This document shows positions 1 through 23,551 of a stretch of 23,551 nt of DNA, piece by piece. The DNA is from a virus. The position numbers and the translations under genes were made by a program. How positions within the stretch are numbered: position 1 is the stretch's first letter; each line of letters begins with the position of its first letter. Location: the IMG/VR virus record IMGVR_UViG_3300046836_000185, positions 1 through 23,551 of that record, one strand, 5' to 3'. Under the pieces are notes generated by a model. It worked only from the letters and a program-made list of their open reading frames with translations, searched no databases and was not told the origin of the DNA.

Positions 1-447
1 AACGTCTCGGGTAATCCGGGGCTGACGGATCCCGACGAGGTGCCCGAGGCGCCGGTCGAGCCGGTGACGCGGCCGGGCGATCTGTGGGTGCTCGGCAATC
101 ATCGGCTACTGTGCGGCGACATGAAGCGCCCCATCGAGAACAATAGCTCGCCCGGCCAGGCTGTCTACGATCCATTCGTCGGCTCGGGCACGACGATCAT
201 CGCCGCCGAGATGACCGGTCGCGCCTGTCACGCTATCGAGATCAATCCAGCCTATGCCGATGTCTGCATCGAGCGATGGCAGAACTTCACCGGGCAGAAA
301 GCCGCGCTGGACGGCAAGACATACGAGGAAGTCCAAGCCGAGCGATACGATTCCGACAAGGACGTGACCGGCAGCTTCGAGGAAGCCTATGCTGCCGTGA
401 GAGAGCGTGTTGCAAATGGCGGGCCGGGTTGGAAACCAAAGGAATAA
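1..447 (+). CDS. DNA methyltransferase, 5'-partial, catalytic core apparently deleted
   Basis: The frame is open from base 1, so the gene begins outside the window; an internal GTG at 40 is probably not its start. The protein resembles the C-terminal part of phage ParB-domain/beta-class DNA (adenine or cytosine-N4) methyltransferases. The stretch RPGDLWVLGNHRLLCGD normally leads into the catalytic part, and RPIENNSSPGQ followed by the SAM-binding DPFVGSGTT normally comes near the end. Here the two are joined almost directly (LLCGD then MKRPIENN), so the roughly 150 residues that normally carry the DPPY-type catalytic motif and target recognition are missing without a frame break. The product is probably inactive as a methyltransferase, though the unseen N-terminal part might still bind DNA. 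It ends 5 bases before the terminase small subunit gene. Family call is confident; the deletion rests on memory of full-length relatives. Confidence 0.78.
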   Translation, partial: NVSGNPGLTDPDEVPEAPVEPVTRPGDLWVLGNHRLLCGDMKRPIENNSSPGQAVYDPFVGSGTTIIAAEMTGRACHAIEINPAYADVCIERWQNFTGQKAALDGKTYEEVQAERYDSDKDVTGSFEEAYAAVRERVANGGPGWKPKE

Positions 448-452
448 TTTAG

Positions 453-1157
453 ATGCCTGGTCCGAGGAAGCTTCCGACCCATCTGAAACTCCTGCGCGGC
501 AATCCAAGCAAACGCGCGTTGCCGCCCGAGCCTGAATTTGATTCGGCGCCCGACATTCCGGTCCCGCCCGCGTTCTTGATGCCCGCGGCGAAGGCCGAGT
601 GGCGGCGCATCGCCGTCGGGCTCTACAACATGGGCTTGCTGTCGCTGGTCGATGAGCATCCGTTCGCGGCGTATTGCCAGGCATTTGCGCGTTGGGTGAA
701 CGCGGAAGAAGCGATCGCGCGCATGGCCGAGCGTGATCTGCTCACCAAGGGCTTGATGATCAAAACCACCGGCGGCAACGCGATCCAGAACCCGCTGGTA
801 GGCACTGCCAACAAGGCCGCTTCGGACATGGTGAGGTATGCAAGCGAATTTGGATTTACTCCTGCCGCCCGCGCCCGCATCGCTGCCGGCAACGCCAACA
901 ACAGCGCCCAATCAAAGTTCTCCGGCCTCATTGGCGGCCTGGGCGGAAGTGAAAGTGACGCCGCACGGAAAGCGGCGCGCCGCGCGCGTTATCAAGTTCA
1001 TCGAGACCCTGACGGTGCCGAGCGGGATGGGACAGGGGAAGCGTTTCAAGCTGGCGGCATGGCAGAAGGCGTGGATTCGGGACATCTACCAGCCGCATCG
1101 GAATGGCCGCCGGGTAGTGCGCCGGGCGATTCTGTCGATCGCGAGGAAGAACGGTAA
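453..1157 (+). CDS. terS: phage terminase small subunit, P27 family; C-terminus runs on out of frame into terL
   Basis: This would bind the packaging start site and recruit the large subunit. The N-terminal ~160 residues match P27-type small terminases: MPGPRKLPTHLKLLRGNPSK at the start, then an AYCQAFARW segment, NPLVG, and an ending near SEFGFTPAARARIAAG...KFSGLIGG. Relatives usually stop about there, near base 930. Here the frame stays open to 1157, and the last ~75 residues look like an out-of-frame shadow of the large-subunit gene, with poorer codon choice after about 931. An AAGGA sits about 10 bases before the ATG. The stop codon may have been lost by mutation, or there may be an indel in the sequence. 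The family is clear; the true C-terminus is not. Confidence 0.85.
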   Translation: MPGPRKLPTHLKLLRGNPSKRALPPEPEFDSAPDIPVPPAFLMPAAKAEWRRIAVGLYNMGLLSLVDEHPFAAYCQAFARWVNAEEAIARMAERDLLTKGLMIKTTGGNAIQNPLVGTANKAASDMVRYASEFGFTPAARARIAAGNANNSAQSKFSGLIGGLGGSESDAARKAARRARYQVHRDPDGAERDGTGEAFQAGGMAEGVDSGHLPAASEWPPGSAPGDSVDREEER

Positions 1158-2511
1158 GACCGCGCTAATCGCGGCGCTGGCGCTGGCGCATCTGGTCGGG
1201 CCGGAAGCAATTCCGAATGGCGAAATCTACAGCGCGGCGAACGATCGCGATCAGGCGGCGATCGTGTTCAAGTTCGCGCGGCAGATTGTCGAGTGTGATC
1301 CCGAGTTATTGGCGATGATCGATATGGTGCCGTCGACCAAGACCATGGTTGCGCCGATCACCGGCTCGATCTATCGGGCGGTGTCGGCTGAAGCCGGAAC
1401 GAAACACGGGTACCTGCCGAGCCTGGTGATTTACGACGAGTTGGCACAGGCGAAGAGCCGCGATCTCTACGACGTGCTCGATACCTCGTTCGGCGCCCGC
1501 GACGAGCCGCTGTTTGTCACCATCAGCACGCAATCGAATGACCCGGAGCACATTCTCTCGAAACTGATCGACGACGGGCTCGCGAAGACCGATCCGGCCA
1601 TCGTCTGCCACCTATACGCCGCGGATGAAGATTGTGCGCTCGATGACGAGGCACAATGGGAGAAGGCCAATCCGGCGCTCGGCATCTTCCGCGATCGTGA
1701 AGACCTGGCCACCGCGGTGTTCAAAGCGATGCGGATGCCGGGCGAAGAACCGAAGGTGCGCAACCTGTTTCTCAATCAGCGGGTATCGCCGAGTTCGCCG
1801 CTGATCTCGCGCGCCGAATGGTTTGCCTGTGCCGGCGCGGTCGAGTTTGTCGCCGGCGAGGAAGTGTATCTCGGGCTCGACCTGTCGAGCGTGCTGGACC
1901 TGACCGCGCTGGTGATCGGCTCGGTCGACGATCCGATGCGCGTGCAGTCGCTGTTCTGGAAACCGGCCGATTTGTTGCGCGAACATTCCGATCGCGACTT
2001 CGGCGCCGGCAACCAGCGTTACGTGGAATGGCACGAGACCGGCCATCTCAAGGTCAGTCCGGGCAAGAGCATCGACCCGTCGGTGGTGGCGCTGTTCATT
2101 GCCGAACTGACGAAGCGCTATCGCATTCGCGGCCTGGCGTATGATCGCTGGCGGATCGACGAGCTGATGCGCGAGTTCGACCGGCTTGGGCTGCAGACCT
2201 ACAAGGACGGCGAGCGCGGCGACGGGTTGCGGGTGGTGCCGTGGGGCCAGGGTTTCAAGGACATGGCGCCGGCGATCGACGCGCTCGAGCTGGCGATCAG
2301 CGAACGCTCGCTGGTGCACAACAACAATCCGCTGATGAACTGGAACATCGGCAACGCGATTGCGACCACCGATCCGGCCGGCAATCGCAAGCTCGACAAG
2401 GGCAAGGCGCGGTTTCGCATCGATGGCGCGGTGGCGTTGGCGATGCTGCTCGGGTTGCGGGCGCGCGATCGCGTGGCCAAGCCGATCGACATCGAGTCAC
2501 TCATTGGGTGA
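838..2511 (+). CDS. terL: phage terminase large subunit
   Basis: Packaging motor ATPase and nuclease that cuts concatemeric DNA and pumps it through the portal. Counting from the ATG at 838 (557 aa), the ATPase shows a Walker A-like ARKNGKT at 102-108, Walker B LVIYDE at 196-201 and a coupling motif TISTQS near 228-233. The C-terminal RNase H-like nuclease shows acidic residues in YLGLDLSS (D348), AYDRWRID (D436) and RIDGAVALAM (D529), plus the family block WGQGFKDMAPAID. The start is uncertain: 838 lies about 320 bp upstream of the terS stop. TTG 931 and GTG 955 (preceded by GGCGGAAG) are alternatives that would leave a small-subunit coding end near 930. The gene is complete at its 3' end and is followed by the first 113-aa protein. 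Confidence 0.95.
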   Translation: MQANLDLLLPPAPASLPATPTTAPNQSSPASLAAWAEVKVTPHGKRRAARVIKFIETLTVPSGMGQGKRFKLAAWQKAWIRDIYQPHRNGRRVVRRAILSIARKNGKTALIAALALAHLVGPEAIPNGEIYSAANDRDQAAIVFKFARQIVECDPELLAMIDMVPSTKTMVAPITGSIYRAVSAEAGTKHGYLPSLVIYDELAQAKSRDLYDVLDTSFGARDEPLFVTISTQSNDPEHILSKLIDDGLAKTDPAIVCHLYAADEDCALDDEAQWEKANPALGIFRDREDLATAVFKAMRMPGEEPKVRNLFLNQRVSPSSPLISRAEWFACAGAVEFVAGEEVYLGLDLSSVLDLTALVIGSVDDPMRVQSLFWKPADLLREHSDRDFGAGNQRYVEWHETGHLKVSPGKSIDPSVVALFIAELTKRYRIRGLAYDRWRIDELMREFDRLGLQTYKDGERGDGLRVVPWGQGFKDMAPAIDALELAISERSLVHNNNPLMNWNIGNAIATTDPAGNRKLDKGKARFRIDGAVALAMLLGLRARDRVAKPIDIESLIG

Positions 2512-2520
2512 GGCTGCAGC

Positions 2521-2862
2521 ATGACGATAGCCATTGTCACGGCGACGATAGCCGCCCGCGGTACGATCACCCCCGCCGTCGCCATTACCGGCCCGATCAT
2601 CGGAATCATCATGCCGGCTGGTTGGGCACCGGCCGTGGTGGTCAGCGTGCAAGGTTCGGCAGACGGCGTGAACTTTTACGATCTGTACGATGGCGTGACG
2701 GCGAAAGAGCTTAGTTTCAACGTCAAGCAAAATTCCATGGTGGCCATCAGCCCGAACCGATTGTGCTGTTGCACCGCGATCAAGTTGCGATCGGGCACCA
2801 CATCAAGTCCGGTGATGCAGCCGATCGCTTGCCAGTTCAGCATCATCGTCCAAGGTCCGTGA
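2521..2862 (+). CDS. phage protein of unknown function, paralogue of 3447-3788
   Basis: 113 aa, not assigned to a named family. It aligns over most of its length with the 113-aa protein at 3447: shared features are a beta-rich SxDGxxxxDLY segment (SADGVNFYDLYDG here), an IKLRSGTTSSPVMQ segment, and a C-terminal AC(Q/K)F. The N-terminus is hydrophobic and rich in Ile/Ala/Thr, and it has three adjacent cysteines (CCC), which the paralogue lacks. Position between terminase and capsid genes suggests a head-associated or decoration role, but this is inference. A possible weak ribosome site (GAGG) precedes the ATG. Its last 60 bases are overlapped on the opposite strand by the HNH gene, so insertion of that gene may have altered this end. 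Confidence 0.7.
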   Translation: MTIAIVTATIAARGTITPAVAITGPIIGIIMPAGWAPAVVVSVQGSADGVNFYDLYDGVTAKELSFNVKQNSMVAISPNRLCCCTAIKLRSGTTSSPVMQPIACQFSIIVQGP

Positions 2863-3348
2863 TCGTCTGTTGTGGGTTTGCTCCAGTGGGGTGGCCCACC
2901 GCACATTACCGGGTTCGTAATTTCCGTTGTTGTCTATGCGGTCGATTGACAGGCCTTTGTGCGGGCGCTCACCAACATCGGCAAGGAAATTGGGAAAACT
3001 GTTGCTCCATCGCTCACAGACACTGATGCCGCGAGCGCCATAGTTTTTATATTGCTGAGCTTTTGGGTTGTTGCATCGAGAAAGCATCGAGGTCCAGACG
3101 TGATAGATCGGATGGTTTTTTGTCCCGCCGAAACTGGTGTAACCGTGACGATAGTTTCCACTGTACTTACGGCAACCACATGAAGTGGTATTGCCGGACT
3201 GAAGTCCGGTCGCGCTGGGACTGCTGGATTGTCCGCAATCACATTGGCATAGCCAATAGACGCGACCACGAGCATCGGTTTTGTTGGCCCGTCGAACGAC
3301 AACAAGCCGACCGAAGCGCTGTCCTGTGAGATCAACCAATTTGGGCAT
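2803..3348 (-). CDS. HNH-type (homing-like) endonuclease, antisense
   Basis: 181 aa, one of two genes on the minus strand. The N-terminus LVDLTGQRFGRLVVVRR is followed by a Cys cluster (C34, C36, C38, C57, C59; CQCDCG and CGC) that probably binds zinc. The middle has HPIYHVWTSMLSRCNNP and YKNYGARGISVCERW. The C-terminal nuclease-like core is SIDRIDNNGNYEPGNVRWAT, ending in EQTHNRR. This is a common architecture in free-standing phage endonucleases. A GGGAGG sits just upstream of its ATG on the minus strand. It lies between two paralogous genes, overlaps the 3' end of the first by 60 bases, and its region is visibly less GC-rich than neighbours. All this fits a selfish insertion. Whether it still cuts DNA cannot be told from sequence. 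Confidence 0.85.
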   Translation of the reverse strand: MPKLVDLTGQRFGRLVVVRRANKTDARGRVYWLCQCDCGQSSSPSATGLQSGNTTSCGCRKYSGNYRHGYTSFGGTKNHPIYHVWTSMLSRCNNPKAQQYKNYGARGISVCERWSNSFPNFLADVGERPHKGLSIDRIDNNGNYEPGNVRWATPLEQTHNRRSRTLDDDAELASDRLHHRT

Positions 3349-3446
3349 TGAACCGGCCTCCCACGGCTATTCGGTGTCAAGTGGCGAGATTGGCGGTGAG
3401 ACGCTGATCTCGCTGCGCATATTAACAACATTGGACGGAGGACAAA
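3349..3446. other. short gap upstream of the second 113-aa protein gene
   Basis: 98 bases with no gene. It holds the ribosome site of the 3447 gene (GGAGG, 3437-3441) and the GGGAGG of the minus-strand HNH gene at the other end. A TTGACA-like hexamer on the minus strand (3380-3375) has no matching -10 element at a usable distance. No terminator was seen. Confidence 0.4.
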
Positions 3447-3788
3447 ATGCTGACCATCGTTGACGGGCCGACCATCGCTGCCGGGGAATCGCTTTCCGAC
3501 GGTGCCGACTGCTCGGCCGGCACCATCGTGCGCATCACCGTGCCGCAGGAATACACGGCGGCCAACATGACCTTCCAGGTGTCGAGCGACGGCAATTTGT
3601 ACAACGACCTCTACACGGCCGATGGCGGCGAGATCACGCTGGTGGCCAAGGCCAATACCGGCATCGTGGTGCATGAGGCTTGGACCAAGTCGATCAAGTT
3701 TATCAAGTTCAGGTCGGGCACCCGCGGACATCCGGTCGTCCAACGAGAGGCCTGCAAGTTTGCAGTTGCGGTCGAGACCGCGCAGTAA
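3447..3788 (+). CDS. phage protein of unknown function, paralogue of 2521-2862
   Basis: 113 aa with a strong GGAGG (3437-3441) five bases before the ATG. It is the more regular copy of the pair: MLTIVDGPTIAAGESLSDGA at the start, MTFQVSSDGNLYNDLY in the middle, then IKFRSGTRGHPVVQREACKF. The composition is beta-rich with no signal peptide or membrane segment. I recall similar small proteins next to terminase and capsid genes in rhizobial prophages, without a defined function. A capsid decoration or head-stabilising role is possible but unproven. It ends 3 bases before the HNH nuclease gene. Confidence 0.75.
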   Translation: MLTIVDGPTIAAGESLSDGADCSAGTIVRITVPQEYTAANMTFQVSSDGNLYNDLYTADGGEITLVAKANTGIVVHEAWTKSIKFIKFRSGTRGHPVVQREACKFAVAVETAQ

Positions 3789-3791
3789 GAA

Positions 3792-4082
3792 GTGGCCTGG
3801 TCGCCCGGTGGGTGGCATCAGTTCTATACGACGCGATACTGGCTGCGCCGGCGGCGGCTGCAATTGCGTGCGCATCCACTTTGCAAGTTCTGCGCTGATA
3901 ACGGGCTCGTCGTTCGCGCAACCATAGTCGATCACGTCGAGCCGCATCGCGGCGACTGGGACAAGTTCGTGCTCGGTCCGCTGCAGTCGCTCTGCGAGTC
4001 TTGTCACAACTCCACGAAACAAAGGTTTGAACACGGGCGGCCCGGCGTCGACGCCGACGGCTGGCCGCTCGATCGGACGTGA
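3792..4082 (+). CDS. HNH endonuclease
   Basis: 96 aa from a GTG at 3792. It has the compact HNH layout: a zinc pair C31-x2-C34 (CKFC), the first catalytic histidine in IVDHVEPH (D47-H48), and a second zinc pair C68-x2-C71 followed by H72 and N73 (CESCHNSTK). Small HNH proteins next to terminase are known in HK97-like phages to assist terminase cleavage at cos sites; that role is suggested here by position and by its sense-strand placement in the operon. The ending VDADGWPLD is typical of this group. Its stop overlaps the GTG at 4079 but the capsid gene most likely starts at the ATG at 4094. Confidence 0.9.
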   Translation: MAWSPGGWHQFYTTRYWLRRRRLQLRAHPLCKFCADNGLVVRATIVDHVEPHRGDWDKFVLGPLQSLCESCHNSTKQRFEHGRPGVDADGWPLDRT

Positions 4083-4093
4083 AGGAGGCTGCC

Positions 4094-6205
4094 ATGGGAC
4101 TGCGCCAGCGTCAAAGCGATCTCTATCCCGACGACACCGAGTCCTATGATGATTTCATGAGCCGCTGCGGCGATGAACTCGGCGACGAGGATGTTTGTCA
4201 ATTGATTTGGGAAGACGCGTGGGACACGGACCGTAGCGCCAGGGACATCTGTCATAAGACCCATGTCAGCAAGGCCGACGGGCTCGAATATGTCATGTCG
4301 GACGAAACGCCCGATCGCATGGGCGACGTGATTATGGCTGACGGCTGGGATCTGACGGACTTCCGGAAGCATTCACCAGCGCTGTTCAATCACAGAAGCG
4401 ACTTTGTCATCGGTCGCTGGACCAATGTCCGCACCGAGAACAAGCAACTGCGCGGGACGCTCGAGCTGGCACGGCGCGGAACGTCCGATCGCATCAACGA
4501 GGTCATCAGTCTGGTCGAGCAAGGCCTATTGCGCGCGGTATCGGTCGGCTTCCAGCCGAGAGAGTTTGAGCCGCTCGACAAGGAAAAGAGCGGCTACAGG
4601 TACACCAAGCAGAAACTGGTCGAGACCAGCCTGGTTTCGGTGCCAGCAAACCCGAATGCGCTGGCCATCGCCAAGTCGCTCAAGATTTCGCCTGTGACCA
4701 TCGATCTCGTTTTCGCCGGGAAAGGCAAAAGACGCGGGATCAGACGGCGCGGGCTCACCAGCGGGCACGCTGATATGTCATCGCCAGTAGGAAAGGGCGC
4801 GACCATGTCGTTCGCTCAAAAGATCAAAGAGAAAGAAAGCCTGATTGTCGAAAAGACCGACAAGCTCGAGGCGTTGCACGACGCCGTCGGTGACGGCGAC
4901 TATCCCGACGATTTGCTCGAGACGGTGAAAAAGGCCAACGCCGAGATTGCCCACGACAAGGAAGTCCTGGCGATGTTGCGCGACAGCGAGCGCAATCTTG
5001 CCATGACCAGTGACGCCGGTGGTCGCTCGCTGGTGAGCAAACACAATGGTGGGCACAGCGCGCCGCAACTGCCAGCGCAAAGGCCGTTCGGTTTTGCACC
5101 GAAAAAGCTCGATACGATCGATCTGCTTTGCCGTGCCAGCGCCTTGCGGTTGCTGGCGTATCACGAGCGCAAGCCGGCGATGGACCTCGCGCGCGCCATC
5201 TTCGGCGATGACGAACCGCTCAAGGCAGTGATTGACTGGCAGACCAAGGCGGCCTCGGCCGCGGCCATGACCACGGTGACCGGATGGGCCAAGGAGCTGG
5301 CCCAGCAGATCGTCGTCGATTTCATGCAAATCCTGATGGCCGCATCGGTATTCGGGCCGCTGTCGGGAATGGGTCTGTCGCTTGGATTTGGCCGCAACGC
5401 AAAAATAATCATCCCGACGCGGTCGAGAACGCCGACCATCGCGGGATCGTTCGTCGGTGAAGGGTTGCCGATTCCGGTTCGCCAGGGCGCCTTTACGTCG
5501 CTCACCCTGACGCCCATGAAAATGGCGGTCATCACGACCTGGACGCGGGAACTCGACGAGCATTCGATGCCGGCGATCGAGGGACTGTTGCGCGATGCCA
5601 TCGTGTACGACACCTCGGTGGCGACGGATTCCGTTCTGCTCGACGCGAATGCGGCGACGGCGGTGCGGCCGGCCGGCATCCTCAACGGCGTCGCTGGCCT
5701 GACACCGACCGCCGGCGGCGGATTTGCTGCCCTCACCGGCGATATCAAGCAACTGTCGGGGGCCTTGCTTACCGGCACGCTCGGCAACGTGCGCAAGCCG
5801 GTCTGGCTGATGAATCCGCAACAGGTCAACAGCGCGGCGTTTGCAATCGCCACCGGCGCCGGCGTGTTCCCGTATCGCGACGAAATCGGCCAGGGCCGCC
5901 TCGGCGGTTGGCCGATCATCCAGTCCGGCACGGTGCCCGCCGGCACCGTCATCGTCATCGACGCCGCCGACTTCGTCAGCGTCACCGGCGACGGGCCGCG
6001 GTTCGAAATCAGCGATCAAGCCACGCTGCACATGGAAGACACCACACCGACGGACATTTCCACAACGGGTACGCCGGCCGTTGTCGCCTTCCCGGCCAAG
6101 AGCATGTTCCAGACCGACATGCTGGCCTTGCGGCTGATCATGCCGCTCACATGGGCGATCCGTCGCACCGGCACCATCGCGTGGCTGACCGGAGTTACCT
6201 GGTAG
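4094..6205 (+). CDS. fused HK97-family prohead protease and major capsid protein
   Basis: 703 aa. The ATG at 4094 is preceded by GGAGG at a good distance; an in-frame GTG at 4079 is less likely. Residues ~55-200 are the U35/HK97 prohead protease: histidine in ALFNHRSD (H100), nucleophile serine in LRAVSVGF (S150), and the ETSLVSVPANPNA strand (E177). Residues ~200-237 form a basic linker (KGKRRGIRRRG). Residues ~238-310 are charged and probably helical, like the HK97 delta/scaffold domain, and ~335-703 are the major capsid fold, with GEGLPIPV and MNPQQ segments. One polypeptide thus carries protease, scaffold and shell; self-cleavage would release the mature subunit. An in-frame ATG at 4805 (MSFAQKIKEK), preceded by AGGAAAGGGCG, might also be used to make capsid protein without the protease. 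Followed by a small charged protein and the portal. Confidence 0.93.
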   Translation: MGLRQRQSDLYPDDTESYDDFMSRCGDELGDEDVCQLIWEDAWDTDRSARDICHKTHVSKADGLEYVMSDETPDRMGDVIMADGWDLTDFRKHSPALFNHRSDFVIGRWTNVRTENKQLRGTLELARRGTSDRINEVISLVEQGLLRAVSVGFQPREFEPLDKEKSGYRYTKQKLVETSLVSVPANPNALAIAKSLKISPVTIDLVFAGKGKRRGIRRRGLTSGHADMSSPVGKGATMSFAQKIKEKESLIVEKTDKLEALHDAVGDGDYPDDLLETVKKANAEIAHDKEVLAMLRDSERNLAMTSDAGGRSLVSKHNGGHSAPQLPAQRPFGFAPKKLDTIDLLCRASALRLLAYHERKPAMDLARAIFGDDEPLKAVIDWQTKAASAAAMTTVTGWAKELAQQIVVDFMQILMAASVFGPLSGMGLSLGFGRNAKIIIPTRSRTPTIAGSFVGEGLPIPVRQGAFTSLTLTPMKMAVITTWTRELDEHSMPAIEGLLRDAIVYDTSVATDSVLLDANAATAVRPAGILNGVAGLTPTAGGGFAALTGDIKQLSGALLTGTLGNVRKPVWLMNPQQVNSAAFAIATGAGVFPYRDEIGQGRLGGWPIIQSGTVPAGTVIVIDAADFVSVTGDGPRFEISDQATLHMEDTTPTDISTTGTPAVVAFPAKSMFQTDMLALRLIMPLTWAIRRTGTIAWLTGVTW

Positions 6206-6236
6206 CCGGGGTAGCTGTAACAAAAGGAGATCTATC

Positions 6237-6521
6237 GTGACCGATAACGAACAGACAACCGCCGCGAAAAAGAAGCTCGCCGACGAACGCGCGGCGCGCG
6301 ACAAGGCCAACGAGCAACAGGCCAAAACGGCGTCCGGGATCAAGCCGACCCCGACGCAAGAGGAAAACGATATGGCCGCTATGGGCGTCCACATCACGGA
6401 GCACGAGCCGGACGGCAGCACCGACCCGAACGAAGCGCAGAACAAGCAGGCGGAGGAGAAGCAGGCCGAGGCCGGCAGACGCGGCAACTATCAGACGAGG
6501 AACACGACGCCCTCGACATGA
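6237..6521 (+). CDS. small highly charged phage protein, unknown function
   Basis: 94 aa from a GTG at 6237 with AAAGGAGA just upstream. The protein is almost all polar: Lys, Glu, Gln, Ala and Asn dominate, with stretches such as AAKKKLADERAARDKANEQQ and EEKQAEAG. It is likely helical or disordered, with no membrane segment and no known motif. Its stop overlaps the portal start (ATGA), so the two are translationally coupled. Position between capsid and portal could fit an assembly or scaffold-like helper, but I do not recognise a family. Confidence 0.65.
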   Translation: MTDNEQTTAAKKKLADERAARDKANEQQAKTASGIKPTPTQEENDMAAMGVHITEHEPDGSTDPNEAQNKQAEEKQAEAGRRGNYQTRNTTPST

Positions 6522-7912
6522 CCGTCCGCGGGTTTCTGGCACGCGTTGCGGGCCAACTCATCGGCAAGGGTGAGGGCGACTATCGGCCTGGCCCTTACTA
6601 TTTGCCGATCACCGGCGGGTGGCTGCCCGCCGGTGTCGCCGACAATTGGTGGCAGCAGGGCTATACGCCGGTCAGCCTCGGCACGCAGTCGGCAATGGTC
6701 GAGGCTTGCGTCTCGGCCTATGCGCAGACCGTCGCTATGTGTCCCGGCGAGCACTGGCGGCTCAACGAGAAAGGCGGACGCGAGCGCGTCAAGACATCGT
6801 CGCTCTCGCGTCTGCTGCGCCATCCCAACGACTACCAGTCGATCAGCGATTTTTTGCTGAACGCGACGCGACGGCTTTACCTCGAGGGCAATTGCTACGC
6901 GCTGGCGCTGCGCAACTCGCGCTACGAGATCGACGAGCTGCACTTGATGGATTCCAACGTGTCGTTTCCGCGCGTGGCGGAAAACGGCGAGGTGTTCTAT
7001 CAGCTTTACGGCAACGACATTATCGACAAGCGATTGAACGGCGAGGAACTGACGCCGGTGCCGATGCGCGACGTGCTGCACATCCGCTTGCACACCTCGC
7101 GGCGGTTTCCCCGGCCTCTGATGGGCGAGTCGCCTTTGGTCGCCGCCTATGCCGATATTGGCGTCAGCACGGCCATCGCGGCGCAGCAAGTCGCGTTCTA
7201 TCGCAATGAGGCGCGGCCATCGGCGGTTCTCTCGACCGAACTGACGATGGACAAGGACGCGGTTCAGATGTTACGCGACCGCTGGAACGAGCAGACCAAG
7301 GGCCTGCACCAGGGCGGGACGCCTATTCTGACCTCCGGCCTGAAAGTGCAGCCCTGGTCGCAGAGCGGCAAGGAAGCCGCCACCGCGGAAATTCTCAAGC
7401 TGTCTACCGACAACATCGCGCTGGCATTCAGCATCCCGCTGCAGATCCTCGGGCTCGGCACGTCAACGTTCTCGTCGACCGAGGCACTGATGCAAAGGTG
7501 GGCTGCGTCCGGTCTCGGCTTTGCGCTCAATCACATCGAGGAAGCGTTCGGCCTGCTGTTTGAACTCAAGGGCCAGCCCGACGAGTATGTGGAATTTGAC
7601 ACCACGGCGCTGCTGCGCTCGGCCATGAAGGATCGCATCGAGGCCCTGGCGCAAGGTGTGCAGGGCGGCATCTTCGCGCCGAATGAGGCGCGTGCGCTGG
7701 AGGGCTATGAGGCAGTGCCGTTCGGTGACGAGCCGCGCGTCCAGCAGCAGGTCGTGCCGCTCAGCCAGATTGGAAAGACCCCACCGGCGCCGGCCGCGCC
7801 GCCGGCGCCCGAGCCGCCGCCACCGGCCGCAAAGCAAATTGACGATGGCGATCTCGCCGAACTGTTCGGTTTGGAATTAAAGGCCGTCCAACGCGAACTT
7901 GATGCCGCATGA
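6518..7912 (+). CDS. phage portal protein, HK97 family
   Basis: 464 aa. Forms the dodecameric ring at one capsid vertex through which DNA is pumped and to which the tail connects. Family features include the early surface of GYTPVSLGTQSAMVEACVSA, the DELHLMDSN stretch, an LHIRLHTSR strand, RNEARPSAVLST, and the late helix-rich block FSIPLQILG followed by FSSTEALMQRW. The C-terminus is a proline/alanine-rich tail (PPAPAAPPAPEPPPP) followed by a short acidic helix, common in portals and probably flexible. It overlaps genes at both ends (ATGA), showing tight coupling. The portal gene lies after the capsid gene here, rather than before protease and capsid as in lambda- or HK97-like maps. Confidence 0.93.
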   Translation: MTVRGFLARVAGQLIGKGEGDYRPGPYYLPITGGWLPAGVADNWWQQGYTPVSLGTQSAMVEACVSAYAQTVAMCPGEHWRLNEKGGRERVKTSSLSRLLRHPNDYQSISDFLLNATRRLYLEGNCYALALRNSRYEIDELHLMDSNVSFPRVAENGEVFYQLYGNDIIDKRLNGEELTPVPMRDVLHIRLHTSRRFPRPLMGESPLVAAYADIGVSTAIAAQQVAFYRNEARPSAVLSTELTMDKDAVQMLRDRWNEQTKGLHQGGTPILTSGLKVQPWSQSGKEAATAEILKLSTDNIALAFSIPLQILGLGTSTFSSTEALMQRWAASGLGFALNHIEEAFGLLFELKGQPDEYVEFDTTALLRSAMKDRIEALAQGVQGGIFAPNEARALEGYEAVPFGDEPRVQQQVVPLSQIGKTPPAPAAPPAPEPPPPAAKQIDDGDLAELFGLELKAVQRELDAA

Positions 7913-8199
7913 TGGAACGCACCGCAATCGCCGCACTGGCCAAGGGGCTGGTGCCGTTCGTGCGCGAGGTCGTGGCCAATGCATTGTCTCCGCTTGCCGC
8001 GCGCCTGGCCGAGATTGAGAAGCGTGAGCCAGAACCGGCGATCGTGCTGCCGCCCGACATTGCCGACCAGGTCGCGAGCGCGGTGCGGTTGTTGCATGAA
8101 TTGCCGCCGGCCGCCACGCGCAGCGCGCCGAGAGTGACGCGCATCGAGCGCGACGACACTGGCGCGCTGGTGCCGATCTACGACGAGCCGCCTGCGTGA
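7909..8199 (+). CDS. hypothetical phage protein, 96 aa
   Basis: Starts with two adjacent ATGs at 7909/7912 inside the portal stop. The first ~45 residues (ALAKGLVPFVREVVANAL, then LAARLAEIEKRE) look like an amphipathic helix or short coiled coil, followed by a proline-rich middle and an ending with TRIERDDTGALVPIYDE. No family recognised. Such short coiled-coil proteins next to portal genes are common in prophages; function unknown. Downstream gene overlaps by its GTG. Confidence 0.65.
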   Translation: MMERTAIAALAKGLVPFVREVVANALSPLAARLAEIEKREPEPAIVLPPDIADQVASAVRLLHELPPAATRSAPRVTRIERDDTGALVPIYDEPPA

Positions 8200-8561
8200 T
8201 ACTCAATCTTTCGGAAGCCGCGAGCAGGGAGATGCTCAACCTGCTCGGCAGCCTTATGAATGGTGGCACGATCGAAGTGACTTCCGATAATGGCGCAATA
8301 CTCGCTCTGCTGAAATTGTCCGATCCGGCAACACAAGACGCCATTGGCGGGGAGCTTAAATTCAACAAGATCGCCGAGGAGGACGCCGCGCTTGCGCAGG
8401 GCAATGCCGAGTCCGCGCGCATCCTCGCCGCTGATGGCAGCGAAGTGTTTTCCTGCGATGTTGGCGACGAAAGGTCGGATGCCGTGATCAAGCTCAACAC
8501 CACCAGGATATTCCGCAACGGCCCGGTTCGGCTGACATCTTTCAGCCTGCGGATGGCATAA
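8196..8561 (+). CDS. small phage structural-type protein, unknown function (related to 8561-8938)
   Basis: 121 aa from a GTG at 8196 overlapping the previous stop. The layout is an N-terminal helix (SEAASREMLNLLGSLMNGGT) followed by beta-strand-like repeats ending in IRLNTTRIF-type and VRLTSFSLRMA strands. It resembles a family of ~120-aa phage proteins with the pattern 'gene product of AA..LL.GG.L.IYD' ending in beta strands. The next gene encodes a similar-sized protein with the same overall plan, so the pair may be a distant duplication. A capsid decoration or head-fibre role is plausible from position but not shown. Confidence 0.65.
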   Translation: MILNLSEAASREMLNLLGSLMNGGTIEVTSDNGAILALLKLSDPATQDAIGGELKFNKIAEEDAALAQGNAESARILAADGSEVFSCDVGDERSDAVIKLNTTRIFRNGPVRLTSFSLRMA

Positions 8562-8938
8562 TGGCGGTCAACTACGACGCAGCCACCAAGACGGCGCGGA
8601 TGGCTGCAACGATCCTGCAGATCGATGCCAATGCTTCCCCGGCGTACATCGAGATCTGCACGGCGTCGTTTGTCTCAACTCTCGTGACCATTACGTTGTC
8701 GGACCCGAGCTTTACCGAATCGGGCGGCGTGATCACGATGGCGGGCGCGCCGAAATCCGGGATTGCGACCGGTGCCGGCACCGCCGCGGTCGCGCGCATC
8801 AAGGATGGCGGCGGCACGACGAAGGTCAATAATCTATCGGTTGGCACCAGTGCCACTGATATTATTCTCAACAGCACGACGATCAGCATCGGCCAGACCG
8901 TGACTATAACGTCGGCGACCATCACGCACGCCGCATGA
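8561..8938 (+). CDS. small phage structural-type protein, unknown function (related to 8196-8561)
   Basis: 125 aa; ATG at 8561 overlaps the stop of the previous gene (TAATG). It begins NYDAATKTARMAATILQIDA and ends in beta strands rich in Thr/Ile/Ser (LNSTTISIGQTVTITSATIT). The middle has LSDPSFTESGG and the glycine-rich GAGTAAVARIKDGGG. I recall closely similar proteins in alphaproteobacterial prophages with no assigned function. The beta-rich, cysteine-poor composition fits a virion surface protein. It overlaps the next gene by ATGA. Confidence 0.7.
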   Translation: MAVNYDAATKTARMAATILQIDANASPAYIEICTASFVSTLVTITLSDPSFTESGGVITMAGAPKSGIATGAGTAAVARIKDGGGTTKVNNLSVGTSATDIILNSTTISIGQTVTITSATITHAA

Positions 8939-9792
8939 CCGCCCATCTCGTCGCCGACGAAACAGGACTCGTCCACGCGACTGATCAAAGTGGCAAGGTT
9001 CATACCAACCACGGCCATCCGATCGTCGGCACGCTGACGGATGCCACGGGAACGCTGGCGGCGACCGAAGCGCGCGACGCTGCAGCTATCGCCGGCCTGG
9101 TCGGCCTCATCGGTGGGCTGGCTGCGACAGACGGCGCGGATGTTGCTGCATTCAGCGGACTGGCCGGCGCCAAGGGCACGCTTGTTGCAACGGAAGGCGC
9201 TGACACGGCTGCCTTCGCGGGCACGGTTGCGGCGCCTGCCATTACGGGCACGCTCGCCGCAACGGAAGCGCCGGATGTCTTTGCTGCGACCGGCATCGTT
9301 GCGTCGGCCGGCGAGATTGTCGGCGTGCTGGCGGCGACCGAGGCGGCCGACGCTGCGGCATTCGCCGGTGCTGTCGAGCAGGCACCCGTTATCGGTGCCG
9401 GCGGCGGCGGCGCCTACTATCGGCCCGCGCGGCCATTGCCAGTCGTGGGCTACGGCGAAGGCATCCTGCCCCAGCTCGAGGGCGAGGCGCATGGCGTCGT
9501 CGTCGCTGCCAGCAACGCAACGGCGCTGTTGCCCGGCTTTGTCGCCGCCGCGGCTGGCTCGGCTGGCGCTGCCGGTTCCAGTGCGGCCCTGCTCGTGCTC
9601 AAGGCGGCAGCGAGCGGCGAACGTGGCGCAAGAGGATCGACCGATGCGGTGCTCGATTGCCGGGGCGCGGGCCTAGGCACGGCCGTTGCCTGCGGCCGAG
9701 CCTCGGGCGCGATTGCCAAGCTCGAGGCCAACGCGATCGGCCGGTACGACGACGACGAGGCCGCCGCTATCGTATGGCTGCTGGCAGCATGA
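8935..9792 (+). CDS. repeat-containing phage protein, probable virion surface component
   Basis: 285 aa. After a short N-terminus (HLVADETGLVHATDQSGKVH), residues 40-154 are five imperfect repeats of 21-25 residues with the core (T/G/V)L(A/V)AT(E/D)xxDxxAxxG. Then a glycine-rich hinge (GAGGGGAYYRPARPLPVV) leads to a C-terminal Ala/Gly-rich domain ending in YDDDEAAAIVWLLAA. The repeats look like short beta units and vary mainly in the loop after the core. Repeat proteins of this type occur in rhizobial prophages near tail or head-fibre genes. Function unknown; surface exposure and adhesion are reasonable inferences. Overlaps the collagen-like gene by ATGA. Confidence 0.72.
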   Translation: MTAHLVADETGLVHATDQSGKVHTNHGHPIVGTLTDATGTLAATEARDAAAIAGLVGLIGGLAATDGADVAAFSGLAGAKGTLVATEGADTAAFAGTVAAPAITGTLAATEAPDVFAATGIVASAGEIVGVLAATEAADAAAFAGAVEQAPVIGAGGGGAYYRPARPLPVVGYGEGILPQLEGEAHGVVVAASNATALLPGFVAAAAGSAGAAGSSAALLVLKAAASGERGARGSTDAVLDCRGAGLGTAVACGRASGAIAKLEANAIGRYDDDEAAAIVWLLAA

Positions 9793-10526
9793 CTTCTCGC
9801 CCGGAATATTCGCTGCTTGAAGGGCTGAGTACCTGCCTGACGATGGCGCAACGCGCGCTCGTCGAGGTGCGGGCGCTCGCGCGCATTCCGGGGCCCGAGG
9901 GCAAGCGCGGCGCTGCCGGCGAGCGCGGGGAAGCCGGTAAACCTGGACCCGCAGGGCCGGCCGGGCGTGCCGGCATCGATGGCAAGGATGGCGAGACGGG
10001 GCCGCAGGGCAAGCCGGGCAGCCTGCCGGTGGTGCGCGATTGGGAACCCGACCTCGTCCATTACGCGGGCGCCGTCGTCGTCCATGCCGGCGCCACCTGG
10101 CAAGCCGCCCGCGACACCGGGCAGGCGCCGGGACATGCGGACTGGATCTGTGTGGCGCGACCCGGCCGCGATGCTGTGCTGCCGAAGGTGCGCGGCACCT
10201 GGAGCGAGGTCGAGACCTATGCGGCGCTCGACATCGTCGCGCTCGGCGGCTCGAGCTTCATTGCCCGCCGCGCGGCGCCTGGCCCATGCCCGGGTGAGGG
10301 CTGGCAACTGATCGCCTCAGCGGGCAAGCCCGGCCGACCGGGACCAAAGGGCGATCCAGGTGAGACGGGTTCACGCGGGCTGCCAGGACCGGCGGCACCG
10401 CTGATTGTCGGTTGGACGATCGATCGCAAGACCTACACCGCCACGCCGATCCTGTCCGACCAGAGCAAAGCGCCGCCGCTCGAGCTGCGCAGTCTGTTCG
10501 AACAGTTTCACGACGAGGCGCGCTGA
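9789..10526 (+). CDS. collagen-like phage protein with carbohydrate-binding-like middle domain
   Basis: 245 aa; start chosen at ATG 9789 because it overlaps the previous stop and the upstream extension is a shadow. After an N-terminal helix (LLEGLSTCLTMAQRALVEV), residues 35-76 are 14 uninterrupted Gly-X-Y triplets (GPE GKR GAA GER and so on), predicted to form a trimeric collagen helix. Residues ~85-175 contain two copies of a pattern typical of small chitin/carbohydrate-binding modules (xxVHYAGAVVVHAGATWQA and GTWSEVETYAALDIV...GSSFIA...GWQL). Residues 179-202 are eight more triplets (GKP GRP GPK GDP). A short C-terminal domain (VGWTIDRKTYTATP) follows. Collagen-like segments are known in phage fibres and other trimeric surface proteins, so a thin head or tail fibre is likely. 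Confidence 0.8.
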   Translation: MTSRPEYSLLEGLSTCLTMAQRALVEVRALARIPGPEGKRGAAGERGEAGKPGPAGPAGRAGIDGKDGETGPQGKPGSLPVVRDWEPDLVHYAGAVVVHAGATWQAARDTGQAPGHADWICVARPGRDAVLPKVRGTWSEVETYAALDIVALGGSSFIARRAAPGPCPGEGWQLIASAGKPGRPGPKGDPGETGSRGLPGPAAPLIVGWTIDRKTYTATPILSDQSKAPPLELRSLFEQFHDEAR

Positions 10527-11173
10527 TGGTGGACGTGTGGGTCAAGGTGCTGCAGCCCGCCGACAGCTACGCGCTGCTGACGCTGGACGAGCTTAAGGCC
10601 ATTCTCAAAATCCCGCCGACCGACACCAGCGAGGACGCACAATTGCAGGTGTATATCGATCAGTACAGCGACGTTATCGCAACCATGTGCCAGCGCGTGT
10701 TCGCCTATGAGACCGTTGCGGAAACCTGGCGCGGCGACCTGCCGCCGTTCGATGCCCCGCGCTTGTTCCTGACGCACTATCCGATCGTCGATGCCGACAT
10801 TGTCTCGGTGGAATCGCCGCGCGGCACCGTGCTCGACCCGGCGAGCTATGAGGTCGAGAACGCATCCGGCAAGCTGCGCATCGAAGGCGCCTGGTCCGAG
10901 CCGATCACCGTGACGTACAGCGGCGGCTATCAGTTGCCGGACGCCGCGCCGCCGGCCATCAAGGCGGCGGCCGGGCTGTTGATCCAAGCGGCGCGGCTGC
11001 AGGCGCGCATGGCCGCCACAAACGGCGTCCGGTCGGTCATGCACGACAACACCCGCGTGCAATATTTCGATCCAGTGCAGATATTCGGCAAGGACGGACT
11101 TGCCGGGCCGTTGCAGACCGCAACCAATACCGTCAACGCCTTGCTCAATGCCTACACGCGATTTTATGTCTAA
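10526..11173 (+). CDS. head-tail connector protein, gp6-like
   Basis: 215 aa from ATG 10526 (TGATG overlap with the previous stop; longer in-frame extensions upstream are shadows). The N-terminal helical block LTLDELKAILKIPPTD with DAQLQVYIDQYSDVIATMC matches the HK97 gp6/adaptor family, which forms the ring under the portal. The middle is a beta-rich insertion (FLTHYPIVDADIVSVESP and YEVENASGKLRI), often seen in longer members of this family. The C-terminal helix (APPAIKAAAGLLIQAARLQ) also fits. Its gene overlaps the first gene of the glycosyl/methyl-transfer cassette. Confidence 0.85.
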   Translation: MVDVWVKVLQPADSYALLTLDELKAILKIPPTDTSEDAQLQVYIDQYSDVIATMCQRVFAYETVAETWRGDLPPFDAPRLFLTHYPIVDADIVSVESPRGTVLDPASYEVENASGKLRIEGAWSEPITVTYSGGYQLPDAAPPAIKAAAGLLIQAARLQARMAATNGVRSVMHDNTRVQYFDPVQIFGKDGLAGPLQTATNTVNALLNAYTRFYV

Positions 11174-11807
11174 GCCGTTTTGGTCGGTGCCGCGCGAATG
11201 GCCGGGCGAATGCTGTTTCATCGTCGCCGGCGGGCCATCGGTGCTCGATCACGACCTCGAGCAGTTGCGCGGCCGGCGCGTGATCGTCATCAATTCCAGC
11301 ATTCACGCGGCGCCGTGGGCCGACTTTCTCTACTTCGCGGACTGGCGGTGGTGGAACGAACCGGAAAACCGCGCGGCAGTCGCCAACTTTGCCGGTCGTG
11401 TCGTCACCACCTCGCAAATGGTTCGGGATGCAAAAGTCCTAATCTGCCGCAAGACCAATCCGCCGGGACTGGCGCAGGCGCCTGATTGCCTGACGCAGAA
11501 ATGGACATCGCTCACCGGGGCGACCAATCTGGCGTCGCATCTGGTGGGGCGCGGCGGAACGATCGTGTGGCTCGGCGCCGATGGCAACCCCGCCGCCGAT
11601 GGCCGGGTCTGGCATCACAAGCCGCATCGCTGGGGGCCGAAGCCAGAACGCTACGACCGGCACCGCGGCGACATCGCCACCTTGGTCGAGCCGCTGCGGA
11701 TCATGGGCATCACACTGTTCAACGCGAGCCCGGACAGCGCCTACGCGGATCTGTGGCCGGTGGTGAGCCTGCAGGACGCGCTGATGCGCGAGCGGCGGGC
11801 CGCGTGA
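11166..11807 (+). CDS. Rossmann-like phage protein, DUF115/MAF-like, possible nucleotide-sugar-related function
   Basis: 213 aa from ATG 11166, which overlaps the connector stop. The opening CFIVAGGPSVLDHDLEQLRG (GGPS at 22-25) followed by RVIVINSSIHAAPWADFLYF and ADWRWW resembles the Rossmann-like core of DUF115/motility-accessory-type proteins, where a glycine/serine loop binds a nucleotide or nucleotide-sugar. Later landmarks are TSLTGATNLASHL, IVWLGADGNPAADGRVWHH and LFNASPDSAY. The resemblance is to fold-level landmarks only. It is first of three genes, all overlapping, placed between connector and head-closure genes. A role in sugar transfer is inferred from its neighbours; an alternative is a structural adaptor that kept an enzyme fold. 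Confidence 0.6.
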   Translation: MSKPFWSVPREWPGECCFIVAGGPSVLDHDLEQLRGRRVIVINSSIHAAPWADFLYFADWRWWNEPENRAAVANFAGRVVTTSQMVRDAKVLICRKTNPPGLAQAPDCLTQKWTSLTGATNLASHLVGRGGTIVWLGADGNPAADGRVWHHKPHRWGPKPERYDRHRGDIATLVEPLRIMGITLFNASPDSAYADLWPVVSLQDALMRERRAA

Positions 11808-12748
11808 CTGTCGTGTTCGACGGCATGCACGGGCTCGGCGACAACATCCACCAGCGCGCGGTGGTGCGCCGCGTGCTCGCGACGCCGGACGCGGACGTGT
11901 GGCTCACAACGCCGTGGCCGTGCCTTTATCACGACCTCGTCGGCGAACGGTTTCATGTGTTGCCACCGGCGCGAACGACGCTGCGGACGCAGCGCAAGAA
12001 TGTCCGGCGCGAGCGCGAGCACTACACGCGCCAGCGTCCACCGCTGGAGCCGCCACGGAAAAAGAAGATATGGTACGACGCGCAGAACATTCGCGCGACG
12101 AACTCTATCCTCGGCGGCATGCTGCGCTATACGCTGCATCAGCCGCTCGAGGGCGCCGACTTCTCGTTGCCTGTGCCCGAGGCATGGCGCGCGAAGGCCA
12201 TGGCGCGCATCGCGCGGCGGCCCGACCGCCCTATCATGGTGCTGCGACCGCTGGTCAATCGCACCGAGTGGAACGGCTGCGATACCCGCAATCCCGACCC
12301 GAGGACTTACGCGGCGCTCTACCGCGCCATCCGTTCGCGGTTCTTCGTCGTGTCGATCGCCGACCTGGTCGACGGCGTTGAGTGGATTTGTGGCGACCAC
12401 TTGGATGCCGATGTTTACCTGCACGCCGGTGAGCTGGACGCCGAGGCCGTGATCGGCTTGATCGCATCCGCCGCGCTCACCTTCTGCTCGCCCGGTTTTG
12501 CGCTGATCGCGTCGCAAGCTGTCGGAACGCCGGTGGTCAGCGTGTATGGCGGACGCGAATCGTCGCGCTTCTATGAGTACGGCGCACGCTTCGCGCCCAC
12601 GCTCGGCATCGATCCGGTGCGGCCGTGCGACTGCTTTCGCCCCAGGCACCTGTGCAACAAGCACATCGATCTCGACCAGGCTCTCGCTCGCATCTCGCTT
12701 TTCACGGATACCCATGTCGCTGCCGACCGTTCCCGCATCGCGGTTTGA
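11804..12748 (+). CDS. GT9-like glycosyltransferase (heptosyltransferase-fold)
   Basis: 314 aa from GTG 11804 overlapping the previous stop (GTGA); longer upstream extension is a shadow. The N-terminus VVFDGMHGLGDNIHQRAVVR has the GLGD loop of ADP-heptose:LPS heptosyltransferases (family GT9). The C-terminal half has the acceptor/donor signature-like segment SPGFALIASQAVGTPVVSVY (229-248) followed by YGGRESSRF, and a cysteine cluster CDCFRPRHLC (C275, C277, C284) as in several GT9 members. A basic stretch RTQRKNVRRERE sits at 61-72. These features support glycosyl transfer from a nucleotide sugar; donor and acceptor cannot be named. Being in the late operon, it is made with the virion proteins, suggesting action on virion or on the host surface late in infection. 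Confidence 0.7.
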   Translation: MTVVFDGMHGLGDNIHQRAVVRRVLATPDADVWLTTPWPCLYHDLVGERFHVLPPARTTLRTQRKNVRREREHYTRQRPPLEPPRKKKIWYDAQNIRATNSILGGMLRYTLHQPLEGADFSLPVPEAWRAKAMARIARRPDRPIMVLRPLVNRTEWNGCDTRNPDPRTYAALYRAIRSRFFVVSIADLVDGVEWICGDHLDADVYLHAGELDAEAVIGLIASAALTFCSPGFALIASQAVGTPVVSVYGGRESSRFYEYGARFAPTLGIDPVRPCDCFRPRHLCNKHIDLDQALARISLFTDTHVAADRSRIAV

Positions 12749-13310
12749 CGTGCGGCCGATCGATTGGGCCGGGTTGCCGCGGCGCTACATGAACCCTGGC
12801 GAATTGGAGATGCTGATCGCGCTGATGCGCAGCGTGTCGCCGCGCCACGTGATCGAGATCGGTGTTAACATCGGCCGCACCGCCAAGGCGATCCTGGCCA
12901 ACGTGCCGGGCATTGAGCACTACACCGGAATCGACGTGCCGCTTAGCTATGTGCCTGCCAAGGCGGTGCAGCGTCACGAGGTGCCGGCCAATCCGGGCGA
13001 GCTGGTCAACGACGACGCGCGATTTCATTTGCGGGTGCGGCCGCGCGGGTCGCTCGATCTGACACATTGGGCGCTGCCTTCCGCCGACGCCATATTCATC
13101 GATGGTGATCACGGGCGCGAGGCAGTCGAACACGACAGCGCGCTGGCGACGGAGGTCGTTCGGCGGCCGGGCATCATCATCTGGCACGATTATCATGACC
13201 TCGGCACGGTGGACGTGAAACCGGTGCTCGATCTCTTGCACCGCGGCGGTCGCAACATCGAGCACGTCGAGGGCACCTGGCTCGCATTCGAGCGGCTGCC
13301 GGCAAGCTGA
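12714..13310 (+). CDS. class I SAM-dependent methyltransferase (Methyltransf_24-like)
   Basis: 198 aa from ATG 12714, which lies 35 bases inside the preceding gene. Motif I is VIEIGVNIGRT (residues 47-56; E48-I-G), the acidic residue at the end of strand beta2 is D74 (YTGIDV), and the post-I/IV region has DAIFIDGDHGREAVEHD (D130, H133) and IIIWHDYHD (D159). This DGDH pattern is typical of Methyltransf_24 enzymes that modify small molecules or sugars, often in saccharide clusters. It follows a GT9-like gene in the same overlapping set, so methylation of a transferred sugar is a sensible guess. The substrate is unknown. Confidence 0.8.
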   Translation: MSLPTVPASRFDVRPIDWAGLPRRYMNPGELEMLIALMRSVSPRHVIEIGVNIGRTAKAILANVPGIEHYTGIDVPLSYVPAKAVQRHEVPANPGELVNDDARFHLRVRPRGSLDLTHWALPSADAIFIDGDHGREAVEHDSALATEVVRRPGIIIWHDYHDLGTVDVKPVLDLLHRGGRNIEHVEGTWLAFERLPAS

Positions 13311-13678
13311 TGGCAATCGACTACAGCGCCATGATGTATGATCCGGTCTATGCGGAACTCGGCGTGCCGGCGGTGCTCACTGTGGCGGGTGCCGATGGCG
13401 GGGCCGACATTACCGTGCTCGACGACACGCGGCCGAAGGTGTTGCCGATCGCGCCCGGCGGCGGAACACCGGCAGAGGTGCATAGCGTCGGTCCCGGCGC
13501 TTTTGCCCGTATTCCCGAACTCGCCGAAAAAGGCATCGCACGCGCCGACTATGCCGACGCGGTGCTGGCTTTCAACGGCCGCACCTGGATCATTCGCTCG
13601 TGGGAAATCCGCGGCAACCCGAACGGCGAGGATCTGGGTGAGGTGCGGTTCGCACTGAAGGCCGATCCCGTTGGCTGA
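13310..13678 (+). CDS. probable head-closure (head-tail joining) protein
   Basis: 122 aa; ATG 13310 overlaps the methyltransferase stop (TGATG). Short beta-rich protein: VYAELGVPAVLTVAGADG, ITVLDDTRPKV, then EVHSVGPGAFARIPELAEKG and AFNGRTWIIRSWEIRGNPNG. The size, the early 'GVPA.L' strand and the late 'F.G.TW.I.S' strand are typical of FII/gp7-like stopper proteins. Position after the connector (interrupted by the cassette) and before the terminator candidate also fits. Identity is inferred from shape and place rather than from a clear motif. Confidence 0.65.
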   Translation: MAIDYSAMMYDPVYAELGVPAVLTVAGADGGADITVLDDTRPKVLPIAPGGGTPAEVHSVGPGAFARIPELAEKGIARADYADAVLAFNGRTWIIRSWEIRGNPNGEDLGEVRFALKADPVG

Positions 13679-14111
13679 TGTTCGCGAGAACATCCTCGCG
13701 CGGCTGCTCGTGGTGGTTGCCGGCATTCCCAATATCCGCTCGGCGCAACGCAACAATATCGAAATTCCGGAAGACCAGTTACCGGCGGTGATCGTGTTCG
13801 ATGGCGACGAGGAAACTGATGGTGCAGCCGACCGTTCGGCGCGGCCTTCCACAAGGCCCTACGTCGTCCGCATGCACCCGGAGATCATCATCGCACAGCA
13901 GGCCGACGAGGTCGGATCGGAACTCACCACCTTGCGGCGTGAGCTGATCAAGCGCGTGCTGACCGACACCGTGCTCAACCAGCAGATCGGCGGTAACGGC
14001 GCGATCCGCTATCTCGGATGCCAGACCGATCTCGGTTGGGGGCGCTCGCTGCAAGGAGCGCTGCGCGCGCAGTTCGTGTTCCAGTACGCACTCAAAATAG
14101 AGGAGCTATAA
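13671..14111 (+). CDS. probable tail terminator / tail completion protein
   Basis: 146 aa from a TTG at 13671 that overlaps the previous stop; the resulting start, ADVRENILARLLVVVAGIPN, fits relatives that begin ADVRENIL. It continues IRSAQRNNIEIPEDQLPAVIVFDGDEE, MHPEIIIAQQADEVGSELTT (a core strand/helix of gpU-type terminators) and ends GRSLQGALRAQFVFQYALKI, a final strand typical of the family. It would cap the tail tube and meet the head. The tail tube gene follows with its own good ribosome site. Confidence 0.7.
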   Translation: MADVRENILARLLVVVAGIPNIRSAQRNNIEIPEDQLPAVIVFDGDEETDGAADRSARPSTRPYVVRMHPEIIIAQQADEVGSELTTLRRELIKRVLTDTVLNQQIGGNGAIRYLGCQTDLGWGRSLQGALRAQFVFQYALKIEEL

Positions 14112-14114
14112 GCC

Positions 14115-14642
14115 ATGCCCACGTCACCTAATGTTGCAAACTATCACATCGGCAAAGGTATCGTCAGCTTCAAGGAAGTCGGTGCTTCGACCTTCATCGA
14201 CCTCGGCAACGCGCCGAAGTTCATCTACACGCCGGCGGTCACGAAGAAGGAACACTTTTCCGCACGGGAGGGCGTCAAGACCAAGGACTTCACCGCCATC
14301 ACCCAGATCGGCGCGACCATCAAGGTAACGCTCGACGAGATCACCGGCGATAATCTTGCCATGTTTGCGCTTGCCACGTCGGGCACCGACACCGATGGCA
14401 ACGTCACCCTGTCCGGTCTGTCGAAGGCCGAGTTCACCGGTGACATCAAGGTGGTTGGCACCAACGATATCGGCCAGCAGGTCGACTTCCTCGCTACCGT
14501 CTCGTTCATCCCGGCCGGCGACTTCAGCTTCATCACCGACGCGGACGATTTCACGCTGATCGAACTCGAGGCCGAGGTGATGAAGAGCACGGCTGGCGAC
14601 TTCGGCATCTGGACGATCCGCGACGAAACACCATCGGCATAA
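14115..14642 (+). CDS. major tail tube protein
   Basis: 175 aa; GAGGAG (14100-14105) precedes the ATG, as expected for an abundant product. Sequence landmarks: NYHIGKGIVSFKEVG, FIDLGNAPKFIYTPAVTKKE, HFSAREGVKTKDFTAITQ, ATIKVTLDEITGDNLAMFAL and a C-terminal FTLIELEAEVMKS. These match tube proteins of siphoviruses, which polymerise as stacked hexamers around the tape measure. It lies between terminator and tail-chaperone genes, the standard order. Confidence 0.85.
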   Translation: MPTSPNVANYHIGKGIVSFKEVGASTFIDLGNAPKFIYTPAVTKKEHFSAREGVKTKDFTAITQIGATIKVTLDEITGDNLAMFALATSGTDTDGNVTLSGLSKAEFTGDIKVVGTNDIGQQVDFLATVSFIPAGDFSFITDADDFTLIELEAEVMKSTAGDFGIWTIRDETPSA

Positions 14643-14652
14643 GGACAACAGC

Positions 14653-15120
14653 ATGGCCGACCTATTGGACATAGCACCGTCGACGGCGGTCGAGGTGGTC
14701 AAGATCGATGGTGCGCGTGTCAAGGTGCGCGGCGTCTCGGTCGATGCCATCGCGTCGATCGTCGCGCGGTTTCCCGAGCTGAAAATGCTGGTCAACGGTG
14801 GCTTGGGCGATAATTTTTTGCCGCGGCTGATCGAGGGCTGCGGTGCGGCGATCGGGCCGATCATCGCGGCCGGGTGCGGCCACCTCGCCGACGAGACCTA
14901 TGAGCAGCATGCCGCCAAACTGCTACCGGAGCACCAGATGAAATTTCTCAAGGCCATTTTCGGACTGACCTTCCCAAACGGGATCGGCTCTTTCGTCGAG
15001 GCGCTGACGAGCCTCATCGGCGGGGGCGAAGGGGCAAAACCCGTGAAGGTCCGCTTGCGGAAATCGCACTTGCCGTCGTCGCCCTCGGCCGAAGCGGATT
15101 CCCGCCCGACTATGCAATGA
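14653..15120 (+). CDS. tail assembly chaperone (gpG-like), zero-frame product
   Basis: 155 aa from ATG 14653 (AAGGA upstream). The first ~128 residues are well-formed: ASIVARFPELKMLVNGG, IGPIIAAGCGHLADETYEQH, and HQMKFLKAIFGLTFPNGIGS. The end of the ORF (KPVKVRLRKSHLPSSPSAEA) turns into proline/serine-rich, low-complexity coding typical of a frame left after slippage. The size, position before the tape measure, and the open -1 frame overlapping its 3' end fit the G/GT chaperone pair of siphoviruses, which guide tape measure and tube assembly. Confidence 0.8.
   Translation: MADLLDIAPSTAVEVVKIDGARVKVRGVSVDAIASIVARFPELKMLVNGGLGDNFLPRLIEGCGAAIGPIIAAGCGHLADETYEQHAAKLLPEHQMKFLKAIFGLTFPNGIGSFVEALTSLIGGGEGAKPVKVRLRKSHLPSSPSAEADSRPTMQ
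15022..15048 (+). promoter_or_regulatory. probable programmed -1 ribosomal frameshift region in tail chaperone
   Basis: The codons here read GGG GGC GAA GGG GCA AAA CCC in the zero frame. The candidate slippery step is at GCA-AAA (15034-15039), where the A-site Lys tRNA can re-pair perfectly with AAA in the -1 frame; the P-site re-pairing is poor, so this is not a canonical heptamer. C-GGG-GGC at 15021-15027 is a second possibility. After this point the -1 frame becomes strongly protein-like while the zero frame becomes low-complexity. The exact slip site is therefore uncertain, the shift itself fairly likely. Confidence 0.55.
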
Positions 15121-15269
15121 CGCTAACGCCGCGTCAGGTTGCGGCCTACCTCGATCTGGGCGCGCAGCTCGACCGGATCGAACGGGCGAACGATCTCGCG
15201 ATCACGGCGATCGGGGCGCAGGGCGATGCGAAGGCGATCGAGAAGACACTCAAGGAATTGGGCGGGTGA
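15117..15269 (+). CDS. tail chaperone T-region (50 aa alone, or end of a ~205-aa frameshift product)
   Basis: From ATG 15117, which overlaps the chaperone stop (ATGA), this reads 50 aa: TPRQVAAYLDLGAQLDRIER then NDLAITAIGAQGDAKAIEK. The same frame is open upstream to 14904 and, from about 15048, encodes PLAEIALAVVALGRSGFPPD directly before this ATG, very like the T-part of G-T chaperones in alphaproteobacterial phages. There is no ATG, GTG or TTG in this frame between 14904 and 15116, so that upstream part can only be made by a -1 shift from the 14653 gene. The fusion would be about 205 aa. Independent expression of the 50-aa form by coupling is also possible. Confidence 0.7.
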   Translation: MTLTPRQVAAYLDLGAQLDRIERANDLAITAIGAQGDAKAIEKTLKELGG

Positions 15270-15281
15270 AATGGTTGGGCG

Positions 15282-15503
15282 TTATCTACCACCCTTGCGT
15301 TCGCTGGCCGCGCGGCCACCGCAGCGATGACCAAGGGCATCGATGTCATTCGGTTTTTGGCATCGTCCGGTCGCAGATGCTGAAGTCGCAATATGATTGC
15401 CGGCTTGGTGCGGGTTTGGCTGGTGATTGGTCACCCTTCCATCACCACAAGCAGCCAGTGAAAGCACTAATCCGATGCCGCATGTCCAGCATATGAATTT
15501 CAT
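15282..15503 (-). CDS. small lipoprotein, probable phage moron
   Basis: 73 aa on the minus strand, inside a longer minus frame whose upstream part is a shadow of the 15582 gene. The start chosen gives a clear lipoprotein signal: MKFIC, hydrophobic GIGLVLSL, and a lipobox LAAC with Cys19 as the lipidated residue; Gly at +2 allows outer-membrane sorting. The mature part is short, polar, and ends with CQKPNDIDALGHRCGGRAAS, a two-cysteine motif (C48, C61) that I recall from small secreted proteins of Bradyrhizobium-like bacteria and their prophages. It is convergent with the tail chaperone gene (12 bases apart) and divergent from the next tail gene. Opposite orientation within a late operon suggests it is transcribed separately, as in a lysogen. 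Function unknown. Confidence 0.72.
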   Translation of the reverse strand: MKFICWTCGIGLVLSLAACGDGRVTNHQPNPHQAGNHIATSASATGRCQKPNDIDALGHRCGGRAASERKGGR

Positions 15504-15544
15504 GGCAATTTTGGTAGCCGATCCGGCAAAGCCCGTCCTGTCGT

Positions 15545-15574
15545 TTCGTGCCACACATTTGTTCATTCGTGCCA
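15545..15574. repeat. two 9-bp direct repeats, 21-bp spacing, between divergent genes
   Basis: TTCGTGCCA occurs at 15545-15553 and again at 15566-15574 (TGGCACGAA on the minus strand). The 21-bp period is two helical turns, so both copies would face the same side of the DNA. They lie in the 78-bp gap between the minus-strand lipoprotein gene and the plus-strand gene at 15582. An operator or activator site for the lipoprotein gene is a reasonable inference; no clear -35/-10 pair was seen. Confidence 0.5.
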
Positions 15575-15581
15575 AATTGAC

Positions 15582-16118
15582 ATGAACCTCGTCTTTTCCG
15601 CGCAAGAAGGGGCCATGCGGCAACTGATCGACGAGATCGAGAGCCAGATTGACGAGGCCAGGGCTGGCGCCGTGCAGGACGTGGCCGCGCTTGCGGTAGC
15701 ACAGGGCCGGGCGAATATCGCATCCGCCGGCTTTCCCGCATCGTGGCAGGCGGGGCTGAAGTCGAAATTCTTCCCGAATGAGGGCGGCGATCCGGCGGCT
15801 CTGATCTTTGATACCACGCCATTCGCGGGAGTGTTCGAGCGCGGCGCCACAATCGCCGGCCGGCCGCTGCTGTGGTTGCCGCTCGAGCGGAACCTGCCGG
15901 CGGGCATTCATACGCCGCGCGCATACGGAGGCAGGTTGGTGTCGGTAAACGTCGCAGGCAAGCCGCCACTGCTGTTCGACGCGGCCAGGCGGGAGTTGGG
16001 GCCGCTGTTCGTGGGCGTGCGCCAGGTCAATATCCGCAAGCGGTTCGATCTCTATCGCATTTTTGCACAGGCAGCGGCGCAGATGCAGGAATTCTATAAC
16101 AAACGGATCAAGGGTTAA
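15582..16118 (+). CDS. DUF6441-family phage protein, neck/tail assembly region
   Basis: 178 aa from ATG 15582; an ATG at 15615 (MRQLIDEIE) is an alternative start. Features include an N-terminal helix, FPASWQAGLKSKFFPNEGGD, AALIFDTTPFAGVFERGATI, PLLWLPLERNLPAGIH, and a late block LFVGVRQVNIRKRFDLYRI followed by EFYNKRIKG. These are the landmarks of the DUF6441-type proteins that sit just before tape-measure genes in many alphaproteobacterial prophages. Function is unassigned; position suggests tail completion or assembly. Its stop overlaps the tape measure start (TAATG). It is separated from the chaperone gene by the antisense lipoprotein gene. Confidence 0.75.
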   Translation: MNLVFSAQEGAMRQLIDEIESQIDEARAGAVQDVAALAVAQGRANIASAGFPASWQAGLKSKFFPNEGGDPAALIFDTTPFAGVFERGATIAGRPLLWLPLERNLPAGIHTPRAYGGRLVSVNVAGKPPLLFDAARRELGPLFVGVRQVNIRKRFDLYRIFAQAAAQMQEFYNKRIKG

Positions 16119-18325
16119 TGGCCACGATCAGCCAGCGCATCAGCCTCGATGGCGCCGAGCAAGTCAAGAAACAGCTTGCCGAGATCGGCGACGCTGGCGA
16201 AAAGTCGGTAACCCAAATCCAGACTGCCGCCGACAAATCGGACGTATTCAGCAAGCTCGCCGAATCGGCCGCGAAGCTGAGCGACGCGATTGCGCCGCTC
16301 TCGGCCGCGATTGCCAAGCTGACGGAGGCCACAGGCGGTGCCGCAGAGTCGGCGCAGAAGTTCGGCGAGGTTGTAGATGCGACCGCCGAGGGCCTTACCA
16401 AGCTCGCGGATGAAGGCAGCAAGGCCGCCGAAGCCATCAAAGCCATCGATGATGCAAGCCAGAAGGCGAACGAAAACGTTACGAAGTCGGCGGAGACTGC
16501 CGACAAGTCTTCAACTTCTCATGTCGGCCTCGCTCTCGCGGCGGTCAAGGCCGGCGCCGCGGTGGTGTCGGTCGGCCAGGCAGCGACGGCGACTGCCGCC
16601 GCGGTGGAGGGCGCCGCGGCGGCGACCACGACGGCCGGGGCTTCTATTATAGGGGCAACCGCGGCGGTCGGGACGTTCGCCATTGCTCTTGGTAGTGTAC
16701 TCGCTGGCGCGATTGGTGCGGTCGTGGCTGGCTTGGCAACCGTTTCTGCTGCGGTAGAGAAGGCTACCAACGAATATGAACAACTGAATCACACCCTGCT
16801 AGTGTTGTCGCAGACAACTGCGACCTCTTTTGAATCCTTACAACTCGGTACCGCGGCGCTCGAGCAGATCGGCATCAAGACGGAAACCGCGCGCAACGCG
16901 GTTGTGAAGCTCGATGAAACGCTGAAAGGTTTAGATCCTGGCGAGAAGCTCAAGGCATCGGCAGACGCGGTACTGCAGGCCGAGAAGGCGATGTTGGAGG
17001 CACAACTGGCCGCTGCTGGGCTTCGCGACAATTGGAGAGAGGCGGTTATAGCGGGCCAGCGCCTTGCGTTCGTCAATCAACAACTCGCCGATGGGCTGAC
17101 CGCACAGGGGCAAGCCGATAAGGCCGCAAGCGAGGCATCCACGCAATTGGCCACTGCCCAAGCCAATCAACTCGAGAAAGTCATTGCGCTCATCAAGCAG
17201 ATCGAAGCGGGGCAGAAGGGGATCCAGTTCGACGAGGCGACGACGGCGGCGACCAAGATCGATGCGCTCAATGTCCGGCTCAAACAGGTGAAGGATACGA
17301 CCGGCGACGCCCGGCAGGAGTTCTTGAAGATCATCGCCAATATCGCATCGCTCAAGGATGCCATTGCGTTCGGAGCGACGGTCGGGTTTTCCGCCGACGA
17401 CGTTGATCGCATCCGCCGGTTCGGCGGCGAAGCCAGCAAGATCCCCGACCTGTTCCAACGGATCAGCGAGTCCGGCGCGCTGATCGGCCCGGCGGTCAGC
17501 CAATCTCTCGACGAGATGCGCACCAGCACGCAGAACGTCGAGAATGCCTGGACACGGTTGATGGCGACGTTCGATACGACGGTTTTCACCCGGATCGACG
17601 CCGCCATCAGCACGACGTTGAACAACATCGCGGCGATGGTCCTCAACGCGACGGCAGCCGTTTTTGAAGCTGTTAATACGGCGTTCGATCAAATCGGGAC
17701 GCTGCTTGCTCATTCCGTCGAGGGCTGGGGCCTCATTTTCAGCAGCCTCGGCAGCATGATCGAATCTGCGTTCAGCGGCATCTGGGACAGTTTGACCAGC
17801 GGCGCCTCGGCGGCCATCAACATGGTCTCCGGCCTGATTGATAGGCTGATCGCCAAGCTCAACGCGGCGTGGGAGACGCTCAAGAACATCGTCGGGCTGG
17901 GCGGCAGCCCTGCCACCGGCGGCGGCGGTTCCGGCTTCGCGGCCGGCGGCCTGCTCGGCGGCAGCGGCAGCGGCACGTCGGACAGCAACCTCGCCTGGGT
18001 GTCGCGCGGCGAGTACATCACGCCTGCGCGGGCGGTGGCGCAGCCCGGCGTGCTGGCGTTCCTCGAGGCGCTGCGCCGCTCGGGCGGCAACCTAGCCGCC
18101 GTGCTCGACGGCATGGGCCGGTTTGCGCTCGGCGGCCTGGTGCGAACGCCCATCGCGATTCCGGCGTTCGCCGGCGGCGGCATGAACCATGTCACCATCC
18201 AGTTTCCCGGCCTGCCCGAGATTACAGGCTTGCGCGCGTCGTCTGGCGTGGTCGACGAATTGCGCCATGCCGCGGCGCTGGCGCAGGTGCGCTCGGGCGG
18301 CCGAAAGCCGAGCCGGTATTCCTGA
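16118..18325 (+). CDS. tail tape measure protein
   Basis: 735 aa, the longest tail protein in the window, directly overlapping its neighbours. Residues 1-130 are charged helical repeats (AEQVKKQLAEIGDAGEK and similar), typical of coiled-coil tape measures. Residues ~135-213 are a long Ala/Gly/Val-rich hydrophobic stretch likely to enter the host membrane during DNA entry. The middle is helical and polar. The C-terminus has the usual glycine-rich block (GGGGSGFAAGGLLGGSGSG) followed by LAWVSRGEYITPARAV, found in many siphovirus tape measures. At about 0.15 nm per residue it predicts a ~110-nm tail. No lytic enzyme domain is seen. Confidence 0.9.
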   Translation: MATISQRISLDGAEQVKKQLAEIGDAGEKSVTQIQTAADKSDVFSKLAESAAKLSDAIAPLSAAIAKLTEATGGAAESAQKFGEVVDATAEGLTKLADEGSKAAEAIKAIDDASQKANENVTKSAETADKSSTSHVGLALAAVKAGAAVVSVGQAATATAAAVEGAAAATTTAGASIIGATAAVGTFAIALGSVLAGAIGAVVAGLATVSAAVEKATNEYEQLNHTLLVLSQTTATSFESLQLGTAALEQIGIKTETARNAVVKLDETLKGLDPGEKLKASADAVLQAEKAMLEAQLAAAGLRDNWREAVIAGQRLAFVNQQLADGLTAQGQADKAASEASTQLATAQANQLEKVIALIKQIEAGQKGIQFDEATTAATKIDALNVRLKQVKDTTGDARQEFLKIIANIASLKDAIAFGATVGFSADDVDRIRRFGGEASKIPDLFQRISESGALIGPAVSQSLDEMRTSTQNVENAWTRLMATFDTTVFTRIDAAISTTLNNIAAMVLNATAAVFEAVNTAFDQIGTLLAHSVEGWGLIFSSLGSMIESAFSGIWDSLTSGASAAINMVSGLIDRLIAKLNAAWETLKNIVGLGGSPATGGGGSGFAAGGLLGGSGSGTSDSNLAWVSRGEYITPARAVAQPGVLAFLEALRRSGGNLAAVLDGMGRFALGGLVRTPIAIPAFAGGGMNHVTIQFPGLPEITGLRASSGVVDELRHAAALAQVRSGGRKPSRYS

Positions 18326-18702
18326 TGCCTGCCTATACTTTGCTGGCGATCGATGGCATCGATTTCAGCCAGTACGCCGTCCGCGGCATCACCATGACGC
18401 TGGCGCCGATCGACCAGGCGAAAAATGTGGCGCGCGATTGCCGCGGTGCGCTGGCGGACATCTCGGTGGCGCAGTTCCGTCAGTACAAGGTCACGGTAAC
18501 CTGCACTGATCATGAGGCGCCAGAGCTGACCGACGTATGGCCGGGGCAGGACATCACCATCAACTGCATTCCCGGTCTCGGCGCCGCCAATGCGACCGGC
18601 GACGTGCTGACCATTTTGGCCAAGGTAACGGCGTGGAACACCTCGCGCGACGAATGGGCGGCCGAAGTGGCGTGGCAGCTCGAGGCCGAGCAGCGAGTCT
18701 GA
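18325..18702 (+). CDS. hypothetical phage tail protein, 125 aa
   Basis: ATG 18325 overlaps the tape measure stop (TGATG); longer upstream frames are shadows. Beta-rich protein: YTLLAIDGIDFSQYAVRGIT, LAPIDQAKNVARDCRGALAD, a middle with YKVTVTCTDHEAPELTDVWP, and an end with KVTAWNTSRDEWAAEVAWQL. No named family recognised. The position just after the tape measure and the size suggest a distal tail or tip component. Confidence 0.7.
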   Translation: MPAYTLLAIDGIDFSQYAVRGITMTLAPIDQAKNVARDCRGALADISVAQFRQYKVTVTCTDHEAPELTDVWPGQDITINCIPGLGAANATGDVLTILAKVTAWNTSRDEWAAEVAWQLEAEQRV

Positions 18703-18705
18703 TCG

Positions 18706-20652
18706 ATGCCGGCTGGCCTGCCGTATTTTGCCTGGATCGATCCGGGCGAGACCGCATTTCTGCCCGAACATATGCGCTGGGACGAGCAGGTTTATTCGTT
18801 CACGCTCAAGCAGGACGAGGGCGACCCGGCGAGCCTGACAGCGGTGGTGCGCCGGCCGCGCAACGACGCCGGCGACGCGATCGGCCTGCTCGGACCCGGC
18901 CGCAAGATCTGGGCGTGGTTTGCGCTCGACTGCGGGCCGGACCTGATCAGGTTTCGCGGTCGCCTGGTCGGTGTTCCGACGAGCATATTCGAGGAGCTGG
19001 TGACGCTGGAATTCGTCGCGCGGCCGGTCGATCTCGTGGCGCAGAAGGCAGCCCTGGCCGATACGCTGCGTGTGCTGCCGTACTACGACGAGGTGGTGAT
19101 CGACCCGACGCGGCGCAGCGATCCCGAGGTCGTGCTCGAGGGTTACAGCAAGGTCTGGCACTACGACCGCGAAACGCATGTGCTGACCGTGTCGGACGAG
19201 GTCACCGGCGAGGACGGCCTGGTCGAGTTCGACGGCGCGAGCGAAGGCGGCAAGGTTCTGTATGATGGTCTCGGCCTCACGCTGACCAGCGGGCCACTGG
19301 CGCGTGTCGATGTCACGGCCGAATATACCTGGACGCAGCAGGCGCAGGGCGGCGTCGACCTGACCAAGTATCTGGTCTCGAATTGGCCCGAAGCTGGTCC
19401 CAACTACGTCACGTCGTACACGTTCGCGGCCGACAACTGGCCGAAGGCCGGCGCCGGCATCGGCGACGGCTGGGTAGTCAACGAGGCCACCGCCGTCTCG
19501 CCGTTCGATTACACGGTGAAAAGCAAAGTGAAGGGCAGCACGCTCAAGGTCGTTTTCCCGGATACCTCGTGGTTCGGGCCGTCGACCGTGACCACGACCT
19601 ACAGCGAAACGCGCACGTCTTTCGCCGAGCCACCCGGTTCGCTGGGCTATACCGAGCCGCCTCAAACGAACGTCCAATGGACCGAGAAGCCCGATGTGGT
19701 CAGCGATTACGGCACATCCACCTATATCGCATCCTTCACGCGTAGCTTTTCGCAAAACACGAACGTGCTGGCGCTGAACTACACAATCCCGACGCTGGTG
19801 GCCGGCTATACGGCTAATCGGCAAGCCACCGAGGTCGTGTCGTTTTCCTTGTATGCCGATGTGCAGCCGGTGCTGACCGATCCCGACGACGGCGAGGCGC
19901 TGGTGATCAACGATATCAAGTCGGTCAATCTGAGCGAACCGATCAGTGACGGGAGTGTGCCAATCGTCGATCCGCGGCGCCGGTCCTACATTGCGACCGA
20001 GCGCGGTAACCGCAGCCTCGAGCATCTGATCGCGCTGGCGCGGGCACACCTGTTGCAGCGGGCGCGGGTGGTGGAGATTGCATTTGCGCCGAAGCTCGCG
20101 CGCATGGCGGAAATCACCTTGCGCAAGAATGCCTTTCTGATCGAGCCGCGGGTCGGCGAGGCACTCGGCAAGATCATCGGCTATTCGCTGGCGCTGAACG
20201 GCGCGGATGGTCGGATCAATTGCCTGGTGCGCATCGGCTGCGCCGTTGGTTACGGCGGCTCGGCGGTCGCCGCCGGCGGGGAACCGACCTACTGCGATAT
20301 CAACTACACGGGTGCGGACTACCAGCAGTTTACCGGCCGCATCGTGCTGTTCGACACCTCGGTCGGCTATCAGCCGCCGAATGCGGACCCGAACGATGAT
20401 GGGCTCAACTTCCTGTCAACGTTGCGCGCCGAGGACGTGATTGAGATTCCGCTTGTGGTCGAGAATCCAGCATCGGTGCAGGCCGCCCACGTCGCCCTGC
20501 TGCCACACGACATGGTGTCGGACGAACTCAAGAAGGTTGAGACCCGCGCGACGTTCAAGCTCAAGAGCATGACCCGGCAATTTTCCAGCCCGTACGAGCT
20601 GCAGGTCACCGATCTGCAGATCCCGACCGGCTATGACCTCGAGGCGGTGTGA
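18706..20652 (+). CDS. tail tip / baseplate hub candidate
   Basis: 648 aa from ATG 18706, 3 bases after the previous stop. The first ~120 residues (FAWIDPGETAFLPEHMRWDE, then TLKQDEGDPASLTAVVRRPR and FRGRLVGVPTSIFEELVTLE) look like a hub N-terminal domain. A long beta-rich middle is Thr/Ser/Tyr-rich and includes two WPxAG-type repeats (NWPEAGPNYV and NWPKAGAGIG). The C-terminal part has LEHLIALARAHLLQRARVVE and IIGYSLALNGADGRINCLVR, reminiscent of tail hub barrels. Proteins of this plan occur at this place in rhizobial prophages. It probably nucleates tail assembly and holds the receptor-binding proteins; this is position-based. Confidence 0.7.
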   Translation: MPAGLPYFAWIDPGETAFLPEHMRWDEQVYSFTLKQDEGDPASLTAVVRRPRNDAGDAIGLLGPGRKIWAWFALDCGPDLIRFRGRLVGVPTSIFEELVTLEFVARPVDLVAQKAALADTLRVLPYYDEVVIDPTRRSDPEVVLEGYSKVWHYDRETHVLTVSDEVTGEDGLVEFDGASEGGKVLYDGLGLTLTSGPLARVDVTAEYTWTQQAQGGVDLTKYLVSNWPEAGPNYVTSYTFAADNWPKAGAGIGDGWVVNEATAVSPFDYTVKSKVKGSTLKVVFPDTSWFGPSTVTTTYSETRTSFAEPPGSLGYTEPPQTNVQWTEKPDVVSDYGTSTYIASFTRSFSQNTNVLALNYTIPTLVAGYTANRQATEVVSFSLYADVQPVLTDPDDGEALVINDIKSVNLSEPISDGSVPIVDPRRRSYIATERGNRSLEHLIALARAHLLQRARVVEIAFAPKLARMAEITLRKNAFLIEPRVGEALGKIIGYSLALNGADGRINCLVRIGCAVGYGGSAVAAGGEPTYCDINYTGADYQQFTGRIVLFDTSVGYQPPNADPNDDGLNFLSTLRAEDVIEIPLVVENPASVQAAHVALLPHDMVSDELKKVETRATFKLKSMTRQFSSPYELQVTDLQIPTGYDLEAV

Positions 20653-21068
20653 TGGGTTTCGAGGTTATTGTCCGCCCGGCAGTTTTCCCGAGCATCCGAC
20701 CCGCGCCTGCGCGCGTGCTCGCGCCATCTGGTAGCGATCCAACGCAAGGGCTCGCCATTCTGAGCGGCGGCGGCGGGAAATTCGTCGGGCTCTCGTATAG
20801 TTGGAATGTGAGCGTATCGCGCGCGGGAACGCAGCAAGAAACGCGCCGGCAATTCGATACGCAGCGGGTCTATCAGGTAGATGGCAAGGGCAATATCAAC
20901 CAAAACAACTATGTCGATGTGGAACAGTTGAAGAAGATAACATTTAGAGAAGAAGGCGATCCGATACATACGTCCTACGTATCGCCGCCGAATCCCGACA
21001 ATGTCAAAACGATCGCGGCGGACGTAACTAGAGACGCCGGCGGCGACTCAACAACCGGCGCCCCATGA
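20652..21068 (+). CDS. hypothetical phage tail protein, 138 aa
   Basis: ATG 20652 overlaps the hub stop (TGATG). Features: VIVRPAVFPSIRPAPARVLA, then a glycine patch (SGGGGKFVGLSYSWNVSVSR) and a polar second half (NINQNNYVDVEQLKKITFRE). No family recognised. The second half (about 20860-21010) is clearly less GC-rich than the genes before it, suggesting a mixed origin. It lies between the hub and receptor-binding candidates, so a tip accessory role is likely. Confidence 0.65.
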   Translation: MGFEVIVRPAVFPSIRPAPARVLAPSGSDPTQGLAILSGGGGKFVGLSYSWNVSVSRAGTQQETRRQFDTQRVYQVDGKGNINQNNYVDVEQLKKITFREEGDPIHTSYVSPPNPDNVKTIAADVTRDAGGDSTTGAP

Positions 21069-21865
21069 CAATCATCTACGTCACGACAGGCGCATGGGGC
21101 ACTGGCACCGGCACACCCAACAGCGCCGGCCAGGTCGACGGCAACTTTTACGACGTTGACCAGCGCATCGTCGCCCTGAACGCCGACCTGGCCGAAGGCA
21201 AGCGCATCGAGAGCGTCAGCTATACCGACACCAACATGACGTTCCATTTCACCGATGGAACGACGCAGACCATTCCGCTTCCGATCGCTGTCATCACCTA
21301 CGCCGGGCAGTGGACGAACGGCACGCCATATACCCGCGGCGATATGGTGTCGGTTCGTGCGCGCGGCATGTACCAGGTGCTCGTCGATCATACTACGCCG
21401 CCGCTGCCGGCGGTGTTTGATCCGGCCGCAACCGATGGCAGCGGCAATCCGCTCTATTCGTTTTGGATGCCGCTCTATGATGTGAATTATGACGCCGCGA
21501 TCTTCGTGCCAGGCAGCATTCAGCGCGAACCGGACGAGGTGTTGTTTCAGGCCGTTGCCAACCGGACGATGCGCTTGGCGAGCGGTAGTGGCCACTGCTA
21601 TGCCTATCTGGACATCGGAAACGATGGGACAGGGGCCGCCGACATAATCCTGTCGATCCAACATAACCGGATCGAGATCGGGACCATCACGTTTGTCGCC
21701 GGTGGCGAGATCGACAGCGATGGCGGGCAACCGGGTACATTCAACATTCCGACCTTCGCCGATTTTGCCGAGGGCGACACCTACGCGATCCGGGTCACGC
21801 AATCCGACAACGCTGAGCCGTCTGGGTTGTCGGTGACATTGCCGTTCTTGCGCACTGATATCTAA
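21065..21865 (+). CDS. tail tip protein with carbohydrate-binding-like segment
   Basis: 266 aa from ATG 21065 (overlaps previous stop, ATGA). The N-terminus is a short phage-tail collar-like region (AGQVDGNFYDVDQRIVALNA). Residues 79-110 show the pattern YAGQWTNGTPYTRGDMVSVR then GMYQVLVDHT, as in small carbohydrate-binding modules often found in phage tips and also seen in the collagen-like protein at 9789. The rest is beta-rich (LYSFWMPLYDVNYDAAIF, CYAYLDIGNDGTGAADIIL). It likely contacts the host surface; the receptor is unknown. Confidence 0.7.
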   Translation: MTIIYVTTGAWGTGTGTPNSAGQVDGNFYDVDQRIVALNADLAEGKRIESVSYTDTNMTFHFTDGTTQTIPLPIAVITYAGQWTNGTPYTRGDMVSVRARGMYQVLVDHTTPPLPAVFDPAATDGSGNPLYSFWMPLYDVNYDAAIFVPGSIQREPDEVLFQAVANRTMRLASGSGHCYAYLDIGNDGTGAADIILSIQHNRIEIGTITFVAGGEIDSDGGQPGTFNIPTFADFAEGDTYAIRVTQSDNAEPSGLSVTLPFLRTDI

Positions 21866-22822
21866 ATGCCGGGCGGTCCGTACTCTCAGGATGTGCTGAC
21901 GCGCATCGTCAATGCGCACTGGGGCGGCGAGGCGGTATTTGTGATTGGCGACGATTCGGGGCAAATCTGGCGCTGCGAGATGGCCGAGGGGAGAGCCGGC
22001 GGTTTGGTGAAGATGAGTCAATTTGGTGAAGATAACTCGCCCGTAGAGATTTCGCCAGGTTTGGTCCTTGGCGCCTCTTTTGCGCGGGTAACAACTAAAG
22101 ATGCCAAGGGAAATGAAATCCAAACTCCGACTTTCGTCTTAGGCGGAATTGATAATCAGCTCGGTGATTTTGGCGACGATGGGTTACCTGCTACTCGGTG
22201 GACGGCCGGGATGATCAAAATATCGAATAACGGCATCAACTGGACCACGGTGTTCACCCATGATGAAGGCGTCGCGGGGACATTTCGGATTCCAGTTAAT
22301 ATCATATGGCATGAGGAAGATCAGCTCTTCTATCTCGATATGGCCTGGCGCTCGACGCTGCCGAATCCCTTTACTGCAGTTGAAACATGGTCTTCAACCA
22401 CTGGACTTGTCTGGGAGATGGTCGATCGCATTGAGGACAACGTCATCAACACGTTTTTTATGTCCAAGTGCAAATATCACTGGATGGCCGCGGACATGGA
22501 TGGAATCGGTTTCGCCAATGGGCAGTTCGGGCTTGATCCGAGCAAGAAGGATTCTACGGAACATTTTACGTTTGGCAATGTCGTCACCGATGGCCTGCTT
22601 ATTACTATCGAAGATTTGGCTAATTCCGGTAGCTTAAGCAACGTTCCGGTGATCGATTTTGCCGATGGAACATGGGGACGCGCGGAGTTTTCCGCCCTGG
22701 GTGTGTTTGATATTTCGGTCGATGATGGCAAGACATGGCAGAAAGCCGGGCAAGTAACGCCGTCGCCCGATATCCCTCAGTATGGCAGCATCACCGCAAT
22801 ATCTGCCGGCCAGGAAACTTGA
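21866..22822 (+). CDS. tail protein with Asp-box (BNR-like) repeats, beta-propeller candidate
   Basis: 318 aa; ATG immediately follows the previous stop (TAAATG). Three Asp-box-like motifs, of the sialidase/BNR type S-x-D-x-G-x-T-W, are visible: ISNNGINW near 119-126, SSTTGLVW near 176-183, and the near-perfect SVDDGKTW at 284-291. Such motifs cap blades of beta-propellers in sialidases and phage tail tips. Catalytic residues of sialidase are not evident, so binding rather than hydrolysis is likely. Base composition is much less GC-rich than upstream (27 of 60 bases G/C at 22081-22140), which suggests exchange of this receptor-binding part. Confidence 0.65.
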   Translation: MPGGPYSQDVLTRIVNAHWGGEAVFVIGDDSGQIWRCEMAEGRAGGLVKMSQFGEDNSPVEISPGLVLGASFARVTTKDAKGNEIQTPTFVLGGIDNQLGDFGDDGLPATRWTAGMIKISNNGINWTTVFTHDEGVAGTFRIPVNIIWHEEDQLFYLDMAWRSTLPNPFTAVETWSSTTGLVWEMVDRIEDNVINTFFMSKCKYHWMAADMDGIGFANGQFGLDPSKKDSTEHFTFGNVVTDGLLITIEDLANSGSLSNVPVIDFADGTWGRAEFSALGVFDISVDDGKTWQKAGQVTPSPDIPQYGSITAISAGQET

Positions 22823-22825
22823 GCC

Positions 22826-23254
22826 ATGCTTGTCTGTAACGTCAGCCAGTTGCACCGGCGGGCGGCGATTGCGGCCGACCTCACCGAGGCCACCACCGCG
22901 CTGGACGCGCCAGGCACCGGAAACATCGTCTTTGCTACCCTGGTCGATGACCCAGCCTCGGTGCTCGATCGCGTCGACGCCTATTTCGGCCAGATCATGG
23001 TCGAGGCGGCAAGTGCCAGCTCTGCCGTCAATGCCGGGCTCGTCTATCGGGTCACCGTCGTCGAGGCGGCGACTGCGGCCGATGCGTCTTCGTCGCCTCA
23101 AGCAATCGCGGCCGCAGTGGTCGAAGCGGCGAGCGCGTCCGCTTTGGTTAACGCGTCCAAGACTGCCGGCGCGGCCTTTGAAGGCATCCTTGCGCTTGAT
23201 GGACCGATCATGCCGCGCGTTCCGCAGCCAACGGTTATCTACATAGAGGGATAA
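22826..23254 (+). CDS. Ala-rich repeat-containing tail protein
   Basis: 142 aa from ATG 22826. The N-terminus (MLVCNVSQLHRRAAIAADLT) is followed by a DAPGTGN segment and three related Ala-rich repeats: VEAASASSAVNAG, VEAATAADASSS and VEAASASALVNAS, then the end AFEGILALDGPIMPRVPQPT. The repeat type recalls that of the protein at 8935 but the core differs. No family recognised. It lies between the beta-propeller candidate and the last, partial tail gene, so a tail-tip role is probable. Confidence 0.65.
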   Translation: MLVCNVSQLHRRAAIAADLTEATTALDAPGTGNIVFATLVDDPASVLDRVDAYFGQIMVEAASASSAVNAGLVYRVTVVEAATAADASSSPQAIAAAVVEAASASALVNASKTAGAAFEGILALDGPIMPRVPQPTVIYIEG

Positions 23255-23260
23255 GATAGG

Positions 23261-23551
23261 GTGGCATTCTACGATACTACTTGGTATTGCAACGCCGGGG
23301 ATCAGAGCGCGACGGGTTACTATGCCGTCACCAAGCGTCCGCAGAACACGGCAGTTGTCGCTGGTCAACTGTGCAGGCAGTTCACCGCGCCTGCGGTTGG
23401 TTCCGAGCGGGTGTTTGTTTGCATTGTCGCGGGCACGACTGCCAACGTGACCGATGCGACATGGGTGCTGACGCGCGGCGCCAAGACCACGGACGGCACC
23501 GCGACGTGGCAGGAATGCACCGGCGCATCGGCGGTCAACGGCGATCTGACC
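23261..23551 (+). CDS. tail tip/fibre protein, 3'-partial
   Basis: Open from GTG 23261 (weak AGATAGG ribosome site) to the end of the window, 97 codons. It begins AFYDTTWYCNAGDQSATGYY, then AVTKRPQNTAVVAGQLCRQF and VFVCIVAGTTANVTDATWVL, ending TATWQECTGASAVNGDLT. This opening is familiar from large tail or fibre-type proteins of Bradyrhizobium/Afipia-like prophages; in those, the C-terminal part carries the variable domains. The distal part is outside the window. Confidence 0.7.
   Translation, partial: MAFYDTTWYCNAGDQSATGYYAVTKRPQNTAVVAGQLCRQFTAPAVGSERVFVCIVAGTTANVTDATWVLTRGAKTTDGTATWQECTGASAVNGDLT

Follow-up and report, generated by a model that had tools for sequence, protein, structure and literature searches.

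A candidate virion-protein glycosylation cassette at an exchangeable site between connector and head-closure genes of a virus

Genes for the virus particle enclose three genes of enzyme type in the viral record IMGVR_UViG_3300046836_000185, of which a stretch of 23,551 nucleotides (hereafter, the window) was analysed, and the question is what such enzymes would modify. The three overlapping genes, all on the plus strand of the virion operon, are gene A (11166..11807, 213 aa), gene B (11804..12748, 314 aa, GTG start) and gene C (12714..13310, 198 aa). The left flank is the gene of the head-tail connector/adaptor (10526..11173, plus strand; Pfam Phage_connect_1, E 1.3e-4; phrog_442, head-tail adaptor, 5.5e-21). 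The right flank is a small gene in the neck/head-closure position (13310..13678, plus strand), assigned by position and conservation; it is 57-85% conserved among relatives and adjoins the connector gene where the site is empty, and no significant match to Pfam or PHROG families was found for it. The landmarks named in the preliminary description were all recovered at their positions: the GGPS loop in the product of 11166-11807, GLGD and SPGFALIASQAVG in that of 11804-12748, and EIGVNIGRT and DGDH in that of 12714-13310.

Neighbouring genes overlap by 8 nt (connector/A), 4 nt (A/B, GTGA), 35 nt (B/C) and 1 nt (C/next gene). The overlaps of A, B and C are ordinary, similar ones being present between neighbouring genes, and show only operon membership. 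In the region 9700-14200, no terminator-like site and no plus-strand promoter-like site were found. The late operon position proposed earlier is supported. Genes A, B and C are conserved in relatives with dN/dS of about 0.11-0.34, indicating purifying selection; this, together with recurrence of the order A-B-C in many contigs, identifies them as real genes.

Further upstream in the window, the protease and the major capsid protein are apparently encoded by one fused 708-aa gene (4079-6205), as annotated for ORF003 of phage PAJU2. Two similar-looking 113-aa genes (2521-2862 and 3447-3788) are located on either side of a minus-strand ORF (2803-3348), which has the appearance of a mobile gene inserted there. 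In contigs L095 and L016, gene A is directly preceded by a relative of the gene 3447-3788.

Sequence-profile search of the PDB was uninformative, with chance matches only for the alignments of A and B and none for C, and comparison of folds was therefore needed. No Pfam family, PF01973 (MptE-like) included, matches the product of gene A itself; PF01973 is matched by 4 of 21 relatives of A, with a best E-value of 1.4e-7. Among PHROG families, gene A matches phrog_4603, 'alpha-2,3-sialyltransferase' (E 1.2e-19). Its AF2 model, with a pLDDT of only 81, is most similar to the flagellin glycosyltransferase Maf (5mu5; Z 15.1, rmsd 3.2, 182 of 213 residues), followed by the GT42 sialyltransferase Cst-II (Z 11.3), MptE-like HPPK (Z 11.0) and thiamine pyrophosphokinase, TPK (Z 9.7). 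The GGPS loop resembles the GxGPS-type loop of the Maf and GT42 families. As modelled, gene A encodes a putative transferase of Maf/GT42-like (MptE/DUF115) fold, with Maf a clearly better match than HPPK; it shares the fold of Maf and GT42 enzymes and differs from them as a stand-alone 213-aa core below Pfam detection. By analogy, its donor is possibly a CMP-activated nonulosonate-type sugar. Maf glycosylates Ser/Thr residues of surface proteins (PMC11339370). In several relatives the N-terminus of A seemed to be missing, which proved to be an artefact of start codon choice: the complete reading frame contains the GPS loop and, in many such relatives, extends into B.

Gene B matches phrog_6804, a family of unknown function (E 2.7e-37). 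Its AF2 model (pLDDT 92) is similar to the GT9 structure 3tov (Z 19.1), TibC (4rap, Z 18.9) and WaaF (1psw, Z 18.8); its top structural matches are GT9/TibC proteins with Z 16-19 over 250-271 residues, corresponding to the full-length GT9 fold. With E-values up to 1 allowed, Pfam Glyco_transf_9 gave no match to B, and among 28 relatives two reached E 0.06 at best; since the Pfam cut-off is missed, B is called GT9-like and is not filed as GT9. Asp13 of the GLGD motif, Cys275, Cys277, Cys284 and His282 are invariant in 28 sequences. The catalytic base of TibC is Asp-110, and TibC glycosylates Ser/Thr residues of surface proteins (PMC4358343). Residue 1 of the B model aligns with residue 97 of TibC, which places TibC Asp-110 at or next to the invariant Asp13, within the range of the alignment; the catalytic aspartate of the N-terminal GxGD loop of GT9 is thus predicted to be present in B. 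With the autotransporter heptosyltransferases TibC/AAH (BAHT), of which TibC has a protein acceptor, B shares the GT-B fold, the catalytic aspartate region and a C-terminal Cys-rich motif. Unlike TibC, it lacks the N-terminal beta-barrel, its residue 1 aligning after the barrel, and in place of the iron finger of Cys 339/342/358/370 (PMC4358343) it has C-x-C-x4-H-x-C, with three invariant cysteines and one histidine. By its predicted structure, gene B is a GT9/TibC-like GT-B transferase.

Gene C belongs to Pfam Methyltransf_24 (E 3e-9; 38.1 bits against a curated cut-off of 26.3) and has a weak match, below the cut-off, to the NCBIfam family of NanM sugar O-methyltransferases. Judging by these profiles, it encodes a SAM-dependent methyltransferase, probably a sugar O-methyltransferase. 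The Rossmann, GT-B and methyltransferase folds proposed in the preliminary description are accordingly supported by structure comparison for A and B and by Pfam for C; for A the Rossmann-like fold holds and the generic identity does not, since the protein is Maf/sialyltransferase-like.

The connector-closure junction had been regarded as normally free of enzymes, whereas in the group of the window it is a cargo site with several contents, including none. The interval between the two genes was read, wherever both were present, in 80 contigs encoding relatives of the major tail protein (MTP) of the window. Where the connector is 71-78% and the MTP 83-97% identical to its counterpart in the window, the site contains A-B'-MT_23, a glycosyltransferase of phrog_1962, small genes of unknown function, or nothing, the connector and closure genes then being directly adjacent (for example, L059 and L078). 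The lone phrog_1962 glycosyltransferase, unrelated to the cassette, takes its place in L048 (4551-5177), L049, L052 and L055. A cupin gene is present between A and B of the A-B-C unit in L010 and an additional gene in that position in L011; an HNH endonuclease gene (4153-4719) is inserted between A and B in L085; both methyltransferase types occur at the site in L057 and L104, and some relatives hold four genes there. The alternative contents are again of glycan type, namely the phrog_1962 glycosyltransferase, MT_23 and the cupin.

A tie of the cassette to one head or tail module was considered and dropped: window-type A-B-C genes (about 81% identity) also accompany heads with an identity of only 26-28%, and the MTPs of cassette-free relatives are 83-86% identical to that of the window. 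Because the site is variable or empty and the heads are divergent, the cassette is dispensable, exchanged in parts and not bound to one head type. The wording 'locked into' the operon was too strong, since relatives without the cassette keep the flanks intact. Absence from relatives combined with an adaptor nature of the proteins had been named as evidence against the enzymatic reading; the cassette is indeed absent from many relatives, but its proteins are not adaptors. A collagen-like protein, earlier suggested as a partner of the cassette, was rejected in this role, as cassette-free relatives keep the collagen-like gene. In L003 (7773-9950) and L005 (7915-9123), large genes with a collagen-like stretch occupy a second cargo site, located between the closure gene and that of the tail terminator.

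Homologues were also found in the Pseudomonas phages PAJU2 and D3 and in PMG1 and Psp6. PAJU2 carries A, B and a methyltransferase gene, ordered as in the window, immediately downstream of the head-closure gene (gp10-gp11-gp12); in D3, A (orf7) is separated from B-C (orf12-orf13), and PMG1 likewise has A apart from B-C; in Psp6, B-C is located between the capsid and connector genes. The units of D3 and PAJU2 lie in the late region, as in the window, with homologous A and B and a methyltransferase gene, but their methyltransferase is of the MT_23/phrog_6564 type and their B is only about 30% identical. A literature search revealed no published study of the function of the PAJU2 or D3 cassette; in the deposited PAJU2 record, the A homologue ORF010 is called 'structural protein', a label given to only four genes of the stretch read.

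All or part of the unit is present in prophages or phage-like loci of Mesorhizobium, Bradyrhizobium, Phenylobacterium, Solimonas, Achromobacter, Enterobacteriaceae, Pseudomonas mendocina and Methylophaga. The survey of co-occurrence at the site, suggested earlier, showed A-B-C recurring in order in many contigs, and wherever a B locus had enough flanking sequence, A was nearly always present as well (81/83). Methyltransferase genes accompany 74 of these 81 A+B loci: 30 of the MT_24 type, 42 of the MT_23 type and two with both. A and B form a single open frame in L018-L026, L028, L117, L118 and L123, while in Mesorhizobium-type prophages a single protein of 961 or 964 aa (L124, 7284-10169; L125, 7239-10133) comprises A, B, a GT-like stretch recognised by our own reading of the sequence, and a methyltransferase. 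The unit is located between the genes of antiterminator Q and phage lysozyme in Enterobacter asburiae and just upstream of terminase in Buttiauxella and Mixta; large phages carry relatives in other gene contexts. In the chromosome of Citrobacter youngae (L134, 3146-10072), B, the methyltransferase gene and A directly follow the gene of a 1516-aa inverse autotransporter with 12 Big_1 domains; more Big_1 genes were found around, and no phage gene was recognised among the neighbours scanned. This arrangement suggests an adhesin glycosylation locus. Judged by its distribution in sequences, the A-B-methyltransferase unit is old and widely shared.

The cassette is probably a mobile, late-expressed set for O-glycosylation of virion proteins with a methyl cap. 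Protein glycosylation with the particle as target is favoured by folds of enzymes that glycosylate Ser/Thr, the methyltransferase as a capping enzyme, late timing, the glycan-type alternatives at the site and the copy beside an adhesin gene. Co-inheritance and fusion of the activities, the association with the MTP C-terminus described below, the label of PAJU2 ORF010 and the precedent in mycobacteriophages point the same way. In such a single pathway, gene A would place the first sugar, possibly of the nonulosonate type and nucleotide-activated by the host, on Ser/Thr of a virion protein, and gene B would add the second; alternatively, B would start and A extend. Gene C would then O-methylate the glycan, giving the cap. 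Since the cassette contains no genes of sugar-nucleotide synthesis, the donor must be supplied by the host. Translation as part of the virion operon makes a particle protein synthesised at that time the likely substrate, the best candidate being the C-terminus of the MTP; the benefit would be an altered particle surface.

The preference for virion over host-surface modification, already voiced in the preliminary description, is retained. Late modification of the host surface, with LPS or envelope glycan altered just before lysis, for example against sticking to debris or against superinfecting phages, is unlikely, although it has several points in its favour. GT9 enzymes also serve LPS, and the fold of B is that of the LPS heptosyltransferases WaaC/WaaF; D3 and PAJU2 also carry O-antigen-converting genes, and the Enterobacter unit occupies the usual place of late cargo, between Q and lysis genes. 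However, the O-antigen genes of D3 and PAJU2 are located elsewhere in the genome, protein glycosyltransferases are among the best matches of A and B, the chromosomal copy stands beside an adhesin gene, and the cassette contains no flippase, polymerase or membrane enzyme. As for serotype conversion of the gtrABC type, no flippase or bactoprenol glucosyltransferase Pfam match was found in A, B or C, and none is annotated beside the D3 and PAJU2 homologues.

The operon position might set late timing only, the substrate being a small molecule, nucleic acid or host protein in counter-defence or metabolism. The fold family of A includes pyrophosphokinases (HPPK and TPK, with the Z-scores given above), methyltransferases are versatile, and relatives in large phages have other contexts; this is nevertheless improbable, as A is nearer to Maf, is constantly paired with GT9-like B, and a PADLOC search gave no match to a defence family. 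Hardly credible is a structural role of A or of the whole cassette as enzyme-like adaptors built into the neck, to which the label of PAJU2 ORF010 and the location between connector and closure genes could point: catalytic-type residues are conserved, fusions join the proteins with GT and MT domains, the flanking genes are directly adjacent in many cassette-free relatives, and other phages carry the cassette at a different location.

If glycosylation of the virion is accepted as the preferred reading, an acceptor may be sought among the structural proteins. Twelve of them were scanned for Ser/Thr/Tyr columns enriched in cassette carriers, and a single column was obtained, the penultimate residue of the MTP. 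In the window, the gene in the MTP position (14115..14642, plus strand), assigned by its place after a tail-terminator-like gene, encodes a protein ending in ...TPSA; the codon of Ser174, the hypothetical O-glycosylation site, at which a hydroxyl residue tracks the cassette, is at 14634..14636 (plus strand). In the first set, the penultimate residue is Ser or Thr in all carriers listed, with both letters occurring and neighbouring residues varying; the MTP ends in ...PPAGP or PAGP in 17/17 relatives without a recognised glycosyltransferase at the site, and in VSS in loci with phrog_1962 only. Among carriers in the new contigs, two MTPs end in TTTA and one in GVTA, and L192 and L206 have no motif; of eight cassette-free MTPs, five end in VTP and three in KHG.

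After the five VTP ends had been seen, the rule was tightened post hoc to 'Ser/Thr, then not Pro'. Under it, unique MTPs have the motif in 29/32 carriers versus 3/21 others, these three being the phrog_1962 loci; for the MTP family of D3 and PAJU2 (ends KSA, KTA, KSSS) the counts are 56/71 versus 2/14. In both families, an end of Ser or Thr followed by Ala or Ser characterises most carriers and is rare where the cassette is lacking. The original, looser rule gives 29/32 versus 8/21 (Fisher p 1e-4) and, in the D3/PAJU2 family, 57/71 versus 8/14 (0.08), values which overstate the evidence, because the rows are not independent and cassette state can be explained on the trees by only about 5 and 4 changes; a strict independent-pairs test is underpowered and cannot reach significance. 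The Mesorhizobium contig L125 was scored as cassette-free, its fused gene being located upstream beyond the distance searched. The motif is nearly absent from control proteins of the operon, except the small tail gene at 18325 (5/21) and the MCP of the D-family (4/17). Exceptions are cassettes of the A-B fusion type, paired with MTPs without the motif, and the D3-like prophages L215, L266 and L267, which have complete cassettes and MTPs ending in KAA, with no proposed acceptor hydroxyl.

Picked post hoc from many columns of sequence, the association makes the MTP C-terminus a candidate acceptor, a good lead and not a result. We tentatively suggest, as a possibility with the balance somewhat against it, that the penultimate Ser/Thr of the MTP would carry a glycan with an O-methyl cap, which would place sugars on every ring of the tail tube, that coevolution has linked MTP ends to cassettes in two MTP families among proteobacterial siphoviruses, D3 and PAJU2 included, and that alternative enzyme sets at the cargo site would produce different tail glycans.

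Virion glycosylation in mycobacteriophages, in which phage-encoded glycosyltransferases act on capsid and tail tube proteins, is proposed as a working model for the cassette of the window. It has been described for Che8, Corndog and Myrna (Freeman et al. 2023, as reported in PMC12363180). In Rhodococcus phages, a glycosyltransferase and a methyltransferase were also read as virion glycosylation (PMC13313380). The mark was shown by experiment in mycobacteriophages, whereas for the cassette of the window it is proposed; the latter differs in having three enzymes and alternative contents at a fixed site.

Glycosylation of virions by phage enzymes has so far been documented in a few actinobacteriophages. 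The findings suggest that HK97-like siphoviruses of Proteobacteria, some long-studied Pseudomonas phages among them, widely share an exchangeable glycosylation module. If true, this would account for several genes that are annotated as 'sialyltransferase', 'GT9' and 'methyltransferase' and lie among those of head and tail. The cassette thereby bears on the composition of the exterior of the phage particle, for which the C-terminus of the tail tube protein would provide a specific and easily tested acceptor site.

Follow-up and report, generated by a model that had tools for sequence, protein, structure and literature searches.

A putative −1 frameshift signal at a canonical slippery heptamer in the G/G-T type tail assembly chaperone gene of a metagenomic virus

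The DNA stretch analysed here, referred to below as the window, is a metagenomic virus record of 23,551 bases (IMG/VR IMGVR_UViG_3300046836_000185). In its tail gene region, an open reading frame at 14653–15120 coding for 155 amino acids is overlapped by a long open stretch in the −1 frame, which follows a stop at 14901–14903, extends over 14904–15269 and has the ATG at 15117 as its first and only ATG/GTG/TTG codon. A sequence-only reading had described both frames, correctly as it proved, and had proposed a −1 frameshift yielding a G-T type chaperone of about 205 residues beside the 155-residue product; family, gene position, phase and −1 coding constraint in relatives all agree with this proposal. 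It had, however, assigned the slip to a non-canonical site between 15021 and 15039. Sequence comparison makes it very probable that the gene encodes a tail assembly chaperone of the lambda G/G-T type, with canonical −1 frameshifting at C_CCA_AAC (14973–14979) stimulated by a downstream hairpin. The system is of a known kind, and its frameshift signal is here corrected to a classic heptamer.

Gene order and protein products

The G-T region is located between the genes for the major tail protein and the tape measure protein, with one DUF6441 gene intervening. The genes and domains, all on the plus strand, are as follows.

14115–14642, + strand: major tail protein gene, upstream of G (PHROG_807, 5e-18)
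14653–15120, + strand: G gene, zero frame, short product of 155 aa, tail assembly chaperone (PF23789, PHROG_5260, match to 2ob9)
14979–15269, + strand: −1 frame after the putative slip, 96 residues and a stop, comprising the linker RDRLFRRGADEPHRRGRRGKTREGP and then the T domain
15048–15266, + strand: T domain, conserved, 73 aa in the −1 frame, modelled as entirely helical (model pLDDT, PHROG_13355)
15582–16118, + strand: DUF6441 gene, between G-T and the tape measure protein gene (PF20039, 1.8e-11)
16118–18325, + strand: tape measure protein gene (PHROG_6090, 1.2e-15)

The zero-frame product has 155 residues, and the predicted fusion would consist of 109 G residues and 96 residues from the −1 frame, 205 in all, a length that is the same for either proposed slip position. 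G matches the Pfam family PF23789 (Pre_tape_measure, “Pre-tape measure protein”) with an E-value of 2.4e-10 and 40.8 bits, above the curated cut-off of 27, and PHROG_5260, of the tail category, at 2.5e-07. Structural models of G and T were built from 73 and 61 sequences, respectively, chosen from the 80 diverse relatives described below. The G model (mean pLDDT 81.6) contains a helix at residues 111–122, after the slip point, which would be missing from the fusion. Among solved structures, VIA-align ranked as nearest to this model 2ob9, the tail assembly chaperone of HK97 (Z 6.2 and rmsd 4.2, with 88 aligned residues and 15% identity), and YqbN (3klu, Z 5.2), Z values that, being below 8, can reflect a common arrangement and alone would not settle the family; Foldseek gave an E-value of only 4.9 against 2ob9. 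Matches of the G model to predicted structures of three known proteins had Foldseek E-values of 3e-04, 6.1e-05 and 6.7e-04 at 16–25% identity. A search of the G sequence against solved structures returned nothing significant (best E 0.61). The Pfam assignment and the fold matches identify G as a tail assembly chaperone.

The C-terminal end of T matches PHROG_13355, a family of unknown function, at 1.8e-12. The T model (mean pLDDT 89.3) consists of four helices, the first two of which, including the helix of residues 2–15, lie before residue 24, the position of the ATG, so that the modelled fold would need a part that only a frameshift could supply. With the T sequence as query, solved structures yielded nothing beyond chance matches to helical proteins, among them designed repeats (alphaREP), and a fold search of BFVD gave no significant match.

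The window contains several other features. An antisense open reading frame (15282–15503, minus strand, 73 aa, MKFICWTCGIGLVLSLAACGDG...) lies between T and the DUF6441 gene. It shows a signal like that of lipoproteins and a Cys-rich end that is conserved, GPCQxPxDxDAxGHxCGGRAASERKGG; related open reading frames occur on the same strand in loci L104, L174, L091 and L106 (42–57% identity), and it is possibly an independently expressed accessory gene. A sub-threshold Rfam match to p27_CRE at 15289–15336 was taken as chance. In the structural gene region, a plus-strand open reading frame at 9657–10526 carries collagen-like Gly-X-Y repeats (GPEGKRGAAGERGEAGKPGPAGPAGRAGIDGKDGETGPQGKPG). Between the connector-type and tail-terminator genes lie three plus-strand open reading frames (approximately 11100–13310), whose products look, by eye, more like sugar- or methyl-transfer enzymes than like structural proteins.

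Phase and coding constraint of the −1 frame

Relatives were collected by three scans of viral contigs, with G, with the −1 peptide and with a G alignment. Both G and T are present in 221 of the 223 loci; L161, with neither part detectable by profile, and L214, which stops 2 nt beyond its G match, were excluded. The same contigs were often captured more than once, so the loci contain only 114 unique sequences over the region, and thinning at 8% nucleotide difference left 80. One locus, L127, was set aside from the counts with n = 113 and checked separately, since it has two in-frame copies of CCCAAAC, one at the expected place and an extra one at codon 41 of its G (around position 2731). Translated searches of a phage collection (50,697 records) with G or T gave no match, and a scan of genome contigs gave a single partial T-like match of 14 residues (L161); PF23789 was not detected in that genome or in 14 controls.

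In all 221 loci holding both parts, T is in the −1 phase relative to G. The 80 loci fetched by G alone (L002–L081) are all within a set in which 160 of 160 show this phase, and therefore the phase is not an artefact of searching with T. The −1 reading is thus conserved in the homologs, and its conservation extends to the level of coding. Substitutions counted in disjoint pairs of relatives indicate that PLAEIALAVVALGRSGFPPD, the −1 peptide, is genuinely encoded: from the beginning of the T domain (15048, hereafter T0) to the ATG they fall on −1 codon positions 1, 2 and 3 as 124/58/232, and after the ATG as 316/237/743, both −1 coding patterns. Upstream of the heptamer the counts are 1043/347/211, the pattern of zero-frame coding, −1 codon position 1 being the third position of the zero frame. 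Between T0 and the ATG, 14.7% of the residues differ in the −1 frame versus 25.3% in the zero frame (52 pairs), which bears out the earlier impression that the −1 frame is protein-like. By this comparison, the −1 frame is under amino acid constraint upstream of its only start codon, and T overlaps G in this frame with no start of its own upstream.

Column by column, the constraint switches from the zero frame to the −1 frame at approximately 15048–15056. The sequence-only reading had called the zero frame low-complexity after about 15040; this is partly right, except that zero-frame constraint persists to about 15056 (K-V-R-L) and the zero-frame stop is conserved. The codons CGC TTG at this boundary (15050–15055) were considered as a slip site and rejected, because neither codon re-pairs in the −1 frame; their conservation is explained as marking the place where zero-frame constraint on G ends and the T fold begins.

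Probable slip site, predicted downstream hairpin and ATGA overlap

The putative signal elements within the overlap, also on the plus strand, are listed below.

14973–14979, + strand: slippery heptamer C_CCA_AAC, CCA being codon 108 and AAC codon 109 of G (in frame in 114/114)
14980–14986, + strand: spacer of 7 nt between heptamer and hairpin
14987–14997, + strand: 5′ arm of the predicted stimulatory hairpin, GCTCTTTCGTC
14998–15024, + strand: hairpin loop, 27 nt, within which an inner helix may form in the window
15025–15035, + strand: 3′ arm of the hairpin, GGCGAAGGGGC, Shine-Dalgarno-like but pairing with the 5′ arm
15117–15120, + strand: ATGA, an invariant −1-frame ATG (114/114) overlapping the zero-frame TGA stop of G

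The heptamer C_CCA_AAC fits the classic X_XXY_YYZ pattern in the zero frame and is therefore a canonical one; on slipping, base 14979 would be read twice. It is present in frame in all unique relatives, as CCCAAAC in 110 and as CCCAAAT in 4 of the 114. Codon CCA is unchanged in 114/114, with no synonymous differences versus 19.5 expected in 53 disjoint pairs. In the same pairs, synonymous change along G falls suddenly at TTC CCA AAC and stays low afterwards: the observed/expected ratio over seven codons is 0.96 at three codons before the codons flanking CCA and 0.54–0.73 around and after it, the gene median being 1.04. Over the 130 nt upstream, the next best conserved in-frame heptamer is retained in 92 of the 114 sequences and overlaps CCCAAAC; around T0, the sole comparable in-frame heptamer is GCAATGA of the stop/start overlap. 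The −1 frame from the heptamer to T0 (69–96 nt) is open in 113/113 relatives and in L127, i.e., in 114/114. When the zero frame was re-drawn synonymously, this interval stayed open in 46% of cases on average; the +1 frame is open over it in 4/113, and equally long −1 intervals taken upstream of the heptamer are free of stops in 27–82%.

The distance from the heptamer to the zero-frame stop is 138 nt in the window (14979 to 15118) and 132–159 nt in the relatives. Mean slip-to-stop distances of 26 and 36 nt are given for two tail-chaperone sets in the PRFect paper (PMC10885494), and the distance found here exceeds what is usual in this class of genes. As a consequence, G and G-T share only residues 1–109, and the short G has about 46 residues of its own. 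Classic heptamers can be overlooked when they are well above 100 nt away from the zero-frame stop. Among the matches listed for CCCAAAC together with frameshifting in the literature, none is about a phage, as judged by title.

A stretch of RNA structure is predicted a few nucleotides past the heptamer, as in canonical −1 signals. The 11-bp hairpin of the window has a predicted energy of −27.3 kcal/mol (z −2.19; 8 of 200 shuffles equally stable), and its loop is 27 or 30 nt long in most relatives. Across the 80 diverse relatives, 62-nt windows starting 0–7 nt past the heptamer have a mean z of −2.0 to −2.3, versus −0.9 to +0.4 for windows missing the hairpin. In a protein-anchored alignment of 112 of the 113 sequences (L105 being omitted for a gap), 88.6% of cells pair, falling to 43–64% when the partner is slid by 1–4 nt. 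An ungapped set of 60 of the 114 sequences, those of equal heptamer-to-T0 length and distinct there (75 before removal of duplicates), gave 87.1% versus 42.6–57.1%. Covariation in the 60-sequence set is modest: two-sided changes occur in 6 of 11 pairs versus 2.6 after shuffling, further pair types number 12 versus 11.5, and the 8 cells with two-sided changes are not above the slid versions (2–17). In the group of L051, L054, L216, L220 and L222 both arms are changed, CCGCC standing with GGCGG, and in L105, L112, L122, L123, L132 and L158 the arms pair in a shifted register or elsewhere. RNAalifold found no structure on a free MAFFT alignment of the 80 sequences, because this alignment spread 107 nt over 152 columns, and 50-nt windows missed the hairpin because it spans 49–52 nt; the 62-nt windows and the anchored ungapped set both recovered it. 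The predicted hairpin is well supported by these comparisons, and its exact pairing in every relative is less so. A Shine-Dalgarno stimulator GAAGGRG just upstream of 15036 was also considered and rejected, since these bases form the hairpin's 3′ arm.

The principal alternative, which we regard as improbable, is the slip proposed by the sequence-only reading, either at a single-codon A_AAR (GCA_AAA, 15034–15039) or at C_GGG_GGC (15021–15027). An A_AAR within the last 33 nt before T0 (near 15036) is found in 109/114 and makes a second, weak candidate, the preceding Ala codon being GCA in 87/114; A_AAG is described as a known minimal slip site, used by IS1222 at G_CGA_AAG (PMC5009743). Nevertheless, GCA_AAA itself is present in only 16/114 and C_GGG_GGC in 1/114 unique relatives, and A_AAR is lost in 5/114 though T stays conserved. 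A slip at 15021–15039 also leaves unexplained why no −1 stop interrupts the stretch back to the heptamer in any relative and why CCCAAA is invariant, and one at GCA_AAA does not account for a hairpin whose 3′ arm ends where GCA_AAA begins. The conserved slippery site and suppressed synonymous change for which that reading suggested aligning relatives do exist, but they begin at 14973–14979: the classic heptamer it had found lacking lies in frame about 60 nt upstream, outside the stretch 15000–15130 it had put forward for testing.

Another possibility is that T is a separate small gene, translated from ATG 15117 by translational coupling at ATGA with no frameshift, the upstream −1 conservation being incidental. 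The ATGA overlap, with TGA as the zero-frame stop, is retained in 113/114, and gene callers evidently start T near this ATG, PHROG_13355 having 58 positions and aligning from residue 4 of the 50-aa open reading frame. Against this, coding constraint on the −1 frame is as strong before the ATG as after it (14.7 and 18.9% of residues differing, respectively), the modelled T fold includes a helix ahead of the ATG, and an SD-like motif precedes ATG 15117 in 0/113 relatives versus 86/113 for the ATG of G. Since the heptamer and hairpin would also be left unexplained, we consider this very unlikely. That the frame break is a sequencing error or marks a pseudogene, as could be imagined from one metagenomic virus record, has a negligible probability, being contradicted by 221 loci, independent or nearly so, all of which show the −1 phase, both frames being conserved.

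The overlap itself has further regularities. The codon after ATG 15117 is ACG, AGC, ATG, ACA, AAC, AGG, ACC or AAG, its first base always being A, and the codons before this ATG end in T and A without exception, despite the existence of other −1 synonyms. In nearly all relatives the last zero-frame codons (15111–15120 in the window) are NTG CAA TGA (M/L-Q-stop), which points to selection on this end of the zero frame. A tandem second zero-frame stop (102/114) was considered as a sign of selection for strong termination, and no claim is made from it because the Leu codon concerned is in most cases CTG, which is itself common. We tentatively raise, at low probability, an arrangement of three products: G, G-T made by −1 frameshifting, and a free 50-aa C-terminal T fragment made by termination-reinitiation at ATGA, with selection on the last zero-frame codons. 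According to the model, a product reinitiated at ATG 15117 would be without the first helices of T.

In the mechanism that we favor, slippage at C_CCA_AAC, most ribosomes would read G through to the TGA at 15118 and produce the 155-aa protein. Some would stall against the hairpin (14987–15035) with CCA and AAC inside and slip back by one base, so that these codons are replaced by CCC and AAA. They would then continue with CGG GAT CGG... to the TGA at 15267, yielding the 205-aa fusion of G residues 1–109, an Arg-rich linker of about 25 aa and the helical T domain. By analogy with the family, G may coat the tape measure protein, and T may recruit the major tail protein. Phase, −1 coding constraint, heptamer invariance, the open linker and the predicted hairpin emerge from comparison of the relatives; that slippage occurs in cells, and at what rate, is inferred from the family.

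Comparison with known systems

The slippery heptamer of phage lambda is GGGAAAG, whereas that of the window is C_CCA_AAC. The window also differs from lambda in that its slip would occur 138 nt before the stop of G, leaving about 46 residues in G alone, and in the presence of the DUF6441 gene before the tape measure gene. Otherwise the arrangement resembles gpG/gpGT of lambda, described as lying close to the tape measure gene and as giving, from a single start, a short G and, by −1 slippage at a heptamer, G-T (PMC5009743). For phage KL1, one gene is likewise reported to intervene before the tape measure gene (PMC3483164). For a metagenomic phage group (221 loci, 114 unique sequences), the present analysis adds a clear frameshift signal.

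The closest comparison in terms of protein family is with phages AH2 and BcepNazgul, whose G-T genes are annotated as joined CDS. Like the G of the window, AH2 gp56 and BcepNazgul G belong to PF23789, with E-values of 2e-35 and 3.9e-36, respectively, versus 2.4e-10 for the window. The T domain of the window has no significant profile match to T of AH2 or BcepNazgul. For AH2 a −1 slip at AAAAAAG is predicted in the AH2 paper, and for KL1 one at GGGAAAC, possibly followed by stem-loops (PMC3483164). Profile alignment of the window G with AH2 G alone is weak (probability 4.5), and that with BcepNazgul G extends over 107 columns with an E-value of 5.1e-05. Within the G gene of BcepNazgul (L225, approximately 36305), an in-frame CCCAAAA at TFEDAGGPKEFF is aligned with the heptamer region of the window, which is our own reading and not the annotation of that genome.

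Follow-up and report, generated by a model that had tools for sequence, protein, structure and literature searches.

The window analysed here is a virus record of 23,551 nucleotides (23.5 kb), and the gene under study occupies the minus strand at a junction between tail-chaperone-like genes and a DUF6441 gene, after which comes the tape measure gene (Table 1). An earlier note had described a 73-residue antisense lipoprotein with a lipobox cysteine at residue 19 and two more cysteines, encoded between the tail chaperone and a DUF6441-like gene. The translation, MKFICWTCGIGLVLSLAACGDGRVTNHQPNPHQAGNHIATSASATGRCQKPNDIDALGHRCGGRAASERKGGR followed by a stop codon, agrees with that description, and the profile matches of the flanking genes confirm the location.

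Table 1. Features at the occupied junction (window coordinates)
Feature	Position	Strand	Evidence or remarks
Pre_tape_measure/tail-chaperone-like flanking gene	14653..15120	+	PF23789, E 2.4e-10
Second tail-chaperone-like ORF, short, flanking	15117..15269	+	phrog_13355, E 8.7e-13
Insert filling the tail-chaperone/DUF6441 junction	15270..15581	no strand	312 bp; in empty relatives, the flanking genes overlap by 4 nt or lie a few nt apart
Lipoprotein gene (cargo), 73 codons and stop	15282..15503	-	place and frame conserved, purifying selection
CGGRAAS domain, residues 46-73	15285..15368	-	phrog_14503, E 2.2e-6; phrog_3117, E 7.7e-6
Lipoprotein signal peptide, residues 1-19, lipobox LAAC (Cys19)	15447..15503	-	sequence and hydrophobicity
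Tandem-repeat element, ~39 bp, upstream of cargo	15536..15574	-	TGGCACGAATGAACAAATGTGTGGCACGAAACGACAGGA; putative promoter or operator
DUF6441 flanking gene	15582..16118	+	PF20039, E 1.8e-11

The minus-strand ORF is real, and purifying selection acts on its frame. Homologues with 42-57% identity to the window protein lie at the matching antisense position in four diverged relatives (L037, L040/L130, L041/L165 and L042/L172), and the minus-frame dN/dS against the window protein is 0.28 for L037, 0.23 for L130 and 0.42 for L172; the value for L165, 0.84, comes from a comparison with few synonymous differences. The competing frame on the plus strand (15266-15496), whose translation would have refuted the earlier note in its own terms, is not conserved and was rejected, as stops interrupt it in L037, L130 and L165. 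Thus, homologues in place, low dN/dS and a broken plus frame put the ORF beyond chance. Long antisense frames are abundant in GC-rich DNA, but a functionless chance ORF is barely conceivable here, given that place, frame, signal peptide and motif are all conserved, that dN/dS is 0.23-0.42 in three of the four comparisons with the window, and that unrelated phages carry annotated homologues.

The N terminus of the window protein has a lysine at position 2, a hydrophobic core and the lipobox LSLAAC with Cys19, which fits the pattern [LVI][ASTVI][GAS]C; the further cysteines are C48 and C61. The lipobox of L037 and L130 is LSVAAC, while the other two of the four in-slot relatives, L165 and L172, keep the hydrophobic N terminus and have lost the lipobox cysteine. 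Thus, the conserved property is that of an exported, membrane-associated protein, and the designation as a lipoprotein stands for the window protein, L037 and L130 but not for the family, to which the lipobox is not essential. In the window protein, signal peptidase II would cut ahead of Cys19 and the predicted lipoprotein would be lipidated, leaving in the envelope a 55-residue chain made up of a flexible linker together with the small CGGRAAS domain and its two cysteines. An AlphaFold model (pLDDT 59) defines the signal helix alone and gives no confident fold.

Judged by sequence, the C-terminal 28 residues (the protein ends in CQKPNDIDALGHRCGGRAASERKGGR) define an uncurated family of exported proteins. 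The invariant core of this family is C-x4-D-x4-G-x2-CGGR-x-A-x2-R-x-GG, that is, C48, D53, G58, CGGR at 61-64, R69 and GG at 71-72 of the window protein. The profile of phrog_14503, which belongs to the moron category, matches residues 39-72 with its positions 16-49 of 53 (E value in Table 1). No family was assigned in a Pfam and NCBIfam search with the window protein, and an NCBIfam cytochrome match, far under the cut-off, was put down to signal-peptide similarity. A PDB sequence profile search gave chance cellulase matches alone (E 1.6 and above), and a literature search for the CGGRAAS motif matched no protein.

The earlier note had pointed to a homologue search as a check on its reading and had suggested a likeness to small secreted rhizobial proteins; homologues exist both in the slot and well beyond it, and the rhizobial likeness holds. 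The family occurs in phages whose hosts are alphaproteobacteria, enterobacteria or cyanobacteria, on rhizobial chromosomes, and in fusions with nuclease and SH3b domains. Stand-alone small secreted versions are found in Rhizobium, Agrobacterium, Mesorhizobium, Devosia, enterobacteria and cyanobacteria. Among phages, TL-2011b-like and Klebsiella phages carry the domain in proteins annotated as "transmembrane anchored protein", and gp81 of Anabaena phage Elbi has it at its C terminus. The TL-2011b version, annotated as hypothetical, is present in 451 of 5426 complete E. coli genomes (8%). In a Rhizobium oryziradicis prophage, the domain gene is antisense and flanked by HNH and terminase genes, and in Agrobacterium vitis, it is flanked by DEAD helicase and GNAT genes; since members such as the latter stand among core chromosomal genes, the domain is not phage-specific. 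In larger bacterial proteins, it lies C-terminal to SNase (L282) or SH3b (L275, L276, L280 and L286), where Pfam confirms SNase in L282 and SH3 in L275 and the SH3b of the other three is assigned by likeness. L282, from a genome of the order searched, is a secreted SNase-domain protein with the CGGRAA domain at its end.

Loci with the flanking genes were fetched and their junctions measured, which gave 110 loci that contain both genes. Counted by haplotype, the slot is empty in 34, with a 4 nt overlap in most, and holds an insert of 300-650 bp in 24; the window gene is thus inserted at a point where related phages have the two flanking genes next to each other. The inserts encode about a dozen unrelated small-protein families, all on the minus strand, and they include the CGGRAAS lipoprotein, HNH-like proteins, secreted, signal-anchor or two-TM proteins, and, in L174, L115 and L133, an N-terminal module (FKF-C-W-x-WGIG) that resembles the one of the lipoprotein but is joined to other C-terminal parts. 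The commonest of the alternative cargoes, found in seven haplotypes, is an HNH-like secreted protein of 86 aa (L126, L132, L119, L151, L120, L123 and L124), whose match to Pfam HNH (E 6e-4) is just under the cut-off and which is a candidate periplasmic nuclease against incoming phage DNA. With a simple hydropathy measure as a proxy for SignalP, and with cargo ORFs picked as those downstream of the element described below, an N-terminal hydrophobic segment was found in 14 of 14 cargo sequences vs 7.3% of 317 control phage ORFs. Behind the CGGRAAS gene, the inserts of L130 and L165 (609-635 bp) have one more ORF on the minus strand, which in L130 encodes a transmembrane protein; cargoes can thus be stacked.

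Every one of the 23 occupied sites that were aligned has, directly upstream of the cargo, an element of ~39 bp that is missing from the empty sites. Its minus-strand consensus is TTGGCAC-N7-CAA-N4/5-TGGCAC-N7-CAAG, and the window holds a single copy. In a PWM scan of 2.18 Mb, all matches above 22 were either slot sites or lay upstream of exported or membrane proteins elsewhere (L242, L247, L249/L252 and L244), while the top score in 6 Mb of simulated sequence was 20.0. The copy in L242 lies between the small and large terminase genes, and its cargo is homologous to the slot cargo of L187. This goes beyond the earlier note: many exported cargoes can take the place behind the conserved element, and the window gene is one of them. 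A weaker match in the phage of L037 (L238:10160-10197, score 20.3, E about 0.11) is directly followed by genes for an excisionase-like HTH protein and a tyrosine integrase; if true, this copy would link cargo and integrase through one regulator. No copy was found before the integrases of other phages (G003 and G006).

Several identities were considered for the element. A consensus scan of 15050-15750 found no sigma-70-like promoter and no intrinsic-terminator-like site, although such a scan is no proof of absence. A sigma-54 reading of TGGCAC was rejected by inspection, as the TTGC that it needs is missing at the proper spacing. An ordinary host promoter was rejected after 397 genomes of the order had been scanned with a pattern for the element: there were seven one-mismatch matches, mostly within coding frames and with low PWM scores, and the element is not a motif common in hosts. 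A stricter pattern for the element, which was over-specified, gave no match. It could also be that the element is not a cargo promoter at all, but the end of a mobile cassette or a plus-strand element that restores the expression of downstream late genes after insertion. We regard this as unlikely. The element does adjoin a start codon, lying 7-13 nt before that of DUF6441 at slot sites and, in L242, 3 nt before that of the large terminase; it may therefore have a role for the gene on the plus strand, and no -10 box is recognisable. Nevertheless, the opposite, chaperone-side end of the inserts shows no common sequence, on which ground a transposon end was rejected, and in L247 and L249/L252, the distance from the element to any long gene that starts leftward is 190-280 nt, with exported genes close downstream of it.

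In a tree of TAC1 and DUF6441, the occupied sites form one clade with one empty member within it (L140), and the cargo types are interleaved, with CGGRAAS cargo at four separate places. The simplest reading is a single acquisition of the element followed by repeated replacement of the cargo, probably through homologous recombination in the conserved flanks. Three of the five related records that were fetched contain integrases, which shows that the phage group, apparently one of alphaproteobacteria, is temperate.

Morons of lambdoid phages of the HK97/HK022 type are extra genes that part two neighbouring genes of their relatives, run antisense to the late genes and vary in cargo. The window gene resembles them in all of these respects, but it lacks a recognisable sigma-70 promoter or terminator, one conserved tandem-repeat element is common to all cargoes, and all cargoes are exported. 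The members of phrog_14503 and phrog_3117 ("membrane associated protein", moron category; TL-2011b gp43 and the "transmembrane anchored protein" of Klebsiella phages) likewise begin with an export signal and share the C-terminal domain, CQ..sD..adGsRCGGRsA..RpGG, and their genes are antisense between late-gene blocks of temperate phages. However, the match is limited to the last ~34 residues; these proteins are ~50 aa long, Sec-secreted and without a lipobox, and they belong to another phage group and genomic position, in which no such 39 bp element was detected. The small secreted proteins of Rhizobium, Agrobacterium, Devosia and Mesorhizobium share a signal peptide and the ~28-residue domain (50-57% identical), but they are mostly non-lipoproteins, and some are encoded among core chromosomal genes. 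As a very small phage protein for which lipidation is predicted, the window protein also resembles T5 Llp, Cor and Rtp45. Llp and Rtp45 are small lipoproteins that bring about superinfection exclusion by acting on receptors from the periplasmic side and blocking them (PMC9586334, PMC12685063), and Llp and Cor have an intramolecular disulphide (PMC9586334). Unlike their genes, the window gene does not lie beside a receptor-binding protein gene, and neither the PDB profile search nor the Pfam, NCBIfam and PHROGs matches placed it in the Llp/Cor family by sequence. By analogy, it is possible that it works like Llp or Rtp45.

We consider it fairly probable that the gene is a moron-type cargo in a dedicated export slot of temperate phages, in which the element is fixed and the coding part swapped, with protection against other phages as the likeliest purpose. 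The earlier interpretation is partly supported overall: its proposal of a lysogenic-conversion (moron) gene is well supported as regards the type of gene, by empty vs occupied sites and by antisense homologues in other temperate phages. As for function, the slot genes probably change the surface of the infected bacterium, for instance, excluding rival viruses, and superinfection exclusion is the likeliest candidate for the lipoprotein; nevertheless, an anti-phage role taken by itself is possible rather than probable, and other roles in the envelope or in fitness take the remainder. Within the late tail operon, the slot would keep the regulatory element at one end while the coding part is exchanged among phages, and the element would drive cargo expression, including in lysogens. 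To judge by the N-terminal hydrophobic segment, every cargo family examined would go to the membrane or periplasm, where the lipoprotein would shield the lysogen or infected cell from other phages, with either the receptor blocked from the periplasmic side, as by T5 Llp, or DNA entry blocked. The HNH-like cargo and the SNase fusion suggest a second possible mechanism, in which the cargo would interfere with DNA entering through the periplasm, and together with the SH3b fusions, they fit proteins that act at the envelope or on such DNA. More tentatively, and with somewhat less than even confidence, we propose that one fixed cis element, bound by a putative regulator, controls whichever envelope protein sits behind it, that the cargoes are a swappable arsenal excluding other phages, and that the element also marks exported morons elsewhere.

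The cargo could instead be an exported host-fitness factor unrelated to phage competition, acting in envelope stress, peptidoglycan or metal handling, or plant-associated life. Near homologues are chromosomal in rhizobia, and the domain is fused to SH3b, which is frequent in cell-wall proteins; yet the fast turnover of unrelated cargoes in one slot, one of them nuclease-like, is a pattern seen more typically in conflicts among phages or between phage and host than with a fixed benefit to the host, and we place this explanation on the unlikely side. A late lytic accessory, with the antisense cargoes as lysis helpers or membrane remodellers, is very unlikely: the slot sits within the late operon and there is a holin-like match for one cargo, though a very weak one (phrog_198, E 0.087), but 34 relatives do without cargo in the slot, and the cargoes are mutually unrelated, mostly secreted rather than membrane-disrupting, and antisense to the late transcript.

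The ~39 bp element gives a sequence rule for finding exported accessory genes in the poorly annotated phages of soil bacteria, and if it marks exported morons elsewhere, in further phages too, as proposed above, it could serve as a handle for genome mining. In addition, cargo replacement at a single site is documented with matched empty sites, about a dozen new protein families are offered as candidates for superinfection exclusion, and an uncurated small-domain family of enterobacterial prophages is tied to rhizobial and cyanobacterial members.

Three further observations concern the same phages. The window has an HNH endonuclease gene antisense among its late genes (2803-3348, minus strand; phrog_374, E 3e-67), which is probably a free-standing homing-type endonuclease. 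At 9657-10526 on its plus strand, it encodes a phage protein with collagen-like Gly-x-y repeats (GKRGAAGERGEAGKPGPAGPAGRAG...). Runs of a GGCAN pentamer repeat (GGCACGGCTTGGCAAGG...) occur in several related phage genomes, namely G003 (45728-48732), G005 (29238-32790), G007 (26307-26669) and G008 (16412-16465).
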